The translations under genes and the position numbers were made by a program. 64,000 bases of DNA from Hyphomicrobiales bacterium (lineage in GTDB: Bacteria; Pseudomonadota; Alphaproteobacteria; Rhizobiales; Aestuariivirgaceae): assembly GCA_025363755.1 (NCBI GenBank), contig JANYLQ010000027.1, positions 1 to 64,000 of the forward strand. The letters run 5' to 3'. Below are positions 1-64,000 of the stretch, piece by piece. The notes beneath the pieces were generated by a model. It saw only the letters and a program-made list of their open reading frames with translations. It had not been told where the DNA came from and ran no database searches. Positions within the stretch are counted from its first letter, which is position 1; each line of letters begins with the position of its first letter.

Positions 1-1
1 G

Positions 2-367
2 CGCAAGAAGCGCGTGGCCGCTGGTTCGGGCACCAAGGTTGAAGAAATAAACAAGCTGCTCAAAATGCATTTGCAGATGGCCACCATGATGAAACAAATG
101 GGCCAAGGCAAAGGCATGCTCGGCAAGCTGATGGGTGGCCAAGGCGCGCCCGATGCAGCGGAGATGGAAAAGATGCAGGCAGAGCTTGCTGGGATGGACC
201 CCAATTCATTGCCGCCTGAGCTGCGCGATATGATGGATAGCGGCGGCATTCCCACGCCACCAAGCCTACCCGGTTTAGGTGGAGCGAAATTACCAGGCCT
301 TGGCGGTTTGCCGGGTCTTGGTGGCAATCCCTTCAAAGGTTTTCCCGGTTTGGGGAAGAAGAAATAA
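2..367 (+). CDS. ffh: Signal recognition particle protein Ffh, C-terminal fragment
   Basis: This is the 3' end of ffh; its start lies before the window. Ffh is the SRP GTPase that binds 4.5S RNA and signal peptides and delivers ribosome-nascent chains to FtsY. The visible part is the end of the methionine-rich M domain: an RKKR-type RNA-binding segment, then a helix dense in Met (MMKQM). The GTPase domain is off-window. The tail is unusual in being rich in Pro, Gly and Leu, with repeated PGLGG units before the final KKK. It is 30 bp upstream of rpsP and co-directional, the usual alphaproteobacterial order. Its receptor FtsY is also in the window (13.2 kb). Confidence 0.95.
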   Translation, partial: RKKRVAAGSGTKVEEINKLLKMHLQMATMMKQMGQGKGMLGKLMGGQGAPDAAEMEKMQAELAGMDPNSLPPELRDMMDSGGIPTPPSLPGLGGAKLPGLGGLPGLGGNPFKGFPGLGKKK

Positions 368-396
368 TTTTAATCGTAATCAAGGAGAACTAAAAT

Positions 397-846
397 ATGT
401 CAGTTAAAATCCGCCTCGCACGCGCAGGCTCCAAGAAGCGCCCTTATTATCACATCGTGGTGGCTGCTGCCACTTCGCCGCGTGATGGTAAGTTCATCGA
501 CATCATTGGTGCGTTCAATCCCATGTTGGCCAAAGATGCTCCAGACCGCGTCAAGATTGATGGTGCCAAGGCTGCTGAATGGATGAAGAAGGGCGCGCAA
601 CCAACAGACCGTGTTTTGCGCTTCCTTGACAAGGCTGGCGTTGCAAAACGCCCCGTGCGCAACAATCCAAACAAAGCACTGCCCGGCAAGAAGCGCATGG
701 AGCGTGAAAAGCTGGCTGCTGATGCTGTGGCAAAAGTTGCTGCCGCTGCTGAAGCTGCAAAGGCTGCTGAAGCTGCTGCAATTGAAGCTGCAAAAGCCGC
801 CGCTGCTGCGCCTGCTGAAGCTGTTGCTGAAACACCAGCAGCGTAA
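397..846 (+). CDS. rpsP: 30S ribosomal protein S16
   Basis: S16 is a small-subunit assembly protein that binds 16S rRNA. The N-terminal 85 residues match the family ([18 protein letters not shown] start). An AAGGAG ribosome-binding site sits about 8 nt before the ATG. At 149 residues it is well above the usual 80-90. The extra length is a C-terminal tail from about residue 105 built almost only of Ala, Lys, Glu and Val, with Ala-rich tracts, likely helical or disordered. Such tails occur in alphaproteobacterial S16. It is followed 7 bp later by rimM. Confidence 0.97.
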
Positions 847-853
847 CATTTAA

Positions 854-1378
854 ATGACGCCGCGCGATCTCATATCGGTCGGCGTTATTATTGGGGCACA
901 TGGAATTCGCGGTGAGGTGAAGTTGAAAAGCTTCACCGCTGATCCAAGGGCGGTTGCCAGTTATGGCCCGCTGTTATCCGCCACGGGCGAGATGTTCGAA
1001 ATCACCAAACTCAAACCTGCGACGACTGATTTTATTGCGACACTCAAAAACGTGACAGATCGTAATCGCTCTGAAACCTTGAAGGGCACGGAGCTTTTTA
1101 TCTCCCGCGCGCAATTGCCGAAAACATCTGACGATGAAATCTATATACACGATCTCACCGGAACCTCCGTGTACGGAGCAAATAATACGTTGCTGGGTGT
1201 GATTGTGGGGTTTGAAAATTTTGGTGCGGGCGATTTGATGGATGTGAAAGTGGAGGGGCGGGCCGAGACTGTGCTTATTCCTTACACGAAGAAGTTCATC
1301 GTCTCTGCGACCGTCGAAAAAGTGATCGTGGATTTGCCGGAAGATTATTTGGAGGAGGGCAAACGCGATGACATTTGA
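854..1378 (+). CDS. rimM: Ribosome maturation factor RimM
   Basis: RimM assists 30S head maturation, binding S19 and acting late in 16S processing. The 174-residue protein has the N-terminal RimM barrel with the family hallmark [10 protein letters not shown], then a C-terminal PRC-barrel ending in a DYLEEG-type motif. It lies between rpsP and trmD, the conserved rpsP-rimM-trmD-rplS order, and its last 11 nt overlap the start of trmD in another frame, which suggests translational coupling. Confidence 0.97.
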
Positions 1379-2060
1379 CGCGCAAATCCTCACCCTCTTT
1401 CCCGACATGTTTCCGGGCACGCTTGGCCAATCACTGGCGGGCAAAGCTTTAAGTGATGGCAAATGGTCATATGCCGCACATGACATAAGAAGTTTCACCA
1501 CGGATCGTCACCGCACCGTGGATGATCATCCGGCAGGTGGTGGGGCTGGCATGGTGATCAAGCCCGATATTCTGGCGCGCGCCATTGATGCCACGCCGCA
1601 TAAAGGCCCGCGCTTGCTGATGAGCCCGCGTGGCAAGCCGCTTACTCAGACTTTCGTGCGCGAGCTTGCAAGCGGTGAAGGCTGTATGATTATCTGCGGT
1701 CGCTTTGAGGGCATAGATGAGCGCGTCATCGAAAACCGCCAGCTGCAAGAAATCTCGATTGGCGATTATATTCTCTCAGGTGGTGAACCTGCGGCGCTGG
1801 TTCTGCTCGACGCTGTGATCCGCCTGCTGCCGGGGGTGATGGGCCACGACCAGTCACATGCTGAGGAAAGTTTTGAGGACGGGCTGTTGGAGCACCCGCA
1901 TTACACCAAGCCCAGAATCTGGGAGGGGCTGGATACACCCGACATTCTGCAATCGGGCGATCATGCTAAAATTGCCGCCTGGAAACGTGAAAAACGTGAA
2001 GAATTAACGAAAAAACGCCGTCTCGACCTCTGGGACAAATATATCAAGGCCAAAGGTTGA
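1368..2060 (+). CDS. trmD: tRNA (guanine-37-N1)-methyltransferase TrmD
   Basis: TrmD methylates G37 of tRNAs that read CNN/CGG-type codons, using SAM, and so prevents +1 frameshifting. The 230-residue protein shows the SPOUT trefoil-knot region ([15 protein letters not shown] site) and the C-terminal LEHPHYTKP substrate-binding motif. Length is typical (230-255). It overlaps the end of rimM by 11 nt and precedes rplS by about 55 bp. Confidence 0.97.
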
Positions 2061-2115
2061 TTTATTCAAATTTACAGGCTAAAGGCCCCCAACTTCGAAA
2101 ATAGGATTGAGTATC

Positions 2116-2787
2116 ATGAATATCATTGCGCAGCTTGAAAAAGAGCAAATGGCCATTGTTTCTGCCAAGCGCCAGGTTCCCGATTTTGCCCCAGGCGATA
2201 CGGTAATTGTAAATGTTAAGGTTGTGGAAGGTGAACGCAGCCGTATCCAAGCCTATGAAGGTTTGGTGATCGGTCGCTCTGGCGGCGGCATCAACGAAAA
2301 CTTCACCGTTCGCAAAATGTCATATGGCGAAGGTGTGGAGCGTATTTTCCCGGTTTATTCACCAATGATCGATTCGATCAAGGTGATCCGCCGTGGTAAG
2401 GTGCGTCGTGCCAAGTTGTATTACCTTAAGGGGCTTACCGGCAAGCGCGCACGTATCACTGAAAAGCTGACCAAGTTTGCTGGCGCCGTCCTGCCAAAGT
2501 CATCGCCAGCTGAAGTTAAAGATTTGGCTCCAGTGGCGGCCGATGATGTATCGTTGATCGCGGGTGTTGGGCCCAAGATCAAGGATCAGTTGATCGCCGA
2601 AGGCATCTCATCCTTGAACCAGATTGCCGAAATGAATGACGAGCAAATTTTTGCTCTCGACGAAAAGCTCGGCCTCAAAGGCAAGTCCAAGCGCGAAGAA
2701 TGGGTGACCCAAGCCAAGGAATTGGTTGCGGGCAAAGCCCCACGTGCAAAAATTGATCAAAAGGCTGCTGACGCCGCTAAGGCTTGA
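2116..2787 (+). CDS. rplS: 50S ribosomal protein L19 with a C-terminal helix-hairpin-helix extension
   Basis: L19 sits at the 30S-50S interface. Residues 1-120 are a normal L19 (IAQLEKEQ start, [31 protein letters not shown]). I chose the ATG at 2116; an in-frame TTG nine bases upstream is less likely. At 223 residues the protein is about 100 longer than standard. After a Ala/Pro linker, residues 143-205 form a helix-hairpin-helix-like module (LIAGVGPKI, then [10 protein letters not shown]) that closely resembles the extension on L21 in this window. The end, [11 protein letters not shown], also matches L21. It is the last gene of the ffh-rplS run, before an intrinsic terminator. Confidence 0.96.
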
Positions 2788-2809
2788 AGCTTTAGATAGT
2801 GAATTGAAG

Positions 2810-2837
2810 AAGGCCAGCTCGCGAGACTGGCCTTTTT
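2810..2837 (+). terminator. Intrinsic terminator after rplS
   Basis: A perfect 8-bp stem (AAGGCCAG / CTGGCCTT) with a 9-nt loop is followed by TTTTT. It starts 22 bp after the rplS stop codon and should end the ffh-rpsP-rimM-trmD-rplS transcript. Confidence 0.9.
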
Positions 2838-2900
2838 GTTTTAGGCTGTTCAACCAATATTTGACTTAAAAGCGCCACACGCTAAATACGCTTGCAAAAA

Positions 2901-2943
2901 CCCCTCTGCCCCTTTGGGGGCACCTCCCCCTGAAGGGGAGGGT
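2901..2943. repeat. GC-rich double-hairpin intergenic element upstream of leuC
   Basis: Two adjacent small hairpins, GCCCC-TTTG-GGGC (2908-2921) and CTCCCC-..-GGGGAG (2924-2940), lie 20 bp before the leuC start. The C/G-tract double-hairpin form resembles dispersed intergenic repeats of many Rhizobiales genomes. I see only this copy in the window, so repeat status is inferred. It could also affect leuC translation by occluding the region upstream of the start. Confidence 0.5.
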
Positions 2944-2964
2944 TGTTTAATGAAGAGAAACCAA

Positions 2965-4374
2965 ATGGCAAAAACCCGCACATTATATGACAAGATATGG
3001 GATGATCATGTGGCGCATCAGGCGGACGATGGCACGTGTCTGCTTTATATTGATCGCCATCTCGTGCATGAAGTGACGTCCCCTCAAGCTTTTGAAGGTT
3101 TGCGCATGACCGGGCGCAAAGTGCGCCATCCAGAAAAGACGCTGGCTGTGGTTGATCATAATGTGCCTACCACAGATCGTTCCAAGGGTATTGCCGAGAC
3201 TGAGAGCCGCCTGCAAGTGGAAGCGCTGGCCAATAATGCCAAAGAATTCGGCATCACTTATTTTAACGAGATGGATAAGCGCCAAGGCATTGTGCATGTG
3301 GTTGGGCCTGAGCAGGGCTTTACACTTCCCGGCACCACCATTGTGTGCGGCGACAGCCACACCTCGACTCACGGCGCATTTGGCGCTTTAGCGCACGGCA
3401 TTGGCACATCAGAAGTGGAACATGTGCTGGCCACGCAAACACTGATTCAGAAAAAAGCCAAGAACATGAAAGTGGAAGTGAATGGCAAGCTGGCCAAGCA
3501 CTCCACCGCAAAAGACATCATCCTCGCCATCATAGGCGAAATCGGCACGGCGGGCGGCACGGGTTCCGTGATTGAGTTTGCGGGCGAAGCCATCAGGGAC
3601 TTGTCGATGGAAGGCCGCATGACTGTCTGCAATATGACGATTGAAGGCGGAGCGCGGGCTGGTTTGATTGCACCCGATGAAAAAGCATTTGAATATCTGA
3701 AGGGCAAACCCCGCGCACCCAAAGGTGCCGATTGGGATAAAGCCATGGCCTATTGGGCCACTTTGCACACAGATGAAGGTGCACATTTTGACCGTATCGT
3801 GACTTTGGATGCAGCCAATCTGCCACCAATCGTGTCATGGGGCACATCGCCTGAAGATGTGGTTTCAGTCGCAGGAGCGGTTCCTGATCCATCGCTGATT
3901 GAAGATGAAGGCAAACGCCAATCCAAATTCCGTGCTCTTGAATATATGGGCCTCAAAGCTGGTCAGAAGATCACTGATATTGCACTTGATGTGATCTGGA
4001 TTGGTTCGTGCACCAATGGCCGCATTGAAGATATGCGCGCTGTGGCTGATGTGGTGAAGGGCAAAAAAATTGCCACTTCGCTGGATTATGCGATGATCGT
4101 TCCGGGTTCAGGCCTGGTCAAAGAAATGGCTGAAGCTGAGGGACTCGATAAGATTTTTCTGGATGCAGGTTTTGAATGGCGTGAACCAGGTTGTTCCATG
4201 TGCCTAGCTATGAACCCTGACCAGTTAAAGCCCGGCCAACGCGCTGCCTCTACCTCAAATCGCAATTTTGAAGGCAGACAGGGCTATAAAGGCCGAACCC
4301 ATCTGGTGTCACCGCAAATGGCGGCAGCAGCAGCTCTGGCTGGGCGGTTTGTTGACATCCGACAACAGGGATAA
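2965..4374 (+). CDS. leuC: 3-isopropylmalate dehydratase large subunit LeuC
   Basis: LeuC with LeuD isomerises 2-isopropylmalate to 3-isopropylmalate in leucine synthesis, using a [4Fe-4S] cluster. The cluster ligands are visible: Cys in [12 protein letters not shown] and the CxxC of [33 protein letters not shown] is the aconitase-family substrate region. The start at 2965 ([16 protein letters not shown]) gives 469 residues, the normal size; the reading frame remains open upstream to 2914 but that part crosses the hairpin element and is not conserved. leuD lies 1.8 kb downstream and leuB near 57 kb, so the leu genes are scattered. Confidence 0.97.
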
Positions 4375-4486
4375 AAATAAAATTTTATGGGTTTGATTTT
4401 GGTTTTCTTTACCTTATGAGAACCATCGCGCGGATAAGCTGATTCATGTCGGGTCAGTTTGTCAGCGTGTAATTGGGGGAGTTAAT

Positions 4487-4639
4487 ATGAGTACTCAAGT
4501 TGTTGCAGATGCTAAATTCTTGCGCCGTGTGTTGTTTGGTTTGGTCGGCCTGACCGTTATGGCTGGCGTTTTAGCAGGTTTTACAACTGTTCAAGCGATG
4601 AACGCTAATCCAAGCACTTGTCTTTTTGGCTGTGAATAA
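4487..4639 (+). CDS. Predicted 50-residue single-pass membrane peptide
   Basis: I do not recognise a family. The frame opens with ATG 5 nt after a GGGGGAG ribosome-binding site, which supports it as a real gene despite its size. It encodes 50 residues: a polar start with RR (residues 13-14), one hydrophobic helix at about 15-36 (FGLVGLTVMAGVLAGF), and a short tail with two cysteines (CLFGC) near the end. It may be a membrane-anchored peptide or have a weak signal sequence; the Cys pair could bind metal or form a disulfide. A bidirectional terminator follows 57 bp later. Confidence 0.55.
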   Translation: MSTQVVADAKFLRRVLFGLVGLTVMAGVLAGFTTVQAMNANPSTCLFGCE

Positions 4640-4690
4640 CTCTCACTTTGTAGTCTGAACGAAGCCGATTTGGTGAGGGTTTGGGCAACA

Positions 4691-4730
4691 AAAAACCGGC
4701 CGTGTGGGAGTTCACGGTCGGCTTTGTTAT
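4691..4730. terminator. Bidirectional intrinsic terminator
   Basis: Stem CCGGCCGTG (4696-4704) pairs with CACGGTCGG (4713-4721), with one G-T pair. The minus-strand transcript runs into TTTTTTG and the plus-strand into CTTTGTTATTT. It lies between two convergent genes: the 50-residue peptide (+) and the small secreted protein (-), and can end both. Confidence 0.8.
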
Positions 4731-4746
4731 TTAGTTGAGCTAGAAT

Positions 4747-5034
4747 TTAGCCGCAAACCCATTGCTTTGACCACACGGTGATCTTGTGGGTGTGCCAGCT
4801 ATTCCAAACGCGGCGCTTAACCATTTGATAGCCGCAGTCGCCATCATCATAACCAGCATCATAATAATCAGGGTAGCCATAGCCACCGCCGTGGAAGCCG
4901 AAGCTGCCGGAAGTGATGCCGCCAGAGCCAAAGCCCAGACCAATGTCAAAGCTGTCGGCCTTTGCGGAAGAGGCGCCAAAGCCAACGGCCAAGGCTGATA
5001 CAGTTGCGAGCGTAATAAGGGTCTTGCGGATCAT
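4747..5034 (-). CDS. Small secreted Gly/Tyr-rich protein
   Basis: Family not recognised. The 95-residue product begins with a clear Sec signal peptide (MIRKTLITLATVSALAVGF, probable cleavage after SAKA at about residue 26). The mature part is rich in Gly, Tyr, Asp and Phe (GFGSGG, GGGYGYPDYYDAGYDDG), followed by a basic, aromatic end with several Trp and His and one Cys close to the C-terminus; a second Cys sits in DCGYQ, so a disulfide is possible. The start has an AAGGAAT ribosome-binding site. It is probably periplasmic or cell-surface. It is a stand-alone gene ending at the shared terminator; function unknown. Confidence 0.75.
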   Translation of the reverse strand: MIRKTLITLATVSALAVGFGASSAKADSFDIGLGFGSGGITSGSFGFHGGGYGYPDYYDAGYDDGDCGYQMVKRRVWNSWHTHKITVWSKQWVCG

Positions 5035-5189
5035 GGTTTAATTCCTTTTGTTGACGTTTCATTTGTTGAGCGGTGATCATCACCGTTGATGTGACCCTTA
5101 TGAAGCATTGGTGCTGAACCTTTTCTGAGGGGACCATTAATCTGCCGTTCATATTGAAAACCCTGCAGACAGCCTGTAGAAGCCCGCTC

Positions 5190-6146
5190 ATGAATACTAA
5201 ACCCACCATTTTTATTGACGGCGAAGCAGGCACCACGGGATTGCAGATTCGGGATCGTTTGAAAAACCGTTCCGATATTGAGCTGGTTTCGATCGCGGCT
5301 GATAAGCGCAAAGACCCGGAAGCGCGGCGTGCTCTGCTGAATTCTGTTGATGTGGCAATTTTGTGCTTGCCAGATGACGCGGCAATTGAAGCAGTGTCGT
5401 TGATCGACAAGAAATCTAAGACGCGCGTAATTGATGCTTCAACAGCTTATCGCGTTGACCCTAAATGGGCCTATGGTTTTGCGGAGTTGGACTCGAAACA
5501 ACGTGCCCGCATTGCCAAGGCAAAATTTGTGTCAAACCCCGGGTGCTATCCGCAAGGGTTGATTGCCTCGATCAAGCCATTACTCGACAAGGGTTTGATG
5601 CCAGCCAATTACCCTGTCACTTATAATGCAATCTCGGGCTATACGGGCGGTGGCCGGAAGATGGTTGAAGATTATGTGGCCAAGGGTACATCAGCCTCAC
5701 CCTATATGCCATACGGACTAACTTTTAATCACAAGCATTTGCCTGAAATGAAATATTACACGGGCCTCAAACGCGATGTGATTTTCCAACCCGCCGTTGG
5801 CAATTATGCGCAAGGCATGATGGGTTGTGTTCCCCTGTTTCTCAAAGGCTTGAAGAAGGGCACAACGGTTGCGAAAATTCACAAAGCACTGAGCAGCTAT
5901 TTTGCAAAATCAAAATTTGTGTCTGTTGCGCCGCTTGAAATGCTCGAGCGTTCTCCAGCCCTTGACCCCCGAGCATTAAACAATACCAACCAACTTCGGC
6001 TTCATGTTTTAGCCAATGAGGAGCGCGGCCAAGTTTTGGTCATGTCGATCTATGATAATCTCGGCAAAGGCGCATCAGGTGCTGCCGTACAAAATCTCAA
6101 TTTGATGATCGGTGCTGATGAAGCGCTGGCCGTCGATCTTATTTAA
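5190..6146 (+). CDS. argC: N-acetyl-gamma-glutamyl-phosphate reductase (type 2)
   Basis: ArgC reduces N-acetyl-glutamyl phosphate to the semialdehyde in arginine synthesis, with NADPH. The NADP-binding loop ([13 protein letters not shown]) is at the N-terminus, the catalytic Cys is in SNPGCYPQG, and the active-site His is in FNHKHLPEM. The ATG at 5190 ([11 protein letters not shown]) gives 318 residues, matching the short type-2 ArgC; the frame is open 36 bp further upstream but without homology-like sequence. It ends 9 bp before leuD, so the two may share a transcript, joining arginine and leucine genes. Confidence 0.95.
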
Positions 6147-6155
6147 GGAACCATC

Positions 6156-6761
6156 ATGCAAAAATTTGATACATTGACCGGTGTTGCCGCACCCATGAAT
6201 ATCACCAATATCGACACCGATATGATTATCCCGAAGCAGTTCCTCAAAACTATTAAACGCACGGGTTTGGGCAAATCGCTGTTCTATGAAATGCGTTACA
6301 CCCAAGAAGGCAAAGAGCTGCCGGATTTTGTGCTCAATCAACCGGCTTACCGCAAGGCTGAAATATTGGTGGCTGGCGATAATTTTGGCTGCGGCTCATC
6401 ACGCGAACATGCCCCATGGGCGCTGCTTGATTTTGGCATTCGCTGCGTGATTGCCACTAGCTTTGCTGATATTTTTTATAATAACTGTTTCAAGAACGGT
6501 ATTTTGCCAATCGTGGTTTCAGCCGAAGATCAGAAAAAACTTCTCGATGACGCTCAGCGTGGTTCTAACGCCACGATGACCATTGATCTGCCAAATCAAG
6601 AAATCCGTGGCCCCGATGGAGGCAAAATAAAATTCAATGTTGACGCTTTCCGTAAACATTGCATGTTGAACGGGCTTGATGACATCGGCCTCACCATGGA
6701 AAAAGCTGATTCAATTTCCTCCTTCGAGAAGAAGAACACCGCTTCTCACCCTTGGCTGTAG
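6156..6761 (+). CDS. leuD: 3-isopropylmalate dehydratase small subunit LeuD
   Basis: LeuD forms the swivelling domain of isopropylmalate isomerase with LeuC. The 201 residues carry [14 protein letters not shown] and the [17 protein letters not shown] substrate-binding segment, both diagnostic. An AAGGA ribosome-binding site precedes the ATG. It follows argC by 9 bp and is followed 3 bp later by the AEC transporter, a compact argC-leuD-transporter-kinase cluster. Confidence 0.97.
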
Positions 6762-6764
6762 CGA

Positions 6765-7712
6765 TTGGACACTATCCTCATCACTGTTCTCCCGGTTTTC
6801 GGGATGATTGTGCTGGGTTATGGGTTTGCCAAAGCCAACATCATTGATGGCGCAGCAAGCCGGGGGCTTGGCTTATTTGTGTTCAACGTGGCCATTCCAG
6901 CATTGCTGTTTAAAACCATGGCCACACTGAATTCCGCTGATGCTGCGCCTTGGAGCTTATGGGCGGTTTATTATGGCGGCATCACCTGCACATGGTTGGC
7001 TGCCGCCCTCACGTCGCGTTTTATTCCAAGTCTAAATTTTAGTGGTGGTGCCACATCTTCGATGGCCGCTAGCTTTGGCAATTTGGCCATGTTGGGAACA
7101 CCTCTGGCCTTGGCCCATTTTGGCCAATCAGTTGCGGTGCCTCTGGGTTTGATCCTTTCCATCCACGCACCAATCTTATGGTTCTCAGCCGCATTGCACC
7201 GCGAATTGGCGCGGCATTCGGGGAATTTTTCCATTCAAAAGACCAGTCGTGAACTCATTATCAATCTCGCACAGAACGCCATCGTTATGGCTTTGATTGC
7301 TGGTAGTTTGTGGCGGTTTACGGGGCTGGGACTCCACCCAATCGCAGATAAAATGTTGAGCATGTTGGCTGATGCATCTATCCCCACAGCTCTCTTTGCC
7401 CTCGGTTGTTCTCTCTCGGCTTATTCCTTGCGCGGGTCTGGCTCTGGCATGTTTGCATTGATTGGCCTTAAAATGATCTTCATGCCGATTGTTGTATTCG
7501 TGCTCAGCCATTATGTTTTTGCTTTGGCGCCGCTGTGGTCAAAAATTGCAGTATTGTTTGCGGCGATGCCTTCGGGTGCCAATGCTTTTTTATTCGCACA
7601 GAAAAATGATGAGAGCGTGCCAGCTATATCAGGCGCCATCGCGCTTGGAACGGGTCTTGCAGCCATCACCGCATCTGTGCTGCTCTATCTGATGGATAGT
7701 GGAGTAATTTAA
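6765..7712 (+). CDS. AEC family (auxin efflux carrier-like) transporter
   Basis: A 315-residue polytopic inner-membrane protein with about ten hydrophobic segments in two halves, typical of the AEC/BASS-related carriers (PF03547). The N-terminal PVFGMIVLGYGFAKANI and the FNVAIPALLFKTMA stretch match family consensus, as does the later AMPSGANAFLFAQ in the second half. Bacterial members export or import organic acids such as malate or malonate; the substrate here is unknown. The start is a TTG three bases after leuD; no nearer ATG fits the first helix. Confidence 0.88.
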   Translation: MDTILITVLPVFGMIVLGYGFAKANIIDGAASRGLGLFVFNVAIPALLFKTMATLNSADAAPWSLWAVYYGGITCTWLAAALTSRFIPSLNFSGGATSSMAASFGNLAMLGTPLALAHFGQSVAVPLGLILSIHAPILWFSAALHRELARHSGNFSIQKTSRELIINLAQNAIVMALIAGSLWRFTGLGLHPIADKMLSMLADASIPTALFALGCSLSAYSLRGSGSGMFALIGLKMIFMPIVVFVLSHYVFALAPLWSKIAVLFAAMPSGANAFLFAQKNDESVPAISGAIALGTGLAAITASVLLYLMDSGVI

Positions 7713-7714
7713 AT

Positions 7715-8491
7715 ATGGCGCGCGTGCTGGCGATTTCATCACAAGTGGTCTACGGCCCCGTCGGCCTCAATTGCATTGTGCCTGCCTTGCAAAGCGGAGG
7801 CCACGAAGTTCTGGCCATCCCAACAATCCTGCTCTCAAATCATCCAGGTCACGGCAAGCCAGAAGGTAGAGCACTTGCTCCTTCAGAATTGATCGCAATG
7901 ATTGCTGCGCTCGAAAAGTTAGGTGCTTTCGAAAACCTTGACGCTGTGATTACCGGATATTTTGCCAATGCAGAACAAATTGAAATCGTTGCGGCGCTGA
8001 TAATACGACTCAAGTGCAAAATTATTTTAATTGATCCCGTGTTGGGTGATCATGGCAAACTCTATGTGGGGCAAGCTGTAGCGGAAGCCATTAGTGATCG
8101 ACTGGTGCCACTGGCGACAACTCTAACCCCAAATGCTTTTGAACTCTCATGGCTGACGGGTCTTTCGACACAAAATAGTGAGGAAGCCATTCACGCCGCG
8201 CGGTGTCTTAAGGTCAGGGATGTGATTGCAACATCTGTGGTGAAATCTATTTCTGAACTTTCAACGCTTCGTATTTATGGAGGACATGTTGAAGCAATCA
8301 CATCACCAATCGAGGCCAATGTTCCAAACGGCACAGGGGATTATTTATCGGGGCTTTATCTGTCGGGTCTTTTAAGCGACATACCTCAGTCGGCATTCGC
8401 CGATGCCATGCGCCTTCTGCAAAAGGCAATTGCGCGTAGCAAAGGCACACGGATCTTGGATATCACCTCAGACTTCAGCCAAAAGCCGTAA
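7715..8491 (+). CDS. pdxY: Pyridoxal/pyridoxamine kinase, PdxY-like
   Basis: It should phosphorylate pyridoxal in the B6 salvage pathway, using ATP. The 258-residue ribokinase-fold protein shows the early SSQVVYGPVGLN motif (typical of PdxK/PdxY), DPVLGDHGKLYV in the middle, TPNAFELSWLTG and the catalytic GTGD loop in PNGTGDYLSG. It starts 2 bp after the transporter stop. Its last 17 nt overlap the 3' end of htpG on the other strand. PdxY and PdxK cannot be separated with certainty from sequence inspection. Confidence 0.9.
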   Translation: MARVLAISSQVVYGPVGLNCIVPALQSGGHEVLAIPTILLSNHPGHGKPEGRALAPSELIAMIAALEKLGAFENLDAVITGYFANAEQIEIVAALIIRLKCKIILIDPVLGDHGKLYVGQAVAEAISDRLVPLATTLTPNAFELSWLTGLSTQNSEEAIHAARCLKVRDVIATSVVKSISELSTLRIYGGHVEAITSPIEANVPNGTGDYLSGLYLSGLLSDIPQSAFADAMRLLQKAIARSKGTRILDITSDFSQKP

Positions 8492-10337
8492 TCATTATTT
8501 TGGCAAGACGCTTGGCGAAATCATTTGGTTCTGCCACCACTTCACCTTCGAGCATGAAAGCCTGATCGAGCAACAAATGCGCCGCATCATCAACTGATGA
8601 CGCGCCCTTTTTTTCCGCCAGTTTGGCCAGGGCCTTAATCAAATCATGACCCGCATTAATCTCCAAAACGGGTGCACTCACCGCAACACCTGAGTCTGCT
8701 TGGCGTGAAAGAAGTTTTTCTAAAGTCCGATCCATCTGGCCATCATTGACCAAGCACACAGCACTATCCGTCAAACGCTTCGAAATGCGTACATCAAAAA
8801 CGCGATCACCCAAAACATTCTTGAATGCTGAAACCAAATTCAACGCTGCAGGTTCATCAGCCTTATTTTCTGGTTCATCTTTCGCCTTGATCAAATCAAG
8901 ATCAGCTGTTCCCTGAGCCACTGATTTAAAGGGCTTGCCCTCAAAGCCCAAAGCTGTGCGCACCCAGAAGCTATCGACGGGGTCGGTGAGTAAAAGCACT
9001 TCAACATCACGCGCCTTATAACCTTCAAGCTGAGGGCTAGATTTGGCTTTATTGGCGTCCTCGGCTGTGAGGTAGTAAATCGCGGTTTGATTTTCTTTGA
9101 GACCTGCGATGTAATCTTTTAACGTAATGCTTTCGCGCGTTGTTGTGTTGAGGCGTGCCACTTCAAACAAGAGGTCGCGGCGCTCATAATCCTCATAAAG
9201 CCCTTCCTTGATCACCGGGCCAAATACTGCCCAGATTTTCTTGAAAGTTTCAGGCTCTGTTTCAGCGCATTTTTTTAGTTCGCTTAAAACCCTGTTGGTC
9301 ACAGCCTTGCGGATGACGGCCACATCCGGATTGTTTTGTAACATCTCACGCGAAAGATTAAGCGGCATATCGGCGCTGTCAATCACACCGCGCACAAAGC
9401 GCAGATAGGGCGGCAAGAGGGCTGCATCATCAGCAATAAACACGCGCTTCACATAAAGCTTTTGTTTACCCCTGCGCTCGGGATCGTAAAGATCAAAGGG
9501 CCTTTCGCCCGGCACATAAAGCAACACATTATATTCTTGGCGACCTTCAGCCCTGTAATGGATTGTCAAAGCTGGCGCGTCGGGCGAATGACTGAGAATA
9601 CCAAAGAATTCTTTGTGCTGTTCGGCGGTCACTTCATTTTTAGAGCGCATCCAAATTGCGCTGGCTGAATTGATCTGACGCGGTTCGTCCTCACCTTGTA
9701 ACATAATCGGGTGTGCTATGTGATCGGAATAAGACCGAACAACCTCTTCGAGTTTCCAATCCTCAAGATAGTCACCTGCATCATCACGCAAATGTAAAAC
9801 GATTTTTGTACCCCGTGAAAGATCAGAAGCAGAGGCGACAGTGAATGTTCCCTCGCCATCCGATGTCCAAACATGGCCATCAGCAGAACCCGCTTTCCTT
9901 GAGAACACTTCAACTTTTGAGGCGACCATAAAGGCCGCATAGAAACCAACACCAAACTGCCCAATGAGACTTGGCGCATCCTTGATCTTTTCCACGAAGG
10001 CTTGCGTGCCGGACTTGGCGATGGTGCCAAGATTGTCGCTGAGTTCGTCAGCGGACATGCCGATTCCGCCGTCGCTGATTGTCAGAATCTTTGTCGCCTT
10101 ATCTGGCTTTAATGTGATTTCAAGCTTGGCGTCATTTTCCAAAAGATCAGGATTGGCTATTGCTTCGTAGCGAAGCTTATCCAAAGCATCAGAGGCATTT
10201 GAAATCAACTCGCGTAAAAACACATCCCGGTCAGAATAAACCGAATGCACCATCATGTGCAGCAGCTTGCCCACCTCTGCTTGGAAGGCTTGGGGCTTTC
10301 CTGATTGCTCAGATTTCTTCGTCGCCGATTTTGCCAT
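8475..10337 (-). CDS. htpG: Molecular chaperone HtpG (Hsp90)
   Basis: HtpG is the bacterial Hsp90, an ATP-dependent dimeric chaperone of the cytosol. The GHKL ATPase domain is at the N-terminus (RELISNASDALDKLRY, then ISDGGIGMS and GQFGVGFYAAFMV), followed by the middle domain and a C-terminal dimerisation domain; 620 residues is normal. I prefer the ATG at 10337 because AGGG sits 6 nt upstream; at the ATG at 10343 that motif abuts the codon. A sigma-32-like promoter at 10362-10390 indicates heat-shock control. An ncRNA candidate with its own terminator lies just upstream. Confidence 0.97.
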   Translation of the reverse strand: MAKSATKKSEQSGKPQAFQAEVGKLLHMMVHSVYSDRDVFLRELISNASDALDKLRYEAIANPDLLENDAKLEITLKPDKATKILTISDGGIGMSADELSDNLGTIAKSGTQAFVEKIKDAPSLIGQFGVGFYAAFMVASKVEVFSRKAGSADGHVWTSDGEGTFTVASASDLSRGTKIVLHLRDDAGDYLEDWKLEEVVRSYSDHIAHPIMLQGEDEPRQINSASAIWMRSKNEVTAEQHKEFFGILSHSPDAPALTIHYRAEGRQEYNVLLYVPGERPFDLYDPERRGKQKLYVKRVFIADDAALLPPYLRFVRGVIDSADMPLNLSREMLQNNPDVAVIRKAVTNRVLSELKKCAETEPETFKKIWAVFGPVIKEGLYEDYERRDLLFEVARLNTTTRESITLKDYIAGLKENQTAIYYLTAEDANKAKSSPQLEGYKARDVEVLLLTDPVDSFWVRTALGFEGKPFKSVAQGTADLDLIKAKDEPENKADEPAALNLVSAFKNVLGDRVFDVRISKRLTDSAVCLVNDGQMDRTLEKLLSRQADSGVAVSAPVLEINAGHDLIKALAKLAEKKGASSVDDAAHLLLDQAFMLEGEVVAEPNDFAKRLAKIMITAFG

Positions 10338-10361
10338 GTTCATCCCTAATAATTTGGCGGG

Positions 10362-10390
10362 ATATTGGAAATCGCCGCAGTTTCGTCAAG
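10362..10390 (-). promoter_or_regulatory. Sigma-32 (RpoH)-like promoter of htpG
   Basis: On the minus strand, CTTG (10387-10390) and CCAATAT (10362-10368) are separated by 18 nt. This matches the alphaproteobacterial RpoH pattern CTTG-N17/18-CYTATNT at all but one position. Transcription would begin near 10355, leaving a short leader before the htpG ATG. HtpG being a heat-shock protein makes the call sensible. Confidence 0.65.
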
Positions 10391-10402
10391 TGTCTATCGA
10401 AC

Positions 10403-10432
10403 AAAAAAAGGGCGACTGCAACGGCAGCCGCC
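10403..10432 (-). terminator. Strong intrinsic terminator of the ncRNA candidate
   Basis: Read on the minus strand, GGCGGCTGC - CGTT - GCAGTCGCC forms a 9-bp stem with one mismatch and a tetraloop, followed by C and a run of seven T. No protein-coding gene on the minus strand ends here, so the terminator implies a short upstream transcript. Confidence 0.85.
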
Positions 10433-10577
10433 TTAAAACTAAACAAACACACAGACTAACTCTCGTCTAGTAAAAACAGGGGGCCCGGCCGGTTATTAGC
10501 AGCTTCGGGGGCTGGGGGGCTTGAACCAAAGCAAACCAGCCGGGCTGTCGAGGCAACGATTGAACTATCTCCCTGTA
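10403..10577 (-). ncRNA. Candidate structured small RNA upstream of htpG
   Basis: No coding frame explains this block, yet it folds strongly. On the minus strand, CAGGG (10571-10575) can close with CCCTG (10477-10481); inside, GCCCGGCTGGTT pairs with AACCGGCCGGGC with one mismatch (10534-10545 with 10483-10494). Within the loop two small hairpins form: GCTT-..-AAGC and CAGC-..-GCTG. The stem is followed by TTTTT (10472-10476), and a second, very strong terminator follows at 10403-10432. The RNA would be about 100 nt (first stop) or 170 nt (second). It does not fit tRNA, tmRNA, SRP RNA or RNase P motifs. The 5' end is estimated; no convincing -35/-10 pair was found. Confidence 0.6.
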
Positions 10578-10691
10578 TAATGTCGAAGACTTGGTGCAAT
10601 TGCGGCAAAACTGGGGAATTTTGCCCGCTTGCAAAATCAACGCTGCCGCTGCATTGTTACAACGTGATGACAGTCATTCAGATGGTTGCCG

Positions 10692-11054
10692 ATGTCAGGC
10701 ATTAATCAGATTTCAGAAACAGGCGTTTTACTGCGGTTTTCGGGCGTTTTGCCGAGAGAAGTGAGATTTGATCGGTCGGAACTGAGTATGATTCTTGGCC
10801 TTTATGGGCGCAATGTCGCCAACGGCGAATGGCGCGATTATGCAATCGACTTTGGACGCGAAACAGCAAGTTTTAGCGTCTTTAGGCGCAGCAGTGAGCA
10901 GCCCTTATATCGAATCATCAAAAATCCAGTTTTGGCTCGCAAAAACGGTCTGTATTCAGTGGTTGCTCAAGGCGGCTTGATAATGAAACGCGGCAACGAT
11001 TTGGTTCAAGTTTTAAAGGTGCTTGAGAAGCGCCCAAGGCTGGCTGACGCGTAA
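10692..11054 (+). CDS. DUF2794 family protein
   Basis: A 120-residue protein of the alphaproteobacterial DUF2794 family (PF10984), function unknown. Family features seen: an LRFSGV-like start, GLYGRNVANGEWRDYAIDFG in the middle, SVFRRSSEQPLYRI, and the C-terminal GGLIMKRGNDLVQVLKVLEK. It has no signal peptide or membrane segment and is probably cytosolic. I start at the ATG (10692); a TTG lies six bases upstream. It is divergent from the ncRNA candidate and htpG, and 48 bp upstream of dapF. Confidence 0.85.
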   Translation: MSGINQISETGVLLRFSGVLPREVRFDRSELSMILGLYGRNVANGEWRDYAIDFGRETASFSVFRRSSEQPLYRIIKNPVLARKNGLYSVVAQGGLIMKRGNDLVQVLKVLEKRPRLADA

Positions 11055-11102
11055 AGACATTTCGCATTGAGATTAGGCGATTTTTCCCCCATATAGCCCC
11101 TC

Positions 11103-11957
11103 ATGACTGTGGCAACCCCCATCCCCTTCCGTAAAATGAACGGACTAGGCAATGATTTTGTTGTGCTTGATGCACGCGCCCAGCCATTGGTTATTTCAGA
11201 GATTGCAGCGAAAGCCATTGCAGACCGGAAAACCGGAATTGGCTGCGACCAATTGATCGTTCTCGAAAAATCATCGGGCTATGATGTGCGCATGCGGATT
11301 TGGAATGCAGAAGGTGGTGAAGTGCAATCCTGCGGCAATGCCTCGCGCTGCATCGCCGATTTGCTGTTTGACGAAAATGGCACGAATACAGCCACGATCA
11401 GCACCAAGGGTGGTTTGTTGATTGCGTCTAAAGCTGGCGACAAGATGGTGACGATTGATCAAGGACTTCCGAAGTTTGGCTGGCAAGACATTCCGCTATC
11501 TGAACCCTTTGCTGATACGCGTCATATTGAAATGCAATATGGACCGATTGACCATCCGCTGATTCATTCGCCCTCAGTTGTAAATGTCGGAAACCCACAC
11601 TGCATCTTCTGGGTGGATGATTTGGATGTGGTAGATTTGGGTCGCGCTGGCCCGATGCTCGAAAATCACCCGCTGTTTCCGGAACGCGCCAACATCTCTT
11701 TTGCCAAGGTTGTGGCACGCAATCACATTATCTTGCGGGTTTGGGAACGCGGCGCTGGATTGACCAAGGCTTGTGGCACGGCAGCCTGTGCAACGATGGC
11801 TGCGGGACACCGGATTAAAATCATCGATGCCAAATGCAAAATCACACTGCCAGGTGGCGATTTGCATATGGCGGTTCGTCAAAGCGATGGTCATGTGATG
11901 ATGACTGGGCCTGTAACCTATGAATTTGATGGTGTTTTGCCTGAGGGACTTTTGTGA
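11103..11957 (+). CDS. dapF: Diaminopimelate epimerase
   Basis: DapF interconverts LL- and meso-diaminopimelate for lysine and peptidoglycan synthesis, by a two-base cysteine mechanism without cofactor. Both catalytic cysteines are seen in family context: SCGNASRC in the N-terminal half and ACGTAAC in the C-terminal half. KMNGLGNDFVVLD is the diagnostic start. 284 residues is typical. Its stop overlaps the GTG start of mtaB (GTGA), so the two are likely translationally coupled. Confidence 0.97.
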   Translation: MTVATPIPFRKMNGLGNDFVVLDARAQPLVISEIAAKAIADRKTGIGCDQLIVLEKSSGYDVRMRIWNAEGGEVQSCGNASRCIADLLFDENGTNTATISTKGGLLIASKAGDKMVTIDQGLPKFGWQDIPLSEPFADTRHIEMQYGPIDHPLIHSPSVVNVGNPHCIFWVDDLDVVDLGRAGPMLENHPLFPERANISFAKVVARNHIILRVWERGAGLTKACGTAACATMAAGHRIKIIDAKCKITLPGGDLHMAVRQSDGHVMMTGPVTYEFDGVLPEGLL

Positions 11958-13198
11958 CAACGATAGAACACGTCAGTTTTGGATGCAGGCTTAATACCTT
12001 TGAAACCGAAGTGATGCGTGGCCATGCCGAAAAGGCAGGGCTGCAAAATGCCATCGTATTTAATACCTGTGCCGTAACATCTGAAGCCACCAGACAGGCC
12101 AGGCAAGCCATTCGCAAAGCGTTCAGAGAAAACCCTGAACGACAAATTATCGTCACCGGCTGTGCGGCCCAAACCGATCCAGAAATGTTTGCATCAATGC
12201 CCGAAGTTTCGCGGGTGCTGGGAAATGAAGAGAAGTTGCAGTCATCAAGTTGGACCCTCGGCACCAACCGTCCGCGCATTGATGTGTCTGATATTATGAC
12301 AGTGAAAGAAACACGCCCGCCGATCATCGATCAACTTACAGGCCGCACGCGTGCATTTGTTCAAGTTCAAAATGGCTGTGACCATCGTTGCACATTTTGT
12401 ATTATTCCTTATGGGCGTGGCAATTCGCGTTCGGTACTGATTAAGGATGCCGTAGAGCAAGTGCGTCGTCTTGTGGCATCGGGTCATGCCGAGGTGGTTT
12501 TATCAGGAGTTGATTTGACGTCTTGGGGTGCTGATCTTGAGGGCAACCCAAAGCTTGGAACTTTGTTGGCTTCCATATTAAAACAAGTGCCTGATCTCAA
12601 ACGTTTACGACTTTCTTCAATCGATTCCATCGAAGTCGATGATCAATTGATTGAGGTGCTGACGGGTGATGCCCGCGTGATGCCACACCTCCATCTTTCG
12701 CTCCAATCTGGAGATAACATGATATTAAAACGCATGAAGCGCAGGCATAACCGCGAACACACAATTGAGTTTTGCGATATGTTACGCGCCAAACGGCCGG
12801 ATATGGTTTTTGGGGCGGATATTATCGCAGGGTTTCCGACCGAGACAGATGAGATGTTCGAAAACTCAATGAAGATCGTTGATGAGTGCGGTCTCACTTA
12901 CCTCCACGTATTTCCTTATTCGCAGCGCCCTGGAACGCCCGCCGCAAAGATGCCAGCTGTTGAACAAAGCGTTGTCAAACGCCGCGCGGCGCTACTTCGT
13001 GCAAAAGGCGAAGCGCGGCAGAGTGCTTTCATGACGTCGCAAATTGGTGCTACACGCGATGTGCTGATCGAAACGCCAAACCAAGGCCGCACCGAGCATT
13101 TTTCTTTAGCAAAATTTGAAACAGCGATGGTGCCCGGTGCATTGATTACGGCGCGAGTGAAGAACGTTTCTGCGTCACATCTCGTGATGGGGCTTTGA
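11954..13198 (+). CDS. mtaB: tRNA t6A37 methylthiotransferase MtaB
   Basis: MtaB adds a methylthio group to t6A37 of tRNAs reading ANN codons, forming ms2t6A. The 414 residues show the N-terminal UPF0004 domain with its cluster cysteines (FGCRLNTFE, NTCAVTSEA, TGCAAQTDP), the radical-SAM CxxxCxxC in CDHRCTFCIIPYGRG, and a short TRAM-like end. The three N-terminal Cys plus the radical-SAM triad are the two [4Fe-4S] sites. GTG start overlapping the dapF stop; ftsY follows 3 bp after the stop. Confidence 0.95.
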   Translation: MTTIEHVSFGCRLNTFETEVMRGHAEKAGLQNAIVFNTCAVTSEATRQARQAIRKAFRENPERQIIVTGCAAQTDPEMFASMPEVSRVLGNEEKLQSSSWTLGTNRPRIDVSDIMTVKETRPPIIDQLTGRTRAFVQVQNGCDHRCTFCIIPYGRGNSRSVLIKDAVEQVRRLVASGHAEVVLSGVDLTSWGADLEGNPKLGTLLASILKQVPDLKRLRLSSIDSIEVDDQLIEVLTGDARVMPHLHLSLQSGDNMILKRMKRRHNREHTIEFCDMLRAKRPDMVFGADIIAGFPTETDEMFENSMKIVDECGLTYLHVFPYSQRPGTPAAKMPAVEQSVVKRRAALLRAKGEARQSAFMTSQIGATRDVLIETPNQGRTEHFSLAKFETAMVPGALITARVKNVSASHLVMGL

Positions 13199-13201
13199 GA
13201 C

Positions 13202-14656
13202 ATGGCCGGATTTTTCAAGAAACTATTTAATCGTATTGTTGGTAAGCCAACCGAAGAAACAAAACCGGTTGAAGTCGAGCAAATTGCTCTCCCGGCACCA
13301 GAACCTGAAATAATTGTTGAAGCCAAAAAGCCGCAGAAGCTCGAGAAAGCCAAGGCCAAGCCCGTCGCAAAAACGCCAACTAAGGCGAAGGCCCCACCGC
13401 CTCCATCGCCAAAGAAAGTTGTTTCTAAAAAAGAAGCGCCAAAGCCTGTGGCAAAGAAGGTCGCTAAGGCTGCGCCTCCTCCGCCTCCGCCAAAGGCAGC
13501 AAAGCCAAAGCCCGCTCCAATTGTTAAAGCTGCTCCGCCGCCACCACCCGTGAAGGTGACGAAGGCAAAGCCAGCGCCTGTTGCCACGGCCGTGCCGCCG
13601 CCTAAGCCCGCCAAACAAGCTCCACCACCAAAGCCAATTCCTGTACCACAGCCAGAACCGGAAATTATTGTGCCGGTGGCTGTAGCGCCTCCACAACCGC
13701 CGGTTCCCGTTGTTATCGAAGAACCAGTGCCACAAAAGAGTGGTTGGTTCTCGCGCCTCAAAGAAGGTCTGTCGAAATCTTCTAAAACGATCACTGGTTC
13801 AATCACCGCGATCTTCACCAAGCGCAAGCTTGATAAAGAAACACTGCAGGAGCTTGAAGATACTTTGATCCAAGCTGATCTTGGAATCGCCGTTGCCGAA
13901 CGCATCATCAAAGCTGTTTCATTTGGGCGCTATGACAAGGAAGTTGACCCCGAAGAAGTAAAGCAAATTTTGGCAGACGAAGTTGCCAAGGTTTTAAAGT
14001 CAGTTGAGGTGCCATTTAATTTCGGTTCGGAAAAGCCGTTTGTCATCCTCGTCGTTGGCGTGAATGGATCAGGCAAAACCACCACAATCGGCAAGCTTGG
14101 TTCTATCGCTGCCTCTGAGGGTTACAAAGTGATGTTTGCAGCCTGTGATACATTCCGCGCGGCGGCTGTCGAACAATTGACAGTTTGGGGAAACCGCATT
14201 GGCGCTGTGACCAAGAGCGCACCAACCGGAGCAGACTCAGCTGGTCTAGCCTTTGATGCATTGAAGCAAGCGCGCGAAGATGGAACAGATATATTGTTCA
14301 TCGACACGGCTGGCCGCCTGCAAAACAAAGCTTATTTGATGGACGAGCTCGATAAAGTTGTGCGGGTAATCAAAAAACAAGATGAAGCAGCACCTCATGC
14401 TGTGTTGTTGGTACTTGATGCAACGACAGGTCAGAATGCGTTAGCGCAGGCCGAGATTTTCACGAAAGTTGCCGGTGTGACAGGTTTGATCATGACCAAG
14501 CTCGACGGCACGGCGCGCGGCGGCATTCTCGTGGCGATTGCCGAAAAATTTAAACTGCCTATTCATGCCATTGGTGTTGGCGAAAGTATTGATGATTTAC
14601 AGCCCTTCGACGCGCTAGCGTTCTCGCGGGCTATTGCAGGATTTGAAGACGCATGA
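13202..14656 (+). CDS. ftsY: SRP receptor FtsY with long Pro/Ala/Lys-rich N-terminus
   Basis: FtsY is the membrane-associated GTPase receptor for the Ffh-SRP complex. The NG domain starts near residue 185 with GTPase motifs: GVNGSGKT (286-293), DTFRAAAVEQL, DTAGRLQNK, TKLDGTARGG and GVGESIDDLQPF. The first ten residues (MAGFFKKLFN) form an amphipathic helix likely to touch the membrane. Residues about 45-175 are low-complexity, packed with PPP tracts, Lys and Ala, unlike the acidic A domain of the E. coli protein. 484 residues. It overlaps yciB by 4 nt (ATGA). Confidence 0.96.
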   Translation: MAGFFKKLFNRIVGKPTEETKPVEVEQIALPAPEPEIIVEAKKPQKLEKAKAKPVAKTPTKAKAPPPPSPKKVVSKKEAPKPVAKKVAKAAPPPPPPKAAKPKPAPIVKAAPPPPPVKVTKAKPAPVATAVPPPKPAKQAPPPKPIPVPQPEPEIIVPVAVAPPQPPVPVVIEEPVPQKSGWFSRLKEGLSKSSKTITGSITAIFTKRKLDKETLQELEDTLIQADLGIAVAERIIKAVSFGRYDKEVDPEEVKQILADEVAKVLKSVEVPFNFGSEKPFVILVVGVNGSGKTTTIGKLGSIAASEGYKVMFAACDTFRAAAVEQLTVWGNRIGAVTKSAPTGADSAGLAFDALKQAREDGTDILFIDTAGRLQNKAYLMDELDKVVRVIKKQDEAAPHAVLLVLDATTGQNALAQAEIFTKVAGVTGLIMTKLDGTARGGILVAIAEKFKLPIHAIGVGESIDDLQPFDALAFSRAIAGFEDA

Positions 14657-15201
14657 GCCAGAATAAAAAAATGTTGTTAGACTTAGGACCGCTCTTGGTG
14701 TTCTTTGCGGTCTATCTCAAATTTGATTTGATTTATGCTTCAGCTGCGCTTGTCGTTGCGACGCTTGTTGCTTTGACTATTGGCTATTTTCTCACAAAGA
14801 AAATTTCATACATGCAGTTGGTAACCGCTGCTTTAGTCGTGGTGTTTGGTGGATTGACATTCTATTTTAAAGACCCAATTTATCTCAAAATTAAAGTATC
14901 AATCATCAATGTTTTGTTTGGATCCGCTCTGTTAAGTGGATTGTGGCTCAAGAAGCTTTTTCTAAAAACAATGCTAGGTGAGGCGTTAAACATGCCAGAT
15001 GACGCTTGGCGGATGCTGACAGTGCGCTGGGCGTTTTTCTTTTTCGGACTTGCGATATTGAACATCCTGATTTGGTTTTATTCCGAGCCCCTTTGGGTGG
15101 ATTTCAAAGTGTTTGGAATTTTGGGGTTGACGGCACTTTTTGCAGTTGCGAACGCACCCTATATGGCCAAGCATATGATCGACGAACAGTCTGAAAAATA
15201 A
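14653..15201 (+). CDS. yciB: Septation protein A family (YciB/IspZ) inner-membrane protein
   Basis: A 182-residue protein with five or six hydrophobic helices of the YciB/IspZ family (PF04279). Family signatures: LLDLGPLLVFFAVY near the start, the segment around LTFYFKDPIYLKIK, and LNMPDDAWRMLTVRWAFFF, all well conserved. YciB is an inner-membrane protein tied to envelope integrity and cell division; its exact activity is unsettled. The ATG overlaps the ftsY stop. About 225 bp without a gene follow before the MarR regulator; I see no clear terminator there. Confidence 0.93.
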   Translation: MSQNKKMLLDLGPLLVFFAVYLKFDLIYASAALVVATLVALTIGYFLTKKISYMQLVTAALVVVFGGLTFYFKDPIYLKIKVSIINVLFGSALLSGLWLKKLFLKTMLGEALNMPDDAWRMLTVRWAFFFFGLAILNILIWFYSEPLWVDFKVFGILGLTALFAVANAPYMAKHMIDEQSEK

Positions 15202-15425
15202 GCTCCGCCTGCTGATCATCCGTGTACTGTTGAATAAGAATCTTGATTGTCAAGTCTTGTGTTCTTTGCTTTTCTGTTTCTAGTTACAGTTCTCGAAACT
15301 GCGCTTGTTAAGTTTTGCTTGCTGCTCTTGCAATGACTCGCTAGGACTCGTCAGCTTTTGAGAAATAAAATTGTCTTTCACCGTGCAACGTGGGAGACGA
15401 GGTCGGCGGGGAACAGGGAATAGGT

Positions 15426-15923
15426 ATGTCGGGCAACAAAGACACAAAACAATTTACGCGTTCTTTTTCGCATTTGTTGAAACGTGCTGTTCAGTATTCT
15501 GTTCATCTTTATATGGATGAAGTTGGCAAGACTGGTTTGACTCACCGTCAATTCACAGTTTTATCTGCGGTTGATTCCAATGATGGCAGAAGCCAAACTG
15601 AGTTGGTTAAAATTACCGGAATTGATCGCTCCACTCTGGCTGATCTTGTGGCCCGCCTGATGGCACAGGGCTATTTGCAACGCCGCCGCACCAAGGAAGA
15701 CGCGCGTGCGAATGCCATTCGCCTCACACCTGTCGGAAAGAAAATATTGAAATCCACCCAGAATGGTGCCGAAGAAATTGACAAGCGCTTGCTTGCCTCT
15801 TTCAATGCTGCTGATCGCCGTGTTGTGATGGAATGCCTCGGCACTTTGGCTTTTGCGATGGATGAGGTTGATGAGGGATCGTCTGAGCAAGAGCCTTCAA
15901 AAGTAAAGCCGAAGAAAAGCTGA
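15426..15923 (+). CDS. MarR family transcriptional regulator
   Basis: A 165-residue winged-helix regulator. The recognition region is evident: SQTELVKITGIDRSTLADLVARL (helix-turn-helix) followed by the wing (RRRTKEDARANAIRLTPVGK). MarR proteins bind as dimers and usually repress neighbouring genes in response to small phenolic or oxidative ligands; the ligand and target here are unknown. I start at ATG 15426, which follows GGGAATA; an in-frame GTG lies 36 bp upstream. The Ser/Glu/Lys-rich C-terminus is probably disordered. It converges with ccmG with 15 bp between stops. Confidence 0.9.
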   Translation: MSGNKDTKQFTRSFSHLLKRAVQYSVHLYMDEVGKTGLTHRQFTVLSAVDSNDGRSQTELVKITGIDRSTLADLVARLMAQGYLQRRRTKEDARANAIRLTPVGKKILKSTQNGAEEIDKRLLASFNAADRRVVMECLGTLAFAMDEVDEGSSEQEPSKVKPKKS

Positions 15924-15938
15924 AGAAAAGAGCACTTG

Positions 15939-16493
15939 CTACTTAAGCGACAATGCAGCTTTCTGAACTTCTTTAAAGAAACTGCCATCGGCCATGCTGG
16001 GGCCTAATCCGCCAATGACTTTGTATCTGATTATTCCATTGCCATCGACGACAAAAGTTTCTGGCACGCCATAGCTTCCGAAATTAATTGTCGTGCGGCC
16101 ATCGATATCAGAACCAATGGCGGTAAATGGATTGCCATAGGTGCCCAGAAAATTCCGCGCGTCTGCTGGTGCATCTTTATTGTTGATACCGACGAGATGA
16201 ATGTCTTTCTTAGCGCTCAGTGCCATGAGCAGTGGTTGTTCTTCGCGGCAAGGTACGCACCACGATGCAAAGATGTTGACGATTGTCACATTCCCTTTTT
16301 TGAGATCAGCATGCGAAAGACCTGGAATCTGCATTCCTGCAATAGCGCTCAAATTGAATTCGGGCACTGGCTTGTCAATTAGCACAGAGGGGATAAATTT
16401 GGGATCATTGGAAAGCCCTCGCCATAAAATGATCGCCACTACGGTGAAAATTATGATGGGGATCAGGGCCGCCAAGCCACGATTGCGTGTCAT
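15939..16493 (-). CDS. ccmG: Thiol:disulfide interchange protein CcmG (DsbE/CycY)
   Basis: CcmG is a membrane-anchored periplasmic thioredoxin-like protein that keeps apocytochrome c cysteines reduced for haem ligation. The 184 residues have one N-terminal membrane anchor (about 10-27), then a thioredoxin fold with the active CxxC in ASWCVPCREEQP, and the cis-Pro region GVPETFVVDG. It is the last gene of the ccmABCDG run; its ATG overlaps the ccmD stop (ATGA). Confidence 0.95.
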   Translation of the reverse strand: MTRNRGLAALIPIIIFTVVAIILWRGLSNDPKFIPSVLIDKPVPEFNLSAIAGMQIPGLSHADLKKGNVTIVNIFASWCVPCREEQPLLMALSAKKDIHLVGINNKDAPADARNFLGTYGNPFTAIGSDIDGRTTINFGSYGVPETFVVDGNGIIRYKVIGGLGPSMADGSFFKEVQKAALSLK

Positions 16494-16639
16494 AGCGTAT
16501 CTTTTTCTGCATTTTGTTTGAGTTTTGCGGCCAGCGCACGATCCCGCAAAAGCACATATAAAAATAGCCCAATCACGCAGACGGCGCTAATGGAATACGC
16601 GGCAATAACGTAAGAGACGTGGGCCGCAGAAAAATCCAT
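16490..16639 (-). CDS. ccmD: Haem exporter protein CcmD
   Basis: A 49-residue single-pass membrane protein. CcmD helps release holo-CcmE from the CcmABC complex. The hydrophobic helix spans about residues 8-30 (YVIAAYSISAVCVIGLFLYV), followed by the basic LRDRALAAKLKQ segment typical of CcmD. Its ATG shares one base with the ccmC stop codon (TAATG) and its stop overlaps the ccmG start (ATGA), so position and size both fit. Confidence 0.88.
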   Translation of the reverse strand: MDFSAAHVSYVIAAYSISAVCVIGLFLYVLLRDRALAAKLKQNAEKDTL

Positions 16640-17364
16640 TAGCGATTTCCAATTTCTATAAGCCGGGCTTGGCGCAATTTGCGTGCGGCAATTTCACTGC
16701 GCATGGATACTAGATGCAGCGCCAAAAATAACATTGTATAAGCAACGGCCATTGTCAGCAAAGCCCAGAGCATGGACTTATCAATTGAGGGGCCGCCCAT
16801 TTTTATCACACTGGCTGGTTGATGCAACGTGTTCCACCAATTCACCGAGAATTTGACGACGAACACATTGACCACTCCGACGAGCGCCACGATGCGGGCG
16901 ATCGCCGCGGCACGCGTTGGTTCATCAATGCTGCTCCATACAGCCATGTAGCCCAGATAGAATAGCAACAGGATAAACATGGACGTCAATCTGGCATCAC
17001 CCCATGCCCACCAAGTTCCCCACATGGGCTTTCCCCAAAAGGATCCAGTTACGAGTGCGAGAAAACAGAACACAGCACCAAGTGGGGCCGCAGTTTTTGC
17101 TGCTGCATCAGCCAATGGGTGACGATAGATAAATGCAACGGCGCTGAAAAAGCCCATCAGACAATAAATAAAGAGCCCAAGCCAAGCTGCTGGCACATGC
17201 ACATACATAATGCGCACGGTCTCACCCTGTTGATAATCTGGTGGTGTGGTGACAAGCGCGCCATAGAGGCCGATGGCAAATAGAATTGCGGTGATGGACC
17301 AAATATAGGGCAGCGCTGCATTGGCGATTTTTAGAAATCTTGCGGGGTTTGCGAATTGTTGCAT
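16639..17364 (-). CDS. ccmC: Haem exporter protein CcmC
   Basis: CcmC delivers haem to the chaperone CcmE in the periplasm. The 241-residue protein has six membrane helices and the diagnostic tryptophan-rich haem-handling motif (WGTWWAWGDARLTS) plus the flanking His in MYVHVPAAW, the external haem ligand candidate, with a second near LHQPASV. Length is typical. It lies 8 bp after ccmB and shares a base with ccmD. Confidence 0.96.
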   Translation of the reverse strand: MQQFANPARFLKIANAALPYIWSITAILFAIGLYGALVTTPPDYQQGETVRIMYVHVPAAWLGLFIYCLMGFFSAVAFIYRHPLADAAAKTAAPLGAVFCFLALVTGSFWGKPMWGTWWAWGDARLTSMFILLLFYLGYMAVWSSIDEPTRAAAIARIVALVGVVNVFVVKFSVNWWNTLHQPASVIKMGGPSIDKSMLWALLTMAVAYTMLFLALHLVSMRSEIAARKLRQARLIEIGNR

Positions 17365-17372
17365 GATCTATT

Positions 17373-18041
17373 TTATCTCAAATAGGCTTTGAGTGCTGCG
17401 GCACAGGCCCAAGGGCTGATGATAAGACTCATTAAGGTGATGGCACATAGCACGATTAATGCAGGGGTTGAACTGGAAGGGCCCAAACTGGCTGTACTTG
17501 CTGCCACGCCAAAAATTAAAACTGGCACATAAAGCGGTAATACAAGTAACGACACCAACAATCCTCCGCGGCGCAGGCCAGCCGTAACTGCACCGCCGAT
17601 TGCGGCCAGCAATGAAAGCGCTAACGAACCAGTTATCATAGATACGATTAAGATAGGCAATTGGCTTATATCAAGCGACATTAATAGTCCCAATGGTGGC
17701 GTGATAATGGCCAAGGGCAAGCTGACCGTTATCCAATGCGCGATTGTTTTGGCTAGCGTTACGATCTCAAAAGGTAATTTGCCCATGGCCATGATATCAA
17801 GCGAGCCGTCTTCAAAGTCTTGTTGGAACATGCGGTCGGCCGTCAGCAAAACAGATAATAAGAGTGCCAGCCACATCATGCCGGGGGCAAGTTTTGATAA
17901 GAGAATTTGATCGGGGCCAGTAGCCAAAGGAATGAGAACCATCACCGATAGAATAAATCCGAATGCTGTACCCAAGCCCCCGCCTTGTTTGCGGGCCAGT
18001 ACAATGTCGCGCGTGATGAGGGCCAAAGCCTGTTGCAACAT
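17373..18041 (-). CDS. ccmB: Haem exporter protein CcmB
   Basis: CcmB is the membrane subunit of the CcmAB ABC transporter, whose ATP hydrolysis drives release of holo-CcmE. The 222 residues form six predicted helices. Family signatures include the start LALITRDIVLARKQGG, the cytoplasmic loop RMFQQDFEDGSLD that contacts CcmA, and the PLYVPVLIFG segment. Its start overlaps the ccmA stop by one base. Confidence 0.96.
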   Translation of the reverse strand: MLQQALALITRDIVLARKQGGGLGTAFGFILSVMVLIPLATGPDQILLSKLAPGMMWLALLLSVLLTADRMFQQDFEDGSLDIMAMGKLPFEIVTLAKTIAHWITVSLPLAIITPPLGLLMSLDISQLPILIVSMITGSLALSLLAAIGGAVTAGLRRGGLLVSLLVLPLYVPVLIFGVAASTASLGPSSSTPALIVLCAITLMSLIISPWACAAALKAYLR

Positions 18042-18664
18042 TATGCGGCTTTTCCCAATTGAATATTTACCGCCGATTTCAGGCCAAGTTCGGCATGGGT
18101 TGCAGCAATCACCATGCCACCATTTTTCAAGTGATCACGAATGTGGTTTTGCAAGATGACAAGCGACGCCGCATCAAGGCCCACAGTTGGCTCGTCCAGC
18201 AGCCATACAGGGCGATGGGCCACAGCAAGGCGTGTCAGGGCCAGCCTGCGCTTTTGGCCTGCTGACAAGAGCAACGCTTGATCATCAGCAAGAGCCTCTA
18301 GGTTGAATGCTGACAACGACTTTAGATTTTCACCGCCACCTAAAAACTTCTGCCAGAAAACCAGATTTTCTCGAACAGTCAAAGCAGGCTTGTTGGCTTC
18401 GGAGTGACCGATGTAATGGGATTGTTCGGCTAAAGTTGTATCTGCCTCGCCGCCTTCCAAATTCAAGCGACCGCTTATTGAAGTGTTTAGTCCAGCCAGC
18501 AAGCGCAGCAGGGAGGATTTTCCAGCGCCATTAGGACCGCGCAATGCAGCGAGTTCACCCGCTGCCAACTCAAAACTCAAGTCTTTGAATACCAGTCTGC
18601 CGCCGCGTTCACAGCTCAAATTTTCGGCTTTGAGCCGCAAAGACGTGGGCAGACTGGAGGGCAT
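18041..18664 (-). CDS. ccmA: Cytochrome c biogenesis ATP-binding protein CcmA
   Basis: CcmA is the ATPase of the CcmABCD complex. The 207 residues have Walker A GPNGAGKSSLLRLLAG, an LSAGQKRRLALTRL signature (SAGQ in place of SGGQ, usual for CcmA), and Walker B VWLLDEPTVGLD. The gene starts 3 bp after the phbB stop, so ccmABCDG may be read through from phbAB. CcmE, F and H, needed for a full System I, are not in the window. Confidence 0.95.
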   Translation of the reverse strand: MPSSLPTSLRLKAENLSCERGGRLVFKDLSFELAAGELAALRGPNGAGKSSLLRLLAGLNTSISGRLNLEGGEADTTLAEQSHYIGHSEANKPALTVRENLVFWQKFLGGGENLKSLSAFNLEALADDQALLLSAGQKRRLALTRLAVAHRPVWLLDEPTVGLDAASLVILQNHIRDHLKNGGMVIAATHAELGLKSAVNIQLGKAA

Positions 18665-18667
18665 TGA

Positions 18668-19393
18668 TTAGACCATATATTGCCCGCCATTGGCGGTGAT
18701 GGTCGAGCCAGTGATGAAACTTGCTTCATCAGCGGCCAAGAAAGCCACGCAGCGCGCGATCTCAGACACCTCACCTAAGCGACCCACTGGGATCAACGGC
18801 AGGATGCGCTTTTCGCGAACTTCTTGCGGCACGGCCATGACCATTTCGGTAGCGATATAGCCAGGGCAGATAGCGTTGACAGTAATGCCCTTGGCAGCAC
18901 CTTCTTGAGCGAGAGACTTTACAAATCCGATGTCACCAGCCTTAGCAGCTGAATAATTGGCCTGACCCATCTGGCCTTTCTGGCCGTTGATCGACGAGAT
19001 GCAGATGACGCGACCAAAGTTACGGTCGCGCATGCCACCCCAAATAGGTTGGGTCATATTGAACAACGAATTCAGATTGGTGTTCATCACCTCTTGCCAT
19101 TGTTGCAGAGTCATCTTGTGAAACATGGCATCGCGGGTGATGCCAGCGTTATTGACGAGAATATCAACTGGCCCAATGTCAGTTTCAATCTGCTTCAACG
19201 TTGAAACGCAGACATCATAATTCGAAACATCGCATTTATAGACTGCCATGCCAGTTTCTTGCTTGAAGGCAACAGCCGCTGAGTCATTGCCCGCATAGAT
19301 CGCAGCAACTTTGCAGCCATTTGCTTTGAGTGTTTTAGAAATTTCTGCACCAATGCCTCTGGTGCCTCCGGTTACTACAGCTACTCTCGACAT
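18668..19393 (-). CDS. phbB: Acetoacetyl-CoA reductase PhbB (PhaB)
   Basis: PhbB reduces acetoacetyl-CoA to (R)-3-hydroxybutyryl-CoA with NADPH, the second step of polyhydroxybutyrate synthesis. The 241-residue SDR shows the cofactor loop VTGGTRGIGAEIS, NNAGITRD, the catalytic Ser in ISSINGQKGQ and the YSAAKAG Tyr-Lys pair. PHB-specific sequence such as RDAMFHKM and the ending FITGSTITANGGQYM support reductase over generic SDR. It follows phbA by 21 bp. Confidence 0.96.
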   Translation of the reverse strand: MSRVAVVTGGTRGIGAEISKTLKANGCKVAAIYAGNDSAAVAFKQETGMAVYKCDVSNYDVCVSTLKQIETDIGPVDILVNNAGITRDAMFHKMTLQQWQEVMNTNLNSLFNMTQPIWGGMRDRNFGRVICISSINGQKGQMGQANYSAAKAGDIGFVKSLAQEGAAKGITVNAICPGYIATEMVMAVPQEVREKRILPLIPVGRLGEVSEIARCVAFLAADEASFITGSTITANGGQYMV

Positions 19394-19414
19394 TTCACTC
19401 TCCCCTTTGGTTTC

Positions 19415-20599
19415 TTATCTTTCTAAGCACATTGCAACACCCATGCCGCCGCCGATGCAAAGTGTTGCCAAGCCTTTTTTCGCGTTTCTGCGACCCATTT
19501 CAAAAAGCAATGTGTTGAGAACGCGTGCACCTGATGCTCCGACGGGATGGCCAATGGCAATGGCGCCACCATTCACGTTGACCTTTGCTGTATCCCAGCC
19601 CATGTCTTTGTTGACGGCGCAGGCCTGTGCTGCGAAGGCTTCGTTAGCCTCGATTAAGTCTAGATCTGCTGCTTTCCAACCTGCTTTGGCCAAAGCGGCA
19701 CGAGATGCGGGGATTGGGCCGGAACCCATGATCGCTGGATCAACACCTACGCTGGCCCATGAAGCGATGCGAGCGAGCGGCGTCAAACCGCGTTTTGATG
19801 CTTCGGCTGCGCTCATGAGAATAACAACTGCGGCTCCATCATTGATGCCAGATGCGTTTGCAGCGGTCACAGTGCCATCTTTCATGAAGGCGGACTTCAA
19901 TTTTGCGATTGCTTCGAGGGTTACCCCCTTCTTGATATACTCATCGTCAGAAACGATCACATCGCCCTTACGAGATGTGATGGTGACAGGAGCGATCTCA
20001 TCTTTGAATTTGCCTGCGGCTTGTGCAGCTTCAGCTTTGTTTTGTGATGCAACGGCAAATACATCTTGCATGTCACGGGTGATTTGCCATTGGGCCGCGA
20101 CGTTTTCAGCTGTGTTGCCCATATGATAGCCATTAAACGCATCCCATAATCCGTCTCGGATCATGGTGTCGACCATTTGATAGTCACCCATTTTAACGCC
20201 ATCGCGCAAATGTTGGGCATGAGGTGCCTTGCTCATCGATTCCTGCCCGCCAGCGGCCACAATCTTGGCATCACCCGATGCGATCTGTTGCATGCCCAAT
20301 GCCACAGCTCGCAAACCTGAACCGCAGAGCTGATTCATACCCCAAGCTGGCGACGTGACAGGAATGCCGGCATGAACTGCAGCTTGGCGGGCGGGGTTTT
20401 GGCCCTGAGCAGCTGTCAAGATTTGACCCAAAATAACTTCATCGATTTCTCCAGCTTCCACTTTTGCCCGGGCAATCGCTGCTTTCAGTGCAATCGTTCC
20501 CAATTGAGCTCCGGTTAAACTTGAAAGTGCGCCATTGAACGAACCGACAGGGGTTCGTGCGGCTGAAACGATTACGATATCATTGGTGGAAGTGGCCAT
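19415..20599 (-). CDS. phbA: Acetyl-CoA acetyltransferase PhbA (beta-ketothiolase)
   Basis: PhbA condenses two acetyl-CoA to acetoacetyl-CoA, the first step of PHB synthesis. The 394 residues match the biosynthetic thiolase family: nucleophilic Cys in NQLCGSGLRAVALG, the His in GGAIAIGHPVGASGARV, and the second catalytic Cys in CIGGGMGVAM. AGGAG precedes the ATG by 7 nt. It is divergent from phaR across a 185-bp region that holds a candidate PhaR operator. Confidence 0.97.
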   Translation of the reverse strand: MATSTNDIVIVSAARTPVGSFNGALSSLTGAQLGTIALKAAIARAKVEAGEIDEVILGQILTAAQGQNPARQAAVHAGIPVTSPAWGMNQLCGSGLRAVALGMQQIASGDAKIVAAGGQESMSKAPHAQHLRDGVKMGDYQMVDTMIRDGLWDAFNGYHMGNTAENVAAQWQITRDMQDVFAVASQNKAEAAQAAGKFKDEIAPVTITSRKGDVIVSDDEYIKKGVTLEAIAKLKSAFMKDGTVTAANASGINDGAAVVILMSAAEASKRGLTPLARIASWASVGVDPAIMGSGPIPASRAALAKAGWKAADLDLIEANEAFAAQACAVNKDMGWDTAKVNVNGGAIAIGHPVGASGARVLNTLLFEMGRRNAKKGLATLCIGGGMGVAMCLER

Positions 20600-20694
20600 T
20601 TACATGCTCCTGAATGGAAAATTCTGATTGTGTGAAAAGGACAATAGCATCCCTTGGATCATTTCACAGCGCTGAATTGCGTGCGACTGCGAGA

Positions 20695-20722
20695 TTTTTT
20701 GCACTTGCAATTGTGCGGTGCA
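20695..20722. promoter_or_regulatory. Candidate PhaR operator between phbA and phaR
   Basis: A TGC-rich inverted repeat, TGCAC..TTGCAA..GTGC followed by GGTGCA, lies in the divergent phbA-phaR region. PhaR proteins of alphaproteobacteria bind TGC-rich imperfect palindromes in PHB gene promoters. The match is by pattern only; the bases on either side include T-tracts. Confidence 0.4.
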
Positions 20723-20784
20723 CGGAGCAAGTTTTACTCTCGTTGGGCATCGGGAGAGTGCCTGCGAAGTGAGGGAGAGTTATT

Positions 20785-21405
20785 TTGGGTGAAGATCAAG
20801 GGCAGGCTAAATCTGCAACCGTTATAAAGAAATATGCAAATCGTCGCTTATATAATACGGCCACCAGTACTTATGTAACGCTCGATGATTTGGCTTTAAT
20901 GGTCAAAAGCGGTTCAGATTTCCTAGTCTATGATGCAAAGAGTGGAGAAGACATTACGCGCTCAGTTTTGACGCAGATCATTTTTGAAGAAGAAAACAAG
21001 GGTGGTGCACAGACCATGCTCCCGGTTAACTTCTTGCGACAGCTCATCAAAGCTTATGGCGATTCCATGCAGGGTTTGGTTCCGGGCTATCTTGAATTTT
21101 CACTTGATAATCTTATGAAAGATCAAGAAAAATACCGCAAGCAGATGATGGATGCTGCAGGTGTTGGCGAAGCATTCAAAGGTATGGAAGATCAAGCTAA
21201 AAAAAATATGGCGCTGTTTAATGATGCCATGAAAATGTTTAATCCATTTGCAGCCATGATGAATGGTGGCACTCCAAACACAGCGGGATCACCCCAAGAA
21301 GCCAGTAAACCTGCTTCTACGACATCAGCCAGCAGGGATGATCTCGATGCTCTGAAAAATCAACTCGCGGCGATGCAGCAGAAACTCGATAATATTACGC
21401 GATAA
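20785..21405 (+). CDS. phaR: Polyhydroxyalkanoate synthesis repressor PhaR
   Basis: PhaR represses phasin and PHB genes and is released by binding PHB granules. The N-terminal DNA-binding domain (PF07879) is clear: IKKYANRRLYNTATSTYVTL and ITRSVLTQIIFEEE. The second part (PHB_acc) binds polymer, and the C-terminus is Ala/Gln-rich with a coiled-coil-like end. 206 residues. The start is TTG, 5-6 nt after the strong GAGGGAGAG ribosome-binding site; the next ATG would destroy the domain. Divergent from phbA, which it probably controls. Confidence 0.95.
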   Translation: MGEDQGQAKSATVIKKYANRRLYNTATSTYVTLDDLALMVKSGSDFLVYDAKSGEDITRSVLTQIIFEEENKGGAQTMLPVNFLRQLIKAYGDSMQGLVPGYLEFSLDNLMKDQEKYRKQMMDAAGVGEAFKGMEDQAKKNMALFNDAMKMFNPFAAMMNGGTPNTAGSPQEASKPASTTSASRDDLDALKNQLAAMQQKLDNITR

Positions 21406-21419
21406 AATAATGCAACAAA

Positions 21420-23537
21420 TCAGGCCGCGTTTTGACCTTCGATTTTGCCTTGATTGGGGAAATAGTTCCTGAGTTCGGTCAGTGTTTGTCTTAGGGTCAA
21501 AATGCTGTCGTCAATTTCTGAAAACTGGAGTTCGGCAATATCCTTTTGAGGAGCTTCAACTCGCATTTCTAATTCCGGATCTTGTTCTTCTGGCCCCAGA
21601 GTTTCAGTTGAAATGTCCGCAGTAAGGTCTTTGACCTCAAATTGCTCATTGAACTCGGTTTGGTCGTGTAGATTCAAGGTTATTGGATTATCGTCGATAG
21701 TCAGGGCCGCTTCTCGAAGTACTGAGACGATTTCTGGCGTTACTTTGGGACGGGTTTCAGAATTAAGCGAAAAGACCGAGGATTGGTTAGCAGTCCAAGG
21801 CAATGTCATACTTGCCTCCCCAATCAAATTGCCTTGAAGATAGTCGACACCCCAACTCCGTAATGCTTCAGCGTCTTCTTCATGTTGAACCCATTCGGCG
21901 ACAGTTTTGATTTTGAATTTGCCAGCAAGATCAATAAGGCTGCGCACGATATATTCATTTTCGTGATTGTTACGCAGGTCTTGGCAGAAACTTCCGTCCA
22001 GCTTGATCATGTTTACGGGCAAATCCCGTAGATTGCGGAATGATGTAAAGCCAGCCCCAAAATCATCAATTGCAACACTGCTTCCGAGCTTGCGGAGGCT
22101 CTCAACAAATTGCCTTGTCGATCGCACATTACTTAAAGCTACGGTCTCGGTCACTTCAACTGTCAGTCTCTCAGCAACATCCGCGTTTGCGGTCAGAATT
22201 TCGAGCAACTGAGAGTGCCATCTCGGATCCATTGCGGTGGTTCCGGAAACATTCATCGAAAGCCTTGAATCAGGGTAAGTGTTCAAAGTCTTCATTATCA
22301 TTTGCATTACAGTGCGATCTATTAAACGAACCAGCCCCAGATTTTCCGCTATGGGAACCAAATGCGACGCTGCAATCAGTTCGCCGGTGGTGTTATCTGC
22401 CATGCGCAATAGGGCTTCGTGCAACGCAACTTCACCTGATGCTGCGATGACAATCGGTTGAAAGGCAAGTTTAAATCGCTCTTCCTTAAGGCACTGAACT
22501 ATTTCAGTTGCACACCTTGCATTGAGGGCGCGTTCATTGCTGCGCTTATCAGATGGCTTGAAAACAATATAACCGTCTGAAGGTTGGCGCGTTGCTTCAT
22601 TGAGAGCTTCTTCAGCTCTTGTTGTTGCCGTGCCGGCCTCGGAAGCATGATCCGGCAGGCAAACTGCGCCAATGGAAAGCATAGCCCATACTGGCCCGTG
22701 TTTTGTTTCAATGACACTGTCGCGAACGATTGACATAAATCTTTCTAACGCGATGCGGAGTTCCGCTTGATCGCATTCATTTAGAATAATTCCAAATTTT
22801 CCGCCTGAAAATCGTGCGATGCCATCTCCGGCGCGCATAACTTGACGCAGTCTGCGGCCGAGGGCAACGATCACTTCATCGGCTACATCAAAGCCATAAG
22901 CTTCATTCATGACAGACAAATTTTTAACAGAAGCAATCGCGAAGGCGCAATTACGTTTGTCTTTCATTGCCACAGAAATCGCTTCGCCCAGCGCCTCGGA
23001 CATGCGACCACGGTTCATCATGCCAGTTAGGGGATCGCAATTTCCGAGAAAATTGAGATGTTGATCGCGGCGGTGACGTTCATCTATGGGGCGGATTGTA
23101 CCATAGGCTTCAGCTGGGTTGCCATCAGAACCTGCAAACCATCTTCCTTGATCTTCGACCCAAACTGATTTTTCGCTGCCACGGCCCTCACTTCGGAACA
23201 TATACTCAATGTGATAGGGAACGCCCGCGCCGTCGTCGCGAGACTTTGAGTTCATCACTGTTTCATAGCGCGTGGTAAAGTTGTCTGCGTCCAAAAGGTT
23301 TGCAAAAAGTTTGCCTGTTCTCACATCTGAAACAGGACAGCCCAGTATTTCTGGTGCATTTTCACTCCAACTAATTTCGTCGGAGACGATCGTCCATTTA
23401 TAGGCTGCTTCACTGGCAGACTTGATGGCTCGCTGGATATCCTCTGCTGTTGGCTGCTTTGCAGTTTCAGCAACAGGATTTTGATCTGCCTGCGCCAATT
23501 GTTCAAATGAAAAAAGCTCGCCTAAAGCTACTGTCAA
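21420..23537 (-). CDS. PAS-GGDEF-EAL protein, probable c-di-GMP phosphodiesterase
   Basis: About 705 residues: a PAS-like domain near the N-terminus (KWTIVSDEISWSENAPEILG), a GGDEF domain (about 165-335) and an EAL domain (about 345-590), then an acidic tail. The GGDEF signature is degenerate (SGGKF), so cyclase activity is unlikely. The EAL domain keeps the HEALLRM motif, DDFGAGFTSF and the KLDGSF lysine, though the usual EGVE is EWVQ. It probably degrades c-di-GMP or senses it. I start at TTG 23537, with AGGAGG 6 nt upstream; the longer frame from ATG 23585 lacks a ribosome-binding site. No transmembrane helices, so cytosolic. Confidence 0.88.
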   Translation of the reverse strand: MTVALGELFSFEQLAQADQNPVAETAKQPTAEDIQRAIKSASEAAYKWTIVSDEISWSENAPEILGCPVSDVRTGKLFANLLDADNFTTRYETVMNSKSRDDGAGVPYHIEYMFRSEGRGSEKSVWVEDQGRWFAGSDGNPAEAYGTIRPIDERHRRDQHLNFLGNCDPLTGMMNRGRMSEALGEAISVAMKDKRNCAFAIASVKNLSVMNEAYGFDVADEVIVALGRRLRQVMRAGDGIARFSGGKFGIILNECDQAELRIALERFMSIVRDSVIETKHGPVWAMLSIGAVCLPDHASEAGTATTRAEEALNEATRQPSDGYIVFKPSDKRSNERALNARCATEIVQCLKEERFKLAFQPIVIAASGEVALHEALLRMADNTTGELIAASHLVPIAENLGLVRLIDRTVMQMIMKTLNTYPDSRLSMNVSGTTAMDPRWHSQLLEILTANADVAERLTVEVTETVALSNVRSTRQFVESLRKLGSSVAIDDFGAGFTSFRNLRDLPVNMIKLDGSFCQDLRNNHENEYIVRSLIDLAGKFKIKTVAEWVQHEEDAEALRSWGVDYLQGNLIGEASMTLPWTANQSSVFSLNSETRPKVTPEIVSVLREAALTIDDNPITLNLHDQTEFNEQFEVKDLTADISTETLGPEEQDPELEMRVEAPQKDIAELQFSEIDDSILTLRQTLTELRNYFPNQGKIEGQNAA

Positions 23538-23585
23538 GAAATGCCTCCTCAAGGTGAGCGGAGGAAGGCCTGTGAGCCTCACCAT

Positions 23586-23930
23586 TTAATACGCCGCACG
23601 TCAGTGTCGAGCTTAGAGCTGAATGGTAAATAATCGCGCAAGGATCGTGGTTAACGAATATTGAGCAACGGTAGTCTCTGGATGTTGTCTGGAATTTGTC
23701 AAGTTGCGTAAAACACTTGCAGTTAGGCCGCTTTGACTTCCGAAATGAAGCGGAAAATGCCCCTTTATGTGGCAACATGATGGCTGAATAATCAGTGTTA
23801 AGATTGTGTAAACGATTGAAACTCAATTGGTATTAGGAGCCATGCAAAATTTGCAATGGTAATTTTGCTGCAATGCACTATGTATGCTGCGTAAGCGAAG
23901 AAGATGATTAAATAGAAAGGAACATATATC
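23586..23930. other. Gene-free region between the EAL gene and the DUF1127 pair
   Basis: About 345 bp without a credible frame. It holds the upstream regions of two divergent units. The clearest element is the perfect palindrome TGCAAA-A-TTTGCA at 23843-23855, flanked by CCA/TGG, which could be an operator. I could not assign promoter boxes with confidence. Confidence 0.5.
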
Positions 23931-24083
23931 ATGTTTGAAGTTCTTAAGACACGTATCAACACTTGGAAGCGTTACAGCCGTACTGTTTCCGAATTGCAAT
24001 CACTGTCAAACCGCGAATTAGCCGATCTTGGTATCATGCGTGGTGACATTGCCCGTGTTGCGAAAGACGCTGTGCGTTCATAA
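23931..24083 (+). CDS. DUF1127 small protein (first of two)
   Basis: A 50-residue basic protein of the DUF1127 family (PF06568). The family core is visible: TVSELQSLSNRELADLGIMRGDI, with an Arg/Lys-rich N-terminal part. AAAGGAAC lies 9 nt before the ATG. DUF1127 proteins of alphaproteobacteria are tiny, Arg-rich, and some bind RNA or influence phosphate and carbon-storage physiology and growth; the role here is unknown. Its stop shares a base with the start of the next DUF1127 gene (TAATG). Confidence 0.85.
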   Translation: MFEVLKTRINTWKRYSRTVSELQSLSNRELADLGIMRGDIARVAKDAVRS

Positions 24084-24226
24084 TGACAATTATCGGTTAT
24101 TTTGAGCGCAGAGGACAAATCAAGGCACAGCGTCAATCGCTCGCGCAGTTGAAACGTTTAAGTGCCGCTGATTTGGCCGATATGGGGATCAAGCGTTATC
24201 AGCTTGATCAGATTTTGCAGGGCTAA
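24083..24226 (+). CDS. DUF1127 small protein (second of two)
   Basis: A 47-residue relative of the preceding protein. The core SLAQLKRLSAADLADMGIKRYQ matches the DUF1127 pattern of LxxLsdreLaDiGi-R, but it has a different N-terminus (MTIIGYFERRGQIKAQR). It overlaps the first gene by one base, so the two are cotranslated. An intrinsic terminator follows 24 bp later, closing a two-gene operon. Confidence 0.8.
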   Translation: MTIIGYFERRGQIKAQRQSLAQLKRLSAADLADMGIKRYQLDQILQG

Positions 24227-24249
24227 ACCCCTGTAACAACAGAAGTTGG

Positions 24250-24279
24250 GCCTGGACGGTACTATGTCCGGGCTTTTTT
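24250..24279 (+). terminator. Intrinsic terminator after the DUF1127 pair
   Basis: GCCTGGAC (24250-24257) pairs with GTCCGGGC (24266-24273) with one G-T pair, then TTTTTT. It isolates the DUF1127 unit from the ATP synthase operon. Confidence 0.85.
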
Positions 24280-24409
24280 ATTGCTCAAAATTCATATTGC
24301 GGCAATCCGCCCCAACTGGCTGGTTGCGAGTCTCATTACACTGTGATAGCGAACGCCCGTGATCAATGTTTGGCCACAAGCCGAACACTCTCAACTTGAA
24401 GGTATTTCA

Positions 24410-24967
24410 GTGGCGGCAAATCAAATCATTTCGGGCGTTGCGGGGCGATATGCGAATGCGCTGTTTGACCTTGCATCGGAAGAAAAAGCAGTGCCTGCAA
24501 CAGCCATGGGGCTGGAAGCGTTTCAAAAACTCATTGATAATTCAGAAGATCTGCAGCGATTGATGAATTCGCCCGTGTTTAAGGCCGAAGATCAGATGAG
24601 CGCCGTGTCTGCTCTTGCTGATAAGTCAGGTGTAGGCGGACTTGCTCTCAATTTTATCAAGCTGATGAGCGCCAAGCGCCGGCTGGCTGCTTTGCCTGAT
24701 GCGATTCGCGGGTTTCAGGCATTGGTGGCTGATGCTAAAGGCGAGACCGTAGCCGAAGTGACATCTGCTGAAAAATTATCTCCTGCGCAAATAACAGATT
24801 TAAAAGCTGCACTCAAAGCCAAGCTCGGCAAAGACGTTTTGCTCACGACAACTGTCGATTCCTCAATTCTCGGCGGCCTGATCGTAAAAGTGGGCACCAC
24901 TATGATTGATAACTCACTCAAAACAAAACTCTCCAATCTCAAGACTGCTATGAAGGGAACCGGCTGA
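24410..24967 (+). CDS. atpH: F0F1 ATP synthase subunit delta
   Basis: Delta is part of the peripheral stalk and joins F1 to the b subunits. From the GTG at 24410 the product has 185 residues (family about 180), beginning [22 protein letters not shown], the usual start. GAAGG sits 8 nt before the GTG. The frame is open 51 bp upstream, but that part is not conserved. The C-terminal [19 protein letters not shown] is diagnostic. First gene of atpHAGDC; 2 bp separate it from atpA. Confidence 0.95.
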
Positions 24968-24969
24968 TT

Positions 24970-26499
24970 ATGGATATCCGCGCCGCTGAAATTTCGACAA
25001 TTCTAAAGAAGCAAATCAAGGACTTCGGCAAAGATGCTGAAGTGGCTGAGATAGGCCAAGTGCTTTCCGTCGGCGACGGTATTGCCCGCGTTTATGGCCT
25101 TGATAACGTTCAGGCAGGCGAAATGGTTGAATTCCCAGGCGGCATTCGTGGCATGGCGCTCAACCTTGAAACCGACAATGTCGGTGTGGTTATTTTCGGT
25201 AACGACCGAGACATTAAAGAAGGTGACACAGTCAAACGGACTGGCGCTATCGTTGAAGTGCCAATCGGCCCAGAATTGCTTGGCCGCGTGGTTGACGCTC
25301 TCGGAAATCCGATCGACGGCAAAGGCCCGATCAAGGCTAAGAAATTCTCCCGCGTTGACGTTAAGGCCCCTGGCATTATTCCGCGTAAATCAGTTCATGA
25401 ACCAATGTCGACAGGCCTCAAGGCCGTTGATGCTTTGATCCCGGTTGGTCGTGGCCAACGCGAATTGATCATTGGCGATCGTCAGACGGGTAAGACCGCG
25501 ATTATTCTCGATACAATCCTCAATCAAAAAGCCATTCATGTGAATGGCCCAGATAAAGAAAAGCTTTATTGCGTTTATGTTGCTTGCGGCCAAAAGCGTT
25601 CGACAGTTGCTCAATTCGTGAAGATTTTAGAAGATGCAGGCGCGATGGAGTATTCCATCGTCGTTGCAGCAACCGCTTCTGAATCAGCCCCAATGCAATA
25701 TCTTGCACCCTTCACGGGCTGCACCATGGGCGAATATTTCCGCGATAATGGTATGCATGCTTTGATTGCTTACGACGATTTGTCCAAGCAAGCTGTGGCT
25801 TATCGCCAAATGTCATTGTTGCTCCGCCGCCCACCAGGCCGCGAAGCTTATCCAGGCGACGTGTTCTATCTCCACTCTCGTTTGCTTGAGCGTTCTGCAA
25901 AGTTGAATGACGCTTTAGGCGCTGGTTCATTGACAGCTCTGCCAGTTATCGAAACTCAGGCAAACGACGTTTCAGCTTACATTCCAACCAACGTGATCTC
26001 GATCACCGATGGTCAGATCTTCTTGGAAACTGATTTGTTCTATCAGGGTATCCGCCCTGCTGTGAATGTCGGTCTTTCCGTATCACGCGTGGGTTCTGCT
26101 GCTCAGGTTAAAGCCATGAAGCAGGTTGCTGGTAAGATTAAGGGTGAGCTTGCACAATATCGCGAAATGGCAGCGTTTGCGCAATTCGGGTCTGATCTTG
26201 ATGCATCCACACAAAAGCTTTTGAACCGTGGTGCGCGTTTGACAGAATTGCTCAAGCAACCACAGTTCTCACCGCTGAAAACCGAAGAACAAGTTGTAGC
26301 GATTTATGCTGGTGTGAATGGTTATCTCGACGGTATCGCTGTTAACCGCATCCGTGACTATGAAGATGGATTGCTGCGCAACTTCAAAGACAAGCACATG
26401 GATATTCTGGATTCGATCCGCACTGAAAAGCAAATCACTGATGCAATGGGTGTAAAGCTCAAAGCCGCAGTGGATGCATTCACCAAGGCATTTGCATAA
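24970..26499 (+). CDS. atpA: F0F1 ATP synthase subunit alpha
   Basis: Alpha carries the regulatory nucleotide sites of the F1 hexamer. 509 residues with the Walker A motif [10 protein letters not shown], the alpha-specific [21 protein letters not shown], and [27 protein letters not shown]. The N-terminal [17 protein letters not shown] barrel is present. It lies in the alphaproteobacterial F1-only operon; F0 genes are elsewhere. Confidence 0.98.
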
Positions 26500-26508
26500 G
26501 AGCGCGTA

Positions 26509-27387
26509 ATGGCAAGTCTTAAAGACCTCCGCAACCGTATCGCCTCGGTTAAGGCAACCAGAAAAATCACCAAGGCCATGCAAATGGTGGCTGCTGCAAA
26601 GCTGCGCCGTGCGCAGGAAGCAGCTGTGGCCGCGCGTCCCTATTCAGAACGCATGGCTGTGGTTCTGGCCAATTTGGCTGGTGCTGTGGCTGGGCAATCG
26701 GGCGCTCCCGCACTTCTTGCTGGAACGGGCAAAGACCAAACCCATCTTCTCGTAATCTGCACCGCAGAACGCGGGCTGTGCGGTGGTTTTAACTCATCCA
26801 TCGCGCGTCTGGCACGTGAGCATGCTGAAAGGCTAATTGCGCAAGGCAAGACTGTGAAAATGATGACAGTCGGCAAAAAGGGCAATGATGCACTCAAACG
26901 TGTGTACGGAAAATACATCGTTGAAGCTGTCGATTTCCGCGGCCAAAAGGCCGTGCGTTATGACAATGCAACCGGTGTTGGTGCAACCATCATCCGCATG
27001 TTCAATGAAGGCGCATTTGATGTGTGCACAATTTTCTTTGCTGAATTCAAATCAGTGATCAGCCAGAAACCAACTGCTTTGCAAATGATTCCTGCTGCTG
27101 TGGCTGGTGGCGTGACGGCTGATCTTGGTGGTGCAGTTTATGAGGCAGAGCCAGATGAAGGTGAAATCCTAACCGATTTACTGCCACGTAATATCTCAAT
27201 CCAAGTGTTCCGTGCACTTCTCGAAAATGCGGCGTCTGAACAAGGTGCGCGCATGAGTGCGATGGATAATGCGACGCGCAATGCGGGCGACATGATCAAC
27301 AAGCTGTCGATTAAATACAATCGCCAGCGCCAAGCCCAGATTACCAAAGAACTCATCGAAATTATTTCCGGCGCAGAAGCGCTCTAA
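26509..27387 (+). CDS. atpG: F0F1 ATP synthase subunit gamma
   Basis: Gamma is the rotating central shaft. The 292 residues show the N-terminal coiled coil ([23 protein letters not shown]) and the C-terminal coiled coil ([34 protein letters not shown]), together with the middle Rossmann-like part with ERGLCGGFN. Length is normal. It lies 9 bp after atpA and 21 bp before atpD. Confidence 0.97.
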
Positions 27388-28869
<1,482 letters not shown>

Positions 28870-28883
28870 GTTAATATTTAAAC

Positions 28884-28953
28884 CGTCATTCCCGCGAAGG
28901 CGGGAATCTCTGTTTCACTTTTAACGCAGATCCCCGCCTTCGCGGGGATGACG
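28884..28953. repeat. Dispersed inverted repeat between atpD and atpC
   Basis: Two related arms, CGTCATTCCCGCGAAGGCGG and its near reverse complement ending CGCGGGGATGACG, each itself hairpin-forming, flank a short AT-rich centre. A second copy of the same family is at 54527-54611. Such CGTCATNCCNGCGNAGGCNGG repeats are widespread intergenic elements of bacteria. This copy sits inside the ATP synthase operon, between a stop and the next start. Confidence 0.8.
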
Positions 28954-28976
28954 AATTAAAGAGAGTGACGATTATC

Positions 28977-29369
28977 ATGGCACTGCATTTCGAATTAGTT
29001 TCCCCTGCGAAACTGCTTTTCAGCGGTGAGGTAGCATCGGTAACGTTGCCCGGCACTGAAGGCGAGATGACCATCATGCCGATGCATGCCCCAGTGCTGG
29101 CCACCTTGCGCCCGGGCATTGTGACTGTTGTGAGAGACGGCGGCGCAACAGACAAAATGTTTGTGCGCGGCGGCTTTGCCGAAGTGAATGCCAAGGGACT
29201 TACTGTGTTGGCCGAGACTGCTATTGCAATGGCTGATCTGGACGCAAGCGCCATGAGCGAGCAAATCAAATCTGCCGAAGTTGATGTTGCTGAAGCAAAA
29301 GACGACGAAACCAAACGCCGTGCGAATGAGAATTTGGATCATATGAAGGGTCTGCAGGCGGGGCTGTAA
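28977..29369 (+). CDS. atpC: F0F1 ATP synthase subunit epsilon
   Basis: Epsilon is the regulatory central-stalk subunit. The 130 residues start MALHFELVSPAKLLFSGEV, the family pattern, with the beta-sandwich motif GTEGEMTIMPMHAPVLATL and a shorter C-terminal helical part. I use the ATG at 28977; an in-frame GTG lies 12 bp upstream next to the repeat. The DNA repeat puts it about 108 bp from atpD, much further than the other atp gaps. An intrinsic terminator follows. Confidence 0.96.
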   Translation: MALHFELVSPAKLLFSGEVASVTLPGTEGEMTIMPMHAPVLATLRPGIVTVVRDGGATDKMFVRGGFAEVNAKGLTVLAETAIAMADLDASAMSEQIKSAEVDVAEAKDDETKRRANENLDHMKGLQAGL

Positions 29370-29395
29370 ATTTCAGCAAACGTAGGAATTTGAAA

Positions 29396-29423
29396 AGCCC
29401 GCGAGATGATCGCGGGCTTTTTT
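29396..29423 (+). terminator. Intrinsic terminator after atpC
   Basis: AGCCCGCGA (29396-29404) pairs with TCGCGGGCT (29410-29418), then TTTTT. On the minus strand the hairpin is followed by TTTTC, so it may also serve the convergent helicase gene. Confidence 0.9.
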
Positions 29424-29465
29424 GTATTGTTCTCGCTCGCATCTTTTGCGGGAGAGGACGTTTTA

Positions 29466-30923
29466 TCACGAACCCGTGCGCGCTGTGCGTTGTCCGCCGC
29501 CTTCTGGGCGTTTGGCCCAATTGGGTTTGCTGCCGGTGCGCTTTGGGGCGCTGGAGCCTGGTGGGCGGGCGCTGCCGAATTTGCGTTCGGCGTTGGAACG
29601 GCCGCCTTCGCTGCGGCCTTCACCTGCAACGGGGCTCCATTCTTTTTTCTTGGCAAAGCCTGGCTGACCACGATGGTTCTTGCCGCCTTGGGGTTTGGTT
29701 GAGCGACCATTGGGGCGCGTGGCTCCAGTGATTTCGGTTGGAACTGAGGCTTTGCCCAATGCGTGCACCATCACTGGAACAGGCTTGCGGATAACTTTTT
29801 CAATATCGCGCAGCAATGAACGCTCGTCACCAGCACAGAACGCAATAGCGATGCCTTCAGCGCCCGCACGCGCGGTGCGGCCGATGCGGTGGACATATGA
29901 TTCAGGAACATGTGGCAGATCGTAATTGATCACGTGGGATACGCCGTCCACGTCAATGCCGCGGGCTGCGATGTCAGTTGCCACTAAAACCATGATCTTG
30001 CCGTTCTTAAATCCGGCCAATGCTTTTTCACGGTTTACCTGTGATTTGTTGCCGTGAATGGCAGACGCTGTGTAGTTGGCTTGGGCTAAACCCTTTACCA
30101 CTTTATCAGCGCCATGCTTGGTGCGCGTGAACACCAATGTGCGGGTCATGTTATTGTCTTTGAGCAGTTCATTGAGCAGTGCGAGCTTGGCGCCTTGATC
30201 AACGTGAATAACGGATTGGTTCACGCGCTCAGCTGTTGTGGCCACAGGGGCCACTTCAACACGCACGGGATCAGTCAACAATCCAGAAGCGAGGTTTGAA
30301 ATTTCCTTGGGCATGGTGGCTGAGAAAAACAGGTTCTGGCGTTGCTTTGGAAGCATCGCCGTCAATTTGCGGATGGCGTGGATGAAGCCCAGATCGAGCA
30401 TTTGATCAACTTCATCAAGCACGAAAATTTCGACCTTGCTCAAAGTCACGGCGCGACGATCAAGCAAATCGACCAAGCGGCCTGGTGTGGCCACGAGGAT
30501 ATCAACACCGCCGCGCAGAATTTCCATCTGCTTGCCAAGTGATGTGCCACCAAATACGCAGGCGCGTGAAAGCTTCATATATTTACCGTAGGTTTTGAAG
30601 CTTTCAGTGATTTGGGCTGCAAGTTCGCGGGTTGGGGAAAGGATGAGCGCGCGGCACGTGCCTTTGGCAGGGCGATCTGCATGTTTGGAGAGGCGCTCTA
30701 AAATTGGCAGCGCAAACGCTGCGGTTTTGCCCGTGCCGGTTTGCGCGATGCCGAGCAGATCTTTGCCTTCAAGAAGTGAAGGGATAGCGCGGGCTTGAAT
30801 AGGGGTTGGCTTGTCATAGCCTTCTGCGGCGAGGGCCTTCAGAAGTGGTTCAGACAAGCGGAGGTCGTTAAATGATGTCAAAATATAGTCTCGTTCGGAA
30901 CGATTGGGGAAGCGCCAAGCCAT
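29466..30923 (-). CDS. DEAD-box RNA helicase, RhlE-like
   Basis: An ATP-dependent RNA helicase, probably in ribosome assembly or RNA decay. Motifs in order: FNDLRLSEPLLKAL and TPIQARAIP (Q motif), AQTGTGKTAA (I), PTRELAAQI (Ia), DEVD (II; here DEVD instead of DEAD), SATMP (III), and HRIGRTARAG (VI). The C-terminus from about residue 390 is basic and Gly/Arg/Lys-rich, likely an RNA-binding tail. The start is uncertain: ATG at 30923, or TTG at 30881 directly before the conserved TSFNDL; the frame is open to 31034. Gene symbol withheld because RhlE, RhlB and DeaD cannot be separated firmly. Confidence 0.9.
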   Translation of the reverse strand: MAWRFPNRSERDYILTSFNDLRLSEPLLKALAAEGYDKPTPIQARAIPSLLEGKDLLGIAQTGTGKTAAFALPILERLSKHADRPAKGTCRALILSPTRELAAQITESFKTYGKYMKLSRACVFGGTSLGKQMEILRGGVDILVATPGRLVDLLDRRAVTLSKVEIFVLDEVDQMLDLGFIHAIRKLTAMLPKQRQNLFFSATMPKEISNLASGLLTDPVRVEVAPVATTAERVNQSVIHVDQGAKLALLNELLKDNNMTRTLVFTRTKHGADKVVKGLAQANYTASAIHGNKSQVNREKALAGFKNGKIMVLVATDIAARGIDVDGVSHVINYDLPHVPESYVHRIGRTARAGAEGIAIAFCAGDERSLLRDIEKVIRKPVPVMVHALGKASVPTEITGATRPNGRSTKPQGGKNHRGQPGFAKKKEWSPVAGEGRSEGGRSNAERKFGSARPPGSSAPKRTGSKPNWAKRPEGGGQRTARTGS

Positions 30924-31034
30924 GTCCGAGTGAATGCATGCGGGAATCGCAGGCTGTTCAAGCGAGGCGCTTAAACCACCCCATGTGAAAGGATTGTTCG
31001 GGAAATTCGCAGTTTCAGCTAGAACGGCTGCCAA

Positions 31035-31628
31035 TCTGGCGCCTCACATATTCTGTTTGGCTGATTGCGATGGCCTGCATATGCTCGTTGCAGTGCAATA
31101 TGTCAAGGGTTGTGTTTTGAGCATAGCTTCGCTGGGTGTGAAAACGGTTATTCCGTTTCTTTGGGTAGAAGTGAAGGGTTGCGCGGGCGCAAACAAACAC
31201 GAATATGCCGGTAGGGTATTCCGGCTATGAGAGTGCTTATAAGCACCCACGCTTTTGCGGCGATTTTTGCTGTTGGTGAACGAGAGTCTCTGGAACTGGG
31301 CGGCTGTGACGCCGCAGCTGAAAGTCAAGCAAGTCTCTTGCCCACTAGGGCTGACAAGGTCGTAGTGCCCTGCCTTTTTCAATCAACAGCTCCCGAGAGC
31401 CTGAACCACGATAGTCCAAACCCGCAAGCGCCACATCTTTCCCAGCCAAAGCCACCGTCGCGAACGTTGGCCCCTTCAAGGGAGGACAGGAACATAGATA
31501 GTCCAGAATATAAATGTATGTCAACTCTTATTTCCTATTTTGGAAAATATATTTTACGATGAGCAGAGAGCCTCATCTGGCCGAAGGCCGGATGATGTCT
31601 CTTTCCTGCAAGTTGGAGAGGAGACTGT
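31035..31628. other. Gene-free region with several hairpins
   Basis: About 600 bp with no credible protein gene. Visible structures: GTGCTTATAAGCAC palindrome (31232-31245), a GCGGC-TGTGAC-GCCGC hairpin near 31300, CACTA-..-TAGTG and AGGGC-..-GCCCT around 31350-31370 followed by GCCTTTTT, and CATCTGGCC-GAA-GGCCGGATG at about 31575-31595. The 31290-31378 part could be a small RNA on the plus strand with a weak terminator, but the pairing is not strong enough to call. Confidence 0.4.
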
Positions 31629-32252
31629 TTATAATTTCTGATGACGCCGTGCGAGCCACTTGTCCAAGACGACAAAGCCGAGTGCGACAATTGAAAACGC
31701 GAACAGCAAAATCACTATATTCAGTGCCATTTGCGCTGGCGGCAATGATGTTGGATTTAAAAACCAATAGGCGTACCAGCCATCAGCAGCGCCTCTTGTT
31801 AAAGCATAAACAAAATATGCGAATGCGGGAACAACTGCAAAAACAGCGTTACGCCATTGCAATTGTCCATGGCCAGAAAAAAACCAAGACGTCACAAACA
31901 AAACTGGTGTTGCATCATGAAGTCCGTGATCAACCACGGCCTGCCATCCGGTGGGTTGCCAGATTGCCCTGAGTGCAACTGAGTAAACCAATCCAACAAT
32001 AAAAATTGCAGTTGCGGTTGCGAGACGTGCATTTGCATTTGCAAAAACCGAGTTTGGTTTTATCGCCATAACGGTTGCGACCACTGCAACAGCGCAATTC
32101 GTCAGTATGGTGAAAAATCCAAAAAAACGCCAAACGGCTTCTAAAACACTAGCGCCTTCGCCAGTCATTTTTTGAACAATGAGCACGAGTTGAACTGCTA
32201 AGGCGCACCACGCGACTAATGCTGTGAACGTTGCAAAAGTTTTTGAAGCCAT
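31629..32252 (-). CDS. Pr6Pr family membrane protein
   Basis: A 207-residue protein with about six membrane helices, of the Pr6Pr family of predicted integral membrane proteins. Recognisable features: FFGFFTILTNCAVAVVAT, the conserved VDHGLHDATPVLFVTSWFFSG loop with His residues, and YALTRGAADGWYAYWFLNP. These motifs place it in the family, whose biochemical role is unknown; it is probably an inner-membrane protein. It is followed upstream by a small secreted protein gene 20 bp away, in the same direction. Confidence 0.8.
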   Translation of the reverse strand: MASKTFATFTALVAWCALAVQLVLIVQKMTGEGASVLEAVWRFFGFFTILTNCAVAVVATVMAIKPNSVFANANARLATATAIFIVGLVYSVALRAIWQPTGWQAVVDHGLHDATPVLFVTSWFFSGHGQLQWRNAVFAVVPAFAYFVYALTRGAADGWYAYWFLNPTSLPPAQMALNIVILLFAFSIVALGFVVLDKWLARRHQKL

Positions 32253-32272
32253 TACTGTGTCAACGCAGCCTG

Positions 32273-32584
32273 TTACTTAACCAGTTCCTGCACTTCGACC
32301 AATTTGGATTTACGCCCATAGAGGCAAAGCATTTTTCCTGATGCGCCTTTCATGTGTTTTTGAGGGTATATCCCACTCACCACCCGAATGTCATATCCTA
32401 CTGTGTCTGAAAAATGGCTGCTTGCTGAAACACTTGCTTTGGTCAGCCCGGAAGCAGCAATGCAGGCCTTAGCCGAATCTGCATCAAGCTTTGCCCATGC
32501 ATCAGGTGAAGAAGCGTGTGCCACATGTGCAAAGCTCGAAACCAAAATGATAAGTCCGAGAGTTTTGAATTTTACCAAATCCAT
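32273..32584 (-). CDS. Small secreted hypothetical protein
   Basis: Family not recognised. The ATG at 32584 follows AGGA with a 10-nt gap and gives 103 residues: a signal peptide (VKFKTLGLIILVSSFAHVAHA, about 1-24), then a mature domain of about 80 residues with two cysteines (ACIAAS and MLCLYG), which could form a disulfide. A longer TTG-started frame to 32605 is less likely. It lies between the SH3 protein and the Pr6Pr gene, all three on the minus strand. Confidence 0.7.
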   Translation of the reverse strand: MDLVKFKTLGLIILVSSFAHVAHASSPDAWAKLDADSAKACIAASGLTKASVSASSHFSDTVGYDIRVVSGIYPQKHMKGASGKMLCLYGRKSKLVEVQELVK

Positions 32585-32618
32585 CTGCACGATTTCCTGT
32601 CTCAATTATTTCATTTGT

Positions 32619-32999
32619 TCACTTACATGAAAAGCCGGGTGCAATCTTGCACTTCGGACGATTGGGGCGTGGCGGTGGGCGATGACCAATATGCGGCCTC
32701 ACTATGATTATGGGGCGCACCACAACAATGGGTTTAACGACAACAGCGCGCTCAAGATACCCAGCCGACACCCAGCCGCGAATGCCCTGCCCAGCGACGC
32801 GGCACCAACTCGTCTCACATTTTAAAATATCAACACGTATGCCAGCGGCCAGTGTTGCAAGACGCTCATATTCGGTTCCTGGCCCCGACCGAAGATTGAC
32901 GTTTTGCGTTGTAGTGGCCGTTTCGGCTTTTGCGCTCAAAGGCGAAAGGATCATCATCGACCCAGTGGCGAGCATCGCTACTAATTTTAGATAACGCAT
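32619..32999 (-). CDS. Secreted SH3b-domain protein
   Basis: 126 residues with a signal peptide (cleavage likely after AKA, about residue 25), one bacterial SH3 domain (VNLRSGPGTEYERLATLAAG ... WCRVAGQGIRGWVSAGYL), then a Val/Ile/Pro-rich segment and a basic Pro/Arg-rich end with two Cys. SH3b domains bind peptidoglycan or peptides, so a periplasmic wall-linked role is likely. AAGGAG precedes the ATG. The repeated VVVRPIIIVRP stretch is unusual low-complexity sequence. Confidence 0.85.
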   Translation of the reverse strand: MRYLKLVAMLATGSMMILSPLSAKAETATTTQNVNLRSGPGTEYERLATLAAGIRVDILKCETSWCRVAGQGIRGWVSAGYLERAVVVKPIVVVRPIIIVRPHIGHRPPPRPNRPKCKIAPGFSCK

Positions 33000-33150
33000 A
33001 GATTACTCCTTGGCTCTGGCAAAATTTGAAAAGCTGAAATTCGCAAATAATTTTAAAGTTGCTTAAATGCGTCATTATCAATTTAAGACTAGTGGACTTC
33101 TAACGTCAACTACGCAGATTTGGTTCAATGAAATAATTGGCCAATATAAA

Positions 33151-33825
33151 TTATCTGACAAACGTCTCAACAAGCGCAGCCAAGTCAACCATTTTGCTGA
33201 AAATCGCTTCAGCGCCGATATCTTTTAATTTTGTGCCGTGGGATTGTTGGTCTTCGTAAGTGCCAGTAAAGCCAAGCGTCCAGCAGCCTGCATCCACGGC
33301 TGCGGTGACACCGGAGATGCTGTCTTCCACCACCAAGCAATTATCGGCTTTGGTGCCCGCATTTTTGGCGGCGAGGAGATACATGTCTGGAGCTGGTTTG
33401 CCCTGAGGTACGTCTTCGTAAGTTACGATGGCGTTTTTGAAATAGGGCAGCAGGCCTGTGAGTTGGAGTGCCAGCTTCACACGGTCTTTCGGGCCGTTTG
33501 AGGCAATCGACATGGAGAGACCCATATTGCGGATATCTTCCAGCGCATCGCGCACGCCGCGCACGAGTTTGAGCTCGGTGCGATACATTTCATTCATGCG
33601 GGCGTTTTTGAGGTCGGACAAATTTTCGGGTAGTTTTGTGCCGTGTTCTTTTTCAAGCGCCTTGATCATGTCTTGAAACGTTGTGCCAACAAAGCGTCTA
33701 TGGGCTTCGGCTTCAGTGATCTTGATGCCAGCGCGGGTCAAGATTTCAACGTCGGCGCGCATGGACAAGGGTTCGCTGTCGACCAGAACGCCGTCGCAAT
33801 CAAATATGATGTGAGAAATGCTCAT
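33151..33825 (-). CDS. HAD-family phosphatase
   Basis: A 224-residue HAD hydrolase of the beta-phosphoglucomutase-like subgroup. Motif I is IIFDCDGVLVDSE (nucleophile Asp and acid/base Asp), motif II is SNGP, motif III KPAPD, motif IV VEDSISGV. Substrate is unknown: sugar phosphates or phosphoglycolate are common for this group. AGGATTATAT precedes the ATG. It follows rppH by 9 bp on the same strand and is probably co-transcribed with it. Confidence 0.9.
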   Translation of the reverse strand: MSISHIIFDCDGVLVDSEPLSMRADVEILTRAGIKITEAEAHRRFVGTTFQDMIKALEKEHGTKLPENLSDLKNARMNEMYRTELKLVRGVRDALEDIRNMGLSMSIASNGPKDRVKLALQLTGLLPYFKNAIVTYEDVPQGKPAPDMYLLAAKNAGTKADNCLVVEDSISGVTAAVDAGCWTLGFTGTYEDQQSHGTKLKDIGAEAIFSKMVDLAALVETFVR

Positions 33826-33834
33826 ATATAATCC

Positions 33835-34338
33835 TTAAGCGCCCAAATGCCGGAAAGCTGCTATAACGTCAACATAGACTTCTCGTTTGAACGGAATAAT
33901 TAATTCTAGCATTTCGTCCATTTTGGCCCAGCGCCACGCGTCAAACTCTTGTTTGTGGCCGGGGGGTTGGAGGTTGATTTCACTATCTAGCCCAGTGAAT
34001 TTCAAAGCAAACCATTTTTGTTTCTGGCCGCGATATTTGCCGCCCCAGCTTTTGCCAATGAGATGTTCTGGTAGATCGTAATTATACCAGCTGGGCGCTT
34101 CGGCAATGATATGGGCATTGGTGACGGCGGTTTCTTCATAAAGTTCGCGGATGGCGGCTTTGGCAGGGTCTTCGCCTGCATCAATGCCGCCTTGGGGCAT
34201 CTGCCACCATTTGCCAACGCCATCGTCATTTTGTTTTTCAAAGCGGCGGCCGATCCAGACCAAGCCTTGGGCATTCAACAGCATGACGCCAACGCAAGGG
34301 CGGTAGGCCACGATTTCAGGCTTTACGCGTTCGGTCAT
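33835..34338 (-). CDS. rppH: RNA pyrophosphohydrolase RppH (IalA-type Nudix)
   Basis: RppH removes pyrophosphate from the 5' end of RNA and so triggers decay by RNase E; in Bartonella its homologue is the invasion protein IalA. The Nudix box [23 protein letters not shown] is complete, preceded by WWQMPQ. I start at ATG 34338, whose four-base ATGA overlaps the upstream stop; the longer frame adds non-conserved residues. 167 residues, normal size. It lies directly after the polysaccharide deacetylase gene. Confidence 0.95.
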
Positions 34339-35507
34339 CCAAGCCTGCCTTTGAAGGCGGCAGATGCCGGCATGATGACGATGCCGCGGTCTGCAGCGGA
34401 TTTGGCCCATTCGCTGACAGCTTCAATGGTGGTTTCAAGGCCTGTTCCGGTGCCGATTGCCATGCCATTGGTTTTGGCTTCTTCTTCGAGCAAATTGAGA
34501 GCAGCTGAGATCGAGGTGGCATTGCCATCAAGGTCAATGACCGAATTGGCGTGGCGCACTTGCATGTTCATCGACTTTGCAACGCCGTCAGTGGCAGACA
34601 GAGGCAATGAGCCATCTTCCATGAATAAGATACCACGCTTGCGGAGTTCGGTCAGCATGGGTTTAATGGCGGGGGCAGAAGACAAGAATCTGCCGCCCAT
34701 GTAATTCACCACGCCTGTGTAGCCAGTAAAACGGCTCAAATGCCATTGCAGGGATTCTAAGTTGGCGTCGTCGGGGCCATCAGCAAGAAGGGTTTTGGGG
34801 CCAGGGTTGGTGGCTGGAAAGCCCACAGGTTCCAGGGGCAATTGTAGCAGAACTTCATGGCCGCTGGCGCGGGCCCGGTTAACCTGGGCTTGCAGGTTGT
34901 CGCCATAAGGGGCGAAGGCCAATGTGATATCGCCCGGTAATTCCTTGGCGGCTTTGGCACTCAATTTTTCGTTGAGGCCCATGCCACCTAATATGATGAT
35001 GATTTTTGGGGCTTCGGAATGAATGAGGCCCATGGGTACAGGACGGGCGTAGATTTCGGATGGCTTTTTTCCGTTTGAATTGATTTTGGGTAATGGCCCC
35101 GCAACGCTTGCTTCGACAAATCCGGTGGCTGGGGCTTTGGTGAGTGGTTGAGCGGCGCTGACATAAATAGTTGCGTCCTGTTGGTAGTTTTGTTGTTCCA
35201 CGGGTTCAACAATTGTTGCGACAGGCTTTGAGCCGACGGGTTCTTCGTCAATTGTTTCGGTTTGTTGGGCTTGCTCGGGAAGGGGTTCCACACTGGCGGT
35301 TTTGATTTCTTCAAGCGGCGGAATATTCAGAGTGACGACAGGTTCACCAGCAAAAGGCATAGGCTGTTTAACCAGCCAGTATCCACCAGCGATGAATGTG
35401 GCAATGACCAGCGCATAAGACGATGTGAGCGCGCGGGGCCGCCTTTCCCAAATCCTTTGGGATAAGCGACGCTGATGCAGCGGCTGTTTTAATTCGTCAC
35501 GGGGCAT
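34335..35507 (-). CDS. Divergent polysaccharide deacetylase family protein
   Basis: A membrane-anchored periplasmic protein of about 390 residues (PF04748, DUF610). One membrane helix lies near the N-terminus, then a Glu/Val-rich linker (about 50-140), then the divergent deacetylase domain ([42 protein letters not shown] and [14 protein letters not shown]). The usual metal triad is incomplete in this family, so activity is uncertain; a role in wall or septal remodelling is suggested by its envC-ctpA neighbours. The ATG at 35507 is chosen over 35549. A terminator separates it from ctpA. Confidence 0.88.
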
Positions 35508-35576
35508 TGAGGCTCTTCGATTCGTCTTGAGGCCACTGTGTGGGGGCAAGGCTTAATGGTTTATTAACCGTGATAT

Positions 35577-35610
35577 AAAAAGGGGCCGAAACATTAAGTT
35601 CCGCCCCGCT
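35577..35610 (-). terminator. Intrinsic terminator after ctpA
   Basis: On the minus strand GGGGCGGAAC pairs with GTTTCGGCCCC (one bulge) and is followed by TTTTTATA. It begins 12 bp after the ctpA stop, so the deacetylase-rppH-HAD genes probably need their own promoter. Confidence 0.8.
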
Positions 35611-35622
35611 TTCAGATAAATA

Positions 35623-36963
35623 TCAGTTCGACTGTTTGTTCGCGTCAGCAGGTTTGGTGCTTGGTGGGACAACGTTGGTGACCACTTTTTCGCCGTGGAG
35701 GAAATCAACCGCAGCTTTCAGTTGGACGTCCTTGGTTTTGTCCTCAGGCACATAGGCCGATGAGCCACCGCCTTCGTCGCCGCCGCCGGGGTTGGCCAAA
35801 TGGCCATTGAGTGCGGCTTCGCCTTCAGTTGAAACATTTTTACCCATCAGTTCGGGTGGCAATGGTTGTTCAATCACAATATCCGCATCAATACCTTTGG
35901 CTTGAATAGAACGACCAGAGGGGGTGAAGTAACGCTGTGTCGTTAAACGAATTGCACCCTCATTTCCCAATGGGATGATCGTTTGCACAGAGCCTTTGCC
36001 GAAAGAGCGGGTGCCAATCATCGTGGCGCGTTTTTGATCTTGCAAGGCGCCAGCAACAATTTCTGAAGCGGAGGCTGAACCGCCATTGATCAAGACGACA
36101 AGCTTTTTGCCGTTGGTCAGATCGCCCTTTTGGGCTGTATAACGCTCGACTTGATCGGCATTGCGGCCTCGTGTTGAAACCACTTCGCCTTTTTCCATGA
36201 ACACATCAGACACGGCAATGGCTTGTTGGAGGAGACCACCTGGATTATTGCGCAGATCAAGGATGAAGCCTTTTTCTTTGCCGCCCATTTTTTGGTCGAG
36301 ATCTTGGATGGCTTTGGACAGGCCACTTTCGGCCTGTTCGTTGAATGTGCTGATGCGTACATAACCAATGTCATTGGCTTCAATCGAAGACTTTACGGAT
36401 TCAATCTTGATGATATCGCGCACAATTTTAACGTCAAAGGGTTCACGCTTGTCGCGCACAATTGTGAGGTTGATGGGTGTGCCGACAGCGCCACGCATTT
36501 TATCGACAGCTTCGTTCAAGGTGATGCCTTGGACTTGTTTGCCGTCAATCTTGACGATCAAATCATTGGCCAAGATGCCTGCCTTAGCAGCGGGTGTGCC
36601 ATCATAAGGCGACATCACTTTGACGATGCCATTTTCCATGGTGACTTCAATGCCGAGGCCGCCAAATTCACCTTTGGTCTTCACATTCATATCGGCGAAT
36701 TCTTTGGCATTCATGAAGCTTGAATGTGGATCAAGCGAGGTGAGCATGCCGTTAATGGCGGCTTCCATCATCTTTTGTTCATCGGGCTTTTCAACATAAT
36801 CTGAGCGCACGCGGTCATAAACATCGCCGAAGAGATTGAGCAACTTATAAGTTTCAGCATTGGTGGCAGCGGTGGCCCCGTTGAAAGCCTGCAAGGCCGC
36901 GATGCCAGAAACGGCACCCACCAAAACCAAAGTTATATTGCGCATCTGAGTATTCACCTTCAT
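35623..36963 (-). CDS. ctpA: C-terminal processing peptidase CtpA (S41)
   Basis: A periplasmic serine protease, often acting on wall hydrolases. 446 residues: N-terminal signal/anchor (NITLVLVGAVSGIAALQAF), a PDZ domain (VKVMSPYDGTPAAKAGI), and the S41 domain with the catalytic Ser in NGGSASASEIVAGAL and Lys in SFGKGSVQTI. The ATG at 36963 overlaps the stop of the EnvC gene (ATGA). A disordered C-terminal Pro/Gly-rich end. envC-ctpA pairing suggests CtpA tunes the wall hydrolases that EnvC-type proteins activate. Confidence 0.96.
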   Translation of the reverse strand: MKVNTQMRNITLVLVGAVSGIAALQAFNGATAATNAETYKLLNLFGDVYDRVRSDYVEKPDEQKMMEAAINGMLTSLDPHSSFMNAKEFADMNVKTKGEFGGLGIEVTMENGIVKVMSPYDGTPAAKAGILANDLIVKIDGKQVQGITLNEAVDKMRGAVGTPINLTIVRDKREPFDVKIVRDIIKIESVKSSIEANDIGYVRISTFNEQAESGLSKAIQDLDQKMGGKEKGFILDLRNNPGGLLQQAIAVSDVFMEKGEVVSTRGRNADQVERYTAQKGDLTNGKKLVVLINGGSASASEIVAGALQDQKRATMIGTRSFGKGSVQTIIPLGNEGAIRLTTQRYFTPSGRSIQAKGIDADIVIEQPLPPELMGKNVSTEGEAALNGHLANPGGGDEGGGSSAYVPEDKTKDVQLKAAVDFLHGEKVVTNVVPPSTKPADANKQSN

Positions 36964-38219
36964 TTCATTGCCTCTTTTCTGCCGCCGATCCACCAGGGGG
37001 AGGGATCAACCGGGTCATTGTTCTTTCTAAACTCAATATAAAGCACGGGTTGTGCGTTATTTGTTTCACTGCCGATCAATGCCACTGAGGATGGGCCTTT
37101 TCCCATTTGTCCTAAGGGCTCGCCTGCTCTTATGCTTTGTCCAATCTCGGCTGAAATCTGGTTCATGCCTGCCAAGAGAACGAGATAGCCCTCTCCGACG
37201 TTCAAGATCAAGAGCTGACCGTAAGATCTAAACGGGCCTGCGAATTCTACGCGGCCATCAACGGGTGAGATCACAGTGGAATCGGCGGAAGCGGCGATGG
37301 CCAAGCCGTCGGAAGCTCCACCTAAGCCGTTGTCCTCACCAAATTGCTTTAATTTATCGCCTTGTACTGGATAGTCCAGTTTGCCGTGAGCCTCAGTGAA
37401 CACCATCATGGGGCGCATTAAGGCTTCGCGCTTTTTACGCTCGGTTTCTTCCAAGGCTTTGGCTTCAGCGGTTTTTAGGGCTTCGGCTTTTTTCTTTTCT
37501 TCTTCTAAGGCTGCCAAAAGTTGTTTCAAGTTTTTAGCTTGTTTTGCCAGTTCGGCAGAGCGAAGCTTTTCGTCTGTAAGGCTTTTTGCTGATGACGCGG
37601 CGAAGGCCTTTTTTTCTGTTTGAAGTTTGATGAGTTCAATTTGCGACACAGCTAACGCTTGGAGGGCCGCTTCCTGAGATTTTTTGGTGTCTTCGGTCTC
37701 GGTTTTAATGGCTTCGAGTCTGTGCAGATCGTTTTGGAGGTTTTGCGCCTGATCACGCATTTCAGGAACGACTGCGCCAAACATCATGGCGCCACGCAGG
37801 GCTTGTAATATGTTTTGCGGTTCGACAACGAGAGCTGGAGGTGGATTTTGCTCTAAGCGTTGGAGGCCCGCTAAAAGCTCTGAGAGCTGATCCTGCTTTT
37901 CAGCCAGAGTGCTACGGATAATAATAGATTCAGCGCCGAGTTTTTTCAGTTTTTGATCAGCTGTTTGGACTGCGCTTTGTTGGCTTTCTAAAGTTTTTGC
38001 GAGTACGATAAGTTTGTCAGAGATTTCGGCCTGGGCCTTGATGGCGGTTTCGATGTCATTTGCCAAAGCCGCTTGCTTGTTGCTTGAATCTTTGAGGCTT
38101 TGTTCAACTTGACCGAGCTGGGCTGTTGGGTCCACTGTTTGCCCATGCGCTATGCCTTGCAGGAGAGCAAGCATGGATGCTGCAAAGAGTAGGCGGCTGC
38201 GCAAAATCGAAAATCTCAT
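36960..38219 (-). CDS. EnvC-like murein hydrolase activator (M23-type, degenerate)
   Basis: A periplasmic division factor. About 419 residues: signal peptide (MRFSILRSRLLFAASMLALL), a long coiled coil (about 30-290, many Gln, Lys, Ala, Glu, Leu) and a C-terminal LytM/M23 domain. Its metal-binding residues are lost: the HxxxD of active peptidases is SDGLAIAA here and the HxH position is LLAG, as in E. coli EnvC, which activates amidases rather than cutting itself. I use ATG 38219; upstream codons are not signal-like. It overlaps ctpA and lies after rlmH in the same operon. Confidence 0.9.
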   Translation of the reverse strand: MRFSILRSRLLFAASMLALLQGIAHGQTVDPTAQLGQVEQSLKDSSNKQAALANDIETAIKAQAEISDKLIVLAKTLESQQSAVQTADQKLKKLGAESIIIRSTLAEKQDQLSELLAGLQRLEQNPPPALVVEPQNILQALRGAMMFGAVVPEMRDQAQNLQNDLHRLEAIKTETEDTKKSQEAALQALAVSQIELIKLQTEKKAFAASSAKSLTDEKLRSAELAKQAKNLKQLLAALEEEKKKAEALKTAEAKALEETERKKREALMRPMMVFTEAHGKLDYPVQGDKLKQFGEDNGLGGASDGLAIAASADSTVISPVDGRVEFAGPFRSYGQLLILNVGEGYLVLLAGMNQISAEIGQSIRAGEPLGQMGKGPSSVALIGSETNNAQPVLYIEFRKNNDPVDPSPWWIGGRKEAMK

Positions 38220-38264
38220 ATCAAAAGCGAAACTGCCTTTATCACATGTCAAAAATGGGGCCAA

Positions 38265-38747
38265 TCACGACCTATGATAGGGATGATTCATCATAATCGT
38301 GAGGGATCGGTAAATTTGTTCGAGGAGCATGATGCGAGCCAAACGATGTGGCCACGTCATGGCTCCTAAAGCGATGAGATGATTAGCTTTTGTCCTGGTT
38401 GATGGATCATGGCCGTCGGGGCCACCCAAGAGAAAGCTCAAATCATTTGCGCCTTGGTCGGCATGTTTTCGAATCAAACTTGCAAACTCTTCACTCGAAT
38501 GTGATTTGCCGCGCTCATCTAACACAAATGTAATTGTACCTGCAGGCATTGATGACCAGAGAATTTTGGCCTCTTCTTCCATGCGGGTTTTGACATTTGG
38601 GTTTTGCGATTCACTCCACTCGCTGATTTTGAGCGAAGTCACACCTGCTTTGCGGCCAAATACCTCGATGCGACCGGCATAATCATTGGCCAGCATTTTT
38701 TCTGGCCCAGTTTTGAGTTTGCCGATCGCTGCTATGTGAAGGCGCAA
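38265..38747 (-). CDS. rlmH: 23S rRNA pseudouridine-1915 methyltransferase RlmH
   Basis: RlmH is a SPOUT-fold enzyme that methylates pseudouridine 1915 in helix 69 of 23S rRNA. 160 residues (standard 155-160). The knot region contains LLGGPDGHDPSTR and the C-terminal IALGAMTWPHRLARIMLLEQIYRS motif, both diagnostic. 3 bp separate it from rsfS upstream. Confidence 0.96.
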   Translation of the reverse strand: MRLHIAAIGKLKTGPEKMLANDYAGRIEVFGRKAGVTSLKISEWSESQNPNVKTRMEEEAKILWSSMPAGTITFVLDERGKSHSSEEFASLIRKHADQGANDLSFLLGGPDGHDPSTRTKANHLIALGAMTWPHRLARIMLLEQIYRSLTIMMNHPYHRS

Positions 38748-38750
38748 GGG

Positions 38751-39590
38751 TTATTCCGCGTCGCGCGATTCCATTGTGCCTTGCTCAGTGGGGGCGTGTT
38801 CTGACCAGAGCTTTTCCAAATTGTAAAAGCTGCGCACTTCAGGGCGGAAGATGTGGACGATGACATTGCCTGCATCAACCAGAACCCAATCACTCTGATC
38901 GAGGCCTTCAACGCGGATGTCTTTCTGGCCCGTTGCTTTAAGCTTGGTGACCAGTTGCTCAGCAATTGCTGCGACGTGGCGATTGGCACGGCCCGAAGCG
39001 ATGACCATGCCATCAGCCATGGACGAGCGGCCTTCGAGATTAATCGAGATCACTTGTTCGGCTTTGGAATCATCCATCGAATCCAAGATCACATTCATCA
39101 AAGGCCAGTCTGGGCCTGCATAGCGTGGACCTATTGGGGCGGCGACTTTGACGATAGCGACTTTTTTAGGAGCCGCTTTTTTGGTTACGGCCTTTTTAGG
39201 AACTGCTTTTTTTTCTGTTACTTTTTTGACGGCAGTTTTCTTAACCGCAGCTTTCTTTACAGCGATTTTTTTTGGAGCTACTTTTTTAACGATCTTTTTG
39301 GCTACAACTTTTTTAGCTATAAGTTTTTTAGCAGCAACCTTTACAGGTTTCTTGATAGCCTTCTTCGGCGTTGCTTTTTTGATCGCCTTTTTAGGAGCGA
39401 CCTTAACGGCTTTCTTCAAAGCTTTCTTTGGCGCTGCCTTTTTTACAAGTTTCTTGGCCACCTTCTTTGGTGCTGTCTTCTTCACTGCTTTTTTAAGGGC
39501 AACTTTTTTGATGGCTTTCTTAGCAATAGCCTTGGTGGTTGGCTTTTTTGCGGCGGTTTTTTTGACAGCTTTCTTTGCGGTCTTCTTCAC
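38751..39590 (-). CDS. rsfS: Ribosomal silencing factor RsfS with a histone-H1-like Lys/Ala-rich N-terminus
   Basis: RsfS binds L14 and blocks 30S-50S joining in starvation. The RsfS domain is at about residues 163-262 (VILDSMDDSKAEQVISIN, GMVIASGRANRHVAAIAEQL, EGLDQSDWVLVDAGNVIVHIF), the last part ending in the LEKLW stretch. The preceding 150 residues are almost only Lys, Ala, Val, Pro and Thr in KKA/PKK/VKK repeats, like eukaryotic histone H1 tails or AlgP-type proteins; normal RsfS is about 105-130 residues. The annotated GTG (39590) has no ribosome-binding site; AAGGA lies 8 nt before an in-frame CTG at 39605, a possible true start. Probably binds nucleic acid. Confidence 0.9.
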   Translation of the reverse strand: MKKTAKKAVKKTAAKKPTTKAIAKKAIKKVALKKAVKKTAPKKVAKKLVKKAAPKKALKKAVKVAPKKAIKKATPKKAIKKPVKVAAKKLIAKKVVAKKIVKKVAPKKIAVKKAAVKKTAVKKVTEKKAVPKKAVTKKAAPKKVAIVKVAAPIGPRYAGPDWPLMNVILDSMDDSKAEQVISINLEGRSSMADGMVIASGRANRHVAAIAEQLVTKLKATGQKDIRVEGLDQSDWVLVDAGNVIVHIFRPEVRSFYNLEKLWSEHAPTEQGTMESRDAE

Positions 39591-39653
39591 AGGTTTCTTG
39601 CTCAGGGTCTTATTCCTTTATTTGATGGAATGCTCATACCAAATATTTGTTGA

Positions 39654-40256
39654 TTATGAAACCGCTTTGACAGCCTGTCTGATCGCCGTCGAACTTTCGC
39701 TGCGCAGGGGCATGGAGATGAACACCCAGGCGGGGGCTTTGCGTTTGGCCAAGAGACCTGACTGCTCGTTGCTCACACGGTTGTTGCTGTAGCGAATTGC
39801 GGCTTGGCCACCCAAAGCGCGGACCGAATAGCCCGGTCTTGCAAGGACTGCGATAGGTAAGGTCTCAACGATGTGATTCCAATCATGCCAGCGATCAAGG
39901 TCAGCAAAGCTATCAGCGCCCATGATCCATACGAAATGGGCTTTGGTCATTGCTTGTTTGAGGGCGGCAAGCGTTTGAGCCGTGTTGCGGCTATGGATTT
40001 GGTTTTCAATGTCGGTGACTTTGAATTGCGGGTGTCTGGCGATCAGTTTGGTGTGGGCGAGGCGGGCCGAATATTCACCCGTTTCCGTGGTGTCCTTCAA
40101 GGGGTTTTGCGGGGAGACGAGCCACCAGACCCAATCGAGTTGCAAACGTTTTAATGCATAAAGTGCAACCATGCGGTGGCCAGCATGAGCGGGGTTAAAG
40201 GAGCCGCCAAAAAGTCCGATGCGCTGTCCTTCGCCGAAAAGTGGGAGTTTTAACAT
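39654..40256 (-). CDS. nadD: Nicotinate-nucleotide adenylyltransferase NadD
   Basis: NadD adenylates nicotinate mononucleotide to NaAD in NAD synthesis. The 200 residues carry LFGGSFNPAHAGH (nucleotide-transferase H-x-G-H signature) at the start, VSPQNPLKD and the C-terminal SSTAIRQ (ISSTxIR motif). It lies 6 bp before proA's 3' end and upstream of rsfS, the usual Rhizobiales order. Confidence 0.95.
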   Translation of the reverse strand: MLKLPLFGEGQRIGLFGGSFNPAHAGHRMVALYALKRLQLDWVWWLVSPQNPLKDTTETGEYSARLAHTKLIARHPQFKVTDIENQIHSRNTAQTLAALKQAMTKAHFVWIMGADSFADLDRWHDWNHIVETLPIAVLARPGYSVRALGGQAAIRYSNNRVSNEQSGLLAKRKAPAWVFISMPLRSESSTAIRQAVKAVS

Positions 40257-40262
40257 TGAGGG

Positions 40263-41509
40263 TTAAGGCCTGATCTGGCCGTTCCCCCTGATTTGATATT
40301 TGAATGTGGTGAGTTGGTTGACACCGACCGGGCCACGGGCATGCATTTTTCCGGTAGCAATGCCGATCTCTGCACCAAAGCCAAATTCGCCACCATCGGC
40401 AAATTGGGTCGAGGCATTGTGGAGGACGATGGCGCTGTCGAGGTCGTTCAGAAAATGTTCAGCAGTGGCTTGGTCTTCGGTCACAATCGAATCTGTGTGC
40501 TGCGAGCCATATTTTGTGATGTGAGCGATGGCGGCGTCCACACCATCCACCACGCGCATCGACACGATGCTGTCGAGATATTCGGTTGACCAATCTTCTT
40601 CGCTGGCGGGTTTGACTGCTGGGTTGGCGGCCATGGTTTCTTTGTCACCACGCACTTCGCATCCGGCATTGATCAGTGTACTGATGATTGGCGCTAGGTT
40701 TGAGATTTTTGCGCGGTCGATTAAAATCGTCTCGGCAGAGCCACATACTCCGGTGCGGCGCATCTTGGAATTGAGCACGATTGATTTGGCCATTTCGAGA
40801 TCGGCAGCTTTATCGACATAAACATGGCAGATACCCTCCAGATGGCTGAAGACGGGGACGCGGGCGTTTTCGTTGACGCGGGCCACAAGGCTTTTGCCGC
40901 CACGGGGGATGATCAAATCGATGGTGCCATTCAGGCCCGAAAGCATTTCGCCCACAGCATCACGGCTGGTGGTTTGCACCATTTGGATTGAGTTCGGATC
41001 TAGGTCTCCATCTGCGAGCCCTTGTTGCAGGGCAGCGACAATTAATTGCGATGTGGCAAATCCATCGGAGCCACCGCGCAAGATGGCAGCGTTTCCCGAT
41101 TTCAAACAGAGCCCGCCTGCATCTGCAGTAACGTTGGGGCGGCTTTCGTAAATGATGCCGATGACTCCGATGGGGACGGAGACTCGCGATATTTCCATTC
41201 CGTTAGGGCGCTTCCATTTTTCTTGGACGCGGCCAACGGGATCATCAAGGGCTGCTATGTCTTCAAGGCCTTGTGCCATTGCTTCGATGCGCACGGCGTT
41301 CAATGTGAGGCGGTCGATGAAGGAAGATTTGAGGTCTTTGGTTATGGCTCCTGCAACGTCCATATCATTGGCTGATTGAATGGCGGCAGCTTGAGCGCGG
41401 ATGTGTTTGGCCATGGCTTTGAGCGCGGCATTTTTTTGAGACGTTGACGCAAGAGCAAGGGTGCGCGCGGCGGTGCGGGCTTGTTTGCCGATATTCAAAG
41501 TTACGTCGT

Positions 41510-41513
<4 letters not shown>
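40263..41513 (-). CDS. proA: Gamma-glutamyl phosphate reductase ProA
   Basis: ProA reduces glutamyl-5-phosphate to the semialdehyde for proline, with NADPH. 416 residues; the catalytic Cys lies in [47 protein letters not shown] is the cofactor-binding part, and [15 protein letters not shown] the conserved C-terminus. Its start overlaps the proB stop by four bases. Confidence 0.97.
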
Positions 41514-44412
<2,899 letters not shown>

Positions 44413-44425
44413 AAAATGCAGAAAT

Positions 44426-44521
44426 ATGAGGCGGCAAGATTAACCTGAGTTGATCGAAAATAGTAACTTGGGGCGATTTTGACTTTTCTTTGAAAGTCAA
44501 AACGCTCCGAGGCCGCCTCAT
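44426..44521. other. Long perfect-stem hairpin element between SLT and ClpP-like genes
   Basis: ATGAGGCGGC (44426-44435) is perfectly complementary to GCCGCCTCAT (44512-44521), enclosing an inner hairpin with TTTTGACTTT (44477-44486) against AAAGTCAAAA (44493-44502), extended by near-complementary GC flanks. The region is intergenic. No T-run follows, so it is not a standard terminator; it could be an sRNA, an mRNA-stabilising stem or a remnant of a mobile repeat. Confidence 0.6.
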
Positions 44522-44588
44522 TTGTAACTTGTCAAAAAATTAAGATTAATGCACTCTCCCGAAACATTCCGGTCGCCGAGGGCAATAC

Positions 44589-45506
44589 ATGAAGCTTTGG
44601 TTTCAACTGATCTTTTCTGTCTGCGTGATTGGTTTTGCAGGATCAGGTGCCAAAGCAGATGGTTCTCAATCAAAGCCTGCACTCGCTGATAAGCAATTGC
44701 GCGACATGACGTTTCGGATCATGCGAGGCAGCAAGCTTGAATGTGAGCCAAATTGCCCTGAATGGATTTTTGCCAAGGGACAGATTGTTCCTGGCACCGC
44801 CAAAAAACTCAAAGAAATTGTAGCGCTTGCTGGCAAGTCTCCGCTGATCTTGGTTGTTCAATCGGGCGGCGGCGATATGAAAGAGGCAATGACGATGGGC
44901 CGTTTTATTCGCGCTCATAAGATGAATGTTGCGGTTGGCTTTGCCTATGAATTCGGGTGTAAAGAAGAAGACCAGTTTTGTTCCAAGACTCTGAAATCGC
45001 GTAATATATCGATGGGGTTTGTGTCCACCCAACCCAGCTATTGTGCCTCGGCATGTACACTGATTCTGGCTTCTGGTCTGCAACGTATCGCGGCTGCAAA
45101 CAGTGTGGTTGGCACGCACCAAGTTGTCAATAAATCAGTTGTTCAAAAAATTACTTATAATGAGAGTTTCATCATTGTGCATGGGCGTAAAAAACTTATC
45201 AGTAAAGCTGAGGCCAAGCGCGAAACTATTGTGAGCAAGCCCACGATTAAAATTGCGGCTGCTGATGTTGATCTGGTTGGCTATGTGAAGGCGATGGGCG
45301 TTGATACGAGCTTTCTCGATTTTTTTGAAAAAGCGCCGCCTAGCGATCTATACCGCATGACTTTGGGCGATCGTTTGGCCACGCGTCTCGTAACGCACCC
45401 GGTTGCGCCTGAGATTTACGCGCGGCCAGAATTGTGCAAGGGCAAAACTCCTGCTGATAATTGTGTGATCGTGGAAAATGACATCAAGGTTAGCGCTGTA
45501 AACTAG
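44589..45506 (+). CDS. Secreted ClpP-fold-like protein (COG3904-type), paralogue 1
   Basis: A 305-residue predicted periplasmic protein with a signal peptide (about 1-23). The core resembles ClpP/crotonase: a Gly-rich oxyanion region QSGGGDMKEAMTMGR (about 91-105), a candidate nucleophile Ser154 in YCASAC, and His177 in GTHQ, 23 residues later, close to the ClpP Ser-His spacing. Cysteines at 52, 56, 124, 131, 152 and 156 may form disulfides. The second half (HGRKKLISKAEAKRE ... PSDLYRMT) is family-specific. It lies 88 bp upstream of a paralogue of about the same size. Substrate unknown. Confidence 0.8.
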   Translation: MKLWFQLIFSVCVIGFAGSGAKADGSQSKPALADKQLRDMTFRIMRGSKLECEPNCPEWIFAKGQIVPGTAKKLKEIVALAGKSPLILVVQSGGGDMKEAMTMGRFIRAHKMNVAVGFAYEFGCKEEDQFCSKTLKSRNISMGFVSTQPSYCASACTLILASGLQRIAAANSVVGTHQVVNKSVVQKITYNESFIIVHGRKKLISKAEAKRETIVSKPTIKIAAADVDLVGYVKAMGVDTSFLDFFEKAPPSDLYRMTLGDRLATRLVTHPVAPEIYARPELCKGKTPADNCVIVENDIKVSAVN

Positions 45507-45593
45507 TGTGGTTTAACTTGTGAGTAGTCATTTTGTTGGCTTGTCAGAATTGAAAACTTCGGCCAGTCTGATATCTAATTCAGCGGGGAATAG

Positions 45594-46490
45594 ATGTTGT
45601 TTTTGTCGCGTTTGATTTTAGGTGCTGTTTGTTGCGTCGCTTTGTCGTTGCCAAGTTTTGGCGCGAAGACTGTTCAACCGATTACTTCCGCTGCGTTCAA
45701 GCCACATGACATGAGCTTTCAAATCATGCGGGCCAATAAACCTGAGTGCGAGCCCAATTGTCCTCAATGGATTTTTGCTGAAGGTGATATTGTTGCTGGA
45801 ACGGCGGCTAAATTTAATCGAGTTTTGCGGGCGGCTGGCAAGTTGCCGTTGTTGTTGGTTATCCAATCGCGTGGTGGTGATGTCCGCGCTGCATTGACGA
45901 TGGGCAAAGCTATCAGGGCGCGGAAGATGAATGTGGCGGTGGGGTATGCGTTTTCGCTTGCATGCCCAAGCGACGATAGATTTTGTAACGATACACTGAA
46001 ATCGAAACAAATTTCGCGGGGGTTTCTTTCAAGCCAGGCGAGTTATTGCGCGTCTGCATGTCCGTTGGTCTTGGCCGCAGGCGTGGAGCGCATCGCGATT
46101 TCAGACAGCATTATAGGAACTCACCAAATTATTACCAAACCATTGTTCCAGAAAGTTTTTTTCCGTGAAAAATATGTGATGGTTCGTGGACGCAAACAAA
46201 TTCTCAGCCGAACGATTACCAAGCGTGAAATCATCACCGGAAAGACTACAACAAAACTAACGCCGGGTTTTGAGGCGGAGCTTGAGGGCTATGTAAGGTC
46301 GATGGGCGTTGGTGGTGATTTTCTGGATTATTATGCCAAAGCTCCACCCAGTTCGATTTATAAAATGTCTGCAGCCGAGCGATTGGAAACGAAGATCATT
46401 ACATCGCAACAGAGCCCAGAATTTTATGCGCGGCCTGCGATTTGTGCAGGAGCGCAACCGGCCGCAAATTGTGTTTTGATCAAGCCCTAG
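45594..46490 (+). CDS. Secreted ClpP-fold-like protein (COG3904-type), paralogue 2
   Basis: A 298-residue relative of the upstream protein, aligning without gaps over about the first 200 residues. Signal peptide about 1-23. Same key positions: Cys52 and Cys56 in CEPNC, QSRGGDVRAALTMG (Arg in place of Gly in GGG), Ser154 in YCASAC and His177 in GTHQ. A GGGGAAT ribosome-binding site precedes the ATG. Its 3' end overlaps the convergent GNAT gene by 11 nt. Tandem duplication is the simplest explanation for the pair. Confidence 0.8.
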   Translation: MLFLSRLILGAVCCVALSLPSFGAKTVQPITSAAFKPHDMSFQIMRANKPECEPNCPQWIFAEGDIVAGTAAKFNRVLRAAGKLPLLLVIQSRGGDVRAALTMGKAIRARKMNVAVGYAFSLACPSDDRFCNDTLKSKQISRGFLSSQASYCASACPLVLAAGVERIAISDSIIGTHQIITKPLFQKVFFREKYVMVRGRKQILSRTITKREIITGKTTTKLTPGFEAELEGYVRSMGVGGDFLDYYAKAPPSSIYKMSAAERLETKIITSQQSPEFYARPAICAGAQPAANCVLIKP

Positions 46491-47031
46491 ACGTCTTACG
46501 GGCTAACCATTGATTTCGGGTCAAGCTGAGCTTGGTTGATGATACGTCGATACCCTGTGCTTTGGAATAGTGCTTCTCATAACTGATCGGCTTGAAGCCA
46601 AGATTTAAAAGTATGCTGGCTGAGGCTGGATTGTCATTATGATATGCGGCGACCAGTCGTGCATGGATATTGTTTACAAAGGCATGATGCACCATGGCCG
46701 AGGCTGCTTGTGCACCGTAGCCCTTGCCCCAGTGTTTTTCCGCAAACCAATAGCCTAACTCTGCTACATTTTCAAAAGCGCTAAACTCATAAGAGATAAC
46801 GCCGATTAGTTCACTCGGCGCCGATTTCATTTCGATACCGCAAACCAGCGAACGCTGATCATAGGATTTGACCCAATCGAGAAAATCGAGAGCTTCAGCC
46901 AAAGAATAGGGATAGGGAACGCGTGCGAGATTGCGGCTTACATTGAAATTACCAACTTCACGCGCGATCGTATCCGCGTCGCTGTCGGCGAGCGGACGGA
47001 GTATCAAGTGTTCTGTTTTAATGATCGTCAT
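46480..47031 (-). CDS. GNAT family N-acetyltransferase (RimJ/RimL-like)
   Basis: A 183-residue acetyltransferase. LILRPLADSDADTIAREVGN is the RimJ/L N-terminal pattern, and the acetyl-CoA binding part is ELGYWFAEKHWGKGYGAQAA (Q/R-x-x-G-x-G/A loop in WGKGYGA). Substrate may be a protein N-terminus or small amine; not determinable. It lies downstream of rpmA after a terminator and overlaps the end of the second ClpP-like gene. Confidence 0.9.
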   Translation of the reverse strand: MTIIKTEHLILRPLADSDADTIAREVGNFNVSRNLARVPYPYSLAEALDFLDWVKSYDQRSLVCGIEMKSAPSELIGVISYEFSAFENVAELGYWFAEKHWGKGYGAQAASAMVHHAFVNNIHARLVAAYHNDNPASASILLNLGFKPISYEKHYSKAQGIDVSSTKLSLTRNQWLARKTSRA

Positions 47032-47049
47032 GGTGCGATCTCAAAGCAA

Positions 47050-47075
47050 AAGGGAGATGGTTGCCCATCTCCCTT
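47050..47075 (-). terminator. Intrinsic terminator after rpmA
   Basis: AAGGGAGATGG and CCATCTCCCTT form a perfect 11-bp stem with a 4-nt loop; the minus strand continues TTGCTTT. It lies 27 bp after the rpmA stop and separates the rplU-rpmA unit from the GNAT gene. Confidence 0.85.
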
Positions 47076-47101
47076 TGAATTCAAAGTTTTCTGACGGGTA
47101 C

Positions 47102-47368
47102 TTATTCAGCAGCCTTCATGGGAAGGACCGAAACAAGCTGACGGTTTTCCTTGGTCGCGCGGAAAAACACGGTGCCTGGTATTTTCGCAAAGATTGTATG
47201 GTCGCGGCCAATGCCAACGCCTGTGCCAGGGTGCCATTGAGTGCCGCGTTGACGCAGAATGATGTTGCCTGCAACAACCGATTCACCGCCGAAGCATTTT
47301 ACGCCCAAACGCTTACCGGCTGAGTCACGACCGTTGCGGGACGAGCCGCCTGCTTTTTTATGTGCCAT
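47102..47368 (-). CDS. rpmA: 50S ribosomal protein L27
   Basis: L27 contacts the peptidyl-transferase centre through its N-terminus. 88 residues starting [20 protein letters not shown], with [10 protein letters not shown] and [11 protein letters not shown], all standard. There is no N-terminal leader of the kind cleaved in Firmicutes. It follows rplU by 22 bp in the usual rplU-rpmA pair. Confidence 0.98.
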
Positions 47369-47390
47369 GGTTTGCTCCTATCTCTTTATA

Positions 47391-48023
47391 CTATGAACGC
47401 GCTTGATCGGTTTTAGCACGTGGTGGTTTTCCAGCCATTAATTCTTTGGCTTGTTCAATCCAATCTTCACGGGCAACGCGACCCTTTTGCTTTAGGTCGG
47501 CTTCGATACGCTCAACATCTGCAGGTGTCCAAGCAGCGATTTGAGCGAAAGTTGTGACGCCCATATCAGTCAGTGCCTTGTTGATCTTTGGACCAATGCC
47601 GCCGATCAGTGAAATGTCGTCTCCGCCTGAAGGAGCGGCCGCAACCGGGGCTGCCACGGCAGCAGGAGCTGCTACTTTCTTTTCGGCTTTCTTGCCTGAA
47701 GGTTTTGCACCACCCACAAGGATTTCAGTGATTGTCACCGAGGTCAAATCCTGACGGTGACCATTGCGGCGGCGATAATGCTTACGGCGGCGCTTCTTGA
47801 AAATAATCAAATGTGGCCCACGGGCCTGCTTTTCAATTTCGCCGACAACGGTGGCACCAGCCACGAGGGGGGCGCCAACTTGCACATCAGCACCAGCACC
47901 GACCATCAAAACCTGGTCGAAATGAATCTGATCGCCCGAAACACCTTCGAGCTTTTCAATGAGAATTTTATCGTTTGCGGCAACGCGATATTGCTTGCCG
48001 CCTGTCTTAATGACTGCGTACAT
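47391..48023 (-). CDS. rplU: 50S ribosomal protein L21 with C-terminal helix-hairpin-helix extension
   Basis: L21 binds 23S rRNA in the 50S subunit. Residues 1-103 are a normal L21 (MYAVIKTGGKQYRV, HLIIFKKRRRKHYRRRNGHRQ). It is 210 residues because of an Ala/Pro/Lys linker and a helix-hairpin-helix-like module at about 135-203 (ISLIGGIGPKI, TFAQIAAW, EDWIEQAKELMAGKPPRAK). L21 extensions of this kind are known in Rhizobiales, and a similar module ends NuoE in related bacteria. Here L19 carries one too. Upstream lies a 173-bp leader with a small AAATCT/AGATTT hairpin. Confidence 0.97.
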   Translation of the reverse strand: MYAVIKTGGKQYRVAANDKILIEKLEGVSGDQIHFDQVLMVGAGADVQVGAPLVAGATVVGEIEKQARGPHLIIFKKRRRKHYRRRNGHRQDLTSVTITEILVGGAKPSGKKAEKKVAAPAAVAAPVAAAPSGGDDISLIGGIGPKINKALTDMGVTTFAQIAAWTPADVERIEADLKQKGRVAREDWIEQAKELMAGKPPRAKTDQARS

Positions 48024-48196
48024 GTTTTTTCCATTTTCCTTCGCGCCCTTTGGCGGCCTTTCCTAACCCATTGAAGGAAAAGCACTTTTGCAAAAGATTT
48101 CGAAAAATCTTCGGGGTTGCCGGGGGCAGCGCATGATTAACCAAGGGGCTTTTGTCCCTTTGGGTTGGTGGCTTCTATGCAAGGAGCTGGCAAGAG

Positions 48197-49054
48197 TCAA
48201 GGTTTCTGATCGTAGTCCTCGGCTTTTCCGAACTGACTGATCACGCGGTTCACCTCGCCGCCGAAGATGAGGGCCAGGGCTGAGAGATAGACAAAGAACA
48301 TTGCCGCAAACAGGCCTGAGAGCGAGGAATAGGTGGAAGCAAAGGAATTAAAATTGACGAGGTAGATTGAAAATGCCTCTGACAAAATAACCCAGACCAA
48401 AACTGTGAGCACTACGCCCGGAAGGATAAAGCGCATTGGCATTTTTTGGGCAGGCAGAAAGTAATGGGAAATTTGCAGGCCCGTCATCAACAAAATGATT
48501 GCTAATGGATATCGCAGCTCATCGATTGTTGCGTATTTTGCAAGTTCGGTTGGAGCAAACGAGTTGAGGAAAGATTTGAAGACAGGGAACAGCACAAGGA
48601 GAATGGCGACCACCAAAAGAAGTGCCGCGGCACCAATTACGAAGACAACATTCATGGCATAAACATACCAGAGGGAGCGCGTGTCTTTTAAATTATAGGC
48701 GCGGTTCAGACCAACGCGGACAGAGTCCACACCGGCCATGGCGCTCCAGATCGTCAAGGCGGCTGAGATGCTGAGCAACCCACTGCGCGGCACCGTGAGG
48801 ATAGATTGAATTTCACCCGTGAGTGGTTTGATGATTTGTTCCGGTGCCACACTGAGAAGAAAGTTTACAACTTGCTCGGCCAACTTGGCGCTGCCGAAGA
48901 AGCCTGCCAGTGTGGTGAGAAAAATGAGAAATGGGAATATCGAAAAAATTGTGCGGAAGGCGATGTTGCCTGCCAGTGGAATGGCCTCATCTGCAAACAG
49001 GCGCTTGAGGGCATCACGGAACAGTGCCAAGACTGCGAGAATTGAATCATTCAT
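48197..49054 (-). CDS. YihY/virulence factor BrkB family membrane protein
   Basis: A 285-residue protein with six membrane helices of the YihY/BrkB family (PF03631; earlier misnamed RNase BN). Family features: IPLAGNIAFRTIFSIFPFLIFLTTLAGF, the central WSAMAGVDSVRVGLNRAYN and the C-terminal TYSSLSGLFAAMFFVYLSALALIFGGEVN. Function unclear; it may act as a transporter or envelope factor. A hairpin-rich stretch follows the stop (48130-48180) but has only a weak T-tract. Confidence 0.92.
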   Translation of the reverse strand: MNDSILAVLALFRDALKRLFADEAIPLAGNIAFRTIFSIFPFLIFLTTLAGFFGSAKLAEQVVNFLLSVAPEQIIKPLTGEIQSILTVPRSGLLSISAALTIWSAMAGVDSVRVGLNRAYNLKDTRSLWYVYAMNVVFVIGAAALLLVVAILLVLFPVFKSFLNSFAPTELAKYATIDELRYPLAIILLMTGLQISHYFLPAQKMPMRFILPGVVLTVLVWVILSEAFSIYLVNFNSFASTYSSLSGLFAAMFFVYLSALALIFGGEVNRVISQFGKAEDYDQKP

Positions 49055-49088
49055 GGTTCATTTGTAGCGATAAATTTTGAAAGTTCAT

Positions 49089-50000
49089 ATGGCCTCTAAA
49101 CCTTCCAATGCCATACTTGTGGCTGTTGCTCCGGCATTATTTGTGGTGCTGTGGGCGACTGGATTTGTGGTGGCCAAGCTTTCGGCTGGGCATGTGGCAC
49201 CAGTTTGGTTTTTAGGGCTAAGGTTTCCCATTGCCTGCATCTTTATGTTTTGTGTGGCACTTTATCAGCGGGCAGCTTGGCCGGATTTAACTCATGCTTT
49301 TCATGCGAGCGTGGGCGGGGCGTTCATGCATGGTGGGTATTTGGCACCGATCTATTGGGCGGTGGCGCATGGTTTGCCTGCCGGGGTATCGGCACTGATC
49401 GTGGGGTTGCAGCCATTGTTCACCGCGTTTTTAGCGGCGTGGATTTTGGGGGAGCGGATTCATGGGCGGCACTGGTTTGGGCTTTTGGTTGGGTTGATTG
49501 GAATTGCATTGGTGATTTCGCCAAAATTGCATTTTCAAGGTGTGGAAGGGATTACGCCGCTAACCGTTGGGTTGGCGCTGTTTGGTGCTCTGTGCATTTC
49601 ATTCGGCACGGTTTATCAAAAGCGTTTTGCCACAGGCATTGCACTTGCCACAGGTGGCACGTGGCAATATGTGGGTGGCAGTTTGGTGGTGTTGATCAGC
49701 GCCTATTTTGCGGAAGATTTCTTTTTTGATAATTCACATCAGGCCTGGTTTGCGTTGGTTTGGGCGGTGATTGTTTTGTCGATTATCGCCATCACGTTGA
49801 TGATGATTTTGATCCGCGAGGGGGCGGTTTCAAAAGTATCGAGTTTGATATTCTTGGTGCCTGCCGTGGCTGCGCTGATGACTTATGTTTTGTTTGATGA
49901 GACGCTTAACATCATTCAGATTTTGGGCATGGCGGTTTGTGCGGCCGCAGTGTTGATTGTCAATGGCGCGACCACCAAAGTCCCAGCATTAGAAAGATGA
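49089..50000 (+). CDS. EamA (DMT) family transporter
   Basis: A 303-residue inner-membrane transporter with ten predicted helices in two EamA repeats (PF00892). WATGFVVAKLSAGH and PIYWAVAHGLPAGVSALIVGLQPLFTAFLA are the hallmark first-repeat motifs; the second half has the matching AVSKVSSLIFLVPAVAALMTYVLFDETL. Likely exports metabolites or amino acids; substrate unknown. I start at ATG 49089; a TTG lies 12 bp upstream. Its 3' end overlaps the convergent HIG1 gene by 41 nt. Confidence 0.9.
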   Translation: MASKPSNAILVAVAPALFVVLWATGFVVAKLSAGHVAPVWFLGLRFPIACIFMFCVALYQRAAWPDLTHAFHASVGGAFMHGGYLAPIYWAVAHGLPAGVSALIVGLQPLFTAFLAAWILGERIHGRHWFGLLVGLIGIALVISPKLHFQGVEGITPLTVGLALFGALCISFGTVYQKRFATGIALATGGTWQYVGGSLVVLISAYFAEDFFFDNSHQAWFALVWAVIVLSIIAITLMMILIREGAVSKVSSLIFLVPAVAALMTYVLFDETLNIIQILGMAVCAAAVLIVNGATTKVPALER

Positions 50001-50148
50001 CAGCGATGAATTGTAGGCCCACGCGCCAGCGCATGAATTGTTGGGAACGATTTGTATTACCAGCACGCATCATGTTGAAGAGGCCAAGGCACAGCACGAC
50101 GAAAACTGCGCCCATCATGATTGGGCCTGCATAGTTGAAAATATTCAT
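49960..50148 (-). CDS. HIG1-domain twin-transmembrane protein
   Basis: A 62-residue protein with two membrane helices (MGAVFVVLCLGLFNM and FIAVIFLMLGLWW) flanking a loop with the HIG1 motif NRSQQFMRWRVGLQ. Matches the bacterial twin-transmembrane HIG1 family (PF04588) found widely in alphaproteobacteria and related to respiratory supercomplex factors in mitochondria. Its ATG overlaps the upstream SDR stop (ATGA), and its 3' end overlaps the convergent EamA gene. Confidence 0.85.
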   Translation of the reverse strand: MNIFNYAGPIMMGAVFVVLCLGLFNMMRAGNTNRSQQFMRWRVGLQFIAVIFLMLGLWWSRH

Positions 50149-50972
50149 TGGTCAGATACCTTGTTGACAAAACGGTCCATTAGACTTTGCGGCAAAAATC
50201 TGCGTGCAAAGCTCATCAGATGTGTAGGTGTTGTGACATAGTAATGCGCCTTGGGGCGGGGTGATTCAATGGCGTGGATGAGTTTTTCGAGTACTGATTC
50301 CGGCGGCAATTTGAAGCGGTTTGAGCCACCTTTGCCCAAACGCGCACGCTGATCTTCGTAAGCGGCCTTATAGTTTGAAGTTTCGACATTGATGTGCTTT
50401 TCGAAATTTTTGAGCGCCGTTTCGACAAATTTGGTGGCGATGGGGCCGGGCTCTATTGTGGATACGTAGATACCCGTGCCACGAAGTTCGAGACGCATTG
50501 TGTCGGTAATGCCTTCGACAGCGAATTTCGTTGCATTGTAAGCGCCACGCCATTTCATGGCGACGATGCCCAGAACCGAGGAGCAGTTTACGATGCGGCC
50601 TTGGCCATTGGCCCTGAGCATAGGCAGGCAAAGCGTTGTCAATTGATGCCAGCCAAAGAAATTGGCAGCAAACGAGGCTTCCAAGATCTCGCGGCTTAAA
50701 TCTTCCACAGCGCCGGGCTGGCCTGCGGCACCATTGTTAAAGAGCGCATAAAGTTTTCCGCCTGTGCGCTTTGATACTTCATCGGCGCAGGTTTTCACTG
50801 ATCCACGGTCAGCGTAATCCATGATAATTGTTTCAAGACCAAGTTCGGTCAGGCGTTTGGCATCTTCCTTATTACGTACGGTTGCAAAGATACGGTAGCC
50901 ACGCGTCTTCAGGCCTAACGCGCAGGTGTACCCAATGCCGGAGGAACAGCCTGTGATAAGTATCGCCTTCAT
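50145..50972 (-). CDS. SDR family oxidoreductase
   Basis: A 275-residue classical short-chain dehydrogenase. The NAD(P) loop is TGCSSGIGYTCALG, followed by FNNGAAGQPGAVEDL, the catalytic Ser in NCSSVLGIVAMKWRGAYNATKFAVEG with the Tyr-Lys pair (YNATK). The dinucleotide motif is followed by an Arg-containing KTRGYRIFATVRN, suggesting NADP. Substrate unknown. It is the first gene of a two-gene unit with HIG1. Confidence 0.92.
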   Translation of the reverse strand: MKAILITGCSSGIGYTCALGLKTRGYRIFATVRNKEDAKRLTELGLETIIMDYADRGSVKTCADEVSKRTGGKLYALFNNGAAGQPGAVEDLSREILEASFAANFFGWHQLTTLCLPMLRANGQGRIVNCSSVLGIVAMKWRGAYNATKFAVEGITDTMRLELRGTGIYVSTIEPGPIATKFVETALKNFEKHINVETSNYKAAYEDQRARLGKGGSNRFKLPPESVLEKLIHAIESPRPKAHYYVTTPTHLMSFARRFLPQSLMDRFVNKVSDQ

Positions 50973-51073
50973 TTTGTAATCCTTAACTGCCGTATTTGAG
51001 CCTGATTTTTACGGTGTAGAGCAGTTCTTGGTTTTCGCAAGTTGTTAAGGTTTGAGCGATTAGGGTTGGCGAT

Positions 51074-51586
51074 ATGATTAATAAACACCGAATGATTTTG
51101 GTTGGCTTAGCGTTGTTGGCACAGAGCGGATTGGCGCGTGCTGATGAGCCTGTGTCTATGGGTACGTTTGATGACTGGGAAAGTTTTACCTATCAAGACC
51201 AGGGAAAGCCGGTGTGTTATGTCTACTCAACACCGAAAAAAACTGAGTCGCTCAAAAAAGTGAAGCGTGATCCAGTTTATTTTCTGGTTACGAATTATAC
51301 CGGTCGCAAGGTGAAAGGTCAGGTTTCGACGATCATCGGCTATCCGTTTAAAGAATCTTCTTTGGTGACTGTGAAAATTGATAATAATTCGTTTGAGCTT
51401 TACACCAATGGTGATGCCGCTTGGGCATCGGCTGTTGATGTGGATGCGGCCATTGTGAAAGCGATGAAGACGGGCAAATTTATTTCGGTCACCGGCACAT
51501 CGTGGAAGGGCACGGAGACGACTGATACTTATTCACTGGCGGGCATTGCTAAGGCATTGGACAAGATTGACACGGCTTGCAAATAA
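51074..51586 (+). CDS. Invasion-associated locus B (IalB) family protein
   Basis: A 170-residue secreted protein of the IalB family (PF06776). Signal peptide about 1-23 (ILVGLALLAQSGLARA). The mature domain shows DDWESFTYQDQGKPVCYVYS, PVYFLVTNYTG, FELYTNGDAAWA, FISVTGTSWKGTETTDTYSL and the C-terminal TACK; the two Cys likely pair. IalB proteins in Bartonella promote erythrocyte invasion, but the family is widespread in free-living alphaproteobacteria. 10 bp upstream of the phosphodiester glycosidase gene. Confidence 0.9.
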   Translation: MINKHRMILVGLALLAQSGLARADEPVSMGTFDDWESFTYQDQGKPVCYVYSTPKKTESLKKVKRDPVYFLVTNYTGRKVKGQVSTIIGYPFKESSLVTVKIDNNSFELYTNGDAAWASAVDVDAAIVKAMKTGKFISVTGTSWKGTETTDTYSLAGIAKALDKIDTACK

Positions 51587-51596
51587 ATTACGGTTG

Positions 51597-52319
51597 ATGG
51601 CTGCTTGTGTGTTGGCATTCATTTCTTTGAATGTGGCAGCTCATGCTGGTTGTGTCCCGCAAGCTTATAACGATCATTCTTATACAATTTGCAGTTTTGA
51701 TGTGAAGACTGAGCATATGGAGCTCTTTAATCTTGATCAGAATGATATTCCGCTGGGTAACTTTGACCGACTTTCGCAAAAGCTTAAGGCCGAAGGCAAG
51801 ACGCTTATGTTCGCCATGAATGCCGGGATGTATGACCAGAATTTGCGGCCCATTGGACTCTATGTTGAAAATGGCGTTGAGGCCAAAAGACTGAATCGCA
51901 GAAATGGCGGTGGCAATTTTCATTTAAAACCGAATGGCGTGTTTTATATTGCGGGCGATAAAACAGGCGTGATGGAGACTGAGGCTTACGCCAAATCTGG
52001 CATTCAGCCGGACTTTGCAACGCAGTCTGGGCCGATGTTGGTGATCAATAACAAGATTCATCCGAGGCTTTCGCCAACGGGGACATCTTTCAAAATCCGC
52101 AACGGTGTTTGTGTAGCAGATGATCATATGGCGATGTTTGCGATTTCGAATGATCCGGTTGGATTCTACGAATTTGCCAGTCTGTTTAAAGATCAGCTTG
52201 GCTGCAAGAATGCATTGTTCTTGGATGGATCGATTTCTAGCCTTTATAGCACTGAGGTGGGCGGGGTGGGTGGCTATTTGCCCATCGGGCCTATGGTCGG
52301 CGTGTATGAAATGCGCTAG
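51597..52319 (+). CDS. Secreted phosphodiester glycosidase family protein
   Basis: A 240-residue protein with a signal peptide (about 1-19) and the NAGPA-like domain (PF09992), which in other proteins hydrolyses N-acetylglucosamine-1-phosphodiester bonds. Features: MFAMNAGMYDQNLRPIG, GGGNFHLKPNGVFYI, TQSGPMLVINNKIHP, NGVCVADDHMAMFAIS, ALFLDGSISSLYS. The Asn/Asp residues in FAMNAG and FLDG are probable metal or substrate contacts. Probably periplasmic. The start at 51597 is chosen because upstream codons are not signal-like. Cotranscribed with the IalB gene. Confidence 0.85.
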   Translation: MAACVLAFISLNVAAHAGCVPQAYNDHSYTICSFDVKTEHMELFNLDQNDIPLGNFDRLSQKLKAEGKTLMFAMNAGMYDQNLRPIGLYVENGVEAKRLNRRNGGGNFHLKPNGVFYIAGDKTGVMETEAYAKSGIQPDFATQSGPMLVINNKIHPRLSPTGTSFKIRNGVCVADDHMAMFAISNDPVGFYEFASLFKDQLGCKNALFLDGSISSLYSTEVGGVGGYLPIGPMVGVYEMR

Positions 52320-52328
52320 TAGGCGCCC

Positions 52329-53504
52329 ATGACAATGCTTTTACAAACTGCCATTCCGCTGGCTGCCAGCTATATTCCCAATGATTTGCGCCCGACTTTG
52401 GTGGGCTTATCGCGCGAAGATCTGGCTGCTATTCTTGAACGCATTGGCGTTCCTGAAAAGCAGCGCAAGATGCGTATGCGCCAATTGTGGCATTGGATTT
52501 ATCAGCGCGGTAAAACTGATTTTGCTCTCATGACCGATATTTCCAAAGAGGTTCGTGGCCAGTTGGAAGAGGCGTTTGTTTTAACCCGACCTGAAATTGT
52601 GACCGAGCAGGTTTCAACCGATGGCACACGCAAATGGTTGTTGCGTTTGGCACCCGATGCAACGGGTGCGCGGCACGAAATTGAGACCGTCTACATTCCG
52701 GAAGAAGATCGCGGCACGCTTTGTATTTCGTCGCAAGTAGGTTGCACGCTCACGTGTACCTTCTGTCACACCGGCACGCAAAAGCTGGTGCGTAATTTAA
52801 CGGCGGGCGAAATTGCCGGGCAAATTATGCTGGCGCGAGACCGGATTAAAGATTGGCCTGATGATCTGGAAGCCAACCCAAAGCCGCCATCGTCTGGCCG
52901 CTATATCACCAATGTGGTTTTGATGGGTATGGGCGAGCCTTTGTATAATTTTGATAATGTGAAGACGGCGATTAACATTGCCTCTGATGGTGAGGGGCTT
53001 TCCTTGTCGAAGCGCCGGATTACTTTGTCGACGTCAGGCGTGGTGCCGGAGATCGTGCGGGCGGGGCATGAGATTGGTTCATCGCTGGCGATCAGCTTGC
53101 ATGGCACGACCGATGAAATTCGTGACAAGTTGGTGCCGCTCAATAAGAAATATCCAATTGCCGAATTGATGGACGCCTGCACTAAGTATCCAGGCTCGTC
53201 GAACGCGCGGCGCATTACTTTTGAATATGTGATGTTGAAGGGTGTGAACGATAGCGTGGCCGATGCCAAGCGCTTGGTGAAATTGCTGGCGGGGATTCCG
53301 GCGAAGGTTAATCTCATCCCGTTCAACCCATGGCCGGGCACTGCTTATGAATGCAGCGAGTGGGATGTGATTGAGGTGTTTGCCGAGATCTTAAATAATG
53401 CGGGATATGCTTCGCCAGTACGCACCCCAAGAGGCCGCGATATTATGGCGGCGTGTGGGCAGCTGAAGAGTGAGAGCATGAAGGTTAGGGCGAGTGAGAG
53501 GTGA
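52329..53504 (+). CDS. rlmN: 23S rRNA/tRNA adenine-2 methyltransferase RlmN
   Basis: RlmN methylates A2503 of 23S rRNA and A37 of some tRNAs by a radical-SAM mechanism. 391 residues with the [11 protein letters not shown] triad (CxxxCxxC), the N-terminal Ser/Arg-rich [18 protein letters not shown] substrate domain, the central [15 protein letters not shown] and the catalytic Cys near the C-terminus in MAACGQL. Length is normal. It lies 9 bp after the glycosidase gene. Confidence 0.96.
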
Positions 53505-53568
53505 GTTCTTGATTTTCGCAAACTCTCCGACCAGTATGGTAGCGGCTTAGACAGGATAGGAAGTTGCC

Positions 53569-54468
53569 GTGGCCAATGCGGTTTTTTACCACAAACCAGA
53601 CAGTAAATATGATGACAGCTTCGACAGTTATCATTTCCCATCTCAATATCTATCGCGTGTCACAAAGGTAGTTGGCGATTATATAACTTACTATGGACCA
53701 ATTTTAGGTAAATCAGGTCGGTTTTACACTGGTTTAGGAAAGGTCGTGTCCATCAGGCCAGACTTAGCGCTATCAGATCACTACTATGCAGATATAGAGG
53801 GGTTTTTGGATTTTGATGAACCCGTTCACTACCAATTGAATGGAGGCTTTGAGCGTAAGCTCATCTCAGGGAGTGGATCAGTTAATGGCGGACGTGCTGT
53901 TCAGGCTGTGCGTTTGATAGAGCGATCTGAATTTGATGCGATAATCGAAGCTGGTCTTTCGAAGGCCGACGAATGGCCAGATAGAGTTGATGCCCATGCT
54001 CCCTATTCTTCGTTAGACATGAGCCAAATTATGGGATTTGGTGAAGACCCACAGCCAGAAATAATCCGGTCAGTTAGCCAGCTTATATTAAACAGACCGT
54101 TCAGAGACGCAAAGTTCAAACAACATGTGCGGGTAGTTTACGATAGAACATGTGCATTTACGGGACTGAGATTGATAAACGGGAGAGGTAGGCCAGAGGT
54201 CGAAGCTGCGCATATAAAACCTGTGGAATATAACGGCCCTGATTCAATTCGAAATGGTATTGCGCTATCAGGTACGGTTCATTGGATGTTTGATCGCGGA
54301 TTACTTTCTCTTGCAAATGATTTCACAATTTTAAAATCTAGGCATCTCAATCATGATGTAAGTCATCTATTGCGCCCTGATTTAAAGGCCCTCGTTCCGA
54401 GAGATTCGAAGCTTCAACCACATGCTCATTACCTAGATTGGCATCGAACCAATTGCTTCAAAGATTGA
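53569..54468 (+). CDS. HNH endonuclease (HNH_2 type) with N-terminal domain
   Basis: A 299-residue nuclease. The C-terminal domain has the HNH_2 signature: H215 in VEAAHIKPVEYNG, N229 in RNGIALS and H238 in HWMFDRG. The N-terminal 160 residues (FPSQYLSRVTKVVGDYITYYGPI, TGLGKVVSIRPD) look like a PUA/EVE- or SRA-type DNA-reader, as in other stand-alone restriction-like HNH proteins; this is inferred. Start is GTG, after TAGGAAG. It stands alone between rlmN and argG, next to a dispersed repeat, and codons look more AT-rich than its neighbours, so lateral gain is likely. Confidence 0.8.
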   Translation: MANAVFYHKPDSKYDDSFDSYHFPSQYLSRVTKVVGDYITYYGPILGKSGRFYTGLGKVVSIRPDLALSDHYYADIEGFLDFDEPVHYQLNGGFERKLISGSGSVNGGRAVQAVRLIERSEFDAIIEAGLSKADEWPDRVDAHAPYSSLDMSQIMGFGEDPQPEIIRSVSQLILNRPFRDAKFKQHVRVVYDRTCAFTGLRLINGRGRPEVEAAHIKPVEYNGPDSIRNGIALSGTVHWMFDRGLLSLANDFTILKSRHLNHDVSHLLRPDLKALVPRDSKLQPHAHYLDWHRTNCFKD

Positions 54469-54526
54469 TGGGGTTGCAGCATTCCCCCTCGCCGTGATAG
54501 TTCGCTCCCAAGCACACCACCTCGTT

Positions 54527-54611
54527 CGTCACCCCTGCGGAGGCAGGGGTCCAGCTTTTTTCACGAACTTGTGGGCTAGAAGCTGGATCCCTGCCTTCGC
54601 AGGGATGACGG
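54527..54611. repeat. Dispersed inverted repeat between HNH gene and argG
   Basis: Arms CGTCACCCCTGCGGAGGCAGG... and ...CTGCCTTCGCAGGGATGACG pair over about 28 bp, with GTCCAGC/GCTGGAT at their inner ends. Same family as the copy at 28884-28953 but with a longer, GC-richer loop. Confidence 0.8.
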
Positions 54612-54658
54612 AGTTAAAATGAGATGACTTTAACACTACGATCTAAAAAGAGATTTTC

Positions 54659-55882
54659 ATGACCACTAAATCCAAAATCAAAAAAGTTGTCCTCGCCTAT
54701 TCAGGTGGGCTTGATACTTCGATCATTCTGAAATGGTTGCAGACTGAATATCAGGCTGAAGTTGTGACCTTCACGGCTGATCTGGGCCAGGGTGGCGAGT
54801 TGGAACCGGCGCGTAAGAAGGCCGAGTTGATGGGCATCAAGTCGATCTATGTGGAAGACTTGCGCGAGGAATTTGTGCGGGATTTCGTGTTCCCCATGTT
54901 CCGCGCCAATGCTTTATATGAAGGTGTTTATCTGCTCGGCACATCGATTGCGCGGCCTTTGATTGCCAAGCGCCTCATCGAGATTGCGGCCGAAACAGGT
55001 GCTGATGCGATTGCGCATGGGGCCACGGGCAAGGGCAATGATCAAGTTCGGTTTGAACTGACGGCCTATGCGCTGAACCCCGATATTAAAGTGATCGCCC
55101 CTTGGCGCGAATGGGAATTTAAAAGCCGCACCGACTTGATTACATTTGCGGAAGCGCATCAAATCCCCGTGGCCATGGATAAGCGCGGCGATGCGCCATT
55201 TTCTGTGGATGCGAATTTGCTGCATTCCTCATCGGAAGGCAAAGTGCTGGAAGACCCATGGGAAGAAGCACCGCCTTATGTTTATCAACGCACCATCGCG
55301 CCGGAAGATGCGCCAGATAAGGCGACCTATATTGAAGTTGAATTCAAGAATGGTGATCCCGTTGCGATCAACGGCAAGGCCATGTCTCCTGCCACTTTGC
55401 TCACTGCGCTTAATCAATATGGCCATGACAATGGTATTGGGCGGCTCGATTTGGTCGAGAACCGTTTCGTCGGCATGAAATCGCGCGGTGTTTATGAAAC
55501 GCCGGGTGGTTCGATTTTGTTAGTGGCGCATCGGGCGATGGAGTCACTCACGCTGGACCGTGAAGCAGCACATCTCAAAGATTCGATCATGCCGCGCTAT
55601 GCCGAGCTGATTTATTACGGCTTCTGGTTTGCGCCAGAACGCGAGATGTTGCAGACGATGATTGATAAATCTCAAGAGCATGTGGAAGGCACGATTCGCT
55701 TGAAACTTTACAAAGGCAATGTGATTGTCGTGGGGCGTAAGTCTGTGAAGTCGCTCTATAAGAATGATTTGGTGACATTCGAAGATGATCGCGGCGCTTA
55801 TGACCAAAAAGATGCGGCCGGATTTATACGGTTGAATGCGCTGAGGTTGCGGACGCTGGCGGCACGGAAGCGGAATACTTAA
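54659..55882 (+). CDS. argG: Argininosuccinate synthase
   Basis: ArgG joins citrulline and aspartate using ATP in arginine synthesis. 407 residues. The PP-loop is [16 protein letters not shown], followed by [12 protein letters not shown] and the substrate-binding [36 protein letters not shown] and [13 protein letters not shown]. Length is typical (400-445). Isolated from argC (5.2 kb); ARG genes are dispersed here. Confidence 0.98.
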
Positions 55883-55940
55883 TCAACGCTTTTAATTTTT
55901 CGGGCCGTGCATGTCTTGGGGTGCTACAAATTGGAACAAC

Positions 55941-56549
55941 ATGAATAGCGAGACGATAGTTCCAATCTTAGTTTGTTGCCTGCTTCTGGCATGGTATCTG
56001 CCGGCAGCGGTTGGAAAATATAGGGGCAAATCAAGCAAGGCTTTGGGCCATGCTGCGATTTGGTTTGCGATGATCGTGGTGTTGATTGGTGGCTACGCGT
56101 TTCGCCCGGAGTTGGCATTTATCAAGGATCGCATGGCCGGTGTACTGATACCCGGGCGGGCAGCTGATAAAGGCGATGGTACTATCGTCATCAGCAAAAG
56201 CAGTGATGATGACCATTTCAGCATTGCTGGCTATATCAACAACCAAAGCACAAGCTTTGTGCTTGATACCGGGGCCAGCGCAGTGGTTCTGACGCATGAC
56301 ACCGCGCAGCGCCTTGGCCTATTGGTAAGCGAAGACAGCTACACTCAAACTGTTTCTACCGCGAATGGCTTGACCAAGGTTGCGCCAATCCGGATTGACG
56401 AATTGCGCATCGCCTCGATTGTTCTCCAAGATGTCAAGGCCAGTGTGGCGCGGCAAGGCGAGCTGGATGTAAATTTGCTTGGCATGTCGTTCCTGTCGCG
56501 TCTGAAAAGCTTTGCGGTCGAAGCCGATCAGCTCACTTTGCGACAATAG
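55941..56549 (+). CDS. TIGR02281-family clan AA aspartic protease
   Basis: A membrane-anchored retropepsin-like aspartic protease. The N-terminal part has two hydrophobic segments; the protease domain has the catalytic motif SFVLDTGASAVVLTHDTAQRLGL and the closing LLGMSFLSRLKSF. Such alphaproteobacterial proteins are single-domain and act as dimers. I prefer ATG 55941, which has GGAAC upstream, over 55911. 202 residues. Substrate unknown. It is convergent with dgkA across 39 bp. Confidence 0.9.
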   Translation: MNSETIVPILVCCLLLAWYLPAAVGKYRGKSSKALGHAAIWFAMIVVLIGGYAFRPELAFIKDRMAGVLIPGRAADKGDGTIVISKSSDDDHFSIAGYINNQSTSFVLDTGASAVVLTHDTAQRLGLLVSEDSYTQTVSTANGLTKVAPIRIDELRIASIVLQDVKASVARQGELDVNLLGMSFLSRLKSFAVEADQLTLRQ

Positions 56550-56588
56550 TTGCGCGACCGTCGAGGATCGGTGTAGGAGATGCTAAAC

Positions 56589-56960
56589 TTAAAATACATA
56601 AGGCCAAAAGGTGAGAGCGCCGATGGCAACAGCACCGATGGCAGCCATTAATACCGCACCTGCTGCGGCATCTTTGGCGATGCCGATCATTTTATGATGA
56701 TCAGGATGAAGCGCATCGCACACAGATTCGACTGCGGTATTCATCATCTCGGTGGCCCACACAAGCGTTATTGCGAGCGCAATCCAGCGCCAATCACTTG
56801 ACGAGATGTGTAGATAAATTCCTGCGAGCACTACGCAGGCGGCAATGCCAGTCTGAATCCAAATGGCGTGTTGGGTTTTGAAAACATAAGCCATGCCCGC
56901 AAAAGCATAGCCAAAGGCGCGCATGCGGCCAGCAATGCTGAAGCGCTTATCATCAATCAC
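56589..56960 (-). CDS. dgkA: Diacylglycerol kinase
   Basis: A 123-residue inner-membrane kinase with three helices (DgkA family, PF01219). The signature is the [22 protein letters not shown] stretch (E and N catalytic/metal residues, then the Asp-containing loop). DgkA phosphorylates diacylglycerol from membrane lipid turnover; some members act on undecaprenol. It follows leuB, with the ATG overlapping the leuB stop (ATGA), so translation is coupled. Confidence 0.93.
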
Positions 56961-58066
56961 GCTAGGGCCTGTAATTCTTTCAAAATCGCTTCACCCATTT
57001 CTGTCGTGTTGGTGTTGGCGGGAACATCTCCGGCGATATCTTTGGTGCGAAGGCCCTTGGCTAGCACTGCGGATATGGCTTGATCTAACTTGTCTGCCCA
57101 TGCCCCCATGTTGAAGGAATAGCGCAGGCACATGCCAAATGAGGCGATCATGGCAATGGGGTTGGCAGCACCCGTGCCTGCAATGTCAGGGGCTGAGCCG
57201 TGCACGGGCTCATAAAGCGCCTTGCGGCGTTTGGTTTTTGGATCGGGTGCGCCCAATGATGCAGATGGCAACATGCCGAGCGAGCCCGTGAGCATGGCGG
57301 CCACGTCTGACAGCACGTCACCAAACAGATTGTCGGTGACGATCACATCATATTGCTTGGGCCAGCGCACCAGCTGCATGGCGCAATTATCGGCCAACAC
57401 ATGTTCAAGCTGGGCTTCTGGATATTCATTGGCGTGAATGCGTGTCACGATCTCGTGCCACAGCACACCGGTCTTCATCACATTGCGCTTTTCGGCGGAG
57501 GACACTTTGTTCTTGCGGGTTTTGGCCAGCTCGAAGGCGACGCGGGTGATGCGTTCGATTTCGAAGGTGTCATAGACTTGCGTATCGATGCCGCGCTTTT
57601 GGCCATTGCCCAAATCAGTGATGGTTTTGGGTTCGCCGAAATAAACACCACCTGTGAGCTCTCGCACGATGAGGATGTCGAGACCTTCGACCACATTGCG
57701 TTTCAAAGATGAGGCATCAGCCAAGGCAGGATAGCAAATGGCAGGGCGCAGATTGGCAAAAAGACCCAAATCCTTGCGCAAGCGCAAAAGGCCTGCTTCT
57801 GGGCGCACATCATAAGGTACCTTATCCCATTTGGGGCCGCCCACTGCGCCAAAGAGCACAGCATCGGCCGCCTGGGCCTTGGCCATATCGCCTTCCGAAA
57901 TGGCTTTGCCGTGGGCATCATACGCCGAGCCGCCAACGAGGCCGCGATCGGTCTTGAAAGTGGCAATGCCTTGGCTCGTAAACCAGGCTAAAATCTTTTC
58001 AACCTCGGCCATCACTTCGGGGCCAATGCCATCACCGGGGAGGAGGAAGAGATTATAGGAGTTCAT
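56957..58066 (-). CDS. leuB: 3-isopropylmalate dehydrogenase
   Basis: LeuB oxidises and decarboxylates 3-isopropylmalate with NAD in leucine synthesis. 369 residues from ATG 58066 ([22 protein letters not shown]): [52 protein letters not shown] and the C-terminal [21 protein letters not shown]. The frame runs on upstream to 58204 but into non-homologous sequence. leuC and leuD are 50 kb away, so the pathway genes are unlinked. Confidence 0.97.
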
Positions 58067-58168
58067 GTGGTTTTCTCGCGTTTGAATTTGGAGGTGAACT
58101 AGCGGGTTGGAGCGTTTGATGCAAGATTCCATATTCCCCTCGATGGATTGTTTATATACGGTGCGCAC

Positions 58169-58597
58169 ATGGAAAAAGAGATATTCAATCTGGCCGCTTG
58201 CCACTGCAAAACTGTTCTGTTTGAGGTAAAATTAAGCGATGGCTTCAACACGGCCCGGCGCTGCAATTGCTCTTTTTGCAGGATGCGGGGTGCGATAGCC
58301 GTGTCAGCCAAATTATCCGGAATTCGTTTCTTAAGTGGCGAGGATAAGTTGACTTTGTATCAATTCAAAACCAATACGGCTAAACACTATTTTTGTTCGG
58401 TGTGTGGAATTTATACGCATCACCAACGCCGCTCCAATCCGAACGAATTTGGTGTGAATGTTGCTTGCCTCGAAGGGGTTAGCCCATTTGATTTTACAAA
58501 AGTGCAAGTTTCGGATGGGGTCAATCATCCCAAGGACAGAGGCGAAGATACGGGTCGCGATGTGGTTGGGATATTGTATTATCAACAGAAACAGTAG
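58169..58597 (+). CDS. GFA family protein (CENP-V/GFA zinc domain)
   Basis: 142 residues with the GFA/CENP-V fold (PF04828), which binds zinc via cysteines. Pattern: CHCKTV, then [12 protein letters not shown] and [16 protein letters not shown]. The family includes glutathione-dependent formaldehyde-activating enzymes and proteins of unknown role; this one cannot be specified. I start at ATG 58169. It is divergent from leuB, whose start lies 100 bp away. Confidence 0.88.
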
Positions 58598-58599
58598 TT

Positions 58600-59430
58600 C
58601 TAATGTGACATCAATACGGGTCGGTCCAAGTTGTGCAATACATATTGTGTGGCACCGCCAAAGATCCATTCCGTTAGGCGCATGTGGCCATAAGCACCCA
58701 AGACCAAAAGCCCGGCACCATGATCTCGCGCCGCGAGCAGCAGCGTTTCGCCGGGGTTTTTGCCACCCGATGCCACATTCACTATTTCGCATTTCACGCC
58801 GTCGCGGTCCAAGGTCTCAGCAATATTTGCACCTACAATCGGGTCACCCGGAGCGATGTCGACTGTCACAATTTTAGTACGCTTTGAGTGTTTCAGAAAT
58901 GGCAATGCATCAAATGCGGCACGTGCTGCTTCGCGGCTATCGTTCCAGCCAAGTACAATATCTTCGAATTTAATATCAGCATTTCCCTTGTATGGCAGGA
59001 TCAGTACTGGGCGGCCCGCAGCCAGCACCACTTGCTCGACAAAATCTGATTCAACACTGTTGCCTTTTTCGCGATTGGTAGCGGAGAGAACAATCAGATC
59101 AACATTGCGGCTGTTTTCGATAACGTCGGTTGCAATGTTTGGTTGGCTTGAATCGACCACCCGCAAATCAAATGTCAGGCTATCAGCCTTCATTGCTGCT
59201 TCAAAGTCTGTTCGGATTTTAGGTAATTGGTTGAGAAAGTAGTTTCGGGTGCCATCAAAAACGCCAGCACCCAAGCCCATACCATCGGAAGGATAAACTT
59301 GAACTCCTGGGATCACGTAAAGCCCAGTGATGTGGGCCTTAAACTTTACGCCCAGTTGGCGGGCAGCTGCGATGAGCTGTGGCGCACGTTCAACTTCATT
59401 GAGACAAAGCAAGATGGTTCTGTAAGCCAT
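58600..59430 (-). CDS. Universal stress protein (UspA family, tandem domain)
   Basis: A 276-residue protein made of two Usp-like folds. The C-terminal domain has the ATP-binding pattern LVLGAYGHMRLTEWIFGGATQYVLHNLDRPVLM (G-x2-G-x9-G-S/T type). The N-terminal half retains the fold (IVLSATNREKGNS) but not the whole loop. An FNR/FixK-like box sits 53 bp upstream of the start, suggesting low-oxygen induction, as for other Usp proteins. Confidence 0.9.
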   Translation of the reverse strand: MAYRTILLCLNEVERAPQLIAAARQLGVKFKAHITGLYVIPGVQVYPSDGMGLGAGVFDGTRNYFLNQLPKIRTDFEAAMKADSLTFDLRVVDSSQPNIATDVIENSRNVDLIVLSATNREKGNSVESDFVEQVVLAAGRPVLILPYKGNADIKFEDIVLGWNDSREAARAAFDALPFLKHSKRTKIVTVDIAPGDPIVGANIAETLDRDGVKCEIVNVASGGKNPGETLLLAARDHGAGLLVLGAYGHMRLTEWIFGGATQYVLHNLDRPVLMSH

Positions 59431-59482
59431 GATCGTACTCCATTATTTGAAGCCAGATTACACTTCATTAAATGGGGTTGCT

Positions 59483-59496
59483 TTGACGCAGATCAA
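59483..59496 (-). promoter_or_regulatory. FNR/FixK-type box upstream of the universal stress protein gene
   Basis: TTGAC-GCAG-ATCAA matches the FNR/FixK consensus TTGAY-N4-RTCAA over both half-sites. It lies 53 bp upstream of the Usp start and would place a -41.5 activator site near a start of transcription at about 59448. It lies between the divergent-ended preA stop and usp start, so it can only serve usp among the neighbours. Confidence 0.55.
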
Positions 59497-59521
59497 GCGG
59501 AAAAACAAATATGTCGCAGGT

Positions 59522-60832
59522 CTATTCTGCCGCCTTCACACTCATCGGATTATTCGGATGCTGTGTCCAGTTGGCATAATCCTTGCTGATCTTCTTGCCT
59601 GTGCGCGCATCAGTGCCAGATGTCTGCTGCACCATGGTGATGCAGTTTTGGACGGGGCAGACTTCGACGCAGAGGTTGCAGGCCACGCATTCATCGTCCA
59701 TCACCTCGAAATGACGTTTGCCGTCTTTCATGTTTGAGATGGCTTGGTGCGATGTGTCTTCGCAGGCGGCATAGCATCTTCCGCATTTGATACAGGCGTC
59801 TTGGTCGATCTTGGCTTTGGCGATGTAGTTTAAATTCAGATATTGCCAATCGGTGACGTTGGGCACAGCGCGGCCACGGAAATCTTCGATTGTGGCGTAA
59901 CCTTTATCGTCCATCCAGCGAGCCAAGCCTGATTTCATTTCTTCGACAATTTTAAACCCATAGGTCATCGCGGCAGTGCACACCTGCACATTGCCAGCCG
60001 ACATGGAGATGAATTCAGCCGCATCGCGCCAAGTGGTGATGCCACCGATGGCCGAGATGGGTTTCCCCTTGGTTTCCTTGTCTCGGGCGATTTCAGACAC
60101 CATGCTAAGTGCGATGGGTTTCACCGCAGGGCCACAATAACCGCCGTGGCTGCCTTTGCCGTCAATTGACGGCATTGGGGAGAAACTATCGAGATCGACA
60201 TGGGTGATGGAGTTAATGGTGTTGATCAACGATACGGCATCTGCACCACCTCTGAAGGCCGCGCGTGCCGGTTGACGAACATCGGTGATATTGGGCGTGA
60301 GCTTTACGATGACCGGCAGCCTGGAATGCTGTTTGCACCAGCGTGCCACCATTTCAATATATTCAGGCACTTGGCCCACGGCTGCGCCCATGCCGCGTTC
60401 AGACATGCCGTGTGGGCAACCGAAATTGAGTTCAACGCCGTCGCATTCAGTGTCTTCGACTTGTTTTAAAATCTTCTTCCATGGTTCTTCTTCACAAGGA
60501 ACCATCAACGAGACCACCATGGCGCGGTCTGGCCATTCGCGTTTTACTTTTTTGATTTCCTGCAAGTTTATTTCAAGCGGGCGATCGGTGATCAGTTCGA
60601 TATTGTTGAGACCAAGGAGGCGACGATCTGCGCCATGGATTGCGCCATAGCGCGGGCCGTTGACATTAACAACGGGAGGACCTTCTTCGCCAAGCGTTTT
60701 CCAAACCACACCGCCCCATCCCGCTTTGAAAGCGCGCACGACGTTGTATTCTTTGTCGGTGGGCGGAGCTGAAGCAAGCCAGAAGGGGTTTGGCGATTTA
60801 ATGCCAACGAAATTTGAGCGAAGGTCTGCCAT
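59522..60832 (-). CDS. preA: NAD-dependent dihydropyrimidine dehydrogenase subunit PreA
   Basis: PreA with PreT reduces uracil and thymine to their dihydro forms, the first step of reductive pyrimidine degradation. 436 residues: a TIM-barrel dihydroorotate dehydrogenase-like domain (IKSPNPFWLASAPPTD, LNFGCPHGMSERGMG, IGGITTWRDAAEFI) and two C-terminal [4Fe-4S] ferredoxin motifs (CIKCGRCYAACED, CVACNLCVEVCPVQNC). 9 bp after preT. Confidence 0.95.
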   Translation of the reverse strand: MADLRSNFVGIKSPNPFWLASAPPTDKEYNVVRAFKAGWGGVVWKTLGEEGPPVVNVNGPRYGAIHGADRRLLGLNNIELITDRPLEINLQEIKKVKREWPDRAMVVSLMVPCEEEPWKKILKQVEDTECDGVELNFGCPHGMSERGMGAAVGQVPEYIEMVARWCKQHSRLPVIVKLTPNITDVRQPARAAFRGGADAVSLINTINSITHVDLDSFSPMPSIDGKGSHGGYCGPAVKPIALSMVSEIARDKETKGKPISAIGGITTWRDAAEFISMSAGNVQVCTAAMTYGFKIVEEMKSGLARWMDDKGYATIEDFRGRAVPNVTDWQYLNLNYIAKAKIDQDACIKCGRCYAACEDTSHQAISNMKDGKRHFEVMDDECVACNLCVEVCPVQNCITMVQQTSGTDARTGKKISKDYANWTQHPNNPMSVKAAE

Positions 60833-60841
60833 GGTATCTCC

Positions 60842-62152
60842 TTACGCGGTCAAGAATGAGTGAATAGATTCGGCGGCTCTACGGCCATCGTCCACCGAGG
60901 CAACTGTCAAATCTTTGCCGCCTGCGATGCAATCGCCACCTGCCCAAATGCCTTTGACAGAGGTGCGTTTTTCGGCGTCAACTTTGATGCGGCCTTGGTC
61001 GAGGGCGATGGTGCCGCCTGTGACGTCTATATAGGATTGGCCGATAGCTTTGAAAATCATATCGGCCCTAATTTCGAATTTTTCGCCGGTACTCGTGTTC
61101 TCACACTTAAGGCCGATGACGCTGCCGGATTTTACTAATACTTTTTTAGGAGCAACCCAGTGCTTGATGTTCACACCTTTTGTCTGCGCCAGTTCTTGTT
61201 CAAAAGGGCTGGCTTTCATGTGTTCCGCGCCGCGACGATAAATGACCGTGACATTTTCCGCGCCGAGCAATTTTGATTGCACTGCAATATCAATGGCCGT
61301 CATGCCGCCGCCGATAACCACGACGTTGCGGCCGACTTTGAGTCTTGATGGGTCTTTTGCTTGACGCAGGTCGGAGATGTAATCCACGGCATCCTCAATG
61401 CCATCTGCATCTTCATTCTTATCGCCAAGTGCATTCACACCGGAAAGGCCGAGACCTAGGAACACTGCATCATAATCTCTTTGCAAATTGGCGAGTTTAA
61501 GCTTCTTTCCAAGCGCCATCCCATTTTCGATTTTGATACCGCCGATGGAAAGGACAAAATCAACTTCCTTGGCGGCAAAATCATCAACTGATTTATAAGC
61601 TGCAATACCATATTCATTGAGCCCACCCGATTTTTTACGGGCTTCGAAGACTGTTACGTCATGGCCGTGCATTGACAAGCGGTGTGCGCAGGCGAGGCCA
61701 GCAGGACCTGCGCCGACGACAGCGACTTTTTTGCCAGATGATTTGGCGCGGTTATATGGATGTTTGTCGGCCATTGCCTGATCAGTGGCATAGCGCTGCA
61801 ATAAGCCAATTTTAACAGGCTTACCTTCTGCATGCTCGCGCACGCAAGCTTCTTCACATAGGGTTTCGGTGGGGCAAACGCGGGCGCACATGCCGCCCAA
61901 AATATTTTGATTAAAAATCGTTTTGGCAGCTGATTTTGGATTGCCAGCTTGAATTTCACGGATGAATAAAGGAATGTCGATTGAAGTGGGGCAGGCCTTC
62001 ATGCACGGCGCGTCGTAACAGAAATAACAACGGTCAGATTCGACAAGTGCTTCGTGCGCGTTCAGGGGAGGATGAAGATCCGTAAAATTCGCGGCATATT
62101 GCGCTTTTGGCAATCGCTTTGCTGCAATGTCTGGGGTTCTAGCTGGTGCCAT
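60842..62152 (-). CDS. preT: NAD-dependent dihydropyrimidine dehydrogenase subunit PreT
   Basis: PreT is the flavoprotein that takes electrons from NADH for PreA. 436 residues: N-terminal Fe-S cysteines (CYFCYDAPCMKACPTS, CARVCPTETLCEEACVREH), then an FAD loop VVGAGPAGLACAHRL and an NAD loop VVVIGGGMTAIDIAVQSK. GltD-type fold. First gene of preTA; the adjacent divergent gene is an IlvD/Edd dehydratase. Confidence 0.95.
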   Translation of the reverse strand: MAPARTPDIAAKRLPKAQYAANFTDLHPPLNAHEALVESDRCYFCYDAPCMKACPTSIDIPLFIREIQAGNPKSAAKTIFNQNILGGMCARVCPTETLCEEACVREHAEGKPVKIGLLQRYATDQAMADKHPYNRAKSSGKKVAVVGAGPAGLACAHRLSMHGHDVTVFEARKKSGGLNEYGIAAYKSVDDFAAKEVDFVLSIGGIKIENGMALGKKLKLANLQRDYDAVFLGLGLSGVNALGDKNEDADGIEDAVDYISDLRQAKDPSRLKVGRNVVVIGGGMTAIDIAVQSKLLGAENVTVIYRRGAEHMKASPFEQELAQTKGVNIKHWVAPKKVLVKSGSVIGLKCENTSTGEKFEIRADMIFKAIGQSYIDVTGGTIALDQGRIKVDAEKRTSVKGIWAGGDCIAGGKDLTVASVDDGRRAAESIHSFLTA

Positions 62153-62279
62153 ATTCCTCTCCCGTAACTGATTTGATGATGATTACAGATTTTGTTCAAA
62201 TGGTCAAATTTTGAGAGATGGACGAATGAGGCGAGCCTTGATATGAAATGTATGACAATTGAAATTGAAGGCCAACACA

Positions 62280-64000
62280 ATGACCAAAGCACCCAAAAAA
62301 CCTTTGAAACTGCGCTCTCAAAACTGGTTTGATAATCCCGATAATGCTGACATGACGGCGCTTTATCTGGAGCGCTATCTCAACTACGGGTTTACGCGTG
62401 GCGAGTTGCAGGGGGCAAAACCAATTATCGGCATTGCGCAAACGGGTTCTGATTTGTCGCCTTGCAATCGTTCTCATGTGGAATTGGCCAAGCGGGTGCG
62501 AGATGGCATAATAGCTGCGGGCGGTATTCCGCTCGAGTTTCCAATTCATCCGATTCAAGAAACGGGCAAACGGCCGACTGCTTCGCTCGACCGAAACCTT
62601 GCTTATCTATCGTTGGTTGAGGTGCTTTATGGCTATCCGCTGGATGGTGTGGTTCTGACAATTGGTTGCGACAAGACCACGCCTGCGTGTTTGATGGCCG
62701 CAGCAACAGTGGATTTGCCAGCGATTGCTTTATCTTCAGGCCCGATGCTGAACGGCGACTATAAAGGCCAGCGCACGGGTTCGGGCACCATTGTTTGGAT
62801 GGCGCGTGAAAAATTGGCGACTGGTGAAATTGATTATGATGGGTTTGTGGAGTTAGTGGCGTCGTCTGCGCCTTCGGCTGGTTATTGCAATACGATGGGT
62901 ACAGCTACGACGATGAACTCATTGGCTGAAGCTTTGGGCATGTCATTGCCTGGCAATGCCGCCATTCCAGCGCCATACCGCGAGCGTGGGCAGATTGCCT
63001 ATGAGACGGGAAAGCGCATTGTTGAAATGGTGGCGGAAGATTTAACGCCGTCAAAGATCATGACGCGTGAAGCTTTTGAAAATGCGATTGCTGTAAATAC
63101 GGCTATTGGCGGCTCGACCAATGCGCCAAATCATTTGAACGGAATTGCGCAGTTGCTCGGCGTTGAACTTGATGTGGTTGATTGGGAAAAGCATGGCCAT
63201 GATTTGCCGCTGCTCGTAAACATGCAGCCCGCTGGCGAATATTTGGGTGAGGACTATCACCGTGCGGGTGGCGTGCCAGCTGTAGTGGCCGAATTGATTT
63301 CAGCCAAGAAAATCCATGAAGATGTGATCACTGCTAATGGCAAAACCATTGGCGAAAATTGCCGTGGCAAATTCTCATGGAACCGTAAAGTGATCCGTGA
63401 ATTTGATGATCCTATCAAAAAAGATGCTGGGTTCAAAATGCTGCATGGCAATTTATTTGACTCAGCCATTATGAAAACAAGTGTGATCTCAGAAGAATTC
63501 CGCAAGCGCTATTTGTCGAACCCGAAAGATTTGAATGCGTTTGAAGCCAAGGCCATCGTGTTTGATGGACCAGAAGACTATCACGCCAATATCGACAATC
63601 CGGCCTTGGATGTGGATGAGAACACCATATTGTTTATTCGCGGCGTTGGACCACTGGGTTATCCAGGGGCTGCTGAAGTGGTGAACATGCGTGCGCCCAC
63701 TTATTTGTTAGAGAAGGGTATTCGCTCGCTGCCTTGTGTGGGTGATGGCAGACAATCAGGTACTTCAGGTTCGCCGTCGATATTGAATGCTTCGCCCGAG
63801 GCAGCTGCAGGTGGCGGGCTTGCGATCTTGAAGAACGGTGACAGGGTGCGCATTGATCTTAATAACGGTGATTGCAATATGTTGATTTCGGATGACGAGA
63901 TTGCCAATCGGCGCGCTGAACTTGCAACATCAGGCGGCTATAAGGTTCCTGCTTCCCAAACCCCATGGCAAGAAATTTTCCGCAATACCACCGAACAATT
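62280..64000 (+). CDS. IlvD/Edd family dehydratase (partial, 3' end off-window)
   Basis: A [2Fe-2S] or [4Fe-4S] dehydratase of the IlvD/Edd family, cut by the window edge after 573 codons. Motifs: [39 protein letters not shown] (cluster Cys), [32 protein letters not shown] (second Cys) and [13 protein letters not shown]. The start sequence ([25 protein letters not shown]) is that of the sugar-acid dehydratase branch, such as L-arabinonate dehydratase, rather than dihydroxyacid dehydratase. Substrate not certain. Divergent from preT across 127 bp. Confidence 0.92.

Follow-up and report, generated by a model that had tools for sequence, protein, structure and literature searches.

We find that the minus strand of a 64,000-nucleotide stretch of DNA from a Hyphomicrobiales bacterium (contig JANYLQ010000027.1; hereafter, the window) carries a structured, terminator-bearing RNA gene at about 10558-10403, which, judged by its sequence, very probably specifies a genuine small regulatory RNA. 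The RNA is conserved at the sequence level: two covarying stems carry a C-rich loop, a 5′ element, GUUGCCUC, precedes them and a terminator follows in most relatives. It also usually keeps one place, divergent from a gene for a DUF2794 protein. Nor is the RNA wholly new. Its sequence relatives tie it, as a diverged member, to BjrC174, PmaR and GspR, and suggest that all four are one old RNA of the order. We consider it likely that the gene specifies a trans-acting sRNA of an ancient Hyphomicrobiales family that includes BjrC174 and PmaR, with GspR placed there by locus, strand and core.

The RNA block lies in the gap between htpG (8475-10343, minus strand) and DUF2794 (10686-11054, plus strand). 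The original prediction had set it opposite DUF2794, but it is intergenic and divergent from that gene. Of the extent first proposed, 10403-10577, the block itself is real, but comparison of relatives puts the start nearer 10558 than 10577, because 10569-10564 resembles a -10 element. This element lies 6-11 nt upstream of a conserved (C/T)GTTGCC start, on which the inferred 5′ end is based. The core comprises stems P1 and P2 and the loop AGCCCCCCAGCCCCC, preceded by the unpaired GUUGCCUC. The features are:

10403-10558, minus strand: predicted sRNA of about 156 nt, 5′ end from the -10-like element and 3′ end from the terminator
10550-10557, minus strand: GUUGCCUC, conserved unpaired 5′ element, from alignment columns
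10534-10545, minus strand: 5′ arm of stem P1, pairing with 10494-10483, from covariation
10483-10494, minus strand: 3′ arm of stem P1, pairing with 10545-10534, from covariation
10526-10532, minus strand: 5′ arm of stem P2, pairing with 10508-10502, from covariation
10502-10508, minus strand: 3′ arm of stem P2, pairing with 10532-10526, from covariation
10507-10521, minus strand: AGCCCCCCAGCCCCC, C-rich apical loop and presumed seed, its last bases entering P2, from conservation
10438-10471, minus strand: A/U-rich, less conserved middle hairpin, from the predicted fold; variable in the alignment
10403-10432, minus strand: intrinsic terminator (stem 10432-10411) and U-tract (10409-10403)
10564-10569, minus strand: -10-like element GATAGT, with conserved A at -10 and T at -6
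10582-10606, minus strand: putative promoter box GCC-N8-ACC-N8-GAC, a degenerate GCC-N8-GCC-N8-GCC found by the relaxed pattern only
10686-11054, plus strand: DUF2794 gene with a TTG start (PF10984, E 9.5e-37), the usual divergent neighbor
8475-10343, minus strand: htpG (HSP90, PF00183), the downstream neighbor in this lineage

P1 is a 12-bp stem with one G-U pair, and both it and an inner stem are present on the minus strand, as first described. Seven of the eight columns of GUUGCCUC are invariant in alignment A1, and in 78 loci each base of GUUG is kept in 77-78 and each base of CCUC in 66-75. The loop AGCCCCCCAGCCCCC is invariant or almost so in A1 and resembles the loop in BjrC174 and in the Atu_C10/PmaR consensus.

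The minus strand of 10403-10577 folds at -64.6 kcal/mol, compared with -49.6 ± 3.7 kcal/mol for 200 dinucleotide shuffles (z -4.0), none of which (0/200) folded as well; z is -2.4 for the opposite strand and -3.4 for the trimmed RNA (10558-10404, minus strand). Although terminator-like sites between 9000 and 12000 are about as frequent as expected (5 found versus 4.1), the distal terminator tops those five in both pairs and G-C pairs. Of 78 relatives, 53 have a terminator in the 150 nt that follow the core, compared with 2 of 76 control stretches. Two terminators had been proposed. The distal one (10403-10432) is present, but the T-run at 10472-10476 is, by eye, lost in most alignment rows, and the distal terminator is therefore likelier to be the real one. 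Two other pairings were set aside. For a closing stem, ACAGGG/CCCUGU, clear support beyond relatedness was absent: across 26 loci the cognate score was reached by 31 of 1000 re-pairings, with 498, 47 and 26 of 1000 in three control stretches. An alternative inner hairpin, TGAG/CTCA, covaried no more than shuffles did.

A blastn search matched the block in 28 of 61 genomes, its own included. The 28 core loci (L002-L029) were aligned, and two further hits in one genome (G056; L030 and L031), which lack htpG and DUF2794, were dropped. In this structure-free alignment (27 distinct sequences), 8 of 18 pairs have changed on both sides, with 35 both-sided cells compared with 8.4 after shuffling. Model R1 was built from these cores and a wider model, R2, from 79 sequences. 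The 79 distinct sequences show both-sided changes at 16 of 18 pairs and 243 both-sided cells (53.8 ± 7.6 in shuffles) in an alignment fitted to the R1 structure, which favors covariation and against which slid controls and the structure-free alignment guard only partly. None of 500 shuffles matched any of five measures of this covariation, and the slid controls were far lower. In P1, 9 of 11 modeled pairs changed on both sides and 95.8% of cells are paired; in P2, the values are 7 of 7 and 91.5%. Compensatory change in the stem, whose absence had been named beforehand as refuting, was found in both the 28- and the 79-sequence alignments. As far as fold, terminator and covariation test it, the description of a structured noncoding RNA with its own terminator was right.

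Could the hairpin be conserved for a protein rather than for base pairing? The RNA is a long imperfect hairpin and 5 of 11 P1 pairs are invariant in A1, which could reflect protein contacts of a protein- or polymerase-binding RNA like 6S or CsrB. However, 6S RNA itself (RF00013) lies elsewhere in this genome (G000:C16:24298-24457, 57.3 bits), with no 6S match in the window, and both PmaR and GspR are reported to bind mRNAs (PMC6234868; PMC5928217). We regard a protein-binding role in place of base pairing as very unlikely.

With which gene does the RNA travel? Attention had been drawn to htpG, but among the matches listed only 35 of 120 loci have a same-strand htpG downstream, and 101 have DUF2794 upstream in divergent orientation; the usual partner is therefore DUF2794, not htpG. 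Among these same listed matches, DUF2794 is downstream on the same strand in 1 of 120 loci and was not found in 18, six of which have fewer than 500 bases there. A search for htpG was negative in 85 of them; 77 of these extend 500 bases or more downstream and 8 fall short of that. The 80 of these 120 loci that are listed singly have DUF2794 divergent in 70, on the same strand in one and not found in 9, with htpG downstream in 21. The window copy lies divergently upstream of DUF2794, as in the wider family.

Among the close loci L002-L029, htpG is present in 28 of 28 and DUF2794 in 27 of 28. Since the RNA is co-directionally upstream of htpG in all 28, it could be a cis-acting leader or attenuator, with read-through from the RNA promoter into htpG or with heat sensing. 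Yet a strong terminator ends the RNA, an RpoH-like promoter (assigned by eye) then follows, htpG was not found at those 85 listed loci, 77 of which extend 500 bases or more on that side, and Rhizobiaceae have a convergent thioredoxin-fold gene in that position. We consider a leader function highly improbable. The sequence CTTGAC..CCAATAT at 10390-10362 (minus strand), which we take to be the RpoH-like promoter of htpG, is visible by eye in most rows of the 28-locus alignment.

DUF2794 occurs in 54 of 60 order genomes outside the matches of R1. In 30 such DUF2794 loci, R2 gave a match at E up to 5 in 18 and none in 12; the best match is divergent from DUF2794 in 18 of 18 (17 at 232-514 bases from the domain and one at 1134), the weakest of these matches being individually not significant. 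One possibility is that the DUF2794 protein binds the RNA or that the RNA controls DUF2794, as the gene is the divergent neighbor in 101 of 120 loci among the matches listed, 27 of 28 close loci and 23 of 26 Atu_C10 matches. We think this unlikely. A shared promoter region can keep divergent neighbors together; extra copies in family f91 (L081, L082, L087 and L092) have no DUF2794 in view; and in 30 DUF2794 loci of the class, R2 matched at E <0.001 in only 4, with one more at 0.019. Nor does the AlphaFold model of DUF2794 (helix, five strands, helix; pLDDT 84.6) have a PDB match with E <0.3; as modeled, the fold is possibly undescribed.

Within the order, R1 matches 126 of 249 genomes and 65 of 111 genera, this genome included; at E 0.01 with strict filters, a match was absent in 123 of 249. 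A pattern scan of named genomes gave at least 120 loci, and Microvirga, Bosea, Rhodoplanes, Parvibaculum, Methyloligella, Methyloceanibacter and Rhodopseudomonas are among the matches listed. In a sample of the class, R1 matches 11 of 385 genomes, its own included, and R2 matches 15 of 385, which include its own and one other of the order. Relatives occur in other alphaproteobacterial families (f61, f91, f94 and f142; f56 more weakly; f109 in a DUF2794 locus).

Some genomes carry several copies. Three f91 genomes (G317, G444 and G540) have 5, 4 and 4, and a fourth (G616) has 1; some of these sibling sRNAs (L081-L083, L087-L093 and L248-L250) form close pairs beside DUF2794, with further copies elsewhere. 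One of the latter, L081, with no DUF2794 in view, retains by eye a GCC-N8-GCC-N8-GCC box. In L101, a second, weaker copy (1051-1127, minus strand; 30.3 bits) adjoins the main one.

How does the RNA relate to described families? A covariance search with Rfam found no family at its cut-off across the whole window, which agrees, as far as tested, with the view that the RNA is unlike tRNA, tmRNA, SRP RNA or RNase P. Relaxing the threshold brought up six matches to the RNA stretch, all at chance level (best E 0.2). The suhB/mmgR family (RF00519) was rejected, as its 17.8 bits (cut-off 41) cover 10478-10396 only and not the core. BjrC174 (RF02355, cut-off 45 bits) gave no match to the window copy at E 10. 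Atu_C10 (RF02497, cut-off 60 bits), which is PmaR, formerly C10 (PMC6234868), has a consensus that aligns with the core from end to end and shares its stems, with ACCCCCAGCCCCC as the loop, but weakly and at chance level (14.3 bits, E 3.5). Family membership therefore rests on intermediates. We define the wider family here as the P1/P2 hairpin with an AGCCCCC(C)AGCCCC loop, matched by R2. R2 scores the window copy, one of its 79 training rows, at 65.5 bits; outside the training set it reaches 42.4 bits in BjrC174, 39.6 in Shinella, 34.0 in S. meliloti and 21.4-23.7 in PmaR.

For BjrC174, 7 of 13 relatives scanned match RF02355 at 44.2 to 22.9 bits, under the cut-off of 45, and 7 of 18 named loci from the family pattern are at or over it. 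Among 20 of 30 loci scanned with Rfam, strong BjrC174 matches (175.5 and 170.3 bits) occupy two DUF2794 divergent slots, and R2 finds both at 42.4 bits. At another locus, L259, a BASRCI27 match (1336-1461, minus strand) adjoins DUF2794 at 42.7 bits, under its cut-off of 59.8.

A simple Rfam search with Atu_C10 was not informative: at E 1 it picked out 7 of 121 order genomes, all below the cut-off, and also a cyanobacterial control genome. In one of the seven (G058), the match is in the DUF2794 slot. In Shinella, matches to BjrC174 (35.5 bits, E 0.0032) and to Atu_C10 (28.0 bits, E 0.09) coincide in that slot, both below cut-off, and R2 scores 39.6 bits there. The family to which G058 belongs has an Atu_C10 match at E 0.05 in 26 of 247 genomes. 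Three are over the cut-off (118.6, 116.4 and 105.9 bits), all in one genus, which from these sequence matches we infer to be Agrobacterium, and lie between a divergent DUF2794 and a convergent thioredoxin-fold gene; family f45, tried as a route to Agrobacterium, gave no match in 3 genomes. On the three loci over the cut-off R2 scores 21.4-23.7 bits (E 0.027-0.069), and other members of the family reach 48.8. Divergent DUF2794 adjoins 23 of the 26 Atu_C10 places; L293 adjoins only the thioredoxin-fold gene, and L301 and L311, with neither neighbor, look like chance.

R2 matches both Sinorhizobium records at 34.0 bits, in S. meliloti (E 1.6e-4) in the gap between SMc03844 and SMc03845; its match in Rhizobium NLR16a is weak (17.6 bits, E 0.13), and the records of Methylobacterium and Ruegeria yielded no significant match at the slot. 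GspR maps to that same gap (PMC5928217), a place divergently upstream of DUF2794 like those of the BjrC174 and PmaR matches over cut-off, and SMc03845 is described as srlA, with a predicted thioredoxin fold. Since an antisense RNA of GspR is ascribed to the 3′ end of SMc03845, GspR should lie on the strand of the R2 match. Folding energy fits two frames for the ends of GspR about equally well. Two plasmid-labeled records, L282 (CP090106.1) and L286 (NZ_CP072868.1), carry acnA, an srlA-like gene and DUF2794; presumably the SMc gene names of S. meliloti Rm1021 point to a chromosomal location.

These sequence comparisons leave the homology of the window RNA to BjrC174, PmaR and GspR well supported. 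Three separately described sRNAs thus appear to be one conserved RNA, although two were published as nearly genus-restricted: PmaR is reported as confined to Agrobacterium species and one Rhizobium strain (PMC6234868) and GspR to Sinorhizobium, with A. tumefaciens stated to have no homolog (PMC5928217). In the open-access literature, which leaves most subscription journals outside, we found no paper joining the three; only GspR and SmelC775 are co-named. As one family, their targets and regulation become comparable across the order, RF02355 and RF02497 could share an Rfam clan, and the BjrC174 and GspR promoters gain a common element open to test.

What might that element be? When 78 loci are lined up by their RNA start, the C's at -57, -46, -35 and -24 carry 1.46, 1.80, 1.76 and 1.51 bits, and A at -10 and T at -6 occur in 60 and 52 of 78. 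Omitting one locus without flank, GCC-N8-GCC occurs in 45 of 77 loci versus 4.3 in shuffles, GCC-N19-GCC in 53 of 77 versus 3.6 and the triple GCC-N8-GCC-N8-GCC in 34 of 77 versus 0.10. Other GCC spacings from 3 to 18 occur in 0-11 loci, with maxima at 15 and 16 (11 each; 3.0 and 3.9 when shuffled). Among 21 hand-listed loci of Rhizobiaceae and Bradyrhizobium type, a G(C/T)C triple is found in 12, a pair only in 3 and no box in 6. The triples include L260 and L261 (BjrC174), L287-L289 (PmaR) and L282 (S. meliloti); those of L281 and L299 are oddly placed and could have arisen by chance.

We hypothesize from the sequence that the ChvG-ChvI envelope-stress system, by way of its response regulator ChvI, would drive transcription through the phased GCC-N8-GCC repeats, so that the RNA would perhaps be made under cell envelope stress. 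The S. meliloti ChvI consensus is N-GCC-N8-GCC as quoted in PMC9731502, which proposes a different motif for Caulobacter, TTGC-N3-GCAA. In this genome, genes for an OmpR-type response regulator, a ChvG-like histidine kinase and an HPr kinase follow one another (L313, 3214-6178), as is reported for chvIG-hprK. The histidine kinase scores 463.9 bits (E 7.5e-139; next best 171.4) against the NCBIfam ChvG model, a Caulobacter model whose cut-off, 740, is above that score; ChvI was not among the 25 families shown for the regulator. CenR was rejected as regulator, since its box is reported as TGA-N8-TGA, not GCC. The phased element could also explain the promoters of BjrC174, reported in B. japonicum as the strongest tested without a mapped consensus, and of GspR, whose 5′ end is reported to have no known promoter signature (PMC5928217). 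In the same study GspR did not increase when cells met acid, salt, heat, cold, oxidative or microoxic stress, a point against straightforward control by ChvI.

Homology to PmaR and GspR predicts that the C-rich loop lets the window RNA act in trans. From the work on both, this single-stranded loop would be expected to pair with mRNAs and affect how stable they are or how they are translated; its targets would belong to cell-wall synthesis and the cell cycle. The C-rich loop of PmaR is reported to be accessible and the RNA to bind murB and ampC mRNAs (PMC6234868), and GspR represses cspA5 and ctrA via two stem-loops, of which SL1 binds ctrA (PMC5928217); SL1 may lie outside the shared core. Since GspR is described there as Hfq-independent, we claim no role for Hfq. 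We tentatively propose, at somewhat short of an even chance, that BjrC174, PmaR, GspR and the window RNA represent a single sRNA, vertically inherited since early Hyphomicrobiales and with relatives in other alphaproteobacterial families, and that its ChvI-type box of three 11-bp-phased GCC repeats would make it the core base-pairing arm of the order's ChvG-ChvI cell-envelope stress response.

Finally, we compare the window RNA with known systems. BjrC174 of Bradyrhizobium and Rhodopseudomonas shares the P1/P2 hairpin, the CAGCCCCC-AGCCCCCC loop, the terminator and the slot divergent from DUF2794; L260 and L261 have an exact GCC-N8-GCC-N8-GCC box, whereas that of the window is degenerate, and of GUUGCCUC they keep only GUU. 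PmaR likewise has a spoon-shaped hairpin with the loop ACCCCCAGCCCCC in the same slot and, at L287-L289, a GCC-N8-GTC-N8-GCC box, but it lacks GUUGCCUC and has a different downstream gene. GspR/SmelC775 occupies the same gap, on the same strand as judged from its antisense RNA, and has the core hairpin with the loop CAGCCCCAGCCCC and a GCC-N8-GTC-N8-GCC box; it differs in an extra 5′ hairpin, the shared core being its SL2 or SL3. Two other sRNAs would resemble the window RNA in working. Caulobacter ChvR would be alike in being under ChvI-ChvG control, a likeness in working only, but it is set apart by being reported as C. crescentus-specific and beside recF. EcpR1 of Sinorhizobium is reported as a Rhizobiales-wide trans-acting sRNA that pairs via a conserved loop, but its locus is divK-pleD and its loop is UCCGCCGCAUCU.
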